Origin: Gemmatimonadota bacterium
Lineage (GTDB): Bacteria > Gemmatimonadota > Gemmatimonadetes > Longimicrobiales > Gaopeijiaceae
NCBI GenBank assembly: GCA_028873595.1
Contig: JAPPOV010000033.1
Coordinates: forward strand, 233,165 to 297,164
Reading direction: 5' to 3'
Length of the DNA stretch: 64,000 nucleotides
The translations under genes and the position numbers were made by a program. Below the pieces are notes generated by a model, which was given only the letters and a program-made list of their open reading frames with translations, ran no database searches and had not been told where the DNA came from. This document shows, piece by piece, positions 1 through 64,000 of the stretch. Positions within the stretch are counted from its first letter, which is position 1; the number at the start of each line of letters is the position of its first letter.

Positions 1-1258
1 GCGTCACGTTGTGCAGGATGTCCGCATTCACGTTCGTGAGGCGGATCGGGTCTTCGGGATTGTCGAGGCTCCATCGGTACAGGTCGCCCGGCTCGTAGGC
101 GCTCGAGATCGTGCCGACAGCCATCCCCTCGTCGGAGAACGACGATAGCGTCATCAGGTGGCTTCCCTCGGTTCGTCGTTCGACTCCGCCGTCGACGGAC
201 GCGAAGTGGAGGCTTCGGTAGCCTTCGCGCGACACGCTGAAGTACAAACCGCTGCCGTCCGGCGCCCACATGAGCCCACCGGACTGACGGTCGTAGTCCC
301 CGGAGATGCTGCGCTGACCCGATCCGTCGCGGTTCATCACATGGATTCGGGAGTTTCGATAGGTGTCGGCGTGTTCGTCGCCCGAGATGTACGCGATGAG
401 GGAGCCGTCCGGTGACGGTACCGGGGACCCATCCGCCCCACGCTTATCGGTCAGCCTGCGAATCGAGCCGGTGACGACCTCCACAGCGTAGATGTCGGAC
501 TCCTGCCAGTTCTCCGGCGCATCCCAATCCTCGGTCCGGTAGGAGGTGAAGTAGATTTCGGTGCCGTCCGGGCTCCAGGCGATGCCGTTGTGGTTCCAGT
601 CTCCCCGGGTAAGCTGGCGGGGAGTGCCTCCTTCGGCGGGTACGACGAAGAGGTGGGTCCACCCGGTGTCGACGTACCCGGAGCGGTCCCGCTTGTAGCC
701 GGCTCGTTCGACGATCTTCGGCCCGGCCGTCCATTGGGCTCCGTCGGGGCGATCGGGCAGGCTCACGCCGGCGAAATCCGCACGATCGTCGACGCGGCTC
801 GTGAAGGCGATCCAGTCGCCATCAGGGGACCAGCGGACGTTGCCCGGTCCGTTGTCCAGTCGAGTGACCTGGGAGGTGGCCCCCTCCGCATCCATCCATC
901 GCACGTGAATCTGTGCCCCGCCGGGTTCTCCGGGGGCTGTAAACAGGATGCGTGTGCCATCCGGTGACCATCGGACCCCTGCACCCTCCAGGAGATGCCG
1001 ATTCCTCGACCCGTCCGTCTCCATGATCCAGATCGACGACTCACGTCGGTCATTCACCATGTCGAACCAGGAGCGCGTGTACACGACGCGCGACCCGTCA
1101 GGAGAGATCTGTGGGCCGGAGACCGTCTCCAGATCCATGTAATGATCGAGGGAGAGGCGGACCGTCTCCTGGCCCTCGATCGGGCTCTGAATTCCGAGCC
1201 AAGTAAGTGCGACCACGGCGGTCAATGCAGCGCTGGGCAAGGACATACGCGACTTCAT
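1..1258 (-). CDS. S9-type peptidase / TolB-like propeller protein, 5' part only
   Basis: The reading frame opens at an ATG (1256-1258) and is still open at base 1, so only about 419 N-terminal residues are visible and the stop lies outside the window. The protein begins with a hydrophobic signal peptide ending near IQSPIEGQ, then has repeated beta-propeller units with the motif (W)SPDG(T/S), seen for example as VRWSPDGTRI, VRWSPDGDWI and IAWSPDGTEI. That pattern is typical of the N-terminal propeller of secreted prolyl-oligopeptidase (S9) enzymes and of TolB-like proteins. The catalytic alpha/beta hydrolase domain would lie beyond the edge, so peptidase activity is inferred from the family and from the complete S9 enzyme at 3402-5990. 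Export to periplasm or surface is likely. Confidence 0.8.
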   Translation of the reverse strand, partial: MKSRMSLPSAALTAVVALTWLGIQSPIEGQETVRLSLDHYMDLETVSGPQISPDGSRVVYTRSWFDMVNDRRESSIWIMETDGSRNRHLLEGAGVRWSPDGTRILFTAPGEPGGAQIHVRWMDAEGATSQVTRLDNGPGNVRWSPDGDWIAFTSRVDDRADFAGVSLPDRPDGAQWTAGPKIVERAGYKRDRSGYVDTGWTHLFVVPAEGGTPRQLTRGDWNHNGIAWSPDGTEIYFTSYRTEDWDAPENWQESDIYAVEVVTGSIRRLTDKRGADGSPVPSPDGSLIAYISGDEHADTYRNSRIHVMNRDGSGQRSISGDYDRQSGGLMWAPDGSGLYFSVSREGYRSLHFASVDGGVERRTEGSHLMTLSSFSDEGMAVGTISSAYEPGDLYRWSLDNPEDPIRLTNVNADILHNVT

Positions 1259-1441
1259 GGGGGTAGCCTCCAGGCGAGAGGGCGCGAAAGTATGATCCTC
1301 AGGCCGCCGAGAACAGCGCGACAGCGTTCGGGAAACGCAGGGTGGCGTCCAACGAAGCCCAACGATGCCGTCTTCGTCGAGGGACTCCGCGCCCTCGCCG
1401 CCGGGACGCCGATCGGCTTCGTGGTCGATGAACGTCGGCCC

Positions 1442-3103
1442 TCAGTGTTCGACGCGCGCAAATCGCATGTCGTACACGCGTCCGAGGCTCAACGAGAGTT
1501 CGATGACCTGTCCGGCGCTGTCACGGCGGAAACGCACGATTCGCCCACCCGAGCGGAAGCCGTCGTTGTAGATCGGTGTCACTTCGAACGTGTCATTCGG
1601 GCGCTGCCAAATCTCGAGACCACCGTCGGTCGCAGTCACACGGAAGGTGGTTTCAGCGTCTTCACTCCGGTATTCACCCTCGAATGCGAGGAGCTCCGCG
1701 GCATTCGGAGACCATCCTGTGACCCGTTCGTAGCGCCGTGCCGAGTACTGCCAGTCCTCGACCTCGAATCCGACAACCGTGCTTCCGTAGCGTTCGAAGA
1801 CATATCGCCGCTCGCTGGAGCCAACCTGGAACTCCGAGCCGGACAGGGGGAGGAGAGGAGAGGAGCCCGCGTAGAGCGTACCGTCGCTCAACGTGATCTC
1901 CAGCGGCCCACCCGTAAGCGGTTCGCGGTACAGGCCGACAAAGGGGTCGAGGTCGAAACCAGCGGACTCTCTGCGGTAGTCAGGAGCTTGTTCACCCTGA
2001 ACCGCGTCGCCCAGGAACGCTCGTGCGATCCGCCCTCCGGTCCCTCCGGTCGAGACGTTGGACGCGTTGCACAGCATAGCGACCGAAATGCCCTGCTCGG
2101 GAAAACGACCGAGGTATGCCCGATAGCCGGCGGTGGACCCTGTGTGGGTAACCGCCTGAACATTCTCGAGAGGCGTCAGGCTAAGGCCACCGGCGTAGTT
2201 GATTTCCGAGCCGTCGATCAGCACACCGGGGCGGTGCATGAGCGTCAGAAATTCCTGACCCCAGGGGCCGCCGGTGGTGAGGATCTGGTTCCAGATGCCG
2301 AGGTCACGCACCGTCGTCAGGATGCCGCCGTTGCCATGTACGTACTCGACCGGCCGGTTGATCTCCCAGCCGTCGTCCGTGCGGTTGTACGCGGACGAGC
2401 GGCCCTGCACGATACGCCGGAAGTCGTCCCGCCACTGGGTGTTGGTCATCCCCGCCGGCTCGAAGAGTCGGGTCTTCGAGAAGTCGGCGAACGACATGCC
2501 ACTCGCTCGGTCGACGACGACAGCGAGCAGGTTGTATCCGCTGTTGCTGTAGGAGTATTCCAGGCCTGGCTCGAAGTTGAGCGCGGTTTGTCGACTGAGG
2601 ATGTCCACGACGTCATCGTGATCGTGCGCGCGATCGCTTCGACCCCATCCCGAAATTGACGCAACGCTGCCCCAGTCGCGCAGACCGCTCGTGTGGGTCA
2701 TGAGCTGATGCAGCGTGATGATGTGGCCGTAGTTCGGGAGTTCCGGAACCCACCTGCGGACATCGTCGTCCAATGACAGCACGCCGTCGAGAACGAGCAG
2801 GTTCACTGCGGCTGCCGTGAATTGCTTCGAAACCGAGCCACCCTCGAAAATCGTCTCCGTGGTGTTCGGGATGCCCCACTCGAGATCGGCCATCCCGTAC
2901 GCTCGCTCCAGAAGCGTCTCGCCATTCTGCGTGACGCCGACCGCGCACCCCGGTGACATCCGCGTGTCCCACTGCGCGAAGATCTCGTCCACACGAGCGG
3001 TGAGCGTCGGATCGATCTGAGCTGCGGCGAAGGGCGGGAGGGTGACAGCGGCTATCACGCAGAGTGCGACCGCGGTGAGGTGTCGAGTCATCATGTACGT
3101 CAT
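1442..3103 (-). CDS. Serine hydrolase of the beta-lactamase class C / S12 family
   Basis: 553 residues, with a signal peptide ending near residue 28 (PFAAAQ). The penicillin-binding fold signatures are all visible: S90-V-S-K93 as the SxxK nucleophile motif, Y185-S-N187 as the YxN motif, and an HTG triad in HTGSTAGY in place of KTG. HTG is usual in the esterase and D-aminopeptidase branch of S12. After the catalytic domain (about 30-390) there is a C-terminal beta-rich extension of roughly 150 residues like those of secreted S12 enzymes. The likely role is a periplasmic or extracellular esterase, D-aminopeptidase or peptidase; substrate cannot be read from sequence, and antibiotic hydrolysis is not implied. 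It follows the S9 gene on the same strand, separated by a terminator, so it probably has its own promoter. Codons 4 and 5 are also ATG and could be the start. Confidence 0.88.
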   Translation of the reverse strand: MTYMMTRHLTAVALCVIAAVTLPPFAAAQIDPTLTARVDEIFAQWDTRMSPGCAVGVTQNGETLLERAYGMADLEWGIPNTTETIFEGGSVSKQFTAAAVNLLVLDGVLSLDDDVRRWVPELPNYGHIITLHQLMTHTSGLRDWGSVASISGWGRSDRAHDHDDVVDILSRQTALNFEPGLEYSYSNSGYNLLAVVVDRASGMSFADFSKTRLFEPAGMTNTQWRDDFRRIVQGRSSAYNRTDDGWEINRPVEYVHGNGGILTTVRDLGIWNQILTTGGPWGQEFLTLMHRPGVLIDGSEINYAGGLSLTPLENVQAVTHTGSTAGYRAYLGRFPEQGISVAMLCNASNVSTGGTGGRIARAFLGDAVQGEQAPDYRRESAGFDLDPFVGLYREPLTGGPLEITLSDGTLYAGSSPLLPLSGSEFQVGSSERRYVFERYGSTVVGFEVEDWQYSARRYERVTGWSPNAAELLAFEGEYRSEDAETTFRVTATDGGLEIWQRPNDTFEVTPIYNDGFRSGGRIVRFRRDSAGQVIELSLSLGRVYDMRFARVEH

Positions 3104-3162
3104 CGAGGGAGTGGGACCAGAGACGAGTCACGTGGCCATTCTGCGCCAGTGGAGGGCAAACG

Positions 3163-3190
3163 AAAACCCCACCCGGCGGGTCGGGTGGGG
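3163..3190 (-). terminator. Rho-independent terminator after the S9 peptidase gene
   Basis: A perfect 8-bp stem (CCCCACCC at 3167-3174 with GGGTGGGG at 3183-3190) encloses an 8-base loop. Read on the minus strand it is followed by TTTTCG. It lies about 210 bases past the stop of the S9 gene (3402) and before the start of the S12 gene (3103), so it should insulate the two units. Confidence 0.75.
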
Positions 3191-3401
3191 CTTTGTCGTG
3201 CTCGGCGGGCGAGGTTGTCAGCTTCAAACATCGAGGTGGCAGGACGCCTGCCACGCAATCCATGAGTTTCGGCCATCGAGCCGGTCAGGATGCCGCGGTT
3301 CTCGCGATCCACCTCGTTCGAACCGGAGACGCCTCCCGCGCCCTTCCCTTCAGGTCCGAGTCGGATCGACGGCATACCATGTGTGGTCCATGCCGTGCGC
3401 C

Positions 3402-5990
3402 CTACTGCGTAATCGGTGTGTCACCCCCGTCGCGCAGGTGCACGTCGAGCCATGCCGTCCAGCGTCCCCAGAGGTCGAGGAGAGTGCGGCGGCTCGCCGG
3501 ACCGTGATCCTCATACGGGTAGAGGTACATGGATGCCTCCTTGCCCAGCCCGTTAAGCGCGTGGAACATCCTCGGTGCGTGGTCGAGCGCAGTCCCGACG
3601 TTCTGGTCCATCATGCCGTGATAGATCAGCAGGGCACCGGTCATGTTGTTGGCGTGGAAGAAGGGGGACATCGATGTGTACACGTCCTTCGCGTCCCAGA
3701 AGATTCGGCGCTCGCTCTGGAACATCAGAGGTGTGAGGGTACGGTTGAAGTTCCCGTCACCCGCGATCCCCGCCTTGAAGAACGGAGTGTGGACCATCGC
3801 GTTGGCTGTGGAGAACGAGCCATACGAGTGCCCTCCGATCCCGAGCTTCTGACGGTCGATCAACTCACGCCGGTCGAGTTCGTCGATCACGGCCGCGAGA
3901 TTGTTTCGCAGATCGTGCTCGTAGTTGTTGTTCATCTGGCCGGCTTTTCCGACGATGGGCGCGTCCGGCTCCACCACGGCGTAGCCGAGCTGAACGAGAT
4001 ACTGCATCGAGCGGGTACCGAAGTTCGGGAATGCGTCCTTGTTATAGGTGCGACCCCGCTCGTCGTAGCTCTCCTGATCCGTATACTCGCGGGGGTAGAA
4101 CCAGAACATGGCCGGAAGCCGAGTCCCGTCCTGATACCCCGGCGGTAGTGTCACGTTGACCAGGAAGCGGAACCCGTCCGGACGCTCGACGGTGAAGCGC
4201 TGTCGCGGCGCGTTCGTCATCTGCGGCGTGTAGTCGACGTTGTCCGTGAGTTGGGTCATTTCGCCGTTCTCGACGCGATGTGACTGCGCGATTTCCGTAG
4301 GCGACTCACGTGAGATCACGAAGGTGGCGGCGTCGGCATTGAGCACGGAAACAACCCGGTTGTACTCGCCGTCGTTGTCGGCTTCGAAGATTCGCGTCTT
4401 CTCCGCGGAGCGTATGTCGACCCTGTCGATGAAATTCTTCGGGCTCTCGATCATCGGGTCTTCGTTGTACACGTGACCGTACAGGAAGACGGCCGAACCG
4501 TCGGCCGATGTTTCGACGACCTGAGCTTCGCTTCCACCTCCCCCGAAGCGGCGGTTCGCCGGGACGCCGCCACCCTGATTGAGAAGAGAGCCGGGGTTGC
4601 CGTAGAAGTCGTCGGAATCGTATTCCGCGATGGTGTACGTGGTCTCCGGGTCGGACAGGTCCACCGCGTATTCCCGCACGGTTCCGCTCGCCCCGTTTCG
4701 GCCATTCCCGTTCCTCGGACGTTCCGTGACGAAGACCATCGAGTGGTCCGCGTTGAAGCGATGGGCCGACATTCGGGAGTCTGTTTCATAGACGACCGAG
4801 AGCGAGGTGTCGTCGAAGGGCGGTGTCCAGAGCATGACGCGGTCAGCGCGACCGCCCTCGTCATCGGACTCCGCATCACGCTCTTCTTCCGGTGCAGCCT
4901 CGACCTGCAGGAACGTCAGCCCTGCACCATCTGCGCGCCACGCGAGGTCTCGGCGGTCGGGTTCCTCGGATTGGCCTCCGACGCCCGGTGCGGTCGGAAG
5001 ATTGCCGTCGAGGCCGGTTTGCGTGTCCTCGTCGGCCAACTCGGCGAGCACCGTTCCGTTGCGGTCCCAGACCTGCTCGAGATGTCCGAACGAACGCACC
5101 GGGACGACATAGCTGAACGGCTTCTTCATCGTTTCGACCCGGACGTGCTCCCCGGTGGGCGCGAAGTCGATGCTCGTGATCATGGCTGGATTGCCGACGT
5201 TCGTCACACCACGGGTCTCGACGTCGATGACCGCGAGCTGACCCGTCGCGTGCCATTCGAGCAACTCCTCATCGTAGGGAGTGGCCATCAGGCTGGCGTA
5301 CGTACGGAGCATGTTTTCGCCGTCCTCGGTCTGCTTGACCTGAGGACCTGTAGGTATCCGAGAGGGCAGTGGCCGCGCGCTCCGGTTATTCGGGACGAGG
5401 ATTGTCGCGATCTCCCGGCCATCACTCGTCCACTCGAAGCCCTGAACCATGGTGGCCAGAACGGGCTGGCCCGTGATACGACGACTGTTTCCGTCGCTCG
5501 GATCCGCGACGTAGATGTGAGTTTCGTCTTGGGTGTGGACGTAGAATGCGAGATGGAGGCCATCCGGTGACCACGTCGCGTTCGAGACTCGCGCTCCAGC
5601 AGGTACGGCGACTTCCGTGACGGAACCGTCCGTCGCAGAGATCACATTGACCCCGATGTTGGTACGGATCGTCAGGTTTCGGTGACGGTTGGCCGAATAG
5701 TCGATAAACACGCCGCCCAGCTCATCGAAGTCCTTCGAAAAGCGATCCATCGTCACCGGACCGTCTCCGACTTCCTGGACGAACCACTGTTTGTCCGGAC
5801 TGACGTTCGTCAGCGTCACGTTCAGGTATCGCGGTGCCAGCACCATCTCTGCGATATCGCTCGTGGGTGTGACGAAGTCCTTGTCCGCCAGGACCGCTTG
5901 AGGGTCGGTCTGTTGACCGAGCGCAATGGACGGAAGGGCAGGAAAAATCAGCGCGATAGCCGCACTGATCCTCAGCAGTGTCTTCAACAT
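3402..5990 (-). CDS. Secreted S9 prolyl-oligopeptidase-family peptidase
   Basis: 862 residues from the ATG at 5990, which has GGAGAG seven bases upstream and begins a clear signal peptide ending near ALGQ. The frame stays open for 86 more codons upstream, but that part is arginine-rich and unlike a leader. The N-terminal two thirds form a beta-propeller with WSPDGLHLAF-type repeats. The C-terminal alpha/beta hydrolase domain has the nucleophile elbow GGHSYGS with Ser722, an Asp candidate in MMDQNV and the catalytic His829 in EDHGP. This is the complete S9 arrangement, predicted to cleave peptides outside the cytoplasm. It is divergent from the FKBP gene at 6139, with about 148 bp between them for both promoters. 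Confidence 0.92.
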   Translation of the reverse strand: MLKTLLRISAAIALIFPALPSIALGQQTDPQAVLADKDFVTPTSDIAEMVLAPRYLNVTLTNVSPDKQWFVQEVGDGPVTMDRFSKDFDELGGVFIDYSANRHRNLTIRTNIGVNVISATDGSVTEVAVPAGARVSNATWSPDGLHLAFYVHTQDETHIYVADPSDGNSRRITGQPVLATMVQGFEWTSDGREIATILVPNNRSARPLPSRIPTGPQVKQTEDGENMLRTYASLMATPYDEELLEWHATGQLAVIDVETRGVTNVGNPAMITSIDFAPTGEHVRVETMKKPFSYVVPVRSFGHLEQVWDRNGTVLAELADEDTQTGLDGNLPTAPGVGGQSEEPDRRDLAWRADGAGLTFLQVEAAPEEERDAESDDEGGRADRVMLWTPPFDDTSLSVVYETDSRMSAHRFNADHSMVFVTERPRNGNGRNGASGTVREYAVDLSDPETTYTIAEYDSDDFYGNPGSLLNQGGGVPANRRFGGGGSEAQVVETSADGSAVFLYGHVYNEDPMIESPKNFIDRVDIRSAEKTRIFEADNDGEYNRVVSVLNADAATFVISRESPTEIAQSHRVENGEMTQLTDNVDYTPQMTNAPRQRFTVERPDGFRFLVNVTLPPGYQDGTRLPAMFWFYPREYTDQESYDERGRTYNKDAFPNFGTRSMQYLVQLGYAVVEPDAPIVGKAGQMNNNYEHDLRNNLAAVIDELDRRELIDRQKLGIGGHSYGSFSTANAMVHTPFFKAGIAGDGNFNRTLTPLMFQSERRIFWDAKDVYTSMSPFFHANNMTGALLIYHGMMDQNVGTALDHAPRMFHALNGLGKEASMYLYPYEDHGPASRRTLLDLWGRWTAWLDVHLRDGGDTPITQ

Positions 5991-6138
5991 CGAACACTCT
6001 CCAACGATTCGAAGCGATGAGTCAGGCCGAACAACTTGCGGCTCGCACCGGGATCTGGACAGACGTTGGCGTTGGGCAGGAGGAAAGCTCGGGTTAGCTT
6101 CGAGAGCCTGAACACTTGACCCCTCCCAAGGATCTTCG

Positions 6139-6858
6139 ATGACTGTTCGCATGGGTGCGGCGCTGCTCGGTATGTCTTTCGCGCTGGGCGCGTGCTCGAC
6201 CCCGGACGGCTCCCGCGCCTCGTTTGAGAACGCTGCGCTCGATTCCAATGATCAGAAGGCCAGCTACGGTCTCGGTCTCAACGTTGGACAGCAGCTCTCC
6301 GACGCCAGTGAGCGGCTGGACCGGCTCGCCTTCATGCGCGGGATCGAAGACGCACTCCAGGGGAATGACCCGGACATCGACCCCGCGGAGCTTCAGAGTG
6401 TGCTTCAGCAGTTTGGCCAGGAGATCCAGGCTGCTGCGCAGGCCAATCGGGCCCGTGAGGCGGAAGAGAACCTCGCTGAGGGCCAGGCGTTTCTGGCTGA
6501 AAACGGTGCCCGGGACGTTGTCGTCACTACCGAGAGCGGCTTGCAGTACGAGATGCTTCGTGAGGGAGACGGAGCCTCGCCTGCGGGAGGTGAAGATGTT
6601 CGTCTGCACTACGCTGGCACACTTACGGACGGCACCGAGTTCGACTCGTCCTACGAGGGCGACCCCGTGGTATTCTCGAGCGCGCCGGGTCGGCTGATCC
6701 CTGGCTTCACGGAGGCGCTCACTCTGTTGCGAGAGGGCGGGCACATTCGGGTCTGGATTCCTTCGGACCTGGCGTATGGCCCGAACGGGTCGGGTGGGGC
6801 GATCGGTCCGAATCAGACGCTGGTCTTCGAGATCGAACTCTTCGAAGTCATCGAATAG
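6139..6858 (+). CDS. FKBP-type peptidyl-prolyl cis-trans isomerase, lipoprotein
   Basis: 239 residues. The N-terminus is hydrophobic and ends in a lipobox (LGAC, Cys19), so the protein is probably lipid-anchored. Residues about 36-115 match the FKBP N-terminal dimerisation domain (SYGLGLNVGQQLSD... MRGIEDAL), and residues about 140-239 form the FKBP fold, with VRLHYAGTLTDGTEFDSS, the binding-pocket region VIPGF-like LIPGFTEAL and the ending LVFEIELFEV. It resembles FkpA/Mip-type envelope foldases, which catalyse proline isomerisation during outer-membrane or secreted protein folding. AAGGA lies six bases before the ATG. The next gene follows by nine bases, so the two are probably co-transcribed. 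Confidence 0.93.
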   Translation: MTVRMGAALLGMSFALGACSTPDGSRASFENAALDSNDQKASYGLGLNVGQQLSDASERLDRLAFMRGIEDALQGNDPDIDPAELQSVLQQFGQEIQAAAQANRAREAEENLAEGQAFLAENGARDVVVTTESGLQYEMLREGDGASPAGGEDVRLHYAGTLTDGTEFDSSYEGDPVVFSSAPGRLIPGFTEALTLLREGGHIRVWIPSDLAYGPNGSGGAIGPNQTLVFEIELFEVIE

Positions 6859-6867
6859 ACACGGTGG

Positions 6868-7521
6868 ATGTCGTTCCTCTCTCGACTCTTTGGGAAAGCG
6901 GGTTCGGCAAGGTCTCCGAAAGACATCGATGCCGAGCTCGCTCGGCTCGAGCAGGAGGCGGAGGCCGCAAGCCCGGGTTACGTCGGTACCGCGTTCAACA
7001 AAGCGGGTGATCTCGCGCTCAGGGATGGGCAGGGAGAGCGGGCCGTCGCCTATTACGGGCGAGCCATCGATGCCTTCCTGGAGGATGAACAGCGAGAGCT
7101 GGCTCGGGGCATAGCCAACAAGATCATCCGGGTCCGCCTCTCGGCGATTCGCACCTTGAGCACGCTCACGTGGCTCGATCTGGCTGCGCAGCATCGGGCG
7201 ACCGCCCTTCTGCACCTGCGCGACTACGCGCTCGCGTCGAGGGAGGGCGGTGTCGGCGCGCGGGCTGCGACTCAGATCTTCGAAATGGCCAGGCTGACCG
7301 CCGATACAGAGTTCGTTGATGCGGCAGCCGACGAACTCGACAAGCTCGACTTTCCAAACCGCGCGAGCGATCTGCGTCGGTGGGCCTCCGACGGCGGTTC
7401 ACCCGACGCCATCAGGGACGGAGACGAACTGAACCACGCGTGCCTCGATGCGGCCGTACGCTCGAACGACCCCGATACGGAGCTGATCTCCGACGAGAGA
7501 CCGGATACCGAGAGCGTCTAG
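6868..7521 (+). CDS. Uncharacterised TPR-like helical protein
   Basis: 217 residues, no signal peptide and no family recognised. The sequence is helical with tetratricopeptide-like pairs (AFNKAGDLALRDGQGERAVAYYGRAIDAFLED) around residues 45-80, and a very acidic C-terminal tail (NDPDTELISDERPDTESV). It starts nine bases after the FKBP stop, which suggests one transcript. A cytoplasmic scaffold role is possible from the repeats, but no function can be assigned. Confidence 0.7.
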   Translation: MSFLSRLFGKAGSARSPKDIDAELARLEQEAEAASPGYVGTAFNKAGDLALRDGQGERAVAYYGRAIDAFLEDEQRELARGIANKIIRVRLSAIRTLSTLTWLDLAAQHRATALLHLRDYALASREGGVGARAATQIFEMARLTADTEFVDAAADELDKLDFPNRASDLRRWASDGGSPDAIRDGDELNHACLDAAVRSNDPDTELISDERPDTESV

Positions 7522-7530
7522 GGCCCCGAG

Positions 7531-8247
7531 CTAGCGCCCGATCGCCTCGTCGATCCAGCCGACGAGCCCTTCTTCCAGCAGATTCATCACATGCCCCTGC
7601 GCGGCGGCGATGTCGACTGTCGGCACGATGCCTACAGACTCCAGGGCCTCCTGCGTCGTCCGGGTTGCATCGACCCATGCCGTGTCGAACTCGCCGACGA
7701 TCATGCGAATGGGTAGGCCGACGAGTGGTGCCAGGTCCGCGGCTTCACCTTCGTAGAGGCCAGGCAGGACGAGCATCGCATCGAAACGATCCGGCTCGGA
7801 GAGAGCGGCGAAGAATGCACCGCGACCGCCATTCGACGCACCGACGAGTGCGACGGTCTCCGTGTCCGCACCCAGGGTGGACTCGACCCAGTCGAAGAGC
7901 GCAGGGAGGAGATCGTCTGCGTCGTCCTTGAGGGACGGACCGTAGACGGCGGGTGCCACTACGTAATAGCCCGCGGCTGCGGGTGCCGTGGCCCAGTAGC
8001 TACGCACGAAGGAGTCGGTCAGATCGGCCGCACCAGGACCCCACGGGAGTGCCAGAAGCACCGGATGATCGCTCGTCCCGGGCGCGACTGGGGGAACCAC
8101 TGCAACGTCGAGAACCCCCAGCGGTGTGGTGACTTCGTGCCACTCGACCGGGCTCGACAGGGGGACCGGTTCATCGTCGCACGCGGACGCTGCAAGGAAG
8201 GGAAGAGAAACCGCGAGGGCGAGCTTCAAGGGGGCGCGAAGGGCCAT
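7531..8247 (-). CDS. Secreted alpha/beta hydrolase, probable lipoprotein
   Basis: 238 residues. A short signal ends at Cys23 (AASAC), compatible with lipidation. The alpha/beta hydrolase triad is visible: the nucleophile elbow GASNGG with Ser138, Asp188 in GEFDTAW and His219 in AQGHVMN. Size and spacing resemble dienelactone-hydrolase or poly-hydroxybutyrate-depolymerase-like small hydrolases, so a small-ester or carbohydrate-ester hydrolase is plausible. It is convergent with the TPR-like gene (9 bp apart) and divergent from the membrane-protein gene at 8362. The intervening region holds the perfect palindrome GAAACGTTTC (8286-8295), whose meaning is unknown. Confidence 0.82.
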   Translation of the reverse strand: MALRAPLKLALAVSLPFLAASACDDEPVPLSSPVEWHEVTTPLGVLDVAVVPPVAPGTSDHPVLLALPWGPGAADLTDSFVRSYWATAPAAAGYYVVAPAVYGPSLKDDADDLLPALFDWVESTLGADTETVALVGASNGGRGAFFAALSEPDRFDAMLVLPGLYEGEAADLAPLVGLPIRMIVGEFDTAWVDATRTTQEALESVGIVPTVDIAAAQGHVMNLLEEGLVGWIDEAIGR

Positions 8248-8361
8248 GAGCAGGACAGACGAGCCGCGTGAACGAAGAATACGGGGAAACGTTTCTGGTC
8301 CGTTTTCCGTCAGGAATGACAGGAGAAGTCTCGACGCAAACGATGTGGGGAGGAAGAGAGG

Positions 8362-8760
8362 ATGTCAGGTATTCTGATTCACGTGGCGGTCAATGCGGTT
8401 TTGCTGTGGATCGTCGGGCAGATGGTCAGTGGGGTCGAGGTCCGTAACGGCAGGGCAGCGGTCGTCGGCGCGATCGTGCTTGGCTTGGCTCAGTTGACGC
8501 TTGGTAAGCTTTTGATCCTCGTCTCACTGCCGATCACCTTCCTTACGTTTGGTCTGTTCCTGCTCGTCATCAACGCGATCGTGCTCATGACAGCCGCCGC
8601 GTTCGTCGACGGCTTCGAGGTCGACGGCTTCGGCTCGGCCTTCTGGGGCAGTCTGGCGCTCGGTGCGATGAATCTGATCATCGGCTTGCTCATGGGTGCG
8701 CTCGGCCTGGCTTCCAGCGTCGTCTTTGGCACGCTCGGCGTGATCCTCGGTTTGATCTGA
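8362..8760 (+). CDS. Small membrane protein of the phage holin family 4 / YvlD type (PF04020-like)
   Basis: 132 residues with four hydrophobic segments (about 5-20, 33-52, 58-80 and 100-130) and the characteristic VNAIVLMTAAAFVDGFEVDGFGSAFWGSLALG region with its paired acidic-glycine turn. This matches the YvlD/holin-4 superfamily of inner-membrane proteins. Despite the family name, most chromosomal members are not phage genes, and no other phage gene is nearby. The function is not established. It stands alone, divergent from the hydrolase and convergent with the metallohydrolase gene. Confidence 0.85.
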   Translation: MSGILIHVAVNAVLLWIVGQMVSGVEVRNGRAAVVGAIVLGLAQLTLGKLLILVSLPITFLTFGLFLLVINAIVLMTAAAFVDGFEVDGFGSAFWGSLALGAMNLIIGLLMGALGLASSVVFGTLGVILGLI

Positions 8761-8845
8761 CGAGGAGAGGGCCTCTGTCCGGGCTTCGCCCTTCACGCAC
8801 GTCAGGCAATCCGATCGATCCAGCGGCGGGGTCTCGGATTCCCCG

Positions 8846-11389
8846 TCAACGACGCTCCGCTTCAGCTCTTCGAGCCCGGTATACGTCACGCGCCTCGTCG
8901 AATTGGCCGTACACGTGTGCTTTCTCGGCATCCGACCTCCAGTAGGCCCACGCCTCGGCCATCTCCTGAAGCCTGTCGATCCATCTGAGCGCATAGTCCG
9001 CAGCAGCCACCGATCGCACCGGCGCCCCATCGACCTCGACCCATACGGGGTTGGTCGCTGCCTGTACCCACGGGATGTCCATGGGGAAGCTCTCGCCCCG
9101 CGCGCCGTTGACGCGGACGTGGTACCATCCCGACTCGCTCGGACGGAACGAACGCTCGAAGGACAGACCTCTTCGGTCTCCCGTAAACGGGATCGCCGCG
9201 ATCACCTCCCCATTGAAGACGAGTTCCGCTCGTTCGAGCGGAGTGATGGACGTGACGTCCAGCGACGCGATGACGACGTCGCCTGCTGAGATCGAGACGG
9301 TTTCGCCGGGGATTCGCCCGTCGACGTCGAATTCAATGAGCGGTCCGTTCGACATGAACGCGTGCCCGTTCTTCATCCCCTCGAACCACCCGTGCATCGT
9401 CAATTCGTCGTCGGGGATATGGACGTAGGTCCGAACGGAGCCGACGAGTGGTGTGATATGGAGGTTGCTGATCGAGTCCTCTCCGCCCACCAGGGCGGGC
9501 TTCAGTCCGTTCGACCAGACGGCGTACAGCGGTGGCCAGCCCGTCTGCGAGGTAGACCACTCGACCGCATCGGTCGTCATCAGTGCCGCGTCGACGATGA
9601 ACCCCTTGGCTCCCCCGAGATTCCCTTCCAGGGGGTCGTCGTTGAAGAACGAGTGGACGTACCCTGTCCATGCGCCCTGTCGTTTGGCCTTCCTGAACAT
9701 GTCCGTGTTCGACGGATACAGGCTCTCGATGCCGGTTCCCTCATAACCGGTCGTGAACGGGGAGATGAGGTGCTCCTCCATCCCGAACATGAAGACGTGC
9801 CCATAAAACGGTGGTCGGTACTCTTGCCCGACGACCAGCACCATGTCGTCTGTCGAGAGCGGATGTTCGTTACCACCGGGGACGAAGTACTGATAGTCGA
9901 GGATACGGTTGTCCTTGTTCGCGATCTGCTCGAGCACGATGTCCTGATCCTCAGCCTCGGACATCATCATCATGTTCTCGAGTGAATTGTGCAGGTTGCC
10001 CCCGTAGTTGGCATGAACATGCGTGGAGCCGCTGTACCAGCCCTTCGACTCCATGTCGATGAACTGCTCGAGCTGCACGGTCAGTTCGGTCCGTTGATCT
10101 GCCTCGATGGTTACGGTTCGCTCGACCGGTGTGTGCTCGAAGCCCTTCACCACGATCAGGCGTGCCTCCCCGACGGGCAGCTCGATCTCGAACGATCCCT
10201 GATGGTGGAAGGCGCCGACCCGGGCTCGCTCCGGCATCCGGGCGTACTGGTCCACCGGTGCGTAGAACTTTCCATCGGACGCGATCACGTGGACCCGCGT
10301 GCCGGTAGCCTGACCGTCAGGGCCTCTTGTCGTCATGCTCAGACGGCCGGTCGGATTCAGCCAGCGCTGTCCCGTGATGTCGACGTCGACGATCCGGCCG
10401 CCGTAGGTCTCCAGCAAACGAAGGCGCGGCAGCCCGTTGATGCCGTCATTGCCGATGAAGGCGATCCACTCCCCATCGGGAGACCAGCGAGGGTGAAAGG
10501 CGTCGTGTTGGAAGAAGGTCATTTTGTACGGCTCGCCGCCGACCGTTGGCTGCACGTACAGATTGTTGAACTGATCCGCGGTGCCTCGCGTCGACGAGAA
10601 GACAAACCGTTTCCCATCGATTGAGACGTGCGGTTGTGTGCGGTACAGAGTCTGCTCGGCGAGGACCTGGACCCGATCCTCGAAGCCGCCGGCACGCGCC
10701 GGAACCCGGAATACGTTCCCACTTCCGAGCGCGACGTCCCGGTTCGACACAACGAGGAGCTCCTCGCTGTTCGGGAACCACACCGGATTGATGTGGATGT
10801 CCTCGGATCCGAAGTAAAGCCGGTCCCTGCCGAAGCTGTTGTCCGACGTGACGGCGATGGCTTCACTGTTCCATGCCCCGTCGGCGAAGTCGCGCACATA
10901 GACGTTGAAGTAGCCCGTCGGCTGGGTGGAGACGTATGCGATGCGCGTTCCGTCCGGGCTGAACGACGGGTCCGTGTAGATCTCCCCATCGTCTGTGAGC
11001 GCGTGCGTCTCACCCGTTTCGAGATCGAGGATCTCCAGACCGATCGACTGGCCGTGGTCGTCTGCTGTGTAGATCAGCCAGCGGCCGTCCGGGGAGTAGC
11101 TTGGCGACGAGTAGTACTTCGGTCCGCTGACGAGTTCGACCGCCAGACCGCTGTCGATATCGACACTCCAGATCGATCCGTGCATCGAGACGGCGATGCG
11201 TTCCCCGTCAGGGGCCCAGGCAGGGGCCCACGGTGCGGAATTCACGGCCGGAGGAAGGTAGAAGTTATGCATGTACATCCCGCCCGCCCGGGCCGCCGGG
11301 TAGGAACCGAACTGTTCCTGTGCCGCGAGCGGAGAGATGCCGGCGAACAGCAGCAGGGCCGTCAGGTGGGGCCAGCGAATCTGAGCCAT
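8846..11389 (-). CDS. Secreted TolB-propeller protein with CehA/McbA-type metallohydrolase domain
   Basis: 847 residues from the ATG at 11389, which begins a clean signal peptide (TALLLFAGISPLAAQ); the frame is open for 16 more codons but that extension is unlikely. Residues about 30-330 are a WD40/TolB-like propeller with SPDGRWLIY and SPDGTRIAY repeats. The second half has H457-V-H459 in GSTHVHANYGG, then ENMMMMSEAEDQDIV and GQEYRPPFYGHVFMFG, which fit the PHP-like metal-binding core of CehA/McbA hydrolases. That family includes carbaryl and McbA-type hydrolases, but most members have unknown substrates. A beta-sandwich-like tail follows. Likely periplasmic. The substrate is unknown. Confidence 0.82.
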   Translation of the reverse strand: MAQIRWPHLTALLLFAGISPLAAQEQFGSYPAARAGGMYMHNFYLPPAVNSAPWAPAWAPDGERIAVSMHGSIWSVDIDSGLAVELVSGPKYYSSPSYSPDGRWLIYTADDHGQSIGLEILDLETGETHALTDDGEIYTDPSFSPDGTRIAYVSTQPTGYFNVYVRDFADGAWNSEAIAVTSDNSFGRDRLYFGSEDIHINPVWFPNSEELLVVSNRDVALGSGNVFRVPARAGGFEDRVQVLAEQTLYRTQPHVSIDGKRFVFSSTRGTADQFNNLYVQPTVGGEPYKMTFFQHDAFHPRWSPDGEWIAFIGNDGINGLPRLRLLETYGGRIVDVDITGQRWLNPTGRLSMTTRGPDGQATGTRVHVIASDGKFYAPVDQYARMPERARVGAFHHQGSFEIELPVGEARLIVVKGFEHTPVERTVTIEADQRTELTVQLEQFIDMESKGWYSGSTHVHANYGGNLHNSLENMMMMSEAEDQDIVLEQIANKDNRILDYQYFVPGGNEHPLSTDDMVLVVGQEYRPPFYGHVFMFGMEEHLISPFTTGYEGTGIESLYPSNTDMFRKAKRQGAWTGYVHSFFNDDPLEGNLGGAKGFIVDAALMTTDAVEWSTSQTGWPPLYAVWSNGLKPALVGGEDSISNLHITPLVGSVRTYVHIPDDELTMHGWFEGMKNGHAFMSNGPLIEFDVDGRIPGETVSISAGDVVIASLDVTSITPLERAELVFNGEVIAAIPFTGDRRGLSFERSFRPSESGWYHVRVNGARGESFPMDIPWVQAATNPVWVEVDGAPVRSVAAADYALRWIDRLQEMAEAWAYWRSDAEKAHVYGQFDEARDVYRARRAEAERR

Positions 11390-11523
11390 GGGGGTCTCCG
11401 GGTTCTTGGAACGGGAGGGCCAAACTCGGGGAGGCAATCGAAGGCAACAAGAGGAATGCTGACTCTGCTGGGCCCGCCGACTATCTTGATGGCCGTTGAG
11501 TAGATCCAGAAAAGGGTCCGACG

Positions 11524-12870
11524 ATGCTGCCCCTGCGCACTCGAGCTGTCCTCCTTCTGACGCTGGTCGTCATGTCGGCGTGTGCCTCTGCCGAGGACCG
11601 CCTGAACCAGGGTGTGGAGCTTCAATCGCAGGGCCGCTACGTGGAGGCGGTATACCGGTACGCTGAAGCGATCGAAAAGGACTCGGAGATCCTCGAGGCC
11701 CGGGAGCGCATGGTCGCGGCTGGCGATTCCGCGGTGATGCTCGCGATGGACGAGGCCGATGACCTCGAGCGGCAGGGAGACCCGGTCGCAGCGGCTGAAC
11801 ACTATCAGTCGATCGATCAGATGCTCGCTCGCATTCGTCAGGTCGGCGAGCGCCTTGCGCTTCCATCGGATTATTCGGACATCCGTCGCGCGCTGTTTGA
11901 TGCGGCGATCGACTGGCGGATGTTCGAGGGCGATCGGGCTGTGTCAGACGGACGGTGGGAGGACGCCGTGGCACTGTATCGGGGGGCACGCGGAAGTTTC
12001 CTTCCGTCTCGGAGTCAGGTCGACGCGTCGTACGATGCGGAGACGCGTGTGCTGCTCGACTGGGCGGGTGTGGAGCTCGAGGACGCCCGCCCCCGTGCAT
12101 CCTACGACCTGGCTCAGCGCGCCCTTGAAGTCCGTGACTCTCCTACCAGGGAAACGGTGTTGTCGGTGCGCGACGTGCAGGAGGCAGCACTCGAGGAAGG
12201 TACGATCGTGGTCGCCGTTGTTCCGGTGACGGCCGATGCGGGCGTTCGGGACTGGCTCGGGGGCGAGTTCGAGATCGCTCTCGACTCGGACCTGAATCGC
12301 AATCACTGGACGCGTCCACCCCTCTTCGTCGAAATGGCGGACCCTGTCATCCTCCGAACCGAACTGCGGGGGCTTCTGCGAGGCCAGGCGACGCAGTCCC
12401 CGATGCTCGTGGGGCGAGCGCTCGAACTCATCGGTGCGGACCTCGGCGTGATGATCCGACTGTCGGGGATCGATGTCGTTGAAGAAGACGTCGACCGCGG
12501 CGAATACGAAGCTGTGGTTCAGCGGAACATCCGCCAGGGTGCTCGGCGCACGACGGTGATGGATACGGTCCCGTACTACACCCTGGAGGGCACGCTCACC
12601 TACCACGTCGAATCGGACATCACTCTCGTCGATGCTGTCGGTCGAGTAGTGAACCGCTTCACCGCGTCATCGAGGCAGAGTGGACCGTTCATGCGAGGTG
12701 AGTTCGACGGAGATCCGGCTCGGCTTGATCTGCCGTCGAATCGTGAGGTGTTCTTCGATCCCACCGTGATCGCCGATCAGATGCGTATCATCGAGGGCGA
12801 AGTCCTCGATGAACTCGCCGTCGCGATCGCCGTGGGCACGTTCGACCAGATTCTGGCCGGTGTCCGATGA
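11524..12870 (+). CDS. Uncharacterised TPR-containing lipoprotein
   Basis: 448 residues. The signal peptide ends in the lipobox MSAC (Cys20). Residues 25-110 form TPR-like helix pairs (GRYVEAVYRYAEAIEKD and GDPVAAAEHYQSID). From about 210 onward the sequence is beta-rich, with TIVVAVVPVTADAGVRDWLGGEFEIAL and a segment about ligand-like domains (LELIGADLGVMIRLSGIDVVEED) that I cannot match to a named family. The reading frame ends only a few bases before the coding signal of the RND transporter, so the two probably form an operon and the lipoprotein may be a periplasmic or outer-membrane partner of that exporter. This pairing is inference from position. Confidence 0.75.
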   Translation: MLPLRTRAVLLLTLVVMSACASAEDRLNQGVELQSQGRYVEAVYRYAEAIEKDSEILEARERMVAAGDSAVMLAMDEADDLERQGDPVAAAEHYQSIDQMLARIRQVGERLALPSDYSDIRRALFDAAIDWRMFEGDRAVSDGRWEDAVALYRGARGSFLPSRSQVDASYDAETRVLLDWAGVELEDARPRASYDLAQRALEVRDSPTRETVLSVRDVQEAALEEGTIVVAVVPVTADAGVRDWLGGEFEIALDSDLNRNHWTRPPLFVEMADPVILRTELRGLLRGQATQSPMLVGRALELIGADLGVMIRLSGIDVVEEDVDRGEYEAVVQRNIRQGARRTTVMDTVPYYTLEGTLTYHVESDITLVDAVGRVVNRFTASSRQSGPFMRGEFDGDPARLDLPSNREVFFDPTVIADQMRIIEGEVLDELAVAIAVGTFDQILAGVR

Positions 12871-13014
12871 CGTGTCGGGTCGGTCGCTCTCGCTCTCATA
12901 CCTGACCGACTCCTGCTGAACGTCTGGACCTCCGCGTTCGGAGGGTGGCTGGCTCTCTGCCTCGCCGCCCTTGGCATAGGGGCGGTTGTCACGGTCGTCG
13001 ACCTGTCGCCGCAG

Positions 13015-14982
13015 GTGCAGGGAGACTTCTTCTTCGCGGACGACGACCCCCAGATGCGGGCCTCGCGTGAGGTCGCCGAGGTATTTCCTGCAGGTGCTCA
13101 GCTCATCCTTCGGATCGCGGACCGGGGTGGCGACCCGGGCACGTACCGTGACGCCATCGTCGGCCTTACGAATGATCTGCTGGCCGTCGACGGGGTCGAC
13201 AGCGGCTTCAGTATCGCGACCGACGATCCGTCACGTAGCCCGCTCTTCGGCCGGATTCTCCTGACACCCGACCCTGCTGCGACCAACATCGTACTTCAGG
13301 TCGACGAGACCGACCCCGAGATCCTGCTGCCCCGTATCGAGGCCGTGGTGGCACAGCACGAGACGCCGACGTTCGAGGTCATCGTGTCGGGTGTGCCGGC
13401 GATTGTTGAGTTGATTCGGCGCAGTCTGTACCGGGACCTCATCGTCTTCAGTACCGCCGCCGTTTTCCTGTTCGCCCTCTTGATCGGGGTCGTCTACCGA
13501 GATGCGGCCATCGTCGCGGGGACGCTCGCGACGTGCCTGGTTTCCGTTTCCGCTACGCTGCTGGTCGTGCAGGCTCTTGGTGTGGGTATCGGGCTGCTCA
13601 CGGCGAACCTCGTAACCATCGTCTTCGTCCTCACGCTCTCTCACGTCGTCTTTCTGACCGCGAACTGGCGGCGTGCCTCGGGGGAGGATCGTTCGAGCCT
13701 CATTCTGGAGGCGCTCGGGCAGACCTGGGAAGGCTCGTTCTGGAGCATGACGACCACCCTCCTCGGGTTCGCCAGCCTGTTGATCGCTACCGCGCAGCCA
13801 CTTCGCGAACTTGGGGTTGCCGGGATCGTCGGTACGCTCGTGGCGCTCGGTACCGCCTATACGGTCTATCCCGCTACGCTCGGGCGTTGGGCCCGGATCC
13901 AGTCTCCGGTGGAGGTAGGATTTCACAGAGGGACACTCCGGTCGAGGAGGGTCGTTTTGGGTGGTGCGGCCATGGCGGTTGGGGTGCTGGCGCTCGGCGT
14001 TCCTCACCTCGATACGGACCCGGGGCTGCTCAGCTACTTCGCGCCCGGCTCAGAGCTTCGAGAGGGACTCGCGCTCGTGGATGCGGACGGCGGCAGCAGC
14101 ACGCTCGACATTGTCGTGTCGGATCCGGACGGCGGGTCGGTCGCGTCACGAGACGTCTATCCCAGACTTGACGAGCTTCAGGGGGCTCTCGAAGCGGATT
14201 CGACCGTCGGGGTGGTGCTTTCACCGACCCTTCTGATCGACCACGCGAGAACCATTCCGCTGGCCGGTCTCTTGCCTGTCGGAATGCTCCTGGACCTCGC
14301 CTCGTCTGACGCGCTCGGTGGGGTGGCGTTCGGCTTCGTGACACCCGAGCGGGATCGGGCTCGGTTTTCGCTCCGGATGCGAGAGACCGTTGACGAGCCC
14401 AGGGAGGACGTCATGGCCCGCCTAGCGGACCGGGTTGAGGAGGCGGGATTGCGTGCAGACGCCGTGGCCGGCCTGTATGACCTGCAAGCGCAGCTGGGAC
14501 AGTTGATCGCATCGTCTCTTCGGATCGGCATTGGCGGTCTGATGGCACTCTTCCTCGGCGTCGCCTTGATTGTCGCTCGCTCAGGGCCGATCGCCGGTGC
14601 GATGTGGCTCTGTCTCGGAGCGATCCCACTCGTGATTCTCGGTGCATTCGGCCATGCCCGTATTGCGATCGACATCATCACCTCACCGGCGGCGAACATC
14701 GCGCTCGCCATCGGTGCGGACTCGATGATCCACCTCGTCATCCGTGTCAGACGACTGGCGTCGACCGGGTGTGCCACCCCCTGGGCGACAGGGGTCTCGC
14801 AGATCGCTCGGCCGGTTCTCGGGGCCTCCACAATCATCTGTGCGGGCTTCGGACTCTTCGCGCTTTCGTCTTTTCCACCCACTCAGCGTTTCGGAATGGC
14901 GGTGATTGTGGGTACCATGGCGGCGGCGACGATGGCGTTGCTCGTCCTGCCCAGGCTGGCCACGACCATCAAGAACACCTGA
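13015..14982 (+). CDS. RND / MMPL-type exporter (HAE3-like), start uncertain
   Basis: 655 residues from a GTG at 13015, but the coding signal clearly begins earlier. Codons from about 12898 encode LIPDRLLLNVWTSAFGGW and then a hydrophobic helix up to the GTG, which is the expected first transmembrane segment of an RND protein. No ATG, GTG or TTG exists in that frame after the upstream stop at 12870. The visible protein has two repeats, each with a periplasmic loop (DDDPQMRASREVAEVFPAG near the start) and about five hydrophobic segments (residues about 140-290 and 500-650). Members of this family export lipids, hopanoids or amphiphiles by proton drive. It follows a lipoprotein gene closely and precedes the APC permease by 12 bases. 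Confidence 0.8.
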   Translation: MQGDFFFADDDPQMRASREVAEVFPAGAQLILRIADRGGDPGTYRDAIVGLTNDLLAVDGVDSGFSIATDDPSRSPLFGRILLTPDPAATNIVLQVDETDPEILLPRIEAVVAQHETPTFEVIVSGVPAIVELIRRSLYRDLIVFSTAAVFLFALLIGVVYRDAAIVAGTLATCLVSVSATLLVVQALGVGIGLLTANLVTIVFVLTLSHVVFLTANWRRASGEDRSSLILEALGQTWEGSFWSMTTTLLGFASLLIATAQPLRELGVAGIVGTLVALGTAYTVYPATLGRWARIQSPVEVGFHRGTLRSRRVVLGGAAMAVGVLALGVPHLDTDPGLLSYFAPGSELREGLALVDADGGSSTLDIVVSDPDGGSVASRDVYPRLDELQGALEADSTVGVVLSPTLLIDHARTIPLAGLLPVGMLLDLASSDALGGVAFGFVTPERDRARFSLRMRETVDEPREDVMARLADRVEEAGLRADAVAGLYDLQAQLGQLIASSLRIGIGGLMALFLGVALIVARSGPIAGAMWLCLGAIPLVILGAFGHARIAIDIITSPAANIALAIGADSMIHLVIRVRRLASTGCATPWATGVSQIARPVLGASTIICAGFGLFALSSFPPTQRFGMAVIVGTMAAATMALLVLPRLATTIKNT

Positions 14983-14994
14983 CCCTTCCTTCAC

Positions 14995-16479
14995 ATGGCC
15001 CAGGAATCAAGCACGGGACTCGAGCGTCGACTCGGGCTTCTCGGACTCGCAGCCACCGGTATCTGTTCGATGCTGGGTGCGGCGATCAACATCATCCCCT
15101 TCATGCTGCAGCGGAGCGTCCCGGGGATCGGACCGTACGTGCTGCCGGCCTACCTGTTTGCCGCTGTGCCCGCGATTCTGGCAGCGCTCGCCTATGCGAC
15201 GCTCTCGTCTGCGATGCCGAGGGCAGGGGGGAGCTACGTTTTCGCCAGTCGCGGACTCAGCCCGTACCTCGGCTTTGTCGCGAGCTTCTCGCAGTGGTTC
15301 GGGCTGTCGGTCGCGATCGGAGTGGTCTCGTACGTGATGATCCCCTTCATCCGGGATGCGGTCGGCGCGTTCGGGATGGACGGCCTGGCGATGATCCTCG
15401 ATCAGGGGCCGGTCCGTGTCGGCTTGGCGTTGGCCTTCTTGTGGACGTCGGTGTTCATCAACATGCGCGGCGTCGGGAATGTCGAGCGCGTCCTGGTGCC
15501 GTTGATGTTCGTGATGTTCGTCCTGGGTGGGGTCGTGATCGTCGCCGGTTTCCTGTTCGATCAGCAGGACTTCGCCGCGGGGCTCATGGCCCGGGAAGGC
15601 GCAACCGTTCAAGACGTGACGGCCGAGTTTTCATGGAGTCGATTGCTCGCGGCATCCGCCATCCTCTTCTCGAGCTTCATCGGTTTCGACTCCATTGCAC
15701 AGGCGGGGGGCGAGGCGAAGAATCCCGAGAGAGCGCTCCCCATGGCCATCGGAATCGCGATCGGTACGGTGGGCCTCTTCTACTTCATGTTCACCGCTGC
15801 CGTCTACAATACGGTGCCGTGGCAGTTCGTCGCGGAGCGCGCTCAGGCCCAGGATCTGACCGCCCCAGGTCTTCTTGGCTACGTGCTGGAACCGCAGTGG
15901 ACTGCGCTCATCGTGGCGGGTGCGGCGATCGCGCTCATCAATGACCTTCCTGCCATGCTTCTGGCGGTGTCGCGCCTCATGTTCGCGTGGGCCGAAGACG
16001 GAGTCTTTCCTCGCGGTGTCGCCAAAGTCCATCCGAGTTGGCATACGCCCCACGTCGCCCTCGTGCTGAGCGGCCTGATGGCCACGGCGTCGATCCTGGG
16101 GAGTCACTTCGCGGGTGACTTCTTCCTCGGCGTTGATATCCTGGTCACCTCGATGCTGGTCAACTTCGGGGTGATGTGCCTCACGGTCCTCAGCCTGCCG
16201 TCGAGAAATCCTGAGATCGCGTCGCGAATGACGGTGATTCGGAATCGATCGATACAGGCACCACTCGCCCTGTTGGGAGCGCTTCTTCTCGCACTCTTTC
16301 TCGGCGTGCATCTCTGGAAGGACATCACGGCCGATCTGTCGGCGTGGTACTTTCACTCCACGCCTCTCTGGATCGCCGTGATGGCGGGCGCATCGGTGGT
16401 CTATTTCCGGGAAGTGGCGAAATTGAAGGCCGATGGGGTGGACGTAGACGCGATCTTCGCGGAGCTGCCGCCGGAGTAA
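14995..16479 (+). CDS. APC-superfamily amino acid permease
   Basis: 494 residues, about 12-13 transmembrane segments. The N-terminus LGLLGLAATGICSMLGAAI carries the glycine-rich unwound helix 1 typical of amino acid-polyamine-organocation transporters, followed by PAYLFAAVPAILAALAYATLSSAMPRAGGSYVF, the classical APC helix 2 and loop signature. Later FSSFIGFDSIAQAGGEAKNPERALP is the conserved helix 6-7 region. Import of an amino acid or amine by proton or exchange coupling is predicted; the substrate is not readable. The gene sits 12 bases after the RND transporter stop and 54 bases before the reductase fusion gene, so all may be co-transcribed. Confidence 0.9.
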   Translation: MAQESSTGLERRLGLLGLAATGICSMLGAAINIIPFMLQRSVPGIGPYVLPAYLFAAVPAILAALAYATLSSAMPRAGGSYVFASRGLSPYLGFVASFSQWFGLSVAIGVVSYVMIPFIRDAVGAFGMDGLAMILDQGPVRVGLALAFLWTSVFINMRGVGNVERVLVPLMFVMFVLGGVVIVAGFLFDQQDFAAGLMAREGATVQDVTAEFSWSRLLAASAILFSSFIGFDSIAQAGGEAKNPERALPMAIGIAIGTVGLFYFMFTAAVYNTVPWQFVAERAQAQDLTAPGLLGYVLEPQWTALIVAGAAIALINDLPAMLLAVSRLMFAWAEDGVFPRGVAKVHPSWHTPHVALVLSGLMATASILGSHFAGDFFLGVDILVTSMLVNFGVMCLTVLSLPSRNPEIASRMTVIRNRSIQAPLALLGALLLALFLGVHLWKDITADLSAWYFHSTPLWIAVMAGASVVYFREVAKLKADGVDVDAIFAELPPE

Positions 16480-16533
16480 GGTGCGCTCAAGAGGCACTTC
16501 GGCTCCCAGAAACCGAATCGACGAAAGGACGTC

Positions 16534-17991
16534 ATGAGCAAGGTGGAGCGGATTGAGCTCGCGCCGGGTCTGGAGATTTCCCGTGTATTGACGGGTCTCT
16601 GGCAGATCGCGGACATGGAACGCGACGGAGGAGCGGTCGATGTGGCGGCTGGAGCGGCGGAGATGCGCCGGTATGTGGACGCCGGTTTGTCGACCTTCGA
16701 CATGGCCGATCACTACGGCTCCTCCGAGCTGATCGCCGGGCATTTCGGCGCCGAATCGCCCGGTCAGGCGCAGTTCCTCACGAAGTGGGTGCCCAAGCCT
16801 GGTCCGCACTCGGCAGAGGACGTGCGTTCGGCTGTGGATACCGCACGGTCCCGCATGCAGATGGACACGCTCGACGTGCTCCAATTTCACGCATGGAGCT
16901 ACAGTGATCCCGCCTGGCTCGATTGCATCTTCCACCTGCAGGACCTCAGGGAGGAAGGCTTGATCCGGCATTTGGCGCTGACCAATACGGACACGGCCCA
17001 TTTGCGGATGTTGCTGGATTCGGGGGTCGATATCGTCGCGAATCAGGTCTGCTATTCGCTGCTTGATCAACGAGCGGCGGGTGCGATGACGAAGCTATGT
17101 CAGGAGCGAGGTGTGAAGATCCTCGCGTTCGGTACTGTGGCAGGTGGGTTCTTCAGCGAACGGTGGCTGGGTGAGCCAGAGCCGGGGATGGACGCACTGG
17201 AGACATGGTCGCAGATGAAGTACAAGCGCTTCATCGACACGGCCGGCGGATGGTCCCGCTATCAGGCCCTGCTCTCGGCTCTCGCTCGGGCGGCACGTCG
17301 ACTCGAGGTTTCGATTGCGAACGTAGCATGCCGGTACATGCTCGAAGCGCCAGCCGTCGGGGGAATCATCGTCGGAGCTCGGTTGGGCCGCAGTGAGCAT
17401 ATCGAGGAGACTGCGGGCCTCTTCGGTTTCGCCATCGACGAGGAGAGTCGTGAAGAGATCGATGCCGCCGTTGCTGCGTTGGATCCCATTCCCGGGGACT
17501 GCGGGGACGAGTACCGAAGGCCACCGTTCCTGACGGCTGCGGGAGATCTCAGTGACCACTTCGAAGAGATGCCCTCGTCATACCCGGTCGAAGATGGGCC
17601 CGGAAATCGGACCCGCGCGCTGAGTGGGACGGTTTGGGAAGATCTGGCCGGCTTCGCCAGGGCGGTTCGAAAGGGAGATCGCATTTTCGTCTCCGGGACG
17701 ACCGCAACGCATCGAGATCGGCTGATCGGCGGAAGCGATGCCGGATCGCAGGCTCACTTCTGTCTCGACAAGATCGAGGGCGCAATTCGGTCACTCGGTG
17801 CAACGCTCGACGATGTCGTGCGGACGCGGATTTACGTCGCGAACCCCAGCGATGCCGAGGTGATTTCCAGAGCGCATGGCGATCGTCTCGGGCATATCCA
17901 GCCGGCGAATACGTTGGTGCGAGCTGGACTGATCGGAGACGGGTACTTGGTCGAGATGGAGGCGGAAGCCGTCGTCGATGGGGATGGCTGA
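16534..17991 (+). CDS. Aldo/keto reductase fused to a Rid-family (YjgF/L-PSP) domain
   Basis: 485 residues in one uninterrupted frame. Residues 1-340 are an aldo/keto reductase with the complete catalytic tetrad Asp56, Tyr61 (DMADHY), Lys84 (LTKW) and His119 (LQFHA), so NADPH-dependent carbonyl reduction or the reverse is plausible. Residues about 360-485 are a Rid domain (GDRIFVSGTTATHRD, then LDKIEGAIRSLGATLDDVVRTRIYV). The arginine that RidA uses for imine deamination, normally in PARS, is replaced here by PANT. The domain is therefore more like the non-deaminating Rid subgroups. The fusion suggests linked handling of a carbonyl/imine substrate, but no pathway can be named. ATG with AAGGA upstream. 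Confidence 0.88.
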   Translation: MSKVERIELAPGLEISRVLTGLWQIADMERDGGAVDVAAGAAEMRRYVDAGLSTFDMADHYGSSELIAGHFGAESPGQAQFLTKWVPKPGPHSAEDVRSAVDTARSRMQMDTLDVLQFHAWSYSDPAWLDCIFHLQDLREEGLIRHLALTNTDTAHLRMLLDSGVDIVANQVCYSLLDQRAAGAMTKLCQERGVKILAFGTVAGGFFSERWLGEPEPGMDALETWSQMKYKRFIDTAGGWSRYQALLSALARAARRLEVSIANVACRYMLEAPAVGGIIVGARLGRSEHIEETAGLFGFAIDEESREEIDAAVAALDPIPGDCGDEYRRPPFLTAAGDLSDHFEEMPSSYPVEDGPGNRTRALSGTVWEDLAGFARAVRKGDRIFVSGTTATHRDRLIGGSDAGSQAHFCLDKIEGAIRSLGATLDDVVRTRIYVANPSDAEVISRAHGDRLGHIQPANTLVRAGLIGDGYLVEMEAEAVVDGDG

Positions 17992-18017
17992 GGTGAGAGA
18001 CGCAGGCCCTTGCTGAC

Positions 18018-18299
18018 CTAACCCCGTTTGGCTGCCCGGAGATATCGGCGGGCCAGTTGAGCGACCCGGTCTTCTCCCTCCGCTTCCGCCCGCTGGAGGA
18101 TCTCTTCGACCTGGGCAGTCAGAGCCGAGTCCCCCCAGTCGTACCCTGTCGCGAGTTCCGCCGAACGCGAGTCACCCTCATCAGCTCCCTGGATCAGCGC
18201 CCACGCCGCGGCTTCCGCGTAGTACGGCGAATCAGGATCGGGGAGACGGAATTCCGGCTCCTGCTCATGATCGTCTTCTTTGACGAAGGCCCGGGACAC
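18018..18299 (-). CDS. Small acidic hypothetical protein downstream of yhbY
   Basis: 93 residues from a GTG at 18299, one base past the yhbY stop. It is rich in Glu, Asp and Ala (AELATGYDWGDSALTAQVEEILQRAEAEGEDRVAQLARRYLRAAKRG) with a predicted amphipathic helix at the C-terminus and a basic end. No family recognised. Tight coupling to yhbY supports expression and suggests a ribosome-related or housekeeping context, which is inference only. It converges with the reductase fusion gene 26 bases away. Confidence 0.6.
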   Translation of the reverse strand: MSRAFVKEDDHEQEPEFRLPDPDSPYYAEAAAWALIQGADEGDSRSAELATGYDWGDSALTAQVEEILQRAEAEGEDRVAQLARRYLRAAKRG

Positions 18300-18300
18300 G

Positions 18301-18612
18301 TCAGCCGCCGGCTTTCGGGAGTCGGATCTCGGGGTTCTCGGGATGAGGTCGGTAGAGAACCACTGTGCGCCCGATCGTCTGCACCGATTGCGAGCCGGCC
18401 ACGCCCAGGGAGAGTTCGCCGGCCGCGTCCTTCACGTGAAGTGGTGCTGACTCCTGCAGCTTCACCTTGATCAGTTCCCGAGTGTTGAAGGCCTCCTCGA
18501 CGGAGCTCAACACTGCGGACGTCACACCTTCACCGCCGATCAGCACGATGGGCTTCAGGTGGTGGGCCATCTTGCGCAGGTAGGCGCGCTGGCGAGAGGT
18601 CAGTTTGTCCAT
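18301..18612 (-). CDS. yhbY: YhbY-type CRM-domain RNA-binding protein
   Basis: 103 residues from the ATG at 18612. The frame continues to a TTG at 18645, but MDKLTSRQRAYLRKMAHHLKP is the standard YhbY beginning. The CRS1/YhbY (CRM) domain covers almost the whole protein: TSRQRAYLRKMAHHLKPIVLIGGEGVT contains the GxxG RNA-contact loop equivalent, followed by ELIKVKLQ and the terminal beta strand VVLYRP. Family members bind the pre-50S ribosomal particle and assist assembly. It is divergent from the M20 amidohydrolase gene and is followed at once by a small acidic ORF. Confidence 0.9.
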   Translation of the reverse strand: MDKLTSRQRAYLRKMAHHLKPIVLIGGEGVTSAVLSSVEEAFNTRELIKVKLQESAPLHVKDAAGELSLGVAGSQSVQTIGRTVVLYRPHPENPEIRLPKAGG

Positions 18613-18804
18613 CGGATCAAGCTGGCATGTACTCTGCACCGCCAACAGGTGCCGGACACGAATGAAGGGGCGTTGGGGCTCCTGGCGGAGTTCTCGTTTT
18701 CCGCAATGCAGGTTCCCTGGTGGGCCTCGTCATCAGGGATTCGGGTCGCGGTGACCGGGGCTTGCGCGCATGTTGCGGTCATCAGCCATCTCCAAGGACA
18801 CGAC

Positions 18805-20481
18805 ATGACGATACCATACCTGAGCCGATCTGGAGCGAACGGGAGTCTGCTCGCGGTGCCGATGCTCCTCGCCGGTGCCCTCAGTCTGACCATCACGGGT
18901 CCCCGCGACCTGTCTGCCCAGTCCGCTCAACTTGAAGACTGGAAGTCACAGCTGATCAGCGATGTACAAGGCCGTCGTGATTTCACCGCAGATATGGTCG
19001 ACCAGATCTTCAGTTACGGTGAGCTCGGCTTCCAGGAGTTCGAGACGTCACGCTACCTGATTGACGTACTTCGGGATGAAGGCTTCACGGTCGAAGAGGA
19101 GGTAGCTGGGATTCCTACCGCGTGGGTTGCGACATGGGGCGCTGGCGAGCCGAAGATCTCTCTCGGAACGGACATCGACAACATCCCCAAAGCGTCTCAA
19201 ACGCCGGGCGTAGCGTGCCACCTGCCGATGGTGGACGGAGCACCGGGGCACGGGGAAGGCCATAACTCGGGAATGGCCGTTCAGATCACGGCCGCACTCG
19301 CTGTGAAGGACCTCATGGAGCGCGAGGGGTTGCCGGGAACGATCCAGATCTGGCCGGGGGTCGCCGAGGAGCTGGTGGCGACGAAGGCGTACTACGTGCG
19401 CGAGGGCGTGTTCGACGATGTAGACATCGTGCTGTACGCACACGTTGGCTCCAACTTGTCGACGAGCTGGGGCATGACACCCGGAACAGGGCTGGTGTCC
19501 GCCATGTTCACGTTTGAAGGATTCGCCGCACACTCCGGGGGTGCACCGTGGCGTGGACGGAGCGCAGCCGACGCGGCCAATCTGATGGAGGTCGGTTGGA
19601 ATTTTCGGCGCGAGCACCTGCGGACACAGCACCGCTCTCACTCCGTCATCTACGATGGAGGTGATCAGCCGAACGTTGTTCCGTCCGAGGCTTCGGTCTG
19701 GTTCTACTTCAGGGAGAAGAACTACCCACAGATCCGCGACCTCTTCCTGATCGGCGATTCGGTCGCGCAGGGTGCGGCGATGATGACGGGTACGAAGCTG
19801 AAGGAGACCCGCATCATCGGGTCGGCCTGGCCAGGGCATTTCAACAGGGTCGTGGCCGAAACGATGTATTCGAACATCGAGCGCGTCGGCCTTCCCGAGT
19901 GGACTGCAGCCGACCAGCGCTTCGCCATGGCGACGCAACGTGAGGTGAGCGGACCCGAGACGGGGCTCGCGACGGAGTTGGCCCCGCTGCGCGGTGGGCT
20001 CACCGAAGAACAGCGAACGGCTGGATACGCGGACGACATCGGTGATATCTCCTGGAACGTTCCGACCGCGACGCTTTCTTTCCCGTCGAATATCCCGGGG
20101 CTACCGGGACACAACTGGGCGAATGCGATCGCCATGGCGACGCCCATCGCGCACAAGGGAGCGACTCAGGGAGCGATGGCTCAGGCGATGACCCTTCTCG
20201 ACTTCATGGTGCGCCCGGAGCTGGTCGACGAGGCATGGGTGTACTTCGAGGAGATGACGGAGGAGCTTCAGTACGAGCCGTTCATCCGACCTACGGATCG
20301 GCCCGCGATCGAGATGAACGAGGAGATCATGGCAGAGTTTCGCGAGGACATGAGACCCTTCTACTTCGATTCCGACCGGTACGATTCCTATTTGGAGCAA
20401 TTGGGGGTTTCCTATCCGACCCTGCGGCAGCCGGACGGGCAGTGCCGGGTGGGCTCACTGAGCGAGCAGGGTCAAGGATAG
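18805..20481 (+). CDS. Secreted M20-family amidohydrolase (AbgB-like)
   Basis: 558 residues from the ATG at 18805 (AAGGA eight bases upstream). The signal peptide ends near LSAQ (residue 39). The metal-binding region PMVDGAPGHGEGHNSGM corresponds to the H-x-GHN motif of the AbgB and aminoacylase branch, and the glutamate pair in GVAEELVATKAYY supplies the general base and a metal ligand. A dimerisation domain (FEGFAAHSGGAPWRGRSAADA) lies between residues about 230 and 340. Predicted action: hydrolysis of an N-acyl amino acid or p-aminobenzoyl-glutamate-like amide outside the cytoplasm. Longer open frame to 18559 overlaps yhbY on the other strand and is not credible. Confidence 0.9.
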   Translation: MTIPYLSRSGANGSLLAVPMLLAGALSLTITGPRDLSAQSAQLEDWKSQLISDVQGRRDFTADMVDQIFSYGELGFQEFETSRYLIDVLRDEGFTVEEEVAGIPTAWVATWGAGEPKISLGTDIDNIPKASQTPGVACHLPMVDGAPGHGEGHNSGMAVQITAALAVKDLMEREGLPGTIQIWPGVAEELVATKAYYVREGVFDDVDIVLYAHVGSNLSTSWGMTPGTGLVSAMFTFEGFAAHSGGAPWRGRSAADAANLMEVGWNFRREHLRTQHRSHSVIYDGGDQPNVVPSEASVWFYFREKNYPQIRDLFLIGDSVAQGAAMMTGTKLKETRIIGSAWPGHFNRVVAETMYSNIERVGLPEWTAADQRFAMATQREVSGPETGLATELAPLRGGLTEEQRTAGYADDIGDISWNVPTATLSFPSNIPGLPGHNWANAIAMATPIAHKGATQGAMAQAMTLLDFMVRPELVDEAWVYFEEMTEELQYEPFIRPTDRPAIEMNEEIMAEFREDMRPFYFDSDRYDSYLEQLGVSYPTLRQPDGQCRVGSLSEQGQG

Positions 20482-20503
20482 GAGAAGACCTGCGACCCTC
20501 GGG

Positions 20504-21211
20504 CTAGCTTCCGATTCGCTCCAGCGCTTCCGCGGCCGTCGCGTTTCCCGCGGCGGCCGCTTGTTCGTACCACGTTCGAGCGGTCTCGGCATCGAGTGGC
20601 ACGCCGCGACCTGCCTCGTACGCCTCGCCCAATCGCAGTGCCGGAATGACATCTCCGGCTCGAGCAGCGCGCAGCCACCATATAGCGGCCCTCGCATGGT
20701 CGACCTCGATGCCCCGACCGTCACGGTACATGTTGCCGACATTGTGCACGGCAAGAACATGTCCCCTGTGCGCCGCCTTCCGGTACCACCGCATCGCTTC
20801 GTGGTAGTCCTGCTCGACGCCGAGTGATTCGTCGTACGCCGTACCCATGAGGAACGCAGCTTCGACGTCCCCGTCGGCTGCGAGGTCACGAACTCGATCG
20901 ATAACCCGGGAGGCGACCTGCCGAGCATGATCAGGATCAACGGGGAACGTCATGCGACCCGTGGAGTGCACGCGGGCGATCCACATCGTGGCGAGGGCGT
21001 CGTTCGGGTTGGAGGCGGCGGCCTCGAGGAGACGGCGCGCCTCTGCGTCATCGACGTGTCCGGCAACACCCGTGTAGAGGTCGATGGACTGGAGCAACCG
21101 AGGGTCTGCCCCGGTTTCCTGGGCGGCCAGCGGGATGCCTGTCCCGACCAGGAGGATCGACGTCGCGAGGATCAGGGTCGAGGGTGCCGCCGATATCCTG
21201 GTCGTCCTCAT
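20504..21211 (-). CDS. Secreted Sel1-repeat protein
   Basis: 235 residues from the ATG at 21211, giving a signal peptide ending near PLAAQ. At least three Sel1-like repeats are visible in the second half: AAFLMGTAYDESLGVEQDYHEAMRWYRKAA, AVHNVGNMYRDGRG followed by AAIWWLRAA, and PALRLGEAYEAGRG followed by TARTWYEQAA. Sel1 proteins are solenoid scaffolds in envelope complexes. The ATG overlaps the stop of the FMN oxidase gene as ATGA (21208-21211), so the two should be translationally coupled and probably work in the same compartment. Any link to the amine dehydrogenase is inference from position. Confidence 0.85.
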   Translation of the reverse strand: MRTTRISAAPSTLILATSILLVGTGIPLAAQETGADPRLLQSIDLYTGVAGHVDDAEARRLLEAAASNPNDALATMWIARVHSTGRMTFPVDPDHARQVASRVIDRVRDLAADGDVEAAFLMGTAYDESLGVEQDYHEAMRWYRKAAHRGHVLAVHNVGNMYRDGRGIEVDHARAAIWWLRAARAGDVIPALRLGEAYEAGRGVPLDAETARTWYEQAAAAGNATAAEALERIGS

Positions 21212-22452
21212 GGCTCCGCGATCGTGTGCGGGCCGAGGTCCGCCAGCGATGGTGCACCGATGGCCCGCATCGTGATCTGCATCTCGCGCGTCAGAATATC
21301 GAGCGCGCGCTCCACGCCCTCCTGCCCGAATGCTCCGAGCCCCCACAGATAAGGGCGTCCCACGGCGACGGCTGTCGCGCCTCTAGCGATCCCCTTCACG
21401 ATGTCGCTACCTCGGCGGAATCCGCTGTCGACGACAATCGGAATCCGCCCGGAGACGGCTTCGGCGATCTCCGGCAAGGCGTCGATCGTCGCCTGTCCCG
21501 AGCCCTCAGCGCGCCCGCCGTGGTTGGAGACCCACACGCCGTCGACACCGTATCGGACGCAGAGCTCTGCGTCCTCAGCCGTCATGATGCCCTTGATGAT
21601 GAACCGCTGGTCGGTCGCGTCGCGAAGGCGTGGAATCGTTTCCCATGTCGTTGAACGTCCGAGGCCCGGGTCGGGCTCCCCGCGGGGCAGGCCCCGGAGC
21701 ATCGGCTTCGGCCCTCCGGCGCGACCTCCGGGAGTGTGGCAGTTCGTACACGTACGGTCGTCTGCACGACGGTAGCGATCGAGTGTCACCCGATTGCTGC
21801 CTCCCTGGAGGTCGACCGTGTACACGACAGTCGGACATCCTGCGTCCGCACTCCGCTGCATGAGTGCCGTCGCTCCTTCCCATGAACCCGGACCGACCGG
21901 TGCAAGGTACAGCTGGTACCACACCGGTTCTCCTCGGGCCTCGTTCACCTCTTCGACGGCAGTGGAACTCACCGTCGAGAGGGTCTGCAGGTGGGTCCGC
22001 GACGCAGCCGCTCGGGCCACGGCGAGCTCTCCATCGGCGTGGAAGGCACGCTGGCTTCCACACGGTGCGATCACGATCGGAGTTGGCCATGTTCGCCCGA
22101 AGAGATCCACGCTCGTCTCGAGATTCGAGACGTCAACGAGACGGCGGGCACGAAGTCGAAGGCGCTCCAACGCCGCCCGGTTGTTTGCGTACGTTTCTTC
22201 ACCGTCGACCCCGGTCATGATGTACCCGTAGTGAGCGGTCGGGACCGTCGCCTCGGCTACGCGCTGGAGGTCCCACACGTCGAGTGCGTCTTCGGCGGAC
22301 TGTACGATGTCGTCGAAGATCCGGCGCGGTGCCTCCTGTGCAATCAGTGGCTCGAGTGTTGCGAGTCCCCCGGCAGATGCGAGGAGAGGACTTGCAGCGA
22401 GCCAGCGTAGGAAATCACGTCTGCGAACATCGCGGGCGTCGGGTCGGTGCAT
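21208..22452 (-). CDS. Tat-exported FMN-dependent alpha-hydroxy-acid oxidase with internal CxxCH motif
   Basis: 414 residues from the ATG at 22452 (a GTG at 22488 is also in frame). It opens with a twin-arginine signal RRRDFLRWLAASP. The FMN-binding (beta/alpha)8 fold of LldD, glycolate oxidase and mandelate dehydrogenase is clear: QLYLAP-type strand around 180, Lys287 in IIKG, catalytic His311 and Arg314 in SNHGGR, and VDSGFRRG near 342. Between strand 4 and strand 5, in the mobile loop, is C235-T-N-C238-H239, a canonical c-type heme attachment motif (bases 21736-21750). Predicted role: periplasmic oxidation of a 2-hydroxy acid, possibly passing electrons through a bound heme. It lies 84 bases after qhpE and overlaps the Sel1 gene. 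Confidence 0.85.
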   Translation of the reverse strand: MHRPDARDVRRRDFLRWLAASPLLASAGGLATLEPLIAQEAPRRIFDDIVQSAEDALDVWDLQRVAEATVPTAHYGYIMTGVDGEETYANNRAALERLRLRARRLVDVSNLETSVDLFGRTWPTPIVIAPCGSQRAFHADGELAVARAAASRTHLQTLSTVSSTAVEEVNEARGEPVWYQLYLAPVGPGSWEGATALMQRSADAGCPTVVYTVDLQGGSNRVTLDRYRRADDRTCTNCHTPGGRAGGPKPMLRGLPRGEPDPGLGRSTTWETIPRLRDATDQRFIIKGIMTAEDAELCVRYGVDGVWVSNHGGRAEGSGQATIDALPEIAEAVSGRIPIVVDSGFRRGSDIVKGIARGATAVAVGRPYLWGLGAFGQEGVERALDILTREMQITMRAIGAPSLADLGPHTIAEP

Positions 22453-22536
22453 CGGAACGTCTCTTATCAGATCCGGATCGGCCGCCACCAGCGGCCCTTG
22501 ATCAAGGGGCCACGGTGCGAATCACGGCGGGCCACG

Positions 22537-23241
22537 TCAAATGTGGGTTCGCAGCATCTCGATGACGGCATCGGCGGAGCGAAGCTCGGGTACGTCGGCC
22601 ATGAGGCGGGCGATCAGGCCGGTCGCGTTCGCCACGGCGAAACTGATGCCGTACAGATTCTGCTCGACGGGGACTCCAGGGATAGGGCGCGGATAGGGAG
22701 ATGCGACGACTGCAGTCCCTCGAGGGAGCTCGATCAGCGCAAGCTCGTCGCGCGGCTGCTCCGGGTCGGCCACGACCCCTACCACACCGGGCAACGCACC
22801 GGGATACCATAGGGCGCCATTGTGCTGATGAGCGGAGACGATGACGGTGCCAGCCTCGAAGGATCGTTCGATCGCGGGTCCTAGCTCGGGTGCACGCAGG
22901 CGATTGGGTGTCCCCAGGCTCATGTTCACAAGCCGGATCCCGCGATCTACCGCCCAGTCGATTGCACGCACGAGGACCTCGACCGACGTCGAGAGCTCGC
23001 GCTCGAATACTTTCACTGCCCACAGCTCGGCGCGGGGGGCCTTCTCGTGGATCGCTGCTGCGGCGGCAGTTCCGTGCCCAATCCGATCGACGAAGTCGTC
23101 GAAGATCCCGCCTTCAAGGTCCAACCTCACGCCGCCGGCGACACCAGGGAGGTGTGGGTGCGGCACGTGCACACCGCTGTCGACGACCGCGATCGATACG
23201 CGGGGCGGCTCAGGTGGGGAGTCCGTCGACTCGAAGGTCAT
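22537..23241 (-). CDS. qhpE: QhpE: subtilisin-like peptidase of amine dehydrogenase maturation
   Basis: 234 residues from the ATG at 23241, which lies 32 bases after the qhpF stop; an upstream start would overlap qhpF. There is no signal peptide, fitting the cytoplasmic leader peptidase known from Paracoccus QhpE. The S8 triad is Asp21 (VDSG), His56 (GHGTA) and Ser200 (GISFA). The usual oxyanion-hole asparagine after AAG seems replaced: the equivalent stretch reads SAHQHNGALWYP. In the characterised system QhpE removes the leader from the cross-linked gamma subunit QhpC. Location directly after qhpF in the qhp operon supports this role. Confidence 0.88.
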   Translation of the reverse strand: MTFESTDSPPEPPRVSIAVVDSGVHVPHPHLPGVAGGVRLDLEGGIFDDFVDRIGHGTAAAAAIHEKAPRAELWAVKVFERELSTSVEVLVRAIDWAVDRGIRLVNMSLGTPNRLRAPELGPAIERSFEAGTVIVSAHQHNGALWYPGALPGVVGVVADPEQPRDELALIELPRGTAVVASPYPRPIPGVPVEQNLYGISFAVANATGLIARLMADVPELRSADAVIEMLRTHI

Positions 23242-23272
23242 CGTCTTGTCGTCACCAAGTGTGCGGTTGGAC

Positions 23273-25006
23273 TCAGCCCGCGAGCACGTCGAGGAAGAGC
23301 TCTCGGAATGCCGACCCCTCCCTCTCAAGCACTGTCGGGGGGCCGTCCTCCACGATTCGGCCCTTCTCCATCACGACGACGCGCTCCGCCTGTCGCGCAA
23401 GGTCGAGGCGGTGTGTGATCAGGATCGTGGTCCGCCCTTTCATGATGCGGTCATAGCCGTCAAGCACTGCGGCTTCGGACGAGGGGTCGAGGGCGCCTGT
23501 CGCTTCGTCCATCACAAGTATGGCAGGATCTGCGAGGAACGCCCGTGCGATCGCCAGACGTTGGCGCTCACCCGCGGAGAGCTGGCGTCCTCGCTCACCC
23601 ACCACGGTTCGAACACCGTCGGGCAACCGAGCGAGAAGTGATCTCAAGCCCGCCGCATCGATCGCCGTCATCACGTCGTCGTCGTTCGCTTCGGGATCGG
23701 CGTATCGCACGTTGTCCTCCACGCTTGCGTGGAAGATGAATGGATCCTGGGGAACGACACCGATGTGTCGCCGGACGTCTTCGAGCGAGAGCGCTGCCAG
23801 ATCCACGCCGTCCAGCAGCACACGACCCTCCTGCGGGTCCAGGTGGCGTTCGAGCAGGTCGGCCAGGGTGGACTTACCACTTCCGCTGGCCCCTACGATC
23901 GCCAGGACCTCTCCGCCCGGAATATGGAGGTCCACGTCGGAAAGGCCCTCCACCCCGCGGCCGAAGTCGAACGATATCGCTTCAAGCCGTATCTCCCCTC
24001 GGCACGTGCTCATGCGCTCGGGGGACGCGACCTCCACCACGTCCGGTGTGGCGTCGAGGACCTCGTGTACACGCACGAGGGAGGCTCGAGCCGTCGCGAG
24101 GTTCGTGTAGATGCCCATCAGTCCCTGGACCGGGGTCATGAGGCGCGCCTGATATGCCATGAACGCGACCAGCGTCCCCAGGGTCATGATCCCTTCGATG
24201 ACTCTGTACCCCCCATAAAGGAAGACCAGGGCCGTACCTGACGTCAGGAGAAGCCCAGGTAGCCCTCCCGCGACATACGTGTAGAGGCGCATCGACAGGA
24301 GTGCGTCGATGAAGGCGTCGTTCCGTCCGCGGAACCGCTCGACCTCACGGTTCTGCGCGTTCGCACCGACGACGGTTCGCATCCCCTGCAATGTTTCGAT
24401 CAGGAACGAGCCGATCTCCGAGCTGCGCTCCCGAAGCCTCGTAACCCGGACTTCCAACTCTCGCCGGTACCGGACGAGCGTGAAAAGCGAGGGCGGCACG
24501 ACCAGAAGACTGGCGAGGAAGAGTTTCCAGTCGAGGTAGATCAGCATCCCGACCGTGCCGATCAGGGCGATAACCTGTCCGAACCAGGACAGCGCAGCCT
24601 CCGAGACCACGCGCTGAATCTCTCCAATGTCTCCATTGATCCGGGTGACGATGTCTCCCAGTTGGGTACGTGCGTAGTACCGGGGAGAAAGTCTCTGCAG
24701 GTGTCGATAGAGATCCAGCCGCATATCGAAGAGGATGTCGGCAGATACCCGGGTGTAACGCATCCCACTGAAGACGTTCATGCCGAACGACACGAGGGGG
24801 ATCGCGATGAACAGCCCTACGAGCCGCAGAAGCAAGGAAAAGTCCTGCCCCAGAATCGCATCATCGACGAGCACCTTCGACAGGAAGGGCAGGACAAGGG
24901 ATAGCCCGGTCGAGAGCAGCGAGACGACCACCACCGGTACCAGAGAGCCCACGTATGGGCGCACGTACGCGAGGGCACGCTTGAAGTGGTCGTCGATGGG
25001 CGTCAT
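23273..25006 (-). CDS. qhpF: QhpF: ABC exporter of the amine dehydrogenase gamma subunit
   Basis: 577 residues. An N-terminal six-helix exporter domain (residues 1-310) is fused to an ATP-binding domain with Walker A GASGSGKST, signature LSAGERQRLAIARAF, Walker B ILVMDEATGALDP and switch ITHR. This is the homodimeric half-size exporter architecture. In characterised qhp clusters QhpF is the membrane transporter needed to move the matured gamma subunit to the periplasm. Context decides the assignment: it lies between qhpB and qhpE. Alone, it would be called only a lipid or peptide exporter. Confidence 0.88.
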   Translation of the reverse strand: MTPIDDHFKRALAYVRPYVGSLVPVVVVSLLSTGLSLVLPFLSKVLVDDAILGQDFSLLLRLVGLFIAIPLVSFGMNVFSGMRYTRVSADILFDMRLDLYRHLQRLSPRYYARTQLGDIVTRINGDIGEIQRVVSEAALSWFGQVIALIGTVGMLIYLDWKLFLASLLVVPPSLFTLVRYRRELEVRVTRLRERSSEIGSFLIETLQGMRTVVGANAQNREVERFRGRNDAFIDALLSMRLYTYVAGGLPGLLLTSGTALVFLYGGYRVIEGIMTLGTLVAFMAYQARLMTPVQGLMGIYTNLATARASLVRVHEVLDATPDVVEVASPERMSTCRGEIRLEAISFDFGRGVEGLSDVDLHIPGGEVLAIVGASGSGKSTLADLLERHLDPQEGRVLLDGVDLAALSLEDVRRHIGVVPQDPFIFHASVEDNVRYADPEANDDDVMTAIDAAGLRSLLARLPDGVRTVVGERGRQLSAGERQRLAIARAFLADPAILVMDEATGALDPSSEAAVLDGYDRIMKGRTTILITHRLDLARQAERVVVMEKGRIVEDGPPTVLEREGSAFRELFLDVLAG

Positions 25007-25088
25007 GGTCCGCTGGGCTTAGGCGTGCGCATGATCGAAGTGAGGTGATGCTCGACCCCGCTTCGGCTCACGCGTCCGAGGCGGGCGT

Positions 25089-26171
25089 TTACTCGCCGCC
25101 CGGGATGATCGCGATGTTACCGAGCGTCATGTCCTCGTCGAACTCGACCGTACGCAGGAGCGAGAACGTTTCCGCGTCATACACATCGATCGTATTGCCT
25201 GCGACATGCACATAGAGCTTGGACCCGTCGGCACTGACGTCCAGGCCCATTCGGGGCCGTCCTGCGAACGGTACGCGTCGGGTCACGACCTCTTCGACGA
25301 GATCGAACTCCCAGAACTCGTACGCCTCGATGGTCGTGTAGAGGGCGTACGCTTTTTCGCCGCCGGGCGCCATGGCAAACGCACTTACCGGTTCAGAGGG
25401 CCCCACCGTGTAGAAGTCCACTTCCTTCTCGGAGAGTCGGACCTCGGCGATGCCCATCAGGGTCCGGTTATGTACCGGATCCCGGATGCGCATCAGGTTC
25501 GTCGCTACGCCCTCGTCATCGTACGTCTGCGAGTCGGTACTGAAGCTTGGACGGCCAAGGCCGGGTTCGAAAGGATTCGAGACTTCCCAGCGGTCCTCCT
25601 CCTCGTACGTGTCCGAGTCAACGGCGATGATGTCGTTCGTGTAGAAGTAGAGCGTTTCCCCATCCGGTGAGTAGCGAAACCCGACTCGATCCCGCTCTTC
25701 GCCGTCCGGCCACGGGATCGTGTCCGTGACCGCTTTCGTGTTCATGTCGTACTCGAGGATGAAGGGCCCCTCGACCAGGTAGCGGTCGATGAGTTTCGTG
25801 TGGCGGCGCCCGAAGATGACGGCCTTGTCTTCCGATGGATGCGGAGCGAAGCCGTCGATGCGGAACGTCGTATCTCCCTCGGAGAGCACATGCTCATCGA
25901 TCACCCGGCGAGCGACGATGTCGACGACCTGAATGTGCTCGCCGGAGGCGTCACCCACGTAGAGCCGCGTCTTGGTCTCGTTGAGTTGGACGCGGTTCGG
26001 GATGATCCGATTCATCTGGATGCGATCGATGATCTCTTCGGAGGCCTCGTCCCAGACGAGCATCTCGTCGGTGTACGTCGAGATGTACCAAGTGGCGGTC
26101 TGAGCCACGGTACCGGTCGGAATGACTCCGAGAGCGATCGCCGCGACGGCGGCGTAGAGGGTCGTTCGCAT
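25089..26171 (-). CDS. qhpB: QhpB: beta subunit of quinohemoprotein amine dehydrogenase
   Basis: 360 residues, signal peptide ending near GTVAQ (residue 24). The body is a seven-bladed beta-propeller with repeats such as GFRYSPDGETLYFY, GGEKAYALY and GLDVSADGSKLYVHVAGNTIDVYD, matching the 40-kDa beta subunit of quinohemoprotein amine dehydrogenase, which surrounds the gamma subunit at the active site. It starts 13 bases after the qhpC stop and is followed 82 bases later by qhpF. It contains no heme motif, as expected. Function is periplasmic, as part of the alpha-beta-gamma heterotrimer. Confidence 0.92.
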   Translation of the reverse strand: MRTTLYAAVAAIALGVIPTGTVAQTATWYISTYTDEMLVWDEASEEIIDRIQMNRIIPNRVQLNETKTRLYVGDASGEHIQVVDIVARRVIDEHVLSEGDTTFRIDGFAPHPSEDKAVIFGRRHTKLIDRYLVEGPFILEYDMNTKAVTDTIPWPDGEERDRVGFRYSPDGETLYFYTNDIIAVDSDTYEEEDRWEVSNPFEPGLGRPSFSTDSQTYDDEGVATNLMRIRDPVHNRTLMGIAEVRLSEKEVDFYTVGPSEPVSAFAMAPGGEKAYALYTTIEAYEFWEFDLVEEVVTRRVPFAGRPRMGLDVSADGSKLYVHVAGNTIDVYDAETFSLLRTVEFDEDMTLGNIAIIPGGE

Positions 26172-26184
26172 GAAGTCGTGCGGC

Positions 26185-26544
26185 CTAGGGAAAGATCAAG
26201 TCGAGCTTGCGCCAGTCCTTCTGAGCCGACGCACACTTACCGGTCCAGTCCGGCGCGTGGTTCAGCTGATCCGGCACGTGCGCCGGCCAGAAGCAGGAGA
26301 TGTGGCAGTCGAAGATGTCTCGCTCCACAGGCTGACACAGGCCAGCCGTGCCACCACGGTTGTCGACTTCCCATCCGGGTGAGAACTGCAGCGAGCAGCC
26401 CAGCGGGTAGTGCGGCCCATCCTGCTCGTGCGGCGGGGTGCGCAGTCCTACGACGTCGAGGTCGCCACGCGCCTTCGCGGCTTCGTGCTCGAGGTAAGCC
26501 TCGATACGACCCGCCTTCTGGTTGATCGGTTTGAGTCGTTTCAT
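26185..26544 (-). CDS. qhpC: QhpC: gamma subunit carrying cysteine tryptophylquinone
   Basis: 119 residues. From Cys50 onward it matches the mature gamma subunit. Numbering Cys50 as Cys7 of the Paracoccus protein places every cross-link partner exactly: Cys7-Glu16 (CSLQFSPGWE), Cys27-Asp33 (CQPVERD), Cys41-Asp49 and the cofactor pair Cys37-Trp43 (CHISCFW). So a cysteine tryptophylquinone and three thioether bridges are predicted. Residue 42 is Phe rather than Trp, and an extra fifth cysteine occurs at residue 104. Ahead of the core are about 43 residues (KPINQKAGRIEAYLEHEAAK and following), serving as the leader for QhpD and QhpE. The start overlaps the qhpD stop as ATGA (26541-26544). Confidence 0.95.
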   Translation of the reverse strand: MKRLKPINQKAGRIEAYLEHEAAKARGDLDVVGLRTPPHEQDGPHYPLGCSLQFSPGWEVDNRGGTAGLCQPVERDIFDCHISCFWPAHVPDQLNHAPDWTGKCASAQKDWRKLDLIFP

Positions 26545-28013
26545 GCGTCGAATCGCTCCAGGAACTTCGGGTTCTTTTCTGCCAGGGCTCCGTAGATCTC
26601 CAGGCAGGTATGGGTCCAGCTCCGGACCCAGGTGCAGTAATGCAGATTCGCGTGCGACGAGTCACCATACTGGACGTGTGCCTCGTGATAGCAGCCGCCG
26701 GAGCAGATCGGTCGGGCCCAGCACGTGTGGCAGTCGGTCTTCTCGGCGATGTGGTGATCTACGAGGAACTTCTCCTGCTTTTCGCGATCGACGCCGTCAG
26801 CCACCGAGCCGATCGTGTGTTCGGGCGAGCCGGCGAAGCGATGGCACAGCGACACGTCACCGTCCGTGGCGACTCCGAGCAGGCCGAGCCCCGCGCCACA
26901 CCCGTACGCCTTGCTGACACCCTTGTGGATCTCTTCGATCGTGTCCGTCACGTTCGTGAAGCCGTGGTGTTCGTCCCGAAGCGCGTGTTCGAGCCACTCG
27001 GCCGCGAGCTCCTCGAATTGTTCGAGCATCGAATCTTTCGAGTCCGGCGTGATTGCGTAGTCCCGGTGCTCCTGCGTTGTGACAGGTGCGAGCCCGACCT
27101 CACGGAAGCCGAGTTCGTCCGTCAGGTGACGGTAGATCTCGAGCACGTTCAGGTGTTTCTGCGTGAGCGTGACACGGGCTCCGATGGGCCGTGACCGATG
27201 TGTCGCGATCAACTCCTTGATTTTTGGCAGAACGACGTCGTAGGTGCCACGCCCGTTGTGAAAGACGCGCAGGCCGTCCTGAACCGGTTTCGGGCCGTCG
27301 ATCGAGACGGTGACGCCGACGTCATTGTCCGCGAGCCACTGGATGATCTCCGGTTTCAACAGTGTCGCGTTTGTGGTAAGGCTGAAGGAGATCGTCTTGC
27401 TTTCTTCCGCCGCGCGCCGGCGCGCGTAGGCGACGGTCTTTTGAAGCACGGGAAAGTTGAGGAGCGTCTCTCCACCGAAGAACGTCAGATGCGCTTTGGG
27501 TTGGCTGCCCGACTGCCGGAGAAGGAACTCGACGCTCTCCTCTGCGGTGTCCTCGCTCATGAACTTCGGCTGACTCCCGTATTGCGTATCGACGATCTTG
27601 TCCTCGCCGTATTCGTAGCAATAGGTGCACGCCAGGTTGCACTTGTTCGTGACGTTCAGGACCATCGTGTTGAGCGGGAAATCCGCAGGAGGCAGGTCGT
27701 TCGGTGCCTCATCCTTGGGCGCGTCAGGTCCGCCCACGGCTCTGATCTCTGTCAGCTCTTCGACCGTCTCGAGAATACGATCGATGTCGAAGCGGTCGTT
27801 GAGCTCAGCGACCAGATCGTCCTCCGTTCGCGGCCCACCCTCGAGCGCATCGAGGATTGCGGAGCCGCAGTCGTCCATCCGAAAGATTCCGGCCGATGGC
27901 ACCATGTAGAGGAAACGTGCGCCGAATGCCTCGAACGGGTGGAAGTCCCGCAGGCCGAGAACCTTCGAGGCGCCCGTCGTATCAGAAGATCCGGCTACGA
28001 CAGGCGGCGTCAT
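26541..28013 (-). CDS. qhpD: QhpD: radical SAM/SPASM enzyme forming thioether cross-links in QhpC
   Basis: 490 residues. The radical SAM cluster motif is C125-x3-C129-x2-C132 (NKCNLACTYCYEYGE). A SPASM-type C-terminal region with Cys372, 390, 428, 431, 437, 441 and 460 should bind two auxiliary iron-sulfur clusters. The N-terminal 90 residues (LRDFHPFEAF... LEGGPRTEDDLVAELNDRF) form a winged-helix domain like the peptide-binding RRE of RiPP enzymes. In Paracoccus, QhpD makes the Cys-to-Asp/Glu thioether bonds in QhpC. The gene overlaps qhpA upstream (ATGA, 28010-28013) and qhpC downstream (ATGA), so enzyme and substrate are coupled. Confidence 0.95.
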   Translation of the reverse strand: MTPPVVAGSSDTTGASKVLGLRDFHPFEAFGARFLYMVPSAGIFRMDDCGSAILDALEGGPRTEDDLVAELNDRFDIDRILETVEELTEIRAVGGPDAPKDEAPNDLPPADFPLNTMVLNVTNKCNLACTYCYEYGEDKIVDTQYGSQPKFMSEDTAEESVEFLLRQSGSQPKAHLTFFGGETLLNFPVLQKTVAYARRRAAEESKTISFSLTTNATLLKPEIIQWLADNDVGVTVSIDGPKPVQDGLRVFHNGRGTYDVVLPKIKELIATHRSRPIGARVTLTQKHLNVLEIYRHLTDELGFREVGLAPVTTQEHRDYAITPDSKDSMLEQFEELAAEWLEHALRDEHHGFTNVTDTIEEIHKGVSKAYGCGAGLGLLGVATDGDVSLCHRFAGSPEHTIGSVADGVDREKQEKFLVDHHIAEKTDCHTCWARPICSGGCYHEAHVQYGDSSHANLHYCTWVRSWTHTCLEIYGALAEKNPKFLERFDA

Positions 28014-29716
28014 CGGTCACCCCCGACGGGACGTCGGCCCGTGTCGATCTCTGCCCAGGGCTCCCAGCGCATGTACAGCGGTGGCATCACGACGAGATGC
28101 GCGCGGGCCGACAGTTCGCGGTCACCCGAGCCGTAGGTGGCGACGACCCACACGTCACCAATGTTATTCCGCAGCCCCGATCGCTCCGGGTTCGGGCCAT
28201 CGTCGGCCGGCACGAAGGTCCCGTTCTGCAGAATTTCTCCGACGAAGTCGACGTCATCGTCACCGTAGGTGGCCGCATATTCTTCGATGTGCCAGTTGGC
28301 GGGAACACGACCCAGTTCCAAATCGTCGGCGGTGTTGGGTTCGCCATCGGGACCATCATCATACCCCCAGGCATCGAACGTCTCGTAGCCCTTGGGGAAA
28401 TGTGCCCCGCCTGTGCGCGCGGTGGCGATCCCGGGAGTGACAGCGATCCGATCGACGCCATCGTGGATCACCACAGCTCCCTCGGCGATTGCTCCATTGC
28501 TGAATAGATCACGTCCACCGACGTCCGCGTCGGCGTCTACCTGAAGCTCCACCGTAAGGGTGCCGTCGTTCGAGGTGCGTGTTGAACCCACCGTGATTCC
28601 CGCGCCGAAATCGAGTTCGCTCCCATCCGAGAGTTCCACGCCGTAGACGGTGACCTCGGTCGAGGCGCCTTGCTCCAGCGCACGCGGATAGACTCCGGAG
28701 ACGACCGTCCCACCGGTTGCCCGCTGCATCGAGATGTCCGGGCCGATCTCGTCATAATCACCTCGGAACCAGCGTCCCCACATCGACTGCTGGTCGCGCT
28801 CGACAAACATGACTTCGCGGAGTTCGTCGGCTGCGCCCGGGTTCGAGCGGCCGCGCCACTGGTACCCGGTGTAAACCATCGTACGACCGGTGCGCTGTAC
28901 CTCCTCGCCCGACTCGGCATACACGTACGAGGTGTTCGTCGTGAACGCGTCTGGATCGGAGGGGTCGGCAGTGACGGTCATCGTTCCGTACATCGCTCCT
29001 TTACCTGGATCATGCCCGGTGATCGTCCACGTACCGGTCAGTCGTGCGGGGCGTTTGGTGGCGGCCCATGCAGACCATTCCGATGTTTCAAGGGCGTAGA
29101 TGTCCGACAGGTGGTTGATTGCCCGCTCCATCGGGTGCCGCGGGTCATCCTGCTCGGACGCCGGCCCGGTATAACGAAACGCCTGCCAGTCGGATAATGG
29201 GTACAGCGCCCGATGCGTCGTGATCAGCAGGCCCCACTCCTCCTCGGTTCTGCGCTGCGTCATGACGCGGCCCATGGAGTGGCACTGGATACACGTGGTC
29301 TCGACGTCGGAATCCCCGTCCCAGTCATGGTCGTCACTTCGGCGCTCGATCTCGAACATGCCAGGCCTCAGTTCTTCGGGTGCGAGACCTTGCTCATTCG
29401 AGAGATACCGTACGATTTCCGCAGCGTCGGCCTGGTTCAGGCGTACACCATGGAGCGCCATCATCCGGCGGATCGACGTCTGCCAGCCCTCGGGCGTCTT
29501 CCGCATCCAGGAGATGCGTGACATGCGCCCCTGATCGTCTACTTCATGGCAGCGAGAGCAACGGTCGATCACCTTCTGGTTGGTGATCGGGTAGCCGTCA
29601 TCGACACGGATGCTGCCAGGTGACGTCCGAGACTGCGGGGCCGGACTCCACGCGAGCAGAACACCTGCGGTCGCGAGCCCTGCGAGCATGAGCGGGAAGC
29701 GGGCAGAAGACGCCAT
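28010..29716 (-). CDS. qhpA: QhpA: diheme cytochrome c alpha subunit of quinohemoprotein amine dehydrogenase
   Basis: 568 residues with a signal peptide (about 1-24). Two c-type heme motifs are present: C53-S-R-C56-H57 and C142-I-Q-C145-H146, as in the 60-kDa alpha subunit of quinohemoprotein amine dehydrogenase. The rest is beta-rich, fitting the three additional domains of that subunit. The hemes take electrons from the quinone cofactor of QhpC and pass them to soluble cytochrome c or a cupredoxin in the periplasm. AGGAG lies three bases before the ATG. A 141-bp gap separates it from qhpG upstream, so it may have its own promoter; downstream it overlaps qhpD. Confidence 0.94.
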   Translation of the reverse strand: MASSARFPLMLAGLATAGVLLAWSPAPQSRTSPGSIRVDDGYPITNQKVIDRCSRCHEVDDQGRMSRISWMRKTPEGWQTSIRRMMALHGVRLNQADAAEIVRYLSNEQGLAPEELRPGMFEIERRSDDHDWDGDSDVETTCIQCHSMGRVMTQRRTEEEWGLLITTHRALYPLSDWQAFRYTGPASEQDDPRHPMERAINHLSDIYALETSEWSAWAATKRPARLTGTWTITGHDPGKGAMYGTMTVTADPSDPDAFTTNTSYVYAESGEEVQRTGRTMVYTGYQWRGRSNPGAADELREVMFVERDQQSMWGRWFRGDYDEIGPDISMQRATGGTVVSGVYPRALEQGASTEVTVYGVELSDGSELDFGAGITVGSTRTSNDGTLTVELQVDADADVGGRDLFSNGAIAEGAVVIHDGVDRIAVTPGIATARTGGAHFPKGYETFDAWGYDDGPDGEPNTADDLELGRVPANWHIEEYAATYGDDDVDFVGEILQNGTFVPADDGPNPERSGLRNNIGDVWVVATYGSGDRELSARAHLVVMPPLYMRWEPWAEIDTGRRPVGGDR

Positions 29717-29857
29717 CAGCTCCTGATTGGTTCGAGGGAAAATGCTCTGTGAGAGACTGAGGGTCGCGACCGACTTTCGCCAGTCTTTCGTCGAGAATTC
29801 TCCGGCTGGCCCCCGGGGCTGTTCAGGGCACGGATGAGCTGGCCAAGCGGGTTCGCT

Positions 29858-31414
29858 TCAGTCGGTGGGCTCGCGATGTTCCAGTATCCCGGTCGCGAAG
29901 GCGGTCGACAGCGCGGTGAGGTAGTCCGGAAGTGTGACGGCAGGTCCGATCTCATTATACCTGGTCCATCCGTCGGGAACGCTCTCTTGTGAGGTGGTGG
30001 CCTCTAAGAGTTGCAAGAGGTCGACTCCGCGGACGTATCTCATCCCGGCAGGCCAGGAACTCGTAGCGAGACGTTGCTCCATCACGATGCGATGACCGGC
30101 GATCCCTGGTCCATCGAAGATGCGCAGTGTGGACCCGCGAACAGCGTTGAGCGTTTCCTGCGCGCGAATCGCTTCGAAGGCTCCGCGTACTTCTTCTTCC
30201 GGAACGTCCGAACCCAGGGCGTCCGGGTCCGAAGGTATGCTTGCCGGACTTCCTCCACGTTCAATCAGTCCACCCGCCTGGTGCGCGGCGCTCGATCGAG
30301 CGGTCCAATACTCCGAACCGTACGTATTGGCCGCCGAGGTGAAGAAAGGTGCGGACGCAGCACGATAGCGCCGATACACCTCACGCTCACGGGCGTCAAA
30401 GAAGTCGACCGCAGATTGCGTCATCTCCGGATCGATCAATGCGGTGTTCGCGACAATGCCGGCCAGCCAGCCGGACGAGAGAGCCTTCTTCACACCGAAC
30501 GACGACAGCGGGTCGATGAACGACCCGGCATCCCCCGCGAGGATCAGGCCCGGGCGCGCGTATCGAGTCGCTCGGTAAAGGGATGCTGGGCACGCCCAAG
30601 CTTCCCCGATGGGCTCCGCCCCCTCGCGGGATTTTCCGAGGTGCTCCGTCCGATCGAGCTCTCGATCGAGAATTCTGGAGAGTTCGTTACCCCCCAGCTC
30701 CTCCTCGCGCTGGTCGATCATCACAGTGTAGCAGCGCACGTCCATTGCGAGCGGGACAGACCAGGCCCACCCGTTGTGATACGATTCGATGAACGTCAGA
30801 TGCCGGTCCGCCTCCGGCCATCCACCCTTCCGTCCCCAGCGCCGGACGATGGCGAGTGTGGTGGTACTGCGATCGACCTCACGCCCCTCCGTCCGAGCGA
30901 TCAGCCCGTGGCGACCCGTGGCGTCGATCACCCAGGGAGCTGCGAGTGCCTGCTCTACACCTGGACCCTCGCACCGCACACGCCATCCACGCTCGGATTC
31001 ATGGGCCTGGCGGGCCGTATAGCCGTGCAACACGGTGACGCCGGCTCGTTCTGCGACCTCGAGGAGGACCGTTTCGAGTCCGGCTCTGTCGGTGTGATAC
31101 CCGGCGCTGTCCGGTCCGAAGGTTTCGGAGCGGATACCACCGCCGGCCCATCGGACGGAATTTCCGTGGTTCGGGTACAATCCGGCTGCGTCGATATCCC
31201 CCAGCGCGCCCAGTTCTTGGAGCACCCGTCGAGCCGAGGGAGGGATCGACACGGCGAGCGCACCGGTGACGGGAGCCGTGGGACTCACCAGCGCAACGCG
31301 GTGGCTCCGACGGGCGAGCAGCGTGGCAGCAGCGCAGCCGGCAGGACCGCTACCGAGAACGATTGCGTCGATGTTGGTCAGTTCGGAGCCGCGCAGGCAC
31401 ACCCGCCGCTGCAC
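29858..31414 (-). CDS. qhpG: QhpG: FAD-dependent monooxygenase of cofactor biogenesis
   Basis: 518 residues from a GTG at 31414; another GTG at 31402 and a CTG at 31381 are possible. The Rossmann motif IVLGSGPAGCAAATLLA near residue 20 and the second FAD motif LILAGDAGSFIDPLSSFGVKKAL near 300 place it among flavin-dependent halogenase-like monooxygenases, and its whole-length pattern fits QhpG. In Paracoccus QhpG dihydroxylates the gamma-subunit tryptophan to create the quinone. It is just upstream of qhpA and its start overlaps the FmdB-like gene by about 37 bases, so it is coupled to that gene. In Paracoccus qhpG lies downstream of the structural genes; here it is upstream. Confidence 0.9.
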   Translation of the reverse strand: MQRRVCLRGSELTNIDAIVLGSGPAGCAAATLLARRSHRVALVSPTAPVTGALAVSIPPSARRVLQELGALGDIDAAGLYPNHGNSVRWAGGGIRSETFGPDSAGYHTDRAGLETVLLEVAERAGVTVLHGYTARQAHESERGWRVRCEGPGVEQALAAPWVIDATGRHGLIARTEGREVDRSTTTLAIVRRWGRKGGWPEADRHLTFIESYHNGWAWSVPLAMDVRCYTVMIDQREEELGGNELSRILDRELDRTEHLGKSREGAEPIGEAWACPASLYRATRYARPGLILAGDAGSFIDPLSSFGVKKALSSGWLAGIVANTALIDPEMTQSAVDFFDAREREVYRRYRAASAPFFTSAANTYGSEYWTARSSAAHQAGGLIERGGSPASIPSDPDALGSDVPEEEVRGAFEAIRAQETLNAVRGSTLRIFDGPGIAGHRIVMEQRLATSSWPAGMRYVRGVDLLQLLEATTSQESVPDGWTRYNEIGPAVTLPDYLTALSTAFATGILEHREPTD

Positions 31415-31614
31415 CCCTGAAATCCGGGATCACGGGTGGTGACAGGGACAGGGGCGCTCATGATCCGCTGAACAGGTGCATTCGCCGGCGTGTCGCCCAC
31501 GTCGACCGCGGCTCGGTCGGCCACCTGTCCCCATGTGGTGAGCTCTTCGCTCATTCCGTGCCGAACCTCGAACGTCTGACCATTCGCGGTGCACATGTAT
31601 TCGTAGTAAGGCAT
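31378..31614 (-). CDS. FmdB-like small protein with degenerate zinc ribbon
   Basis: 78 residues. MPYYEYMCTANGQTFEVRHGM matches the opening of the FmdB regulatory-protein family, which normally has two CxxC pairs for zinc. Here only the first cysteine of the first pair (Cys8) remains; the second pair is absent (WGQVADRAAVD in its place). A different cysteine cluster, CSGGCACA, sits at the C-terminus. It may bind a metal differently or none at all. The frame is open to 31893, but that extension overlaps the TPR gene and is arginine-rich. It overlaps the qhpG start, so it is part of the qhp transcription unit. Confidence 0.7.
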   Translation of the reverse strand: MPYYEYMCTANGQTFEVRHGMSEELTTWGQVADRAAVDVGDTPANAPVQRIMSAPVPVTTRDPGFQGCSGGCACAAPN

Positions 31615-31673
31615 GACCTCATTCTTCCTTCCGATGATCTCCCTGTTCGGAGGACCGGCTGCATCCGGTCGAC

Positions 31674-33272
31674 CTAGAAGATCGGTCCTCTCAGATATGT
31701 GTCGGAGCGTGCCCACGCCTCCTGAAACTCGTAATGGACCTCGTCGGCCTCGGCGTCTTTGCCCTGCGCCCGCAGCGCTTGCTCGAGACCGAAGAGCGAC
31801 CACCCGTTGTGGGGATGCTTCACGAGTTCGTGACGGAAGGCGCTCTCGGCTTCCTCGTAACGACCTGCTTCGTTGAGGGCGTCGCCCAGCCATGTGTAGA
31901 TGGAAAAGGGCAGGGGCTCGGGCTCGTCGTATCGGAGTCCGTCTTCCACCTCACCGCCCGCGCGCAGCACTTCGATTGCCTGATCGAGCTCCCCGTTCGC
32001 TCTGAGAATCTCACCCTCCAGAATCGCCCCGACGACGCCGAGTAGCTGCACTGCGGTGTGGCCACGGAAGTTGTCGTCCGGGTCATCTTTGATTGCACGT
32101 TTGATGAGGTGCAGGTACCAGCGTGCGCTGCCTTCATCCCCCATCCGCAGGTGCGCATAGCCCTTCCCAAAGTCGAACAGCCCTCGAAAGACTGTGCCCT
32201 CCGGGGCGTCTCGGAGCTCGATGATGTCCGCGAAGCGTCCGAAACGAACCATTGTCAGCGCTTCATAGAAGGTGGCGCCGTCCATGAGGTCGGCGTAGTT
32301 ACGACCCGCCTGAATCGCGACCGCGCCCTGGCCATCGTTTGATGCCGCGAAGAGCAGCATGTGCAGGTTGTGCGACGGGTAGATCGCGAAGCCATCACCG
32401 TGTGCTGCTTTAAGGTCGGAGTGCCACGCGTCGGTGTTGGCGCGCACGGCGTCACCCCATCGACCGATCCGATTGTAGGTGTGGGACGGCATGTGCTGGA
32501 TGTGGCTGGCACCGGGAATCGACTGCCCGAGGTGGTCCGCGCAATCCGCTGCGAGCCCGGGCTCCTGGGTTGGCTCCGTTGCGTGGATATAGAGGTGGCA
32601 GGTGCCCGGATGGGTGATGTCCTGGTCGAGGACGGACTCCAGAACACGGTGGATCTCCTGAACCTCGGGGTTGTTGATGTCCCAGGTTCCCCGGCGCGGC
32701 TGAAGCAGCATGAGCGATTCACCCGCGAGGAAGCCGATATCGAGATCGTTCGGGTACTCCTCGAACAGATCGTTGACCGTTGCGGCCCACGTTTCGTCGA
32801 GCGAGCGGCGCTCGTCCGGGTTGTGCTCCGCCTCGTACCGGATAGCCATCGCCTCGATCATGGCACGTTCGACGTCCGACGCGTGATCGTCAGCCAGCTC
32901 CAGCGCTTTTTGGATGGCGGCATATGCGCGAGGAGCGTCGGGCGTTGTCATGGGTCCATTCAGGTACGGGCCCCATGCCCACGCCTCACCGAAGTAGCAC
33001 ATGGCGCAGTTTGGGTCGAGCGTCCACGCCTCGCGAAATGAGCGGGCTGCCAGATTCGTATCGAAGGCGTACATCAGTTGGATGCCCTGATCGAAATACA
33101 GCTGCGCCTCGCTCGACGACGTCGTGATCGCGCGATGGAAAGGCCCCAGGCCGCGACCGTCGTGGTGCGACGGCATCGAGTCGTCGAAGTCGGGGGGCAG
33201 CTGGACGTCCTGAGCTGCCAGGGGTACGGCGAGAGCGAGGGCAAGGATCGAAGCGGCGATAGATCGCTGCAT
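31674..33272 (-). CDS. Secreted TPR-repeat protein
   Basis: 532 residues from the ATG at 33272, giving a signal peptide ending near PLAAQ (residue 20); GGAG lies nine bases upstream. It contains tandem TPR-like helices throughout (QLYFDQGIQLMYAFDTNLAARSFREAWTLDPNCAMCYFGEAWA, and YEEAESAFRHELVKHPHNGWSLFGLEQALRAQGK at the end), plus conserved HIQHMPSHTYNRIGRW. This is a family of secreted TPR proteins common in soil bacteria with no assigned function. It ends 60 bases before the FmdB-like gene, so it could be the first gene of the qhp operon. A scaffold or assembly role is inference. Confidence 0.82.
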   Translation of the reverse strand: MQRSIAASILALALAVPLAAQDVQLPPDFDDSMPSHHDGRGLGPFHRAITTSSSEAQLYFDQGIQLMYAFDTNLAARSFREAWTLDPNCAMCYFGEAWAWGPYLNGPMTTPDAPRAYAAIQKALELADDHASDVERAMIEAMAIRYEAEHNPDERRSLDETWAATVNDLFEEYPNDLDIGFLAGESLMLLQPRRGTWDINNPEVQEIHRVLESVLDQDITHPGTCHLYIHATEPTQEPGLAADCADHLGQSIPGASHIQHMPSHTYNRIGRWGDAVRANTDAWHSDLKAAHGDGFAIYPSHNLHMLLFAASNDGQGAVAIQAGRNYADLMDGATFYEALTMVRFGRFADIIELRDAPEGTVFRGLFDFGKGYAHLRMGDEGSARWYLHLIKRAIKDDPDDNFRGHTAVQLLGVVGAILEGEILRANGELDQAIEVLRAGGEVEDGLRYDEPEPLPFSIYTWLGDALNEAGRYEEAESAFRHELVKHPHNGWSLFGLEQALRAQGKDAEADEVHYEFQEAWARSDTYLRGPIF

Positions 33273-33440
33273 GGTCAGTGACTCCGAGGCGTTGTACAGG
33301 CGACCGAAATCTGTTTTGCACTCGCGCCCCCGTCCACTCATCCCGTGTGCGCCTGATGCGGGTCGCAACCTCTGGCCGCGAACGCCGGCTCATCGCAGGT
33401 TGAGCCTGCTTCCCGAATCTGGACCGAGGAGACCTACGCG

Positions 33441-34697
33441 ATGCCCCGTGACGAACGTCCGAAGCTCTCACGCCGGGCCTGGATCACGACAACCTCCGGT
33501 GTGATTGCTGCCGGACTCGTGAAAACTCAGGCCGATGCGATTCATCTGGGCGCTCAGGAGGCCCCCATCGACCCCACGAAGGTACCGGGCAGGCTCGTGT
33601 CCGAGCTTGGCAGTCGAGCTCCGGCCGAAGAGCCGAAGCGCCTTGTGCGGGCCGAGGCGCTCTCGTCGTCGTCACGGACTCCACTCGCGGATCTCATGGG
33701 AACGATCACCCCGGCGGATCTGCACTTCGAGCGACATCACGCCGGCATCCCCGATATCCAGTACGAGGACCATGAACTCCTCGTGCACGGAATGGTCGAG
33801 CGCCCGACGGTGTTCCGCATGTCTGATCTGATGCGGTATCCACAGGTCTCCCGCATCCGGTTTCTCGAGTGTTCTGGCAATGGTGGCGGTGTGTACAATC
33901 GTGACCGGATGCCGACGGAGGTTACGGTTCAGGCGCTCGACGGTTTGCTGAGTACGAGTGAATGGACGGGTGTCGCGGTCTCGACGATTCTGCGTGAGGT
34001 CGGCGTGCGGCCCGGCGCGAGCTGGATTCTGGCCGAGGGTCGGGACTCCGCTGTCATGTCACGCAGCGTTCCGCTCGACAAGGTGATGGAGGATTCAATC
34101 CTGGCGTACGGCCAGAATGGAGAACGGATTCGGCCCGAGCAGGGCTACCCCCTGCGTCTCTTCAACCCCGGGTACGAGGGCAATACATCGGTGAAGTGGC
34201 TGCGCCGCATCGAGGTCACGGACCGTCCGACCCACACGCGCGACGAGACCTCCAAGTATACGGACCCGCTTGGGGATGGAACTGTACGCCAGTTCAGCCT
34301 CGTCATGGACGCGAAGTCGGTGATCACCTTTCCGTCGTATCCGTACGTTCTTCCGGAGGCGGGCTGGTGGGAGGTTCGTGGTCTGGCATGGTCGGGTCGC
34401 GGTCGTATCACTCGGGTGGAGGTCAGCACGGACGGGGGACGGAGTTGGGTTGACGCCGCGCTCCAGGGTCCGATTCTGGACAAGTCCACAGTACGGTTCC
34501 GCCACCTCTTCGACTGGAATGGTCGAGATACGCTAATTCTCAGCCGGGCCACGGATGAGACCGGGTATGTGCAGCCGACGGTTGAGCAATTATGGGAGGC
34601 CCGCGGCACCCGTACGTCCTATCACCAGAACCATCAGCGGGCCTGGAAGATCGCACGTACCGGGGAAGTGACGTTCGGGCTGGGAGAGCTGGTATGA
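33441..34697 (+). CDS. soxC: SoxC-like molybdenum sulfite/sulfane dehydrogenase subunit
   Basis: 418 residues with a twin-arginine signal (SRRAWITTTSGVIAAGL, residues 10-26). The molybdopterin domain has Cys144 in FLECSGNGGG, the expected molybdenum ligand, with the surrounding FRMSDLMRYP and YEGNTSVKWLRRIEV of the sulfite-oxidase fold. A C-terminal dimerisation domain (FPSYPYVLPEAGWWEVRGLAWSGRGRITRVEVSTDGG) follows. SoxC works with a c-type cytochrome to oxidise sulfane sulfur or sulfite in the periplasm. GAGGAG lies nine bases before the ATG. The stop overlaps the cytochrome gene as ATGA (34694-34697). Without other sox genes nearby, sulfite dehydrogenase activity is as likely as a full Sox role. 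Confidence 0.88.
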   Translation: MPRDERPKLSRRAWITTTSGVIAAGLVKTQADAIHLGAQEAPIDPTKVPGRLVSELGSRAPAEEPKRLVRAEALSSSSRTPLADLMGTITPADLHFERHHAGIPDIQYEDHELLVHGMVERPTVFRMSDLMRYPQVSRIRFLECSGNGGGVYNRDRMPTEVTVQALDGLLSTSEWTGVAVSTILREVGVRPGASWILAEGRDSAVMSRSVPLDKVMEDSILAYGQNGERIRPEQGYPLRLFNPGYEGNTSVKWLRRIEVTDRPTHTRDETSKYTDPLGDGTVRQFSLVMDAKSVITFPSYPYVLPEAGWWEVRGLAWSGRGRITRVEVSTDGGRSWVDAALQGPILDKSTVRFRHLFDWNGRDTLILSRATDETGYVQPTVEQLWEARGTRTSYHQNHQRAWKIARTGEVTFGLGELV

Positions 34698-35386
34698 GGC
34701 TGCCAGCGACCGACGTCGGCCTGGTGTCGGCCGTATCGAGGGAGTGGGGCTCTCCGCTTCGGACTGCTGCGCGACGCGCAGCCGGCCTCTGTCTCGTAGC
34801 TGGTCTCTTGGCCGCGTGCTCCGATGGACATCGCGGAGCTACGGGCGGTGCCATGGCGCCCGACGAGGTTGCGGTGGCGGGCACGGCCGAGGGCCTTCCC
34901 GCGCACGCCCCCGACCGCTTCGGATTCGGGACCGAAGCATCGGACGCCCGTGTTGCACTGTGGGACATTGATGTACGACCGGATGGCCAGGGTCTGCCGC
35001 CCGGTCGTGGATCCGTTGCCCAGGGGCGTGACGTCTTCAACATCCACTGTGTGGCGTGCCACGGGCCCACGGGAACCGAAGGGCCGAATGACCGCCTTGT
35101 CGACAGTGAGCAGTGGGACGCCGTACCGAGCACCCGCACGGTTGGGAATTACTGGCCGTATGCGACGACGCTCTACGATTACATCCGCAAAGCCATGCCC
35201 CAGCTCACGCCAGGCATTCTCTCAGATGACCAGGTCTACGCCGTGATCGCGTACATACTCTGGATGAACGAGATCGTCTCGGAGGACGCCGTGATGGACG
35301 CCGAGACGCTGCCGGCTGTGATCATGCCCGCGCGAGACAAGTTCGTGGTAGACGATCGGATCGGAGGAACCGGGCCAATCCGGTAG
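34694..35386 (+). CDS. SoxD/SorB-like monoheme cytochrome c, probable lipoprotein
   Basis: 230 residues from the ATG at 34694. A lipobox (LLAAC, Cys42) suggests lipid anchoring, with an unusually long pre-sequence. One heme motif is present, C119-V-A-C122-H123, with a probable Met ligand in KAMPQLTPG. The sequence FNIHCVACHGPTGTEGPN and YWPYATTLYDYIRKAMPQ resembles SoxD domain 1. Classical SoxD has two domains and about 360 residues, so this is a short monoheme version, and may instead act like SorB. It is translationally coupled to the SoxC-like gene and should take electrons from it. Confidence 0.85.
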   Translation: MRLPATDVGLVSAVSREWGSPLRTAARRAAGLCLVAGLLAACSDGHRGATGGAMAPDEVAVAGTAEGLPAHAPDRFGFGTEASDARVALWDIDVRPDGQGLPPGRGSVAQGRDVFNIHCVACHGPTGTEGPNDRLVDSEQWDAVPSTRTVGNYWPYATTLYDYIRKAMPQLTPGILSDDQVYAVIAYILWMNEIVSEDAVMDAETLPAVIMPARDKFVVDDRIGGTGPIR

Positions 35387-35405
35387 CACGCGGGCTCGGT
35401 TTCGA

Positions 35406-36590
35406 TCATCCCCTCGGCTGCAGGAAGCGGCCGAGGTCTTCGCCCATCTGTGTGGCCATGTAGTTGAGCAGGACGGTTGCGGCAGGTCCCTGGTTCACAT
35501 TGCCGACCAGGATAGAGTACTCGGGCTGATCGCCGTCGGTCCCTCCGAGTGCGGTCAGCATGACAGGGTCGCCCGCGCGAAGCCGTGCTACGTGCGCCGC
35601 GGCTAAAGGAATGGTGGCCTCCAGCGCCTGACCCGATCCGGCTGGACCGGACCAGAGGACATCCGGCGCGTTTGCGTCACCGAAGTGAACTACGTATCGC
35701 GTCTCCGTCCCGAGCGGTTCCGGTAGTGCGGCCCGAAGCCCCAGTGCTGGCGTGACGGCTAGAGCCGGGTGGTCGATGTTCAAACCCAGGGAGTCGTTGA
35801 CCGCCTGATATCCGGCCAACTCTTCAGGGGACGTCTGCTCTCGATCCCTGAAGAGGGGAGAGAAGGAGAGCGACACCGCAACATTGCCAACGCGAGCGTA
35901 CCCGATGGTACGGCCTCCACCGAGCTGACCGTCGGCGGTTGGCTGCAGCGGACTGGGAACGGTCCACGGACGGTTCTCCTGGATCTCCCAGACCGATGGA
36001 CCGGCTTCCACAAAGCGAAAGTCGGTGGACTCTCCGGGTGGGAGTGCAGCCTGATCGCAAATCGGACCCCCAACGCCCGAACACGTCTCCTGTACCACGC
36101 TGCGGACGAAGATGGCGCCGTCGCACGGACCTGCCGACTGGATGAGTGACGCGTTCGCGTTCAAGACGCTGTCGGCCTGGGTCTGCACGGCGACGAGGGC
36201 ATCTGCGACGATACCCTTGATCGTCTCTCGACCCGCCTGGCGTTCCGCCAGTAGACCGTCGTCCTCCGTCGTGACGTACCGTTGTGCCAGGGCTGCATCC
36301 GTCGTGAACCAGTCGCGCACCAGCACCTCGGTCGGATCCGCCCCATCCAGGGGGTCCACCATACTGCGATCCTCGAAGGCGACAGCTTCGGCGATCTGAC
36401 GGAGGCGGGTACCGCGCGCCACCATGGGTGCGAGAACTCCATCGAGCACCGAGATGCGGTTGAGGGTTCCGACGCACGCTCGGGAACGCTCCACCTCTAC
36501 CTCGACAAGGCGACTGGGTACGGCCTCGATCTGTGCGCTCAGGAAGGCGGGGGTCAGCGAGAAGAACGCGGTGAGCGCAGCAGTGCGCAC
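35406..36590 (-). CDS. Uncharacterised secreted protein
   Basis: 394 residues from the GTG at 36590, chosen because GGAGG lies seven bases upstream and because it yields a compact signal peptide (TAALTAFFSLTPAFLSAQ). The frame continues to an ATG at 36632, but the ribosome-binding site favours the GTG. The body has paired cysteines (CDGAIFVRSVVQETCSGVGGPICDQ) that may form disulfides, and a beta-rich C-terminal half. I recognise no family. A perfect inverted repeat at 36627-36651 lies just upstream, in its likely promoter. It is convergent with the SoxD-like gene. Confidence 0.65.
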   Translation of the reverse strand: MRTAALTAFFSLTPAFLSAQIEAVPSRLVEVEVERSRACVGTLNRISVLDGVLAPMVARGTRLRQIAEAVAFEDRSMVDPLDGADPTEVLVRDWFTTDAALAQRYVTTEDDGLLAERQAGRETIKGIVADALVAVQTQADSVLNANASLIQSAGPCDGAIFVRSVVQETCSGVGGPICDQAALPPGESTDFRFVEAGPSVWEIQENRPWTVPSPLQPTADGQLGGGRTIGYARVGNVAVSLSFSPLFRDREQTSPEELAGYQAVNDSLGLNIDHPALAVTPALGLRAALPEPLGTETRYVVHFGDANAPDVLWSGPAGSGQALEATIPLAAAHVARLRAGDPVMLTALGGTDGDQPEYSILVGNVNQGPAATVLLNYMATQMGEDLGRFLQPRG

Positions 36591-36626
36591 GTCAGTGCCT
36601 CCGATGAGTGTATCGAACTTGTTGTG

Positions 36627-36651
36627 GCGCACACACTGCGATGGTGTGCGC
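36627..36651. repeat. Perfect inverted repeat (hairpin or operator) upstream of a secreted-protein gene
   Basis: GCGCACAC (36627-36634) and GTGTGCGC (36644-36651) are exact reverse complements around a nine-base spacer, followed on the plus strand by TTGTTTT. Its position, 37-61 bases before the GTG start of the gene ending at 35406, suits an operator. The T-rich tail would also suit a plus-strand terminator, but no plus-strand gene ends nearby. Function undecided. Confidence 0.5.
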
Positions 36652-36850
36652 TTGTTTTACCAGAGGGGGGGGCGCGGGTTTCCCTGATGCCGAACGTACA
36701 ACGCTAGCGAATTAGTCCTCTGCCACTGCAGTCGGGTGTCGAGTGGCGATTGGGTGGAGCCTCGTCGCTCCCATTGACGATGGGGGCGCGGCCCCGTGCT
36801 TGATGGTTTCACCGCTGGCCTCCGTTCCCGGCGTGATCCGATTCGATCTC

Positions 36851-37906
36851 TCAGCGGCGCTCGTTCTGTTCTTGCGCCCGCGCACCGGAGAGAACGTTCT
36901 CCATGGCGTAGTTCGCTTCGTGACAGGCGTATTCGTAGACCAACCCGTCGAGCCGATTGAAGGGCACTTCGCCACGCACAGGGGCGGTCAGCATGATCGG
37001 GTCCTCGACCGCGAACTCGTAGTTGAGCTGCCGCTCAGAAGCGCGAGTGAAGCGTTCGACGACGCGAATCGACTCGGATGGGGTGAACTGGGCCGCCGAG
37101 AGCGCAAACATTGGCTGATCCGGATGAATGTTCGTCGTCTCCACGACGAGTGTGTCGCCTACCCAACGGCCCCATGAATCGCCCATCCAGGGGCGCATGT
37201 GTTCGGGTAGATGCTTCGGCTTCGCCATTCGGATGATGCGCACATCGTGAACCATTTCGGTCATGATCATGATTGCGCTTGGTGTCTGAACGATCGTGTA
37301 GTTGTTGTTGTAGAAATAGTTCGGAAGCATGGGGGGACCACCGTTCGATCCGAACGACATGAGGCACCGCTCGCCCAGTGGGCGGTTCTCGGGGTTGTCA
37401 TACGGACCGAACTGCCGAGAGAACGCACGCCGTTCCGCGAGTCGACGCCGTCCTTCCTCCGTAAAGGGAGGGCGGCGCCCGTTGCCGGGCTCGGTGATCA
37501 ACGAGCTTCTCGGCTCCCCGTTGTACCGCGCGACTCGGTCGCCGGCGTCGATGAAGAAGTAATTGTAGCCGCCGACACCGCCTGCCGCTCCAGTGGATCC
37601 GTCACCACCGACCGGTGGTGCCTCTCGGTCCGGATCGCTCGGCTGAGCCTCGGCTTCGATCAGATCTTGCCGGCCCCCTTCCATCGCTACCACCTGCTCG
37701 AGGCTGAGGACGAGGGGCTGGCCCTCGGCGCGGACGATGGGCGTCAGCGTCGCGTTACTCCAATTGCCCTGGAAGTCGGGGGTGCCATCGGCCAGGCGTG
37801 GCATTGTCCAGTCTGCGGGTGGAGCCTGAGCGGCCACGGGCGCCGGCAGCGCGATCATCAGCGCACCGGTGAAGGTGAGGAGCGAGCCGGCCAAGCCGAT
37901 CTTCAT
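36851..37906 (-). CDS. Uncharacterised secreted protein of a family common in soil bacteria
   Basis: 351 residues from the ATG at 37906, which overlaps the gamma-glutamyltransferase stop as ATGA (37903-37906). The signal peptide ends near APVAAQ. The first motif, MPRLADGTPDFQGNWSNATLTP, is shared by a widespread family of secreted proteins in Acidobacteria and Gemmatimonadota with no known function. A later block IMIMTEMVHDVRIIRM and WMGDSWGRWVGDTLVVETTN is also typical of it. The product is beta-rich and periplasmic. Coupled translation with gamma-glutamyltransferase suggests shared regulation. About 260 bases between its stop and the next gene (36591-36850) hold only the inverted repeat. 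Confidence 0.78.
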   Translation of the reverse strand: MKIGLAGSLLTFTGALMIALPAPVAAQAPPADWTMPRLADGTPDFQGNWSNATLTPIVRAEGQPLVLSLEQVVAMEGGRQDLIEAEAQPSDPDREAPPVGGDGSTGAAGGVGGYNYFFIDAGDRVARYNGEPRSSLITEPGNGRRPPFTEEGRRRLAERRAFSRQFGPYDNPENRPLGERCLMSFGSNGGPPMLPNYFYNNNYTIVQTPSAIMIMTEMVHDVRIIRMAKPKHLPEHMRPWMGDSWGRWVGDTLVVETTNIHPDQPMFALSAAQFTPSESIRVVERFTRASERQLNYEFAVEDPIMLTAPVRGEVPFNRLDGLVYEYACHEANYAMENVLSGARAQEQNERR

Positions 37907-39570
37907 GATCCGCCCGTCATCGGTCCGCGGGCCGTACCCTCCCAATCCGGGTCGGCTCCTCCGATGAAGGTGCGGGTATCAGGGTCGTACTGGATACCGT
38001 GGATACGGCCGAAGGCACCCGTTCGTGGCTGCTCGTTGATGTCGAGGCCGAGCGCTTCCATCTGAGCGATTTCTTCCTCGGTCCAACCGATGCCCGGTGA
38101 CGTTTCCGCGTTGAGTCCGCCGCCGAAGCCACCGGCTACGCGAGGCTCGGCCAGAGCGTGCGGCAGATCCATTCCGAAGTCGATCACCCGTGTGATCGCG
38201 TGCACGACGGCCGGCGGGATCATGCCTCCGCCTGCACCTCCCAGGACGAGCACGACTTCTCCATCCTTCATGACGATGAACGGACAGATGTTCGAGCGGG
38301 CGCGCATCCCGGGTTCCGTCATCGTGCCGAGGTAGCCGCCCAGGGTAGAAGCGTACAGGAATCCGAGCCCCGGCGTCACGACCTTCGAACCCATGTTTGG
38401 CCCGAGTGTCTGCGTCAGGGAAACGAACATCCCGTTGGCGTCGGCCGTGGACAGGTGGGTCGTATGACCACCGTAGAGATCTCCCCGCTCCTCGAGTTCG
38501 GGCATCGGTATCCACGGTTCTGCTGGCTGTTGCCCAGGCGCCGCGATGTCCGCCGCGATCTGACGCGCGTACTCTTTCGAGGTCGCGCGAACAGCGGCTG
38601 TATCCGGTCCCAGGATGGCCAGTTCTCGCTGTGCCATCCGAAGTGATTGCCCCGTGATCGCGAACCACTCCGCCTCCGTCATCGAGGCGGGATCGAACGT
38701 TTCCATCACGTGAAGTGCCTGGATGGCCAGGACCCCGGCAGCCGGTACGTCCGTGCCGATGATGTCGTAGCCCCGGTACGTTCCACGCACGATTCGGCTG
38801 TCCTCGGCGACGTACTGTTCCAGATCCTCCAGGTCGACGACGGCTCCATTCGCACGGAAGTCGGCCGCCATCGCCTGAGCGATTTCACCCTTGTAAAAGA
38901 CGTCACGCCCGCCGAGCATGATCTTGCGCAGCGTTTCGGCGTAATCGGGCTGAACCAGCGTTTCTCCCGCTCCGTATGGCGAGCCGTCGCCCCTGTAATA
39001 GGTCGCTGCGGTCCCGGGAAACTGGAGAGCCTGTTCGGCGCCTGCGGCCTGTCTGCGCGCGTCCCCCGCCAGCAGTCGGAAGCCGTTCTCAGCGTATTCG
39101 ATCGCGGGTGCCATGACGCGGGCGAGTGGGAGCGAGCCGTGCTCCTCGTGCAGCTTGAGCAGCCCCGCAGTGGCGCCCGGGATCCCGATCACGGCGTAGC
39201 CGAACGAAGCTCGTGGCGCCGTCTCGTGATCGTAGTCCCAAGGCGCCTGAGTGGTGCCGTCGATCCCATGGAATTGGCCGTCGGGCGTGTGAACCAGAAT
39301 CTGGTTTCGGCCGCCGATCGAATTCATCGTGGGCTCGACCACTGCGATGGCGAAACCTGCTGCGACAGCCGCGTCGGCTGCGTTCCCGCCCAACTCGAGC
39401 ATCCGGACACCGGCGTCGGTCGCAAGCGGATGGGCTGCACTCACCATCCCGGCGTCGGATCGACCGCTCTGGCCGATGGACTGGGCAGAGGTCGTGGCAG
39501 GTACAAGCGCCGCGGCAGCCGCGGCGAGGGTGAGCGCCAGTCGGGGGGCGTGGGGTCGATGCATGCTCAT
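37903..39570 (-). CDS. ggt: Gamma-glutamyltransferase
   Basis: 555 residues from the ATG at 39570 (39564 is also ATG). The signal peptide ends near TTSAQ. The autoprocessing site is visible as GHT370-T-H-L-S-T-A-D, where Thr370 would become the N-terminal nucleophile of the small subunit, as in TTHxSVxD of E. coli. The large subunit has SAAHPLATDAGVRMLELGGNAADAAVAA, and the small subunit has IGWTEEEIAQMEALG near the end. It would cleave gamma-glutamyl bonds of glutathione or peptides in the periplasm. A coupled secreted protein follows. The 308-bp gap upstream, shared with the divergent nucleoside transporter, holds a possible 49-codon ORF and no clear terminator. Confidence 0.92.
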   Translation of the reverse strand: MSMHRPHAPRLALTLAAAAAALVPATTSAQSIGQSGRSDAGMVSAAHPLATDAGVRMLELGGNAADAAVAAGFAIAVVEPTMNSIGGRNQILVHTPDGQFHGIDGTTQAPWDYDHETAPRASFGYAVIGIPGATAGLLKLHEEHGSLPLARVMAPAIEYAENGFRLLAGDARRQAAGAEQALQFPGTAATYYRGDGSPYGAGETLVQPDYAETLRKIMLGGRDVFYKGEIAQAMAADFRANGAVVDLEDLEQYVAEDSRIVRGTYRGYDIIGTDVPAAGVLAIQALHVMETFDPASMTEAEWFAITGQSLRMAQRELAILGPDTAAVRATSKEYARQIAADIAAPGQQPAEPWIPMPELEERGDLYGGHTTHLSTADANGMFVSLTQTLGPNMGSKVVTPGLGFLYASTLGGYLGTMTEPGMRARSNICPFIVMKDGEVVLVLGGAGGGMIPPAVVHAITRVIDFGMDLPHALAEPRVAGGFGGGLNAETSPGIGWTEEEIAQMEALGLDINEQPRTGAFGRIHGIQYDPDTRTFIGGADPDWEGTARGPMTGGS

Positions 39571-39729
39571 GAGGGCTAGGATCGTGAAACCTGGAGACGG
39601 TCGCCTGATGGTACAGTCCCTCGCCCTGACGAGCACCTCCCTCATCGACGCGGAGGGTGTGCAGCCGCCCCTGGCCTTGCGACTGCCAGACGTCTCGCAG
39701 GAAGGCCGAAGGATCGATAAGATCTGCAG

Positions 39730-39879
39730 ATGAGCCCGCTACAGCGCCCCCCCGACTCCGACCCCGGCACCCTGTCCGATGGGGTCGCGGCGGCTGCAGC
39801 CTCGATCACGGGCCGGTTCGACCTGATTGGTGCTGGCGTGCGACACACGACGGTATTCGTCTGGACGCCGCACTCCTGA
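39730..39879 (+). CDS. Possible 49-residue leader ORF coupled to the nucleoside transporter gene
   Basis: The ORF runs from ATG 39730 to TGA 39877-39879 and its stop overlaps the transporter start as TGATG. It encodes MSPLQRPPDSDPGTLSDGVA, then an alanine run and FDLIGAGVRHTTVFVWTPHS. Third positions are GC-rich like neighbouring genes, but there is no clear ribosome-binding site and no family is recognised. It could be a leader peptide, an upstream small protein or chance. An in-frame stop lies at 39718, so it cannot be longer. Confidence 0.35.
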   Translation: MSPLQRPPDSDPGTLSDGVAAAAASITGRFDLIGAGVRHTTVFVWTPHS

Positions 39880-41180
39880 TGTTCGAAGCTCGGGTTCGTG
39901 CGGCGCTCGGCCTCGCTTTGCTCCTCGGAATCGCGTGGGCGCTTTCGACCGATCGGAAGAAGATTTCCTGGCGGCTCGTCGGGTGGGGTTTGAGTCTGCA
40001 GGTCGGGTTTGCGTTGCTCGTGCTGAAGACTCCCGCCGGCGTGGCGGCCTTTGAAGCGTTGAATCATGTGGTTCATGCGGTGCTCGGCTACGGCACGGAG
40101 GGAGGCCGATTCGTCTTCGGCAACCTCGTTGGTAGCGAAGTGCCGGTCGGCACGCTCGAGGATGGCACGTTCAGTGCCACCCAGGGGATGGCAGCGGAGA
40201 CGGGAGCGTTCTTCGCGTTCAGAATCCTGCCCAACATCATCTTCGTGTCGTCGTTGATGACTGTGATGTACTACCTCGGGATCATGCAGAGAGTGGTCCG
40301 GGCTGTCGCGTGGGTCATGCAGCGGACCATGAGGACCTCTGGCGCCGAAACGCTGTGCACTGCGACGAACGTCTTCGTCGGCATGATGGAGTCGCCTCTT
40401 GCGGTGAAGCCGTACGTCGAGCGGATGACCGAGTCCGAGATGATGGCCATCATGACCGCGGGCCTCGCCACCATCTCGGGAACTGTGCTCGCTGCATATG
40501 CTGGAATGCTTACCCCGTTTCACCCGGATGCGGCCGGACACCTCATTGCGGCGTCCGTGATGTCCGCGCCCGCCGCGCTGGTCATGGCCAAGCTGCTGGT
40601 ACCGGAAACCGGCGAACCCGTGACCATCGGAGTACGGACCGAAGAGGTAGAACGAACGGACGTCAATGTGATCGACGCGGCCGCGCGCGGCGCGGGTGAG
40701 GGGCTTCGGCTAGCTCTGGTGGTCGGAGCCATGCTCATCGCGTTCATCGCACTCGTTGCTATGGTGAACGGGGTTCTCGGGTGGACCGGTGGCTTGTTCG
40801 GAGTGCCGGACATCACCCTCGAAGGGTTGCTCGGCGCGGCACTGGCGCCCGTTGCATGGATGCTCGGTATCCCGTGGGCGGACGCGGGCCTGATTGGGCG
40901 GATGATCGGTGTGGACTTCGTGCTCAACGAGTTCGTCGCATACGTCCAGCTTTCGAACGAACTCGGCGGGGGCGCGTCCATGGACCCTCGCTCGCTGGTC
41001 ATCGGGATATACGCCATGACGACGTTCGCGAACTTTGGCTCCGTCGCCATGACGCTGGCCGGGCTCGGGGAGATTGCACCGTCTCGCAGGCATGACCTGG
41101 CACGACTCGGGTTGAAGGCGATGGCTGCCGGCCTCATGGCCTCCCTGGCGACTGCCGCGGTGGCGGGAATCCTGGTCTGA
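39879..41180 (+). CDS. Concentrative nucleoside transporter (CNT/NupC family)
   Basis: 433 residues from the ATG at 39879. The hydrophobic N-terminal domain (LGLALLLGIAWALSTDRKKISWRLVGWGLSLQVGFALLVLKTP) is the standard opening of CNT proteins, followed by the gate domain with VMQRTMRTSGAETLCTATNVFVGMMESPLAVKPYVERMTESEMMAIMTAG, which includes the nucleoside and cation site residues. The last part (IGVDFVLNEFVAYVQLS, and TTFANFGSVAMTLAGLGEIAPSRRHDLARLGLKAM) is equally diagnostic. It should import nucleosides by sodium or proton symport. A longer frame to 39657 is rejected. It diverges from gamma-glutamyltransferase. Confidence 0.92.
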   Translation: MFEARVRAALGLALLLGIAWALSTDRKKISWRLVGWGLSLQVGFALLVLKTPAGVAAFEALNHVVHAVLGYGTEGGRFVFGNLVGSEVPVGTLEDGTFSATQGMAAETGAFFAFRILPNIIFVSSLMTVMYYLGIMQRVVRAVAWVMQRTMRTSGAETLCTATNVFVGMMESPLAVKPYVERMTESEMMAIMTAGLATISGTVLAAYAGMLTPFHPDAAGHLIAASVMSAPAALVMAKLLVPETGEPVTIGVRTEEVERTDVNVIDAAARGAGEGLRLALVVGAMLIAFIALVAMVNGVLGWTGGLFGVPDITLEGLLGAALAPVAWMLGIPWADAGLIGRMIGVDFVLNEFVAYVQLSNELGGGASMDPRSLVIGIYAMTTFANFGSVAMTLAGLGEIAPSRRHDLARLGLKAMAAGLMASLATAAVAGILV

Positions 41181-41233
41181 GGCGAGTTTCTTCGTTCCTC
41201 CATCGCAGGTGTCGACGTCTGGTCGGGGCGAGC

Positions 41234-41632
41234 ATGTCAGAATCCAAAAAGCGTCTTGTCGTCGTGGGCGACCGCGTTCTCATCCAGCCCGAGGAGGGCG
41301 AGGATCGAACCAAGGTCGGTCTTTATCTTCCGCGTACTGCAGTCGACAACCAGGCTGTCCAGGGCGGTACGGTCGTAGCGACGGGACCTGGAAATGCCGT
41401 ATCTGCCCCGACCGAACTCGACGACGAGCCCTGGAAGATCGGTGGGTCGCCCGGCGAGCCGCGCTACGTCCCGCTGCAGGCGCAAATTGGGGATTACGCG
41501 ATCTTCTTTCGTCGGGCTGCGGTCGAGATCTCGTTCGAGGGTGAGCATTACCTCGTGGTCCCGCAGGCCGCGATTCTGACGCTCGTTCGAGAAGACGAGG
41601 AGCCGGACCCTCTCGACGAACTCGGCTTCTGA
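41234..41632 (+). CDS. GroES-like co-chaperonin, orphan
   Basis: 132 residues, longer than the usual 95-100. The GroES fold is seen at both ends: RVLIQPEEGEDRTKVGLYLPRTA at the N-terminus, with the mobile loop carrying GLYLP in place of GIVLP, and GDYAIFFRRAAVEISFEGEHYLVVPQAAILTLV at the C-terminus. An insertion of about 35 residues (after VVATGPGNAV, including KIGGSPGEPRYVPLQAQ) sits in the middle, and an acidic tail follows. No groEL lies beside it, so it is probably a second GroES-type protein. It is followed by the rRNA methyltransferase gene and a hairpin at 41640-41664. Confidence 0.85.
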   Translation: MSESKKRLVVVGDRVLIQPEEGEDRTKVGLYLPRTAVDNQAVQGGTVVATGPGNAVSAPTELDDEPWKIGGSPGEPRYVPLQAQIGDYAIFFRRAAVEISFEGEHYLVVPQAAILTLVREDEEPDPLDELGF

Positions 41633-41639
41633 CCCCGAG

Positions 41640-41664
41640 GCGCAGGAGGCGTAAGCCTCCGCGC
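41640..41664 (+). repeat. Hairpin between the GroES-like and methyltransferase genes
   Basis: GCGC-A-GGAGGC and GCCTCC-GCGC pair around the loop GTAA, with one bulged A. No T-run follows, so it is not a typical terminator. It lies just where the start of the next gene is expected, within the open upstream frame, and may affect its translation. Confidence 0.45.
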
Positions 41665-41733
41665 GAGCGGACGGTCGATCTCGAGCGGTACCGCTCGTGC
41701 ATCGCGGACTGGAGTGCGTTTTCTGAAGCGGCT

Positions 41734-43098
41734 TTGCGTCCCGAGCCGACCGTCTTTCGTGTCCGTGAAGGGCGGATCTCTGAAGCCGCGCTTCTGGACC
41801 GTCTTCTCGCCCGAGGCTTCACGACTGAGCCTGTCCGTGGGCTGAGAGGATTTCACCAGGTCATCGACGGACCGGGTCGGTTGTCGGCCACCGTCGAGCA
41901 CTGGCTGGGTCTTCTCTACGTGCAGCAAGCGTCGACGGGTGTGGCCGCGCCGGCGCTTGCACCCGTACCCGGAGAGCACGTGCTGGACCTGTGCTCGGCG
42001 CCCGGGGGAAAGACACTGCACATTGCCGAGCTCATGCATGACTCGGGGTGCATTGTGGCGTCAGAGCTCAGTGAGCCCAGAATTCGGGGCCTGCTGGGCA
42101 ACGTGTATCGCCTGGGGCATTCGAACATCCTGGTCACGGCGGGGGACGGTCGAGGGTTCCCGACGGGTGTGACGTTCGACCGCGTACTGGTGGACGCACC
42201 GTGCTCGGGTGAGGGCACGCTGCGTCGTGGCGGGGGACAAGCACCGAACCAGTCTGCTTCCTTCCTCGGGTACGTGACCCGGGCGCAGAAGGGTCTGCTC
42301 GAGCGAGCGGTTGCGGTCACTCGCCCGGGAGGCGTCATCCTCTACGTGACGTGCACATTCGCACCGGAAGAGAACGAGGCGATCGTGAGCGACGCGCTGG
42401 AGAGACTGCCGGTCGAGCTCGAGGTATTGAACCTGCCTGTACCGCATGCTAGAGGCCTGACCGAGTTCGAGGGGACCCGTTTCGATCCACGTGTCGAGGG
42501 CGCTGCTCGTATCTATCCTCACCACCTCGACTCCGGTGGTTTGTTTCTAGCCCGGCTTCGGAAGCTCGACGACGGCGGAGAGCGACCCTTCCGCGCACCC
42601 GTGCCCAGCGTCTTTCCGGGTGATGAGATGAGCTCGGACGACGCCGAGGTGCGGTTGAGCGCAGCCCTAGGCGAGCTGCGCACTCGGTACGGTGCATCCT
42701 CGGGGCTCGACAAACTCCGCTGGGTGTTCCGCGGGGGACGAGTATGGTTCCATACGTTGGATGCATGGCCGCTCCCTCAGTGGACGGAGGGCGGATGGCG
42801 AGCGATTTCCGTCGGCATCCGTGGCATCGACTTCGATACCCAGGGCCGGCCGCGACCGTCGAACGATCTCATGCGCCTGTTCGGCGATCACCTAACTGGG
42901 CGCGTCGTGGACGTGGACGACGAAGAGATGCGCGCGCTCCTCGCCAGGAAGGCTATCCCGGCGGCCGAGGGTGAACGCGGCCCGATCGGCATCCGTCACC
43001 GCGGTGATATGGTGGGACGCGGCGCATTGACGGTCGATGGGCTCAAGAGCGAGATCCCGAAGGCTCGAGCGGGAGACTACCTGCGTTCGTTGTCCTGA
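41734..43098 (+). CDS. RsmB/RsmF-type SAM-dependent RNA cytosine methyltransferase
   Basis: 454 residues from a TTG at 41734, but the coding signal extends upstream: VDLERYRSCIADWSAFSEAALRP precedes it in frame and fits the N-terminal domain of the family. No ATG, GTG or TTG occurs between 41632 and 41734 in this frame. The catalytic motifs are complete: VLDLCSAPGGKTLHIAELM for SAM binding, VDAPCSGEG with the first catalytic cysteine, and YVTCTFAPEENE with the second. A C-terminal PUA-like tail (residues about 320-450) ends in GRGALTVDGLKSEIPKARAGDYLRSL. It would methylate C5 of cytosine in rRNA or tRNA. Confidence 0.88.
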   Translation: MRPEPTVFRVREGRISEAALLDRLLARGFTTEPVRGLRGFHQVIDGPGRLSATVEHWLGLLYVQQASTGVAAPALAPVPGEHVLDLCSAPGGKTLHIAELMHDSGCIVASELSEPRIRGLLGNVYRLGHSNILVTAGDGRGFPTGVTFDRVLVDAPCSGEGTLRRGGGQAPNQSASFLGYVTRAQKGLLERAVAVTRPGGVILYVTCTFAPEENEAIVSDALERLPVELEVLNLPVPHARGLTEFEGTRFDPRVEGAARIYPHHLDSGGLFLARLRKLDDGGERPFRAPVPSVFPGDEMSSDDAEVRLSAALGELRTRYGASSGLDKLRWVFRGGRVWFHTLDAWPLPQWTEGGWRAISVGIRGIDFDTQGRPRPSNDLMRLFGDHLTGRVVDVDDEEMRALLARKAIPAAEGERGPIGIRHRGDMVGRGALTVDGLKSEIPKARAGDYLRSLS

Positions 43099-43116
43099 CT
43101 CTTTGGCGCCGCAGCT

Positions 43117-43506
43117 TCAGAGGTTTCGGGTGTCGGCGAGCCAGCGCACGAACGCCTCATCCGCTGGAGCCAGAGCCAACTCTGTAAGCTCTTCCATCGT
43201 CAACCAGGTGACCTCGGAGTGCTCGTGCGCGATCGGTTCTCCGGTCGTATCGACCGGATAGAACTCGATCACGAACGGCGAGGCATCGTCCTTGACCGCA
43301 TAAAGCATCGGACGGACGGCGGTTACGGTCAGCTCGAGCTCCTCTGCGAGTTCCCGTCTTGCCGCGTTGCCCGGTGTTTCACCCGGATCGATCTTGCCTC
43401 CGGGAAACTCCCACATCCCTCCGTGCCGCTTCTCGAACGGGCGCCGGCCGACCAGGAGCATGTCGCCCCGGCGCACGACCGCGGCGACCACGCGAACCGA
43501 GGTCAT
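43117..43506 (-). CDS. Nudix hydrolase, MutT-like
   Basis: 129 residues from the ATG at 43506, overlapping the transporter stop as ATGA (43503-43506). The Nudix box is complete: Gly37, Glu43, Arg51, Glu52, Glu55 and Glu56 in GGKIDPGETPGNAARRELAEEL. The length and opening VVAAVVRRGDMLLVGRRP match MutT/8-oxo-dGTP diphosphatases, which clean oxidised nucleotides from the pool. This is the last gene of the M28 peptidase-transporter operon and converges with the methyltransferase gene. The exact substrate is not decided by sequence. Confidence 0.9.
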   Translation of the reverse strand: MTSVRVVAAVVRRGDMLLVGRRPFEKRHGGMWEFPGGKIDPGETPGNAARRELAEELELTVTAVRPMLYAVKDDASPFVIEFYPVDTTGEPIAHEHSEVTWLTMEELTELALAPADEAFVRWLADTRNL

Positions 43507-44858
43507 TGCAGTCCGATCGTAATGGCGATGCCAATGGAGAGACACCCGAGTGCCACGAGCCCCAGGTAGAGTGGGGCGGTGAACTTCATCCACTGTTCGT
43601 AGCGTACACCGGCCGACGCGAGGATGGCCATCAGCGCACCGTTGGTAGGGGTCACCAGATCACAGAGGCCGGCCCCATACTGATACGCGAGAACGATGAC
43701 CTGACGCGACAGACCCAGTAGGTCCGCGAGCGGCACCAGGATCGGCATGGTGAGGACCGCCTGACCACTGACGCTCGGAACCGGCACGTGCAGGAGAGCC
43801 TGGCCGACGACCATCCCAAGAGCCGAGGCGAACTGGGGTAGGCTCTCCAGCGGCGTGAACATTCCGTTCACGATCGTGTCGATGATCCGCCCGTCTGCCA
43901 GGACGGTGGAGATCGCGCGAGCGAACCCAATGAGCAGTGCGGCGTAGGCCATCTCGCGAAAGCCCTTCACGTACGCCTCGGCCGTGCCGCCGATACCCAT
44001 CTTCGCAATAAGGCCGACGAGGCATCCCATGAGGAAGAACGCTCCGGACATCTGATCGAAGCCCCAACCCCAGGAGCGGAGGCCGATCACCATGAGCATG
44101 AACGTCGCCGCGACCATCCCGATGACGACGGTATCGATCTCCGTCATGCTCTCGCCGAGTTCCTCCTCCACGGTGCCCTGTTGCGCGGTGCGTGTCGCCG
44201 CGGCGTAGCGCATCGTCGCACCGATCCAGAGCGCCAGGGCCAGGACCAGAAAGACGATGCGGAAGAGCGCCCCGGAAATCGGCTCTACTTCTGCTGCCTG
44301 TTGGGCGATGATCACCTGAAACGGGTTGATTGGGCTGAATGCCGACCCAACGAAGGCCGAGCCCGCGCTCATCGCCACCGCCACCAGCGGAGTGAAGCCC
44401 ATGCGGCCGACGAGGATCATCAGCACGGGAATCAGGGGAATGATTTCCTCCTGCATATTCTGAACGACACCGCCCATCGCGAAGAAAAGCGACACGACGG
44501 GAACGATCAGCAGGTCACGGCCCCTGAGCGCTCGAATCAGAGAGGGGATCGCCCGCCGGAGGGCACCGGTCTGGTCGACGACCGTGAATGCACCCCCGAT
44601 CAGGAACACCAGGAAGATCACGCTTCCCGCGTCGGCCATACCCCGTGGGAGGGCGACCAATGCTTCGAAAATGTTCACCGGATTCGATTCGACCGCCTGG
44701 TAGGTACCGGGTACGACCAGGGTCCGTCCGGTGACTGGATCGTCTCGGCGGTCGAATTCGCCGGCAGGCAGGACGTAACTCGCCGCCGCGGCGAGGAGAA
44801 CACACCCGGTAAGCAGCGCTAGAGGATGGGGAAGTTTCAGCTTGCCGGACTCGGTCAT
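43503..44858 (-). CDS. YfcC/DcuC-superfamily membrane transporter
   Basis: 451 residues with about 12 membrane segments. Signatures of the YfcC and C4-dicarboxylate/basic amino-acid antiporter family are visible: LTGCVLLAAAASYVLPAGEFDR at the N-terminus, VFLIGGAFTVVDQTGALRRAI, and SPINPFQVIIAQQAAEVEPIS plus PLADLLGLSRQVIVLAYQYGAGLCDLVTPTNGALM in the repeats. Related proteins import or exchange short peptides, arginine/ornithine or dicarboxylates; substrate unknown. The start overlaps the M28 peptidase stop (44855-44858) and the stop overlaps the Nudix start, so three genes are translationally chained. A peptidase coupled to a transporter suggests uptake of its products. Confidence 0.88.
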   Translation of the reverse strand: MTESGKLKLPHPLALLTGCVLLAAAASYVLPAGEFDRRDDPVTGRTLVVPGTYQAVESNPVNIFEALVALPRGMADAGSVIFLVFLIGGAFTVVDQTGALRRAIPSLIRALRGRDLLIVPVVSLFFAMGGVVQNMQEEIIPLIPVLMILVGRMGFTPLVAVAMSAGSAFVGSAFSPINPFQVIIAQQAAEVEPISGALFRIVFLVLALALWIGATMRYAAATRTAQQGTVEEELGESMTEIDTVVIGMVAATFMLMVIGLRSWGWGFDQMSGAFFLMGCLVGLIAKMGIGGTAEAYVKGFREMAYAALLIGFARAISTVLADGRIIDTIVNGMFTPLESLPQFASALGMVVGQALLHVPVPSVSGQAVLTMPILVPLADLLGLSRQVIVLAYQYGAGLCDLVTPTNGALMAILASAGVRYEQWMKFTAPLYLGLVALGCLSIGIAITIGLQ

Positions 44859-45835
44859 CGCGAGGGTTCCGTGGCTAAGGGAAGGGCGGCGTCCAGAGCG
44901 CGGATCGCCCGGTAAATGGTTGTGACGGAAGCTTCAAAGTCGGATGGGACAATCAGTTCGACGTCGTCGGTCGGTCGGTGATAGTCCGCATGGTCCTCAA
45001 CGCCAAAGTATATGAACGGGATACCGGCCTCATGGAACGGGGCGTGGTCCGACGAGGAGGTCCAGTCGTCTCCTTCCGGCGCGTCCGGTCGATCGTGGCC
45101 GAGCCGAAGCGTAGTCGGAGCGCCCTCGGCAACCGCCTCGAGGACGGGTCGCAGGGCTGGCGTATGGTGTGCGCCCGCCGCCCAGAGGACCCCGCCGCTG
45201 CGCGCCACCATGTCGAGATTCACGTTGAGCGTCGATTCCGGAAACGCCCCGGGAGGGTCCGCCACGAGCGCACGCGCGCCCTGCAGCCCGACCTCTTCGG
45301 CGTCGAGGAAGGCGACGAGCACGTCAGCCTTCGGGGGGTCCTCGACCAGAAGACGGGCGAGTTCCAGCACCGCGGCTGTCCCCGATGCGTTGTCGTCCGC
45401 ACCGTTGAAGATCTCACCATCGCGAATGCCCACATGGTCAAAGTGTGCCGATAGCACGATGAGGGACGATCCATCTTCTCCCTTGATTCGGCCCAGGACG
45501 TTGATACCGTCCCCGCCATTCCACGTAAAGGGCACCCGGTACGTCTCCGCCGCGGGGAGGACGCCCAGTCCGCCGAGCTCATCCGTGAGCCATGCTGCCA
45601 CGGACGTATTCACGGCCGAGCCCGCTTGCCGACCGTTCATGGAGTCGTGTGCGAGGATTCCGACAGTCTCCATGAGCCGGGCGATATCCGGGAGCGTGTC
45701 TCCCAGCGGCTCGATCGCGCCCATGCCGACGCCGTACTGCGGCCCGGGGGAAGATCCGTGGCGATTGGTCAGGAACGGCGCGGTTATGAGGAGCGTGAGG
45801 CCCACGCCCCCTACAAACCAGAGTCGAAGGTTCAT
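44855..45835 (-). CDS. Secreted M28-family zinc aminopeptidase
   Basis: 326 residues from the ATG at 45835. A signal anchor (LWFVGGVGLTLLITAPFL) precedes the M28 domain. Zinc ligands are recognisable: His in LSAHFDHVG, Asp in NGADDNASG, Glu pair in FLDAEEVGLQG, Asp in NVNLDMVAR and His in HADYHRPTDD. This is a co-catalytic di-zinc aminopeptidase that should release N-terminal amino acids outside the cytoplasm. The frame stays open to 45868, but no better start is visible. The MBL-fold gene diverges 77 bases away. Confidence 0.9.
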   Translation of the reverse strand: MNLRLWFVGGVGLTLLITAPFLTNRHGSSPGPQYGVGMGAIEPLGDTLPDIARLMETVGILAHDSMNGRQAGSAVNTSVAAWLTDELGGLGVLPAAETYRVPFTWNGGDGINVLGRIKGEDGSSLIVLSAHFDHVGIRDGEIFNGADDNASGTAAVLELARLLVEDPPKADVLVAFLDAEEVGLQGARALVADPPGAFPESTLNVNLDMVARSGGVLWAAGAHHTPALRPVLEAVAEGAPTTLRLGHDRPDAPEGDDWTSSSDHAPFHEAGIPFIYFGVEDHADYHRPTDDVELIVPSDFEASVTTIYRAIRALDAALPLATEPSR

Positions 45836-45912
45836 GGCGGCAGAGGATGGCGAGGCAGGCTCGACCACGCCAGCTTTCTAGGGTTGGATGGTTCTACTTC
45901 GAGGAGGTCGGC

Positions 45913-46872
45913 ATGGAACAAGGGTGTTCCTGCTCTCGGCGTGACTTCGTCCGGACCTCTGCCTCGTGCGCGGCGCACATCGCGCTCATGAGTGCGGCGT
46001 CACCGCTGTGGTCCAAGAGGCTGTGGGCCTCACAGGAGCGCTTTCCGGTCGTTGCTTCGGAGCCGTGGGGCCGACTTGAGCGCGTTGCCGAGGGGATCTG
46101 GGCGCTGGTGTCGACGCCGCTCGAGGACCGAACCACGCTGTGTAATGGAGGCATCATTGCCGGCCGCAGCGGTGTCATAATCATCGAGGCCTACGGGTCG
46201 GACGAGGGCGCGCGCTGGATGGCGTCGCAGGCACGTCGCCTTACCGGTCGGGCCCCGACGCACGCCGTGATCACCCACTACCACGGTGATCATACCGCCG
46301 GTCTTCGAGGTACAGCCGAGACACCGGACATCGAGATTCTCGGGACAAAGGTGACCATCGATCTCACCTTGGAGACCCCGAATGCGGCGACCGACGTGCT
46401 CCGCACCGCGACCGACTTCGATCACATTCGTCCGACTGAGATCGATCTCGGAGACCGGTCCGTGATTCTGGTGCCGCGCCGGGGTCACACCGGTTCTGAT
46501 GTCACGGCGGAGGTCCCTGACCAGTCCGTGGTATTCTGCGGGGACCTCGTCTGGAACGAGATGATTCCCAACTACATGGACGCCACGCCATCCCGCTTGA
46601 GCCAGGCCGTGCGGCTGATGCGCGCTACGAATGCGTCGACGTACGTGCCTGGTCATGGGCCGTTGGCCGACGCCATGGCCATGGATCGCTACATCGATCT
46701 GTTGGATGACATCGAGGCGGCCGCTCGACGTGCGATAGACCGCGGGATCTCTTCAGAGCAGGCCGGTGAGGAATACCGTCTGCCGGCCGGAGTCACCGAC
46801 TGGTATGCGTTCCAGCCGTCATACTTCGCTACAGCAATCGGGGCGTGGATGGAGGAACTGGGCGGCAGCTAG
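45913..46872 (+). CDS. Tat-exported MBL-fold metallohydrolase
   Basis: 319 residues from the ATG at 45913 (GAGGAGGTC immediately upstream). A twin-arginine signal (CSRRDFVRTSASC) leads. The metallo-beta-lactamase fold has the HYHGDHTAG metal-binding motif (HxHxDH), the later D in VFCGDLVWNE, and His in YVPGHGP. Predicted role: periplasmic hydrolase, for example a lactonase, or quinoprotein-relay-like hydrolase; the substrate cannot be fixed. A 7-bp stem (46860-46866 with 46872-46878) overlaps the stop codon. It converges with the metzincin gene across 142 bases in which I see no other feature. Confidence 0.88.
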   Translation: MEQGCSCSRRDFVRTSASCAAHIALMSAASPLWSKRLWASQERFPVVASEPWGRLERVAEGIWALVSTPLEDRTTLCNGGIIAGRSGVIIIEAYGSDEGARWMASQARRLTGRAPTHAVITHYHGDHTAGLRGTAETPDIEILGTKVTIDLTLETPNAATDVLRTATDFDHIRPTEIDLGDRSVILVPRRGHTGSDVTAEVPDQSVVFCGDLVWNEMIPNYMDATPSRLSQAVRLMRATNASTYVPGHGPLADAMAMDRYIDLLDDIEAAARRAIDRGISSEQAGEEYRLPAGVTDWYAFQPSYFATAIGAWMEELGGS

Positions 46873-47014
46873 CCGCCCACTCCAGCTTCACCAGCATCGC
46901 AACGCGCATCCGCGCCAACATGAAAACGGCCGCCGATCCTCGCCGAGCGACCGCGTTTCGGCGTGAAGTGCTCCCGCCTGGTCGGACATCTCTTCGCTGG
47001 ACTTCACTTGAGTC

Positions 47015-49498
47015 CTACGTCTTCTCCTGAGCCTCGAGCGCCATGTCGATTCGGGTCAGAAGGTCGGCGAGGTGCGCCGAAGATGTACGGTGCCGAATCC
47101 GTCGTTCAGCGGCCTGGACATCGTCTCGGAGCTCCGATAACTGGGCCCGCACGAGGGGGCGGATATCGGAGCGGGAAAGATCCGGCGCGGGCCCCTGAAA
47201 GCGGTTCCCTTCCGGTTGTTCGCTCATCAACTGCCCCATTCTCTCGACGTAGGCACGCTGGAGTGCTCTGCGGTACCCATTGATCGCCGCAGCCGTCTCG
47301 AGGTCTCTCCAGACCGCATCCCGTGCATCGTCGAGGAACTCGATCAACGGGTACGCCTCTCCGGGCTGGGTTGCTTGCATCTCGACCAGAATGTCCATGC
47401 GCCGTGGGTCGAGCAGACGGTTCAGGATCGTGGCTTGACGACGCTGTAGTGCACGGAGCCCACCGGTGGACGGGCCGATCCGTTCCAGGATCTCAGGGTC
47501 ATTCAACCATAGCGGCGCCTCGAAGACCTCCCGCGAGAGCCACGCCATCGCTTCCTTCTGTCGTTCGCGCGGAACAGCGTCGTATACCATGCCGCCCTGA
47601 TCCGCCGTCTTCAGGTCGACGTACACACCACCTACGACGGTCAGCACATGACCGACGTAGCGGTTCCACTGGCCGAGAGCTTCGCCGTAGATCTCAGCCA
47701 GGTCGGTGTAGTCCTCGCCGGTCCGGGTTGTCCAATCCACCAGGTTAGGCACGATCCGCCTGAGGTTGTCCATTCCATAGGTGCTTGATCGGACCGGGTC
47801 GTTGCCCATGTCCTCCGTCTGAGCGCGAGGGTCCGTGACCCCGAGTCCGCCCTGTGGCAGGTACTTGTACATCCGGTCTTCGGCTCGCTCGACGATCCAG
47901 GCATCGAGCGTGTCCCGCTCGTCATCTGGGGTGGCCGCATCCGGCAGGATCCGGTAACCCCAGTTCACCGAGTACAGGTCGTAGGGGCCGATGCGGCGCA
48001 GGAAGTCTTCAGGGCGCAGGCCGTCCTCCGGCTGGGCGATGTAGTTTTGCCTCGCGTAGTCCATGATCGTGGGGGCGACGCCCATCTGGCTCGAGAACGT
48101 TTGAGAACGCAGCGAGTCGGTCGGATACGCCGATGACGCGACCATGTTGTGCGGCAGGCCGATGGCGTGACCGATCTCATGTGTGATCACCTGCTCCATC
48201 GCCTCGGCCATGAGTGACTCGTCGATCGGCAGCGCGCGTGCGCCCGGATTGGCGGCACCGGTCTGGACCATCATCCAGTTTCGATACGAGCGCATGTGGT
48301 TGTGGTACCAGACGATATCACTCTCGATAATCTCGCCGGTTCGGGGATCCGAGGTGCTCGGTCCCTGTGCGTTCCTCGTCAGGCTCGCCGACCAGCGCAC
48401 CACCGAGTAGCGCACGTCCTCCGGATCCCATTCCGGGTCCTCCTCCGGCGAGGGCGGGTCCAGGGCCTGCACGGCGTTTCTGAACCCTGCGGCTTCGAAG
48501 GCCTCATTCCAGTTCTCCACACCACGGCGAACCGCTCCGCGCCACCGCTCCGGAGTGGCTGGGTCGATGTACCATGTGATGGGCGTGATGGGCTCGACGA
48601 GTTCGCCGCGGGCATACGCGACGGAGTCGGATGGCTCGAGGCGCCAGCGCCGGATGAATGTCTCGGAGGCGGCCTTCTGCTCATCGAGCCCGTAGTTCAC
48701 GCGGTCGATCGTGAAGTACCCGACCCTCGGGTCCGCGTGTCGGGGCCGCATGGGTTCACGGGGGAGAAGGACCAGTGACTGGTTCATCTCCATCGACACC
48801 GTGTTCGCCTGCTCGTCCGACGGGGGATTGCCCGCATCGTAGGTGAGCGTGTGTCGCACGTTCACGTTCAGAGGGTAGCTGCGAACCTGTCCGATGAAGC
48901 TGCGCGATCCGTCGAGGCGACGGACCTGGTAGCTGCGTCGCTGGGCGGGTCGTAAACCGGAGATCGCCGGTGTGTCTCCCTCGAAGAAATCCGTGACCTC
49001 AATGACCGAGGCGTCGTCGGACGGGGTCCGCACCTCGATGTCGAACGAACCGAGAATCGGCGCAAAGTAGTTGGATTCTACGGAGAGGGCGATCGCCAGG
49101 GTATCGTCGGCGACCGCTTCACCGGAGTACTTCCGCAACAGCACCCGGTCGTCCGCCCGCTCGAATCGAACCATTTGTCGATTCACCGCGGCCCCGGCGG
49201 GAAGGAAGCCCCCCATGCCGGCCTGAACGCCCGATACACGGCTGATCAGCAGCATGTCGGTGTCAAGTAGCGAGTCCGGAATTTCGAAGTAAAGCTCTCC
49301 GTCTGTGCGGTGGACCATGAACAGCCCATCGTCGGACTCAGTGCCGGATGTCAGCTCGGCGTACTCGCCTTCCGAAGACGTTGGCTCGGTAATCGGCCGA
49401 GGCACAGGATCGGATACGACCGGTGCAGAGGAGCACGCGGAGATGGTGACTGCGCCCACGAGCGCAGGGACTGCGACGGCGTAGCGTAGGGAGCACAT
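47015..49498 (-). CDS. Metzincin-like zinc metalloprotease lipoprotein (DUF5117/DUF4953-type)
   Basis: 827 residues from the ATG at 49498; the upstream open frame adds 57 unlikely residues. A lipobox (ISAC) follows a short signal. The N-terminal half matches DUF5117/5118-like folds: LYFEIPDSLLDTDMLLISRVSGVQAGMGGFLPAG, and NVRHTLTYDAGNPPSDEQ. The catalytic motif is HEIGHAIGLPH at residues 440-450, the extended HExxHxxGxxH metzincin zinc site. A long C-terminal region (WIVERAEDRMYKYLPQGG, etc.) is shared with large outer-membrane metalloproteases. It should act at the cell surface on proteins. The DUF454 gene upstream is on the same strand, 56 bases away. Confidence 0.9.
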   Translation of the reverse strand: MCSLRYAVAVPALVGAVTISACSSAPVVSDPVPRPITEPTSSEGEYAELTSGTESDDGLFMVHRTDGELYFEIPDSLLDTDMLLISRVSGVQAGMGGFLPAGAAVNRQMVRFERADDRVLLRKYSGEAVADDTLAIALSVESNYFAPILGSFDIEVRTPSDDASVIEVTDFFEGDTPAISGLRPAQRRSYQVRRLDGSRSFIGQVRSYPLNVNVRHTLTYDAGNPPSDEQANTVSMEMNQSLVLLPREPMRPRHADPRVGYFTIDRVNYGLDEQKAASETFIRRWRLEPSDSVAYARGELVEPITPITWYIDPATPERWRGAVRRGVENWNEAFEAAGFRNAVQALDPPSPEEDPEWDPEDVRYSVVRWSASLTRNAQGPSTSDPRTGEIIESDIVWYHNHMRSYRNWMMVQTGAANPGARALPIDESLMAEAMEQVITHEIGHAIGLPHNMVASSAYPTDSLRSQTFSSQMGVAPTIMDYARQNYIAQPEDGLRPEDFLRRIGPYDLYSVNWGYRILPDAATPDDERDTLDAWIVERAEDRMYKYLPQGGLGVTDPRAQTEDMGNDPVRSSTYGMDNLRRIVPNLVDWTTRTGEDYTDLAEIYGEALGQWNRYVGHVLTVVGGVYVDLKTADQGGMVYDAVPRERQKEAMAWLSREVFEAPLWLNDPEILERIGPSTGGLRALQRRQATILNRLLDPRRMDILVEMQATQPGEAYPLIEFLDDARDAVWRDLETAAAINGYRRALQRAYVERMGQLMSEQPEGNRFQGPAPDLSRSDIRPLVRAQLSELRDDVQAAERRIRHRTSSAHLADLLTRIDMALEAQEKT

Positions 49499-49553
49499 GT
49501 TAGCCGGGGTGAAGACGTAGAAAGGCCCCCGGGCTGAGTTGGCCGACCCTGTA

Positions 49554-50000
49554 CTACTCGGCCGCGCCGACCCGGGCTTTGGTCGGAAGCGAATACAGGT
49601 GCACCGTGATGGCAATCGCGACGAGAAGAAGAAGCGCGACTGCCCAAAGCCTACTGGCGAGGAGCACACCCGAGATCACGATGAATACCCAGAGCGTCAC
49701 GACCGACGTCGCACGGACGCGGCTGGAGATCACGCCCTGCTCCCGGTAGTCACGCAGGTAACGCCCGAAGAGAGGATTCTCGTGCAGCCATCGCTCCGCC
49801 CGCGTCGAGCTCCGCGCGAAGCACCAACCCGCGAGGAGCAGGAAGCATGTGGTGGGCCACAGAGGGACGAAGACCCCGACCAAGCCCAACACGACGCTCA
49901 CCGCACCTACGGAAAAGTACACGCTGCGGCGTATGGGGCCGGGGAGCGTGTTCGCGACCTTTTCGGCACGTTCGTGGTCGACGGGGCAGTCCTGCTGCAT
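49554..50000 (-). CDS. DUF454 (YbaN-like) inner-membrane protein
   Basis: 148 residues from the ATG at 50000; ATG 50036 and TTG 50045 are alternatives. The family pattern is clear: RSVYFSVGAVSVVLGLVGVFVPLWPTTCFLLLAGWCFARSSTRAERWLHENPLFGRYLRDYREQGVISSRVRA, then two hydrophobic segments. YbaN-type proteins are small integral membrane proteins of unknown function. It is between the acyl-CoA ligase and the metalloprotease on the same strand and may share their transcript. Confidence 0.85.
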   Translation of the reverse strand: MQQDCPVDHERAEKVANTLPGPIRRSVYFSVGAVSVVLGLVGVFVPLWPTTCFLLLAGWCFARSSTRAERWLHENPLFGRYLRDYREQGVISSRVRATSVVTLWVFIVISGVLLASRLWAVALLLLVAIAITVHLYSLPTKARVGAAE

Positions 50001-50090
50001 TCGGACGATGGGTGCTCTGGATGAGATTCGACACATCGTCGCCAATGTACTGGAGCAGCGGCCCGTTCGGAATGTACACCCCAGGCTGGA

Positions 50091-51701
50091 TCAGCCTCCG
50101 GCGTATTCTTCCCGCAGCTTCGTCTTCTGGACCTTCCCGGTCGCGCCCATGGGCAACGCATCGACGAAGATGACGGCATCCGGCAGTTGCCATTTGGCGA
50201 GTGAGTGCGATAGGTACTCCAGGATCCTCTCGCTCGTCGGTTCCGTGTCGGGCGTGGGAACCGCGATGAGGATCGGTCGCTCACCCCATTTCTCATCTGG
50301 AACCCCGATGACCGCTGCCATCGCGATGTCGGCGTGACCCATTGCGGTGTTCTCGACGTCGATCGAACTGATCCACTCTCCGCCGGACTTGATGAGGTCT
50401 TTGATGCGGTCCGTGATTTGTACGTATGCGTCGGCGTCGATGGTCGCTACGTCACCCGTCGGAAACCAACCATCCGGGCTGAGTTCTTCCGCATCGCTCC
50501 TGAAATATCCGTCGACTACCCACGGGCCACGTACCTGGAGCTCACCGAAGGCATGTCCGTCATGTGGGAGCACTGCGCCATCCTGGTCGACGATCCGGAG
50601 TTCGATTCCGAACGGTGGACGACCTTGCTTCGTCTGGAACGCCGACCGCTCGTCGACAGGCCACGACCGGTGGGAGGGCAGGAGCGTATTCACCGAACCG
50701 AGAGGGCTGGTTTCGGTCATGCCCCACCCGTGTCGGAATTCGATGTCGAACTCGCCCTCGAGGGCGGCGATGAGGGATTGAGGCGGTGCCGCTCCGCCAA
50801 GCAGAACCATCTCAAGGGAGGAGGGTGCGTTCCCGGTTTCCCGCCAGTGTTGGACGAGCCCCAGAAAGACCGAAGGGACCCCGGCGCAGAAGTGCACGGC
50901 CTCGTCTTGGAGAAGTTCGGTCAGTCCTTCGTGGTCGAGGCGCGGTCCCGGCATCACCAGTTTCGATCCTGTCGCTGCGGTCGCGTAGGGCAGGCCCCAT
51001 GCGCACGCGTGGAACTGCGGTACGATCGGAAGAACGCTCGTTGCACGGCTCAGGTTGAACACATCCGGCATGGCCACGCCCATGGCGTGCAAGACGGTGG
51101 AGCGGTGGCTGTACAGGGCTCCCTTGGGGTTCCCGGTCGTACCCGATGTGTAGCACAGGGCGGATGCGGCGGACTCATCGAGCGTAGGCCACGAATAGTT
51201 GCCTGAGTGACCGCCGATGAATTCCTCGTACGATACCGCACTCGGAAGCGACGTATCCGGCATGTGGGCGGCGTCCGTCATCACCACGTAGCGTTCTACC
51301 GTGCGAAGCTTGTCTGCCACCGCTTCCACGAGTGGTACGAACGTGATGTCCACGAGAAGGACCCGGTCCTCGGCGTGGTTCATGATGTAGATGAGCTGCG
51401 TCGCGTGGAGGCGCGGGTTGAGCGTGTGGCACACGGCGCCCATCCCGGAGACACCGAAATACGCCTCGAGGTGGCGTTGGGTATTCCATCCGAGGGTCGC
51501 CACACGGTCTCCTCGTCCGATCCCCGCTTCCGTCATCGCCTGTGCAAGCTGCTTCGATCGACGGAGGACCTCGCCCCACGTGGAGTGTACGATCGGGCCC
51601 TCGACGGTGCGCGTGACGATCTGCTGGTCGCCGTGCACGCGCCCTGCGTGCTCGATCAGATTCGAGATCAGCAGAGGGCCTTCCATCATGCGGCCGCGCA
51701 T
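50091..51701 (-). CDS. Medium/long-chain acyl-CoA ligase (AMP-dependent synthetase)
   Basis: 536 residues from the ATG at 51701. The adenylate-forming family motifs are present: [19 protein letters not shown] as the P-loop, [10 protein letters not shown] for nucleotide binding, and [35 protein letters not shown] with the hinge Asp and the C-terminal lysine region. Sequence is closest in pattern to AlkK-like medium-chain fatty acyl-CoA ligases. It activates a carboxylic acid with ATP and CoA in the cytoplasm. It is divergent from the creatininase-family gene and upstream of DUF454, about 90 bases away. Confidence 0.92.
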
Positions 51702-51816
51702 AGGGCGCTCCTTGAATGGATCTCGTCTTGGGTGTCGCGTAGGGGAAATCGCAACCTAGGCCGCGCTCCGGGGGAGAGCTACACTTCGGTCCCAACCCGA
51801 AACACTCGAGCGAAAA

Positions 51817-52572
51817 ATGTCCGAACACCTTCTTCTCGAAGAGATGACGTGGCCCGAGGTCGAGGCTGCAATTGCCGACGGAATCACGACCGTAGTGGTC
51901 GCGGTCGGGGCTATAGAGCAACACGGTCCCCACCTCCCGCTGCTGGTCGATGCTGCACGAGGCGACCGGCTTGCGGTCGAGGTCGCACGCCGTCTCGACA
52001 GGGCCCTCGCCGCGCCCACGATCCGGGTCGGCTGTTCGGAGCACCATATGGGATTTTCGGGCACGCTCACGCTTCGTCGCAGTACGCTCGAAGCGATCTG
52101 CATCGACTACGCAGTGAGCCTGGCGCGGCACGGCTTCACGCGCATCTGCTTCGTTCCGTCGCATGGAGGTAACTTCGAGCCACTCTCCGAGATGCTTCCG
52201 GATTTGCGCGCAGCTGTCGGTCCAGATTGTACGATCGATGCCTACACCGACCTGGTGGGGTTCATGGCGCTGTGGGAGGCTGCAGTCTCAGAGGTCGCGC
52301 CCGAGCTGGTTGGACGTGTCGGCGGACACGCCGATATCGCGGAGACCTCGGAGATCCTGTGCATCCGGCCCGACCTCGTGCGACAGGAGCGGGCCGAAGC
52401 AGGCCACGTTCAAACATTCGATGACGCGTTGAAGGATCGGATCTTCAGTGAGGGGTTCCGGTCCGTGACGCCGAGTGGGATTCTGGGCGACGCACGGGGA
52501 GCGACCGAGGAGATCGGGCGAGCATGCATCGCGCATGCGGCGAACGGTATTGTGGCTGTCCTGGAGTCTTGA
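51817..52572 (+). CDS. Creatininase-family amidohydrolase (MftE-like)
   Basis: 251 residues. The family metal site is visible: Glu and His in GAIEQHGPHLPLLVDA, Asp in RGDRLA, the SHGGN segment in FVPSHGGNFEPL, and GHADIAETSEIL. Creatininase proteins include creatinine amidohydrolase, FAPy deformylase ArfB and the mycofactocin peptidase MftE. No mycofactocin gene is nearby, so the substrate is open. It converges with the lactate permease gene 61 bases away. Confidence 0.88.
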   Translation: MSEHLLLEEMTWPEVEAAIADGITTVVVAVGAIEQHGPHLPLLVDAARGDRLAVEVARRLDRALAAPTIRVGCSEHHMGFSGTLTLRRSTLEAICIDYAVSLARHGFTRICFVPSHGGNFEPLSEMLPDLRAAVGPDCTIDAYTDLVGFMALWEAAVSEVAPELVGRVGGHADIAETSEILCIRPDLVRQERAEAGHVQTFDDALKDRIFSEGFRSVTPSGILGDARGATEEIGRACIAHAANGIVAVLES

Positions 52573-52633
52573 GCGGCTCTTCGTCCTCATGATGGTGCGA
52601 TGCGGAGAGCAAGGTTCGACCGAAGCGCCGCCG

Positions 52634-54328
52634 CTACAGCCCCGGGGGGTCGGTCACGCCGAGAACGTGGATCGCGAGTAGGCCCAGAAGCCCAACGACG
52701 AGCAGGTAGTACACCGTCGGGAGAATCGTCTTGCGGATCGTATCTCCCTCCTTGCCGAGCAGCCCCACCGTGGCCGAGGCCGCAACGACGTTGTGAATGG
52801 CCACCATGTTGCCGGCGGCAGCGCCGACCGCCTGCAGCGCGACGATCATGACGGTGGACATCGCCAGACGCTCTGCCACGCCGTACTGGAAGGCGGAGAA
52901 CATCAGGTTGCTCACGGTGTTCGATCCCGCGATGAACGCGCCGAGCGCCCCGGTCATCGGGGCAAAGAACGGCCATACCGCGCCAACGTTGCCCGCCACC
53001 CACTCGGCCATGGCTAGTGGCATGGAGAGTAGAGCCGCTCCGTTCACATCGGAATTGATGTAGACCCGTACCATCGGCACCGTGAACACGAGCACCACAC
53101 CGGCACCCACGAGCACCTTGGTCGACGATCGGAGGGCCTCACCGAGCGCTGGGGCTTGCAGGCGGTGCAGTACTGCCGTAATCAGCACGACGACGAGAAG
53201 GACGAATCCGGGCAGGTAGAGCGGCGTAGTCGTCGCTGTGATGCCGGAGCCCAGGATGTCCGCCCAGGAGATTTCGAAGAGACGCAGCATCGTCCCCACG
53301 GGGAGTTGTGGCAGCCGGGTCAGGACCAGAAGCACCCCGAGCAGTGCATACGGTGCCCATGCGGATGCGGTCGAGATACCGCGGCCTTCAGGAACATCTG
53401 CGAGCTCGTCCTCGAGGCCACTGATCCAGCCGGAGTCCCATGTCGAACGTTCGGGGAAGTCCCAGCGGTCCTTCGGCAGGAGCCACCCCTTTCGGGCCAC
53501 GCCCACCACGATTACCAACCCGACCGGAGCTCCGAGCAGGGACGGAAACTCCGGGCCGAGAAAGGTGCCGAACAGCACGTAGGGTATCACGAATGCCGCG
53601 CCACCGAACAGCGCGAAAGGCACGATCGACAGGCCCTCGGTCCATGAGCGGTTGGCGCCGAAGAAACGTGTGAGCATGACCACCATCCACAGAGGCATCA
53701 GTACGCCTGCTATGGCATGGAGAAGGACCACCTTCGAGGTCACTGCTCGCAGATAGTCGAGCATGGTCATGTCCGCGCTGGCGAGTGCTGCGGCAAAAGC
53801 CTCACCACCGAGCCCACCCTGGATCCCTACGAGGACCGGCGTCCCCACGGCCCCGAACGTGACTCCGGTGCTCTGGATCATCATCCCGAGCATCACCGCC
53901 GCTGCTGCCGGGAAGCCGAGCGCGACGAGGAGGGGTGCTGCGACCGCTGCTGGCGTCCCGAATCCAGCTGCTCCCTCGATGAAGGATCCGAACAGCCACG
54001 CCACGATGACCACCTGAACGCGCCGGTCGTCGCTGATACCGTTGAAGGACCGGCGGATCGCGGCTACCCCGCCCGAGCGCTCGAGCGTGTGAAGCAGGAG
54101 GATTGCGCCGAAGATGATGAAGAGCAGGTCGAAGGTCAGGAACAAACCCTGGATCGACGCTGCCGCTACCCGCGATACGGTCATCTCCCATGCAAACAGG
54201 GCTACCAGGACGGCGGCTGCGTATGCGGCGGGCATCGCATGCTTGGCCGGCACGCGTAGTCCGACGAGAAGGACGCCTCCGAGGGCGATCGGGAAGAGGG
54301 CGAGAATCGCCTGCAGGCCCGGGCCCAT
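52634..54328 (-). CDS. L-lactate permease family transporter (LctP/LldP)
   Basis: 564 residues, about 14 membrane segments. The family is identified by [75 protein letters not shown] and [31 protein letters not shown], all diagnostic of LctP. It should import lactate or glycolate with protons. The start overlaps the stop of a DUF2461 remnant by one base (TGATG). The product fits with hydroxy-acid oxidation elsewhere in the window, but is not linked to it by position. Confidence 0.93.
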
Positions 54329-54474
54329 CAGACGGGTGCCTCCGGTGCATCACAGAGGTCGTTCTGATCGCGGCGCATGTGCTCCGCGAACCACGCACGG
54401 CCGCTGTTCGCCTTGAGTTCCTGCAGGAACTTGAACATCGACGTCGTGAAGTACGCCTGAGCCGTCACCTTCAT
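54328..54474 (-). pseudogene. Remnant of a DUF2461-family gene
   Basis: 48 residues from the ATG at 54474. Residues 8-36 (YFTTSMFKFLQELKANSGRA followed by WFAEHMRRDQNDL) match the N-terminal motif F-x-FLxxLxxN-xxR-x-WF of DUF2461 proteins, which are normally about 220 residues. The frame then ends in an unrelated tail (CDAPEAPV) and abuts lactate permease, leaving no room for the remaining 180 residues. GGAGG directly touches the ATG, too close to work well. Reads as a deletion remnant. Confidence 0.55.
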
Positions 54475-54572
54475 CCTCCGTTCAGGTTGGTCCGGGAGAG
54501 GAAGTGACGGGCCGCGACCCGCAGCCACAAGTGCTCCGGCATCGACCAGATCGATCGCAGGAGCGTTAGAGA

Positions 54573-55226
54573 CTACGGGTAGAGGCGCTCTGTACTCCAA
54601 CCGTCCCCGTCGCGAGTGAAGACAAGGCGGTCGTGCAGGCGGTCCGCTTTGCCTTGCCAGAACTCGATGGTCTGCGGTCGGATTCTGTATCCACCCCAGA
54701 ATGGCGGAAGCGGGACGTCCTCACCATCGAACCGACTCTTTGCGTCCCGGACTCGCGTCTCCAGGGCTTCGCGATCAGGGAGTGTCTGGCTCTGTTTCGA
54801 CGCCCAGGCACCCAGTCGACTGCCACGGCCGCGGGTACTGAAGTAGGCGTAGCTCTCCTCTTCGCTGATCCGCTCGACGGATCCGGTCACACGGACCTGC
54901 CGCTCCAGCACGGCCCAGTGAAAGCAGAGCGCTGCCTGCGGGTTGGCATCCAACTCATGGGCCTTCCGGCTGCCGTAATTGGTGAAAAAGACGAAGCCGC
55001 GCTCGTCGACGGACTTGACGAGCACCATACGGACGGAGGGTGTCCCCTCCGTCGTCGTCGTGGCCAAGGCGACCGCTTCGGGCATGAAGAGTCCCGATTC
55101 TTCGGCGGCTTCGAACCAGATCCCGAAGAACTCGATGGGGTCGACGTCCTCCGCGGCCGGGGGAATCCCGACCGTGACGCCTTTACCGAGTGTGAGGACG
55201 GTCTTGATCGACGACTTGATCGACAT
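54573..55226 (-). CDS. pdxH: Pyridoxamine 5'-phosphate oxidase
   Basis: 217 residues, the standard PdxH length. Motifs: PSVRMVLVKSVDERGFVFFTNYGSRKAHEL for FMN and substrate binding, ALCFHWAVLERQVRVTGSVERIS, and the C-terminal FWGGYRIRPQTIEFWQGKADRLHDR...ERLYP signature. It oxidises pyridoxine or pyridoxamine 5'-phosphate to pyridoxal phosphate using FMN and oxygen. It is divergent from the copper operon. A PLP-dependent aminotransferase is found later in the window but not in the same unit. Confidence 0.95.
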   Translation of the reverse strand: MSIKSSIKTVLTLGKGVTVGIPPAAEDVDPIEFFGIWFEAAEESGLFMPEAVALATTTTEGTPSVRMVLVKSVDERGFVFFTNYGSRKAHELDANPQAALCFHWAVLERQVRVTGSVERISEEESYAYFSTRGRGSRLGAWASKQSQTLPDREALETRVRDAKSRFDGEDVPLPPFWGGYRIRPQTIEFWQGKADRLHDRLVFTRDGDGWSTERLYP

Positions 55227-55333
55227 GCGTGGAGGCTGGCGTGCGTGATGAGGGAACCGAGATGTACCCGATCGTAAAGATCCGGTTCACGGTGGGATAG
55301 ATGTTGACGCTTCTTGCACAACGGTTGAGATTG

Positions 55334-55357
55334 TATACCCATCCCCCTGGGGGGGGG
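55334..55357 (+). promoter_or_regulatory. Probable CsoR operator
   Basis: TATACCC-AT-CCCCC-T-GGGGGGGGG lies 15-39 bases before the csoR start. CsoR proteins bind GC-tract pseudo-palindromes flanked by AT-rich ends, and this C5-T-G9 element fits that class. A TTGCAC at 55314-55319 and TATACC at 55334-55339 could be promoter elements, but the spacing is short. Repression relieved by Cu(I) is predicted for the operon. Confidence 0.6.
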
Positions 55358-55372
55358 AAACAAGGCAAGATC

Positions 55373-55651
55373 ATGGCTCAGAAAGACAGCGACGACGTCG
55401 TTCGACGGCTGAAGAGTATCGAGGGACATGTGCGTGGCGTGCAGCGCATGGTCGACGAGGGTGCGTACTGCATTGACATCGTGAATCAGGTCGTCGCGAT
55501 TCAGCGGGCACTCAAGAAGGTGAGCGGCATCATGCTCGACGGTCACCTGCACTCCTGTGTGACCGACGCTGTGCGGGGTCCGGATGCCGAAGCCCGTGAG
55601 CAGGTGCTCGGCGAGCTCATGCAGGTCTTCGAGGCATCTGGAAAGGTCTGA
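55373..55651 (+). CDS. csoR: CsoR-family copper-sensing repressor
   Basis: 92 residues from the ATG at 55373; the frame extends to 55301 through the operator and is not credible. The Cu(I) ligand set of CsoR is exact: Cys33, His58 and Cys62 with the 25- and 4-residue spacing of Mycobacterium CsoR. RRLKSIEGHVRGVQRMVDEG is the family signature helix. All-helical tetramer that leaves DNA on binding Cu(I). The copZ and copA genes follow on the same strand, so the operon is autoregulated through the C/G-tract operator. Confidence 0.93.
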   Translation: MAQKDSDDVVRRLKSIEGHVRGVQRMVDEGAYCIDIVNQVVAIQRALKKVSGIMLDGHLHSCVTDAVRGPDAEAREQVLGELMQVFEASGKV

Positions 55652-55715
55652 TGACCGCGCTGAACGCCGTGGTTGTGTCCACCTCATATGGGCTCTTGAA
55701 CTGGAGGAAACACCG

Positions 55716-55925
55716 ATGAATACGAGAACGGTCGACGTACCCGGCATCAGCTGCGGACACTGCGTCATGACGATCGAGCGTGAGGTGGGTGAGCTCGAAG
55801 GCGTTGACTCCGTGAGGGCTGAACAGGAAAGCAAGCGTGTGACAATCTCCTGGGACCCCGAGGCGACCGATTGGGTCGTAATCGAGGAGACAATGAAGGA
55901 GATCAACTTTCCCCCCACTGGCTGA
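55716..55925 (+). CDS. copZ: Copper chaperone CopZ-like (HMA domain)
   Basis: 69 residues from the ATG at 55716, with GGAGGAAA seven bases upstream. A single heavy-metal-associated ferredoxin-like domain with C13-G-H-C16 in GISCGHC. It carries Cu(I) in the cytoplasm to the CopA pump. The last residues NFPPTG are unusual and short. It lies between csoR and copA, 30 bases before copA, which fixes its role. Confidence 0.92.
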   Translation: MNTRTVDVPGISCGHCVMTIEREVGELEGVDSVRAEQESKRVTISWDPEATDWVVIEETMKEINFPPTG

Positions 55926-55955
55926 GTCGAAGTCCGAAGCAACCAGGGCCCGGCG

Positions 55956-58259
55956 ATGAGTAGCCGACTCGAAGAGCGTGTGATCCCCGTGACGGGGATG
56001 ACGTGCGCGAACTGTGTCGCGGCGGTCGAACGCACTCTGCGAAAGACGCCCGGCGTCGAAGACGCGACGGTCAACTACGCTTCAGAGCGCGCGACCGTGC
56101 GCTTTGATCCCGGTGAGGTCTCGTTCGAAACGATGGCCGAGCGCATCGAGCGCGCGGGGTATGGCGTGGTATGGACCGAGAACGGTGGTGATCTCGACGA
56201 TGCGGAGGCGGTCGCTCGCGCAGAAGAAATCACGAGCCAGGCGCGGAAGTTCTGGACCGGGGTGGCCTTTGCCGGCCCACTGTTCGTGCTCAGCATGGCC
56301 AAGGATTTTGCTCTGCTGGGTACGTGGGCGCACGAGGCGTGGGTAAACTGGGCGATGTTCGCCCTTGCGACCCCGGTCCAGTTCTGGGTTGGGTGGGATT
56401 ACTACATTGGCGCGTGGACGTCCCTTAGGAATCGTGCCGCGAACATGGATGTGCTGGTCGCGCTCGGGTCCAGTGTCGCATATGGGTGGTCCGTGGTCGT
56501 GGCCGTCTCCCTGACGAACCAGGTGGAGACGTTCGGCACCCATGTCTACTTCGAGACTGCGGCTCTGATCATCACGCTGATCAAGCTCGGCAAACTTCTC
56601 GAGGTGAAGGCGAAGGGTGAAACGGGTGCGGCGATACGGGAGCTCATGGAGCTGCGGCCCGCGGTCGCGGTTCGAATCACCTCGTCGGGCGAGGAGGCTG
56701 TCCCCGTCGAAGAGGTCATGATCGACGATGTGCTTCTCGTGCGCCCCGGTGAACGTGTGCCCGTAGACGGCAGTGTGACGAGCGGCGCGTCCGCCGTCGA
56801 TGAGAGCATGCTCACGGGCGAAAGTCTGCCGATCGACAAGGCGGTCGGATCTCGTATCACCGGGGGGACCGTGAACCTCACGGGCGCGTTCCGCATGAAA
56901 GCCGAGCGGGTAGGAGCGGAGACGGCGCTCGCGCAGGTCGTACGCATGGTCCAGGAGGCTCAGGGCTCTAAGGCGCCCATCCAGCGCCTGGCCGATCGTG
57001 TCGCCAGCGTTTTCGTGCCGACTGTGATCGCGATCTCCCTGCTCACGTGCGCGGTCTGGTGGTTTGCGACGGATGCCGGGTTCACCGAGTCGCTTGTGCG
57101 GCTCGTCGCGGTTCTGGTGATTGCGTGCCCCTGCGCCCTCGGCCTGGCGACACCTACTGCGGTGATGGCCGGGACAGGTCGGGCTGCCGGGCGAGGGATC
57201 CTGTTCCGCAGTTCGGAAGCCCTCGAGCGTGCTCGGGATCTCTCCGTGATCGTACTCGACAAGACGGGCACCATCACACGTGGCCAGCCTGCGGTTCGGA
57301 GTGTCTCGGAGAACTCGTCCGGTGCCGGACTCCCTGCGGACGAACTCCTGCAACTGGCGGCCTCTGTGGAGGGGTTGAGCGAGCATCCGATCGCGCGGGC
57401 AGTGGTCGAGGAGGTGGAGGCGCGTGGCCTCCGGCTGTCCGGCGTCGAGGCGTTTGCGACCGAGCCGGGCCAGGGGGTCCGGGGCCGCGTCGCCGGTCGG
57501 GACATCGCGGTAGGGACCTCCTCGTACATGTCGAATCTCGGTATCGAGTCTTCCTCGATCTGGTCGAGTCGAGCAGCCGAGATCGAGAAGTCAGCGCAAA
57601 CACCACTCTGGGTCGGGGTCGACGGTCAGGTTATGGGGCTCATCGGCGTAGCGGACGCCGTAAAGGAGGGGGCTGCCCAGGCAGTGGCAGTCCTGCGAGG
57701 TCGGGGACTGCGCGTGGTCATGCTGACCGGCGACCGGGAATCGGTGGCCCGGGTTATCGCTGATGAGGTGGGCGTGGACGAAGTGCGCGCCGAAGTGCTC
57801 CCGGGAGAGAAAGCAGACGTCGTACGCGCGCTTCAGGATGAGACGGATGGGGCGGTGGCGATGGTCGGGGACGGCATCAACGATGCCCCGGCACTCGCAC
57901 GCGCGGACGTCGGGATCGCCATCGGCACCGGGACGGACGTCGCCATGGAGACCGCGGATGTGGTGCTCATGCGGGGTGACCTTCGAGCCGTGCCCGAGGC
58001 GCTGGCCCTGAGCGCTCGTACCATGCGGACGATCGAGCAGAACCTTTTCTGGGCGTTCTTCTATAACACAGCCTTGATTCCTGTCGCTGCCGGTGCGCTC
58101 TACTCGCTGACGTTTCTCCCCATGATGCTGCGGGCACTGCACCCGATCCTGGCGGCGGTCGCGATGGCCTTTTCGTCGATCAGTGTCGTAGGCAACTCAC
58201 TGCGCCTGAGGCGCGTTCGAATCCCCGAGACAGAAACTCCCGAGACCGTACGCGCGTAG
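55956..58259 (+). CDS. copA: Copper-translocating P1B-type ATPase CopA
   Basis: 767 residues. One N-terminal HMA domain has C17-A-N-C20 in GMTCANC. The membrane copper site is C391-P-C393 in [13 protein letters not shown], the phosphorylated Asp435 is in DKTGTIT, and the actuator TGES and hinge GDGINDAP motifs are present, with HP in [11 protein letters not shown] for nucleotide binding. It exports Cu(I) from the cytoplasm. It follows copZ in the csoR operon and is followed by a tiny ORF with a strong ribosome-binding site. Confidence 0.96.
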
Positions 58260-58267
58260 GAGCCCCC

Positions 58268-58330
58268 ATGGTTACGATCGTCCGAAGAATCGTCCGGCTC
58301 GTTCTTAGCTGGATTCTGAGCAGGATCTAG
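58268..58330 (+). CDS. Possible 20-residue cationic amphipathic peptide
   Basis: ATG at 58268 follows the copA stop by eight bases and has AGGAG five bases upstream, a strong site partly overlapping the copA stop. The predicted peptide MVTIVRRIVRLVLSWILSRI is cationic and amphipathic as a helix, with one Trp. No family recognised. It could be a small membrane peptide linked to copper export or a chance ORF. Nothing clear lies in the following 165 bases on either strand. Confidence 0.4.
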   Translation: MVTIVRRIVRLVLSWILSRI

Positions 58331-58495
58331 CTCGACTCGTCCGCTGCCACCTGGGTCAGGGTGTTGCGCAGGCGTTCCGGCAGGACTCGGTAGACGCCTC
58401 GGGCGACGATTTTCGAGCCACGTTCCGCACCTCCGTTAGAGCCTTGGACGTTGGCGCTGCAGAGGCGGGTCACCCAACTCGAGGGATCCCGCACG

Positions 58496-59692
58496 TCAGG
58501 ACGGATTGCTCTTCGTGGAGCGAACACCGAGTGTGAAGGCGGCGCAGGCGAGCAGGACTATCGCCGCGGTGCCGGAGAGAGCCCAGTCCAGTCCGAAGCG
58601 ATCCGCGGCGAGGCCGGTGCCGAGCGCACCTGCCGCATAGCCCGAGTCGCGCCACAGTCGATACACGCCCAGTGCGGAGGCTCTCGAGTGCGTTTCGGCG
58701 TTGTCGGATACAAAGGCGAGAAGGACCGGATAGACCATCCCGGTACCCGTGCCGACGACGAGTGCAGCGGCGATATAGACCGGTAGAGACCCCCCCAGGA
58801 CGAAGAGCGCTACCCCGACGCCCTGGGCAGCCAGCCCGCTGGAGATCAGCCCTGATCTCCCGATCCGGTCCGAGAGAGGTCCGAACAGCAGCTGGCTGCT
58901 TGCCCACACCAGTGGATATGTCCCAACCACGAGCCCGACCTCGGCGACGCCGAGTCCTTCTGCTACCAGAATCAGAGGCAGCAGCCCCCACAGGGCTCCG
59001 TCCTTCAGGTTCGTGGCGAGACCCGCGAGGCTGGCGGAGGAAAGGTGCCGGTTCGACCATGTGCCTTGCGCGAGTGCCTGCCCCATCGACACAGGTGGCC
59101 CGCTGCCCGGTCGGCCGACAGACGGCCGTGTATCGCGCGCCATGAGCGAGAGTCCCAAGCCCATCAGCGCGATCATGGTGCCGAAGGCGAATGGCGCCGG
59201 CCGGAGACCGTACAGGCTGGCGAGTACTCCCGTCACGGTGGCCGTCAGGGCCATCCCGGCGTAGCCGGCGAACTCATTCCATCCGATGACCAGGCCGAAT
59301 GTCCTGGGTGTGGCCAGGTCGACCTTCATCACGACGGTCATCGACCATGTAAGTGCCTGGTTTACGCCCAAAAGGACGTTGGCTGCCAGGATCCACGACC
59401 ACGAAGGCGCCCAGATCAGGATGATGGGAACCGGGATGCCGACGAGCCATCCCACAACAAGGAGGCGCTTACGACCTATGCGCTCCGCGAGCGTACCCGC
59501 AAAGAAGTTCACGCCGGCCTTCGTTACGCCGAACGTCGCGATGAACGCCAGGATGGCGGCCTTCGATGCGATCCCGAAGTCGACCTCGGCCAGCAGTGGG
59601 AGAACAGTACGCTCGATCCCGACCATCCCGCCGACGAAGGCATTGATGACGACGAGGTGGAGAATCCTTCCTCGGTCGAGCTCGTGTCTCAT
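58496..59692 (-). CDS. MFS transporter
   Basis: 398 residues with 12 predicted membrane segments. The family loop between helices 2 and 3 is GTLAERIGRKRLLVVGW and a second copy in the other half is FGPLSDRIGRSGLISSG, the usual major-facilitator repeat. The region VYPVLLAFVSDNAETHSRASALGVYRLWRDSGYAAGALGTGLAADRFG is like that of drug or sugar exporters. The substrate is unknown. A terminator separates it from the aminotransferase gene upstream. Confidence 0.9.
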   Translation of the reverse strand: MRHELDRGRILHLVVINAFVGGMVGIERTVLPLLAEVDFGIASKAAILAFIATFGVTKAGVNFFAGTLAERIGRKRLLVVGWLVGIPVPIILIWAPSWSWILAANVLLGVNQALTWSMTVVMKVDLATPRTFGLVIGWNEFAGYAGMALTATVTGVLASLYGLRPAPFAFGTMIALMGLGLSLMARDTRPSVGRPGSGPPVSMGQALAQGTWSNRHLSSASLAGLATNLKDGALWGLLPLILVAEGLGVAEVGLVVGTYPLVWASSQLLFGPLSDRIGRSGLISSGLAAQGVGVALFVLGGSLPVYIAAALVVGTGTGMVYPVLLAFVSDNAETHSRASALGVYRLWRDSGYAAGALGTGLAADRFGLDWALSGTAAIVLLACAAFTLGVRSTKSNPS

Positions 59693-59734
59693 GCCTTCCT
59701 CTTCGCGCTGACCTGCGGCTCACACAAATACGAA

Positions 59735-59765
59735 GCCCCACCGCCGGTGATCCCGGCGGCGGGGC
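59735..59765 (-). terminator. Probable terminator after the Tat aminotransferase gene
   Basis: GCCCCACCGCCGG (59735-59747) pairs with CCGGCGGCGGGGC (59753-59765) with one mismatch around a five-base loop. Minus-strand continuation is TTCGTATTTG, only moderately T-rich. It lies 25 bases after the stop at 59790. Confidence 0.65.
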
Positions 59766-59789
59766 GATCCGAACGGACCCGCAGTTCGA

Positions 59790-60911
59790 CTAGATCCAGC
59801 CTTTGCGGCGGAAGTCCTTGATCGTCGACGCCCACTGATCCATCTCGTTCGGCAGTCCGAACGAGAGGCGGTTGTGATCCAGCATCGGCGGGAAGTTGCG
59901 ACCGACGAGCAGACCGTTATCGGCCATGCGGTTCCGGTACGTCTCCAGATCCCCGTTGATCTTGTGCATGATGAAGTTCGTGTTTGTCGGCAGATACTCG
60001 AGGCCGAGCTCGTCGAGCGTCGTATGGACGATCGCCTTCGCTTCCTCGTTGACCGCGATCGAACGCTCGACGATGCCTTCGTCTTGCAGCGATGCGATGG
60101 CCGCGGCGCCGGCAAGAACATTCGGGCTGTTCTGCACCGAGTGCTCCTGCAACCGTCCCGTCGTCGTCTCGTGCGTCACCGAATATCCAACTCGCAGACC
60201 AGCCATCCCGAAGATCTTCGAGAAGGTTCTGATCACGACCACATTGGGCTTTTCCTCGATCCACTTGAGGCTGTCCCAGTACCGGTCGTCCGTCACGTAC
60301 TCGAGGTACGCTTCATCCATCAGGAACGTCGTGGTCTCGGGCGCCTCAGCGATCCACGCATCGATGTCCGCCGAGGCGGTAATCGTTCCCGTCGGGTTGT
60401 TCGGGTTGCAGAAGTAGACCACAGAAGGCCGCTTCATCGACAGCTCGTGCATCTGCTGCACATCATGCTGAAGGTCCGCCATGAGCGGCACCGTGTGCAC
60501 TTCGAACGGCATGGTATCCTGATAATCCATGACGTCTTCGAAGGTTGGCGCCGCCGCGATGAGCGGAGTATTCGGTCCCTGGAACGCTTGGGTGCAGATC
60601 TGCAGGATCTCGGTGGAGCCGAAGCCCAGCGTGATGTTCTCGGGCTTCACGCTCAGGTAGTTGGCGAGCGCCGCAATGAGTTCCTGGCGTCGACCTCCGT
60701 ACCGGTTCGACTCGACGATCGCTTCGATGATCGCCTCTCGTGCAGCCGGGGATACGCCGAGCGGATTCTCATTCGAGCTCAGGCGGATGTCGCCGTTGGC
60801 GAGCCGTTTGCCGGGCGTTTGGTCGAGGAGCGCTCCGAGCACGCCTCCGGAAGCGGTGAATCCGGCAAGCCCTGCGGCCATTCCGGAGGTGACGAAACCT
60901 CGACGATCCAT
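59790..60911 (-). CDS. Tat-exported class I/II aminotransferase (HisC-like)
   Basis: 373 residues from the ATG at 60911, with GGAGG five bases upstream. The N-terminus MDRRGFVTSGMAAGLAGF is a twin-arginine signal, so this PLP enzyme is predicted to be periplasmic, which is unusual. The fold is that of histidinol-phosphate aminotransferases: SSNENPLG, NPNNPTG at 169-175, DEAYLEY at 199-205 and the PLP lysine Lys232 in TFSKIFGMAGLR, plus GYSV and FGLPNEM near the end. Substrate unknown; a histidine biosynthesis role is unlikely for an exported protein with no his genes near. A terminator follows. Confidence 0.88.
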   Translation of the reverse strand: MDRRGFVTSGMAAGLAGFTASGGVLGALLDQTPGKRLANGDIRLSSNENPLGVSPAAREAIIEAIVESNRYGGRRQELIAALANYLSVKPENITLGFGSTEILQICTQAFQGPNTPLIAAAPTFEDVMDYQDTMPFEVHTVPLMADLQHDVQQMHELSMKRPSVVYFCNPNNPTGTITASADIDAWIAEAPETTTFLMDEAYLEYVTDDRYWDSLKWIEEKPNVVVIRTFSKIFGMAGLRVGYSVTHETTTGRLQEHSVQNSPNVLAGAAAIASLQDEGIVERSIAVNEEAKAIVHTTLDELGLEYLPTNTNFIMHKINGDLETYRNRMADNGLLVGRNFPPMLDHNRLSFGLPNEMDQWASTIKDFRRKGWI

Positions 60912-60971
60912 GGATCCTCCTGCGTGGGGTATGATGAGCGTCAATCTGCGGACGGGGCGCCAGACACGAAA

Positions 60972-61008
60972 GGGCCGGCGCGGGACCTAGGGATCCCAGC
61001 GCCGGCCC
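60972..61008 (-). terminator. Rho-independent terminator after the symporter gene
   Basis: GGGCCGGCGC (60972-60981) and GCGCCGGCCC (60999-61008) form a perfect 10-bp stem. Minus-strand continuation begins TTTCG. It lies 33 bases after the symporter stop. Confidence 0.75.
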
Positions 61009-61041
61009 CCGTGAGCCTCGTCTTCCTGCGACCGCTTGCGG

Positions 61042-62331
61042 TCAGGTCGCCTCGGTGGCGACCGACTCCATGAGCGTGAGCGGCTCACCCTCGCTACGCG
61101 CGATGACGGCGGAGCAGGTGATGTCGCCCGTCACGTTCACGGACGTGCGGATCATGTCCAGGATCCGATCGACGCCCAGGATCAGAGCGATCCCGGCCTG
61201 CACGTGCTCACCCATCCCAACCGAATTGAGTACGATGATCAGCGTGATGATCCCGGCTGACGGAACCCCTGCGGCACCCACCGACGCCAGCGTGGCCGTC
61301 AGTACAATGACGAGCTGGTCGGCGAGGGCGAGATCCACACCGTAGATCTGGGCGATGAACATGACCGCGACGGCCTGATAGAGCGCGGTTCCGTCCATGT
61401 TGATGGTCGCGCCCAGTGGGAGCACGAACGAGGCGACTTCGTTCGACACGCCGACCTTGTCCTCCGCGGTCTCGATCGTGAGCGGGAGGGTCGCGTTCGA
61501 CGATGAAGTCGAAAAAGCGAGGAGAGGGGCCGCGGCGATGCGTGGGTAGAACTTGGCCGGGCTCAAGCCTGCCAGGAAGCGAACGATCAGTCCGTATGTG
61601 CCGAACGCGTGCAGCATCAGGCCGGCGACCACCACGAGTGTGTACGCGAGCAGACTCTGTAACAGGTCGAATCCGAAGTTCGCGACGACGGATCCGATCA
61701 GGACGAAGACCGCATAGGGTGCGAGCTCCATGATCCAGTTGATCAGAACCATGGACGCGTCGTTGATCCCGTGAAAGAAAGTCAGGACGCTGTCTCTTCG
61801 CTCCGGTGCAATGACCGTCAGTGCCGCTCCAAAGCAAATCGTGAAGAAGATCAGCGGGAGCAGATCCATGTTTGCCGCGGCCTGCACCGGATTTCGGGGG
61901 ATGACGCGCAGGAGCGTGTCTTTCCATCCCGGTGCGTTTTCAGCGATGTCCATCCGGTCGGCGGCGTCACCTCCGTACCGTTCGGTCAACTCGACTCGCG
62001 TTTCTTCAGTTACGCCGGAGCCTGGGGCCAGAACGTTCGCCAGTCCAAGACCAATCGTCACCGCGATTGCGGTGGTGATCATGTAATACCCGAGCGTCTT
62101 CCCGCCGATGCGGCCGAGCTTGGCAAGGTCACCGAGCGAGGCCGTGCCGACGAGCAAACTCGCGACGACCAGCGGGATCACGATCATCGTGATCAGGTTG
62201 ATGAAGGCCGTCCCCAGAATCTCGATTTCGCTGAAGATGTTCTGGAGGATGACGATCTCGCCGAGGTTTGCGACGGCGCCGAATACGGCCCCTGCAACGA
62301 GCCCGATCAGGATCTTTGTGTACAGCTGCAT
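61042..62331 (-). CDS. Dicarboxylate/amino acid:cation symporter (DAACS family)
   Basis: 429 residues with eight helices and two re-entrant loops as in GltP/DctA. Family motifs: STSSNATLPLTIE (first serine-rich loop), MDGTALYQAVAVMFIAQ and NSVGMGEHVQAGIALILGVDRILDMIRTSVNVTGD. It imports glutamate, aspartate or C4-dicarboxylates with protons or sodium. It sits between the cyclophilin gene upstream (49 bases away) and a strong terminator, so the two may be one transcript. Confidence 0.94.
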   Translation of the reverse strand: MQLYTKILIGLVAGAVFGAVANLGEIVILQNIFSEIEILGTAFINLITMIVIPLVVASLLVGTASLGDLAKLGRIGGKTLGYYMITTAIAVTIGLGLANVLAPGSGVTEETRVELTERYGGDAADRMDIAENAPGWKDTLLRVIPRNPVQAAANMDLLPLIFFTICFGAALTVIAPERRDSVLTFFHGINDASMVLINWIMELAPYAVFVLIGSVVANFGFDLLQSLLAYTLVVVAGLMLHAFGTYGLIVRFLAGLSPAKFYPRIAAAPLLAFSTSSSNATLPLTIETAEDKVGVSNEVASFVLPLGATINMDGTALYQAVAVMFIAQIYGVDLALADQLVIVLTATLASVGAAGVPSAGIITLIIVLNSVGMGEHVQAGIALILGVDRILDMIRTSVNVTGDITCSAVIARSEGEPLTLMESVATEAT

Positions 62332-62380
62332 GGACGTCCTTTCGTTCGTGTCCCTCTGAACCGGTGCCGATTCTAGGATG

Positions 62381-64000
62381 TCAGCGTGCCGGGCGCACCT
62401 CGGCGCGTTCGATCACCCCACCTTCAACGACCCGGTCGACAACGTCGAGCCCTTCGATGACAGTGCCCACGATCGTGTATTGATGATCGAGACGGGCGTT
62501 GTCGAGCAGGTTCACGAAGATCTGACCGTCGCCCGTATCATGGCCGCGCGTCGAGATCCCAACGGTGCCCCTCCAATGGTGCATCCCGACTTCGTCACGA
62601 CTGAAGGGGCCGTCCCCGTAGTACTCGTTGGCGTTCGGGCTTCCCCCTTGAATCACGAAGTTGGGTGCCCATCGATGGAAGGTGAGCCCGTTGAAGTAGC
62701 CTTCGCGAACCTGTCGGAAGAATCGCCACGTGTTCGTTGTCGATACGTAGGGGTGCAGTTCGATGTGAATCTCTCCGAGACCCCGCATGTGGAGAACGAC
62801 GATGCTACCCGCCATCTCCTTGAGGTCGTTCGGCGTGGGGAGCGCTAGTGGGCTCGCAGGGACCGGGGTGGGGAAGTACGGCCGTCCGTTCCACCCCTGG
62901 AGGACCTGGGCAACGTCCTGAGCGACGAGAGGATCGTAGTCCGAGAGGTATGGAATCATACGCTCGGACAGTGTGCCGTCGCCGAGTTCCCCGAGGCGCG
63001 TGAGAAGGGCTCTTCGTGCGTCTCGGAAGGTGTCGCGCCGATCCGTGGACATTTGATCGAGGGCGTCCATCAAGGCGACGCCGGTCCCTTCCAGGGGTGA
63101 ACCCGCCAGCGCGGAAGACGCGGTCATCACCAGCTGTGGGTCGGGGATCCTGAGCTGCTCGATGGCCTCTCGATCGGCGGCTCGACCGTCGAGCCTTGTG
63201 AGTCCCCTCAACGCTTCCGTACGTACGTTCGGAGCCGGGTCCTGGAGGAGACTCCGGAGGACGTCGCGGTCGCCTACGATGCCGGCAGCGCGCGCAGCGT
63301 ATGCGCGGACGAAGAGGTTCGGGTACTCCGCATGCGCTGGCAACAGGTTGGCCGCGACAGCCGGTGCGATCCCTGCAAGCGCCACGAGCGCATGTGATGC
63401 CGGCTGCCACGAGACCGGGTCGAGCTGGTTCGGCGCGGCAGCGGCCGAGAGGACGTTCTGCTGGGTACCCACGTCTGGGCATGGCTCCGCCAATCCGTCG
63501 ATGGCGAGAACTCGGAGTGAGGTCGGCGCGGAAGCACCGTCGCGGGGCACGCGTGCCCCGTCGATCAGGTATCGGCACGTCTCCGGGGTACGAGGCTGAC
63601 TCGCGATGAAGCGAAGCCCTTCGATCTGCGCGAGCACATCCCTGCTGAACATGGCCATGCGCAGACCCTGGCGGTGCCACACCGGATCCAGTGCCCCGAT
63701 TCCGCGCGTGCCCGCGGCTTTCACGACTGAACTCTCATCTCGAACAGCGATGCGGATGCGCTCGCGATCCAGGATCCCTGCGGTGGTGAGCATCCCGATC
63801 GACAGCGCACGGACCCTGTGCTGGCGCGTGCGCGTGCGCGTGCCGTCCTGATACAGGCGGAGTTCGTCGAGTCTTCGAGCGACTCGGCCCGACACGATGG
63901 CGGCACCGGTCGACCGGGACAGCGCGGCGAGCCCCAGCGCTACGCCCTCCATCACGACACCCGGTGCATCCGCGCCGTGGGCGTAGCTCATCTCGATCAG
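62381..64000 (-). CDS. HEAT-repeat protein with C-terminal cyclophilin domain, 5' end missing
   Basis: About 539 residues are visible; the frame is open at base 64000, and an internal ATG at 63991 is probably not the start. Residues about 1-350 are helical HEAT/ARM-like repeats (LLQDPAPNVRTEALRGLTRLDGR, MDALDQMSTDRRDTFRDARRALLTRLG). The last 170 residues are a cyclophilin-type isomerase (VREGYFNGLTFHRWAPNFVIQGGSPNANEYYGDG, GTVGISTRGHDTGDGQIFVNLLDNARLDHQYTIVG). FHR and QIFVN are conserved active-site elements. It would help fold exported or assembled proteins. The missing N-terminus may hold a signal peptide. Confidence 0.85.
   Translation of the reverse strand: MIEMSYAHGADAPGVVMEGVALGLAALSRSTGAAIVSGRVARRLDELRLYQDGTRTRTRQHRVRALSIGMLTTAGILDRERIRIAVRDESSVVKAAGTRGIGALDPVWHRQGLRMAMFSRDVLAQIEGLRFIASQPRTPETCRYLIDGARVPRDGASAPTSLRVLAIDGLAEPCPDVGTQQNVLSAAAAPNQLDPVSWQPASHALVALAGIAPAVAANLLPAHAEYPNLFVRAYAARAAGIVGDRDVLRSLLQDPAPNVRTEALRGLTRLDGRAADREAIEQLRIPDPQLVMTASSALAGSPLEGTGVALMDALDQMSTDRRDTFRDARRALLTRLGELGDGTLSERMIPYLSDYDPLVAQDVAQVLQGWNGRPYFPTPVPASPLALPTPNDLKEMAGSIVVLHMRGLGEIHIELHPYVSTTNTWRFFRQVREGYFNGLTFHRWAPNFVIQGGSPNANEYYGDGPFSRDEVGMHHWRGTVGISTRGHDTGDGQIFVNLLDNARLDHQYTIVGTVIEGLDVVDRVVEGGVIERAEVRPAR

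Follow-up and report, generated by a model that had tools for sequence, protein, structure and literature searches.

The stretch analyzed here, hereafter called the window, comprises 64,000 nucleotides of a Gemmatimonadota genome. ORF calling of the window identified seven consecutive minus-strand ORFs at positions 22537-31414, which are arranged in the order qhpG-A-D-C-B-F-E. The first gene, qhpG, encodes a flavoprotein predicted to be the peptidyl-Trp dihydroxylase that makes the precursor of the quinone CTQ; the ORF spans 29858-31414, and a GTG at 31402 is a likelier start than the ORF limit, resulting in a gene at 29858..31402. It is followed by qhpA (28010..29716), encoding the alpha subunit with two c-type haem motifs, which is secreted judging by eye from its signal-like N-terminus; by qhpD (26541..28013), encoding a radical SAM/SPASM maturase that would make the Cys-Asp/Glu thioethers in QhpC; and by qhpC (26185..26544), encoding the gamma subunit precursor with the CTQ site and the cross-link residues. 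Next come qhpB (25089..26171), encoding a beta-propeller beta subunit of divergent sequence, also with a signal-like N-terminus by eye; qhpF (23273..25006), named by position and encoding an ABC exporter predicted to carry processed QhpC into the periplasm; and qhpE (22537..23328, with an ATG at 23241 as the likelier start), encoding a subtilisin-like protease that is the predicted remover of the QhpC leader. The A/D and D/C gene pairs overlap by four bases (28010-28013 and 26541-26544, respectively). The original prediction had described these seven genes on one strand, in this order and with these overlaps, and the ORF coordinates bear this out. Another minus-strand ORF (31378..31614) overlaps the start of qhpG and encodes an FmdB-type zinc-ribbon protein (TIGR02605, 31.4 bits; cut-off 31.3). 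A promoter scan gave hits at chance level and a terminator scan below chance.

The host assembly is 3.2 Mb in size, consists of 52 contigs and is 94.6% complete. It contains one match each for the haem-binding alpha domain and for gamma. The cluster sits well within a 401-kb contig and the same gene order is found in related genomes, which makes chance or misbinning very unlikely.

Three of the seven proteins pass the cut-off of their NCBIfam model: QhpA (TIGR03908, 461.5 bits; cut-off 274.35), QhpD (TIGR03906, 552.3 bits; cut-off 453) and QhpC (NF037958, 120.2 bits; cut-off 50). QhpA contains the Pfam domains for haem binding and II-IV, and its structure matches are 1jmx_A and 1jju_A; those of QhpC are 1jju_C and 1jmx_G. 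All 58 ungapped clade II rows and all 38 clade I rows keep the cysteines of the two CXXCH haem motifs of QhpA (the clades are defined below), and no other conserved cysteine was found in the aligned alpha rows. Ten cysteines of QhpD are kept in all 104 rows, and the gamma residues C7, E16, C27, D33, C37, C41, W43 and D49 are present in all 109 aligned gammas, which are the profile hits of at least 100 bits. QhpE has NF049966 as its best match, slightly below the cut-off (152.5 versus 165 bits), and its Asp/His/Ser triad is found in 82 of 83 rows, the remaining row being gapped. QhpF has the Pfam domains ABC_membrane and ABC_tran with Walker A, signature and Walker B motifs; its model match is generic, at the level of an MsbA-like ABC exporter, and its assignment to qhp is by position. 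QhpB scores far below its NCBIfam cut-off (37.8 versus 223.2 bits), and its predicted structure has the beta-propeller fold of the quinohemoprotein amine dehydrogenase (QHNDH) type. The Pfam hits of the seven proteins did not include a LodA-type domain, the mark of the single-polypeptide CTQ oxidases LodA/GoxA.

The best match of QhpG is the NCBIfam QhpG model, just below its cut-off (209 versus 240 bits). The window protein keeps W181, W183 and D260, has Val in place of Glu42, and has both Arg47 and Arg70 replaced; position 42 is Glu in 24 and Val in 7 of the 32 ungapped clade II rows. Changes of Glu42, Arg47 and Arg70 in the characterized QhpG abolish activity or weaken binding (PMC7876137). 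The predicted structure of the window QhpG is, by Z, nearer to halogenases than to 7ctq, which is third in the Foldseek ranking.

The Paracoccus denitrificans and Pseudomonas putida QHNDHs (1jju and 1jmx) have the same subunits, two haems c, the same gamma residues and maturation proteins of the QhpD and QhpE types, and their QhpF and QhpG have putative counterparts in the window. Compared with the proteins of Paracoccus pantotrophus and Pseudomonas nitroreducens, the window QhpD is 37-38% and QhpA 31-33% identical. The methylamine and aromatic amine dehydrogenases, by comparison, contain TTQ and not CTQ, and lack a di-haem alpha subunit. The claim that a non-proteobacterial genome carries a complete QHNDH system is supported. 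That QHNDHs occur beyond proteobacteria is already in print: the qhp operon is present in more than 1300 species, with varying gene order and strand (PMC7876137), and its carriers include Gram-negative and Gram-positive bacteria (PMC8172795). The molecular detail in the passages of these two papers concerns the Paracoccus and Pseudomonas enzymes only, and the relevant passage of PMC6662431 merely names qhpA as a search model.

It had also been claimed that qhpG lies downstream of the core genes in Paracoccus and Pseudomonas, and this proved incorrect: the gene is upstream in five of six Pseudomonas loci and unseen in the other, and upstream and divergent in all four Paracoccus loci. Of the 38 clade I loci, 18 have qhpG upstream and on the same strand, 7 have it upstream and divergent (the four of Paracoccus among them), 5 have it downstream and 8 showed no qhpG; an upstream position is therefore not unusual. 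The exact G-A-D-C-B-F-E order recurs in related Gemmatimonadota, as had been proposed for checking, and is found in 22 of 66 clade II and 7 of 38 clade I loci, the latter including Azospirillum and Stappia. In 31 of the 66 clade II loci, no qhpG was found with the thresholds applied. A search elsewhere in 12 genomes without qhpG at the locus gave a match in all 12, but a control also matched in 14 of 14 genomes, so that only the two matches over the cut-off count.

The gamma gene was found in 75 of 395 sampled Gemmatimonadota genomes, the window's own genome included, and in 10 of 13 relatives of the same genus. It was also detected in 24 of 347 genomes of the phylum of the Acidobacteria genome L099, in 17 of 343 genomes of that of the Planctomycetota genome L119 (16 over the cut-off), and in 7 of 398 genomes of that of the Pseudomonas putida genome L124.

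Trees of QhpD (72 of 104 rows) and QhpA (71 of 97 rows) are congruent, and both split the sequences into two clades with an SH-aLRT support of 100. Rows were omitted from the trees by hand and were mostly near-duplicates and fragments; L106/L063, L108/L068 and L110/G256 are duplicate loci among the named and unnamed ones. A rooted QhpD tree of 54 rows (49 of the 104, L225 and four outgroup rows) recovered clade I (100/100), clade II (97/93) and the Gemmatimonadota rows (96/98). Clade I consists of Paracoccus, Pseudomonas and relatives, i.e., the characterized enzymes, and clade II of Gemmatimonadota, including the window, Acidobacteriota, Planctomycetota and some Alphaproteobacteria. The window cluster does not belong to the characterized clade I type, because its gamma has F42 and C61 and the trees place it in clade II. 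The QhpA/QhpD phylogeny proposed as a check therefore positions the window outside any recently transferred proteobacterial clade and rules out a recent import from proteobacteria. In the 72-row QhpD and 71-row QhpA trees, the Gemmatimonadota grouping is interrupted by L098 alone, a metagenome bin with a Gammaproteobacteria label and genes almost identical to those of L065. Sphingomonadales, Acetobacter and Phenylobacterium nest beside Acidobacteriota within clade II, and for Sphingomonadales and relatives the branching suggests that transfer into Alphaproteobacteria is the likelier direction. Because qhp presence within Gemmatimonadota is patchy, the trees do not fix the age of the system in this phylum.

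The two clades also differ in individual residues. Gamma residue 42, which was also used for clade assignment, is a Trp throughout the 46 clade I cores, and the 95 clade II cores all have Phe, Tyr or Gly there; a docking model of QhpG places this residue in a pocket (PMC7876137). QhpG R47 and R70 also change in clade II. Gamma D12 and D39 are invariant in clade I and not retained in clade II. At position 36, every one of the 95 clade II cores has Asp and every one of the 46 clade I cores Gly or Ala; an acidic residue occupies position 72 in all 95 clade II cores and in 15 of the 46 of clade I. The window gamma differs from those of Paracoccus and Pseudomonas by C61, D36, R32 and F42 in place of W42. 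QhpD contains an extra cysteine, C465, in 60 of 66 clade II rows and in none of the 38 clade I rows.

Neighbouring genes were counted with single query proteins; the query's own locus is included in these counts, and many of the loci are truncated. The Paracoccus AraC regulator has relatives near 10 of the 38 clade I loci and near none of the 67 of clade II; for a Pseudomonas sigma-54 regulator the counts are 12 and 1, and for an aldehyde dehydrogenase 23 and 1, respectively. The low numbers for clade II suggest that its operons are differently regulated and coupled. Given that AraC relatives are near only 10 of the 38 clade I loci, we treated a QhpR-type regulator as accessory and not as defining. 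A search of the window with a single AraC query and a single sigma-54 query turned up no relative, in line with the earlier remark that no regulator is visible, and a single-query search found no aldehyde dehydrogenase relative beside the cluster; this differs from the Paracoccus and Pseudomonas operons.

Several candidates for additional core partners were rejected. The FmdB zinc ribbon, an FMN-dependent dehydrogenase and an M20-type hydrolase accompany just 7, 6 and 5 of 67 clade II loci, respectively; short ORFs were filtered out in the FmdB count, and another FmdB relative is present at L058. All FmdB relatives come from two genera of the same family, one of which is that of the window. 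The most widespread neighbour cluster (five lineages, five loci) looked like antisense frames, and neither an amidohydrolase-like secreted protein (four lineages, six loci) nor a short-chain dehydrogenase type (four lineages, four loci), both recognized by eye, is a general neighbour.

The clade II gammas contain a fifth cysteine, C61 in mature numbering and C104 of the precursor, which is encoded in the window by the TGT codon at 26233..26235 on the minus strand. This cysteine had been missed in the original prediction. It is part of the motif C-X5-D-W and is present in all 95 distinct clade II cores (155 loci) and in none of the 46 clade I cores (46 loci); by alignment, the corresponding position of 1jju_C is Ala. 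The core pattern demanded the known cross-link residues, and the clade was set by residue 42 (W42 versus non-W42). Of the 99 loci of the gamma search, the pattern missed three: L050, of which only the last part was found, with C61 and D67; L215, which has a variant gamma; and L216, a weak hit with an internal stop, for which a profile search of the surrounding stretch (L226) found no qhp gene. In the phylum samples, which share some genomes with the earlier loci, C61 and D67 are both present in 25 of 25 loci of the L099 phylum and in 15 of 15 strict-motif loci of the L119 phylum (L215 and L216 lack the strict motif), and C61 is missing in 8 of 8 loci of the L124 phylum.

D67, the proposed thioether acceptor for C61 (GAC codon at 26215..26217, minus strand), is conserved as Asp across all 95 clade II cores; in clade I it is Asp in 40 and Asn in 6 (Fisher p 0.00096, a value that ignores relatedness). 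Between positions 50 and 75, only W57, C61, D67, W68 and F75 are invariant in clade II. If the window gamma is processed as in the characterized enzyme, C61 is left without a conserved cysteine partner in the complex: the window beta contains no cysteine, and no cysteine column exceeds 30% of rows in clade II beta. D67 is located at +6 from C61, the same spacing as in the C27-D33 thioether.

PapB, the maturase of the ranthipeptide freyrasin, is a QhpD homologue, and the window QhpD scores 286.8 bits on the PapB model. The PapB substrate is a short peptide, and no dehydrogenase is involved. In this one peptide, PapB forms six Cys-Asp thioethers (PMC8172795). In the characterized gamma, C7, C27 and C41 are bonded to acidic residues at +9, +6 and +8, respectively, and C37 to W43 (PMC8172795). 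The lack of a cysteine partner, the C27-D33 spacing and the six bonds made by PapB together favour a fourth thioether made by QhpD between C61 and D67, to which, arguing from sequence, we give about an even chance. QhpD C465 was rejected as the cause of the extra link, since it is Gly in the six rows L114-L119, whose gammas keep C61. Rows L114-L119 are of the Planctomycetota and Vicinamibacteria types.

Alternatively, the cluster may encode an ordinary QHNDH with three thioethers and CTQ, in which C61 is a free or buried packing thiol and clade II is merely a distant branch. D67 is present in 40 of 46 clade I cores that lack Cys61 and so is perhaps conserved for another reason, and the gain of C61 in a single clade II ancestor would count as one event. 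Against this, C61 is invariant in 95 of 95 cores while QhpB drops to 21% identity with the window protein inside clade II, and an invariant free periplasmic thiol is unusual; we consider this explanation possible but unlikely. A disulfide of C61, either between the gammas of two trimers that form a dimer or with a periplasmic partner encoded elsewhere, seems rather improbable. A sphingomonad-type beta subgroup does have its own cysteine pair, in 18 rows, but clade II alpha has no conserved non-haem cysteine, and beta has no cysteine column that could serve throughout the clade. Similarly improbable, and slightly more so, is a cross-link of C61 to D72 or D36 instead of D67: both positions carry acids typical of clade II, but they lie at +11 and -25, while known QhpD links lie at +6, +8 and +9. 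That the cluster is not an amine dehydrogenase, and instead makes a related protein, containing CTQ or dihydroxy-Trp, with a different role in the periplasm, would fit the scarcity of aldehyde dehydrogenase and regulator genes around clade II loci and the altered residues around CTQ, but is very improbable in view of the full alpha/beta/gamma set with intact haem and CTQ residues.

Sequence or fold shows the components, the haem sites, the residues for the cross-links and for CTQ, the protease triad, the ABC motifs, the beta fold and the placement in clade II. The cluster very probably encodes a working QHNDH of a second, uncharacterized deep clade. Counted against this were the scores of QhpG, QhpE and QhpB below their NCBIfam cut-offs, the residue changes and halogenase-like Z of the window QhpG, the loci in which qhpG went unseen, the missing aldehyde dehydrogenase neighbour and the loss of gamma D12 and D39. 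The chemical steps, the export and the substrate class proposed here are modelled on characterized relatives (PMC7876137, PMC8172795). QhpC would be synthesized in the cytoplasm, where QhpD may cross-link Cys7-Glu16, Cys27-Asp33 and Cys41-Asp49 through radical SAM chemistry and, in clade II only, additionally install a fourth thioether, Cys61-Asp67. QhpG would dihydroxylate Trp43, QhpE would cut off the leader and QhpF would export gamma. Joining of Cys37 and Trp43 would yield CTQ, and gamma would assemble in the periplasm with the di-haem alpha and the beta-propeller beta subunits. The enzyme would then convert primary amines into aldehydes and ammonia, and pass the electrons via the haems to a periplasmic carrier.

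The two deep QHNDH clades, and the invariant fifth gamma cysteine of clade II, appear to be new in this analysis: among the papers listed in an open library, none pointed to either. Whether clade II, comprising at least Gemmatimonadota, Acidobacteriota, Planctomycetota and some Alphaproteobacteria, forms a distinct class with a C61-D67 thioether and without the textbook regulator and aldehyde dehydrogenase is in our judgement evenly balanced. QHNDH serves as a model for cofactors derived from protein residues; the extra-cysteine clade provides a natural test of how QhpD chooses its Cys-acid pairs and counts cross-links, and is a source of protein scaffolds with more staples. The clade also points to amine oxidation in the periplasm of bacteria from additional phyla. 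Since the window beta, QhpG and QhpE score below model cut-offs, annotation may miss such systems.

The Novosphingobium, Sphingobium, Phenylobacterium and Acetobacter loci of clade II share the C61/D67 gamma with the window, and the QhpD of Novosphingobium sp. RL4 is 51% identical to that of the window. This group differs from the window by the extra beta cysteine pair, and in L051 by a QhpG-like protein that is highly divergent (61.3 bits) and encoded between B and F. Finally, the deeper lineage L225 has a C61-like cysteine beside W42, together with further Cys-acid pairs, a pattern that suggests that the three-bond gamma known from the textbook may be a reduced version.

QhpD-like radical SAM genes paired with a flavoprotein gene are present on plasmids of Bradyrhizobium septentrionale (locus L227, 2610-6217), Mesorhizobium sp. 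AR10 (L228, 2474-6108) and Mycetohabitans endofungorum (L230, 2303-6166). The three flavoproteins, which are annotated as halogenase or monooxygenase, score 280, 285 and 274 bits, respectively, and are above the QhpG cut-off of 240 bits. The annotations of the 8-kb stretches at these loci do not include a gene for the alpha or beta subunit of QHNDH. The gene that precedes each pair matches LodA_C weakly, and it also has the gamma-like motif LCxPWQxDYxxCACYYWAxxRPD. These sets look like a split LodA-type CTQ protein that would be matured by QhpD/QhpG-type enzymes. A literature search for LodA together with QhpD returned nothing beyond PMC7876137.

A set consisting of QhpA-like, QhpD-like and gamma-like genes (L225, 9679-14366) was found in a 12.3-Mb genome that was part of the sampling of Planctomycetota genomes. 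In the tree, this set is positioned on a long branch outside clade I and clade II. Its QhpA-like protein is 794 aa long, and its gamma-like protein contains seven Cys residues, including one resembling C61, plus W42.

A very divergent QhpG-like ORF is located between qhpB and qhpF in the four sphingomonad-type operons examined (L051, L075, L081 and L085); the one in L051 (11904-12914) scores 61.3 bits.

At two Gemmatimonadota loci (L097 and L100), the qhp genes are separated by kilobases containing long ORFs on the opposite strand, and the one tested, from L097 (1078 aa), encodes an ankyrin-repeat protein. The single-contig relative G017 (L062) has qhpC and qhpB, but the 19.5 kb that were read there include neither qhpA nor qhpD. 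Two qhp structural gene sets are near each other at loci of Marinobacterium, Amphritea and Aliarcobacter (L127, L129, L130 and L154); in L129 and L154, one of the two extends beyond the locus. The qhp genes of L098, a bin labelled Gammaproteobacteria, are almost identical to those of Gemmatimonadota locus L065, and this bin is probably misbinned or mislabelled.

In the window, a plus-strand molybdopterin oxidoreductase gene and the c-type cytochrome gene that comes after and overlaps it (33441-35386) may encode a periplasmic dehydrogenase pair. Directly downstream of qhpE, on the minus strand, is a gene for an FMN-dependent alpha-hydroxyacid dehydrogenase-like protein (21208-22488), whose N-terminus is, by eye, of the RR type. 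This gene is present at 6 of the 67 clade II loci, all from the window's genus.
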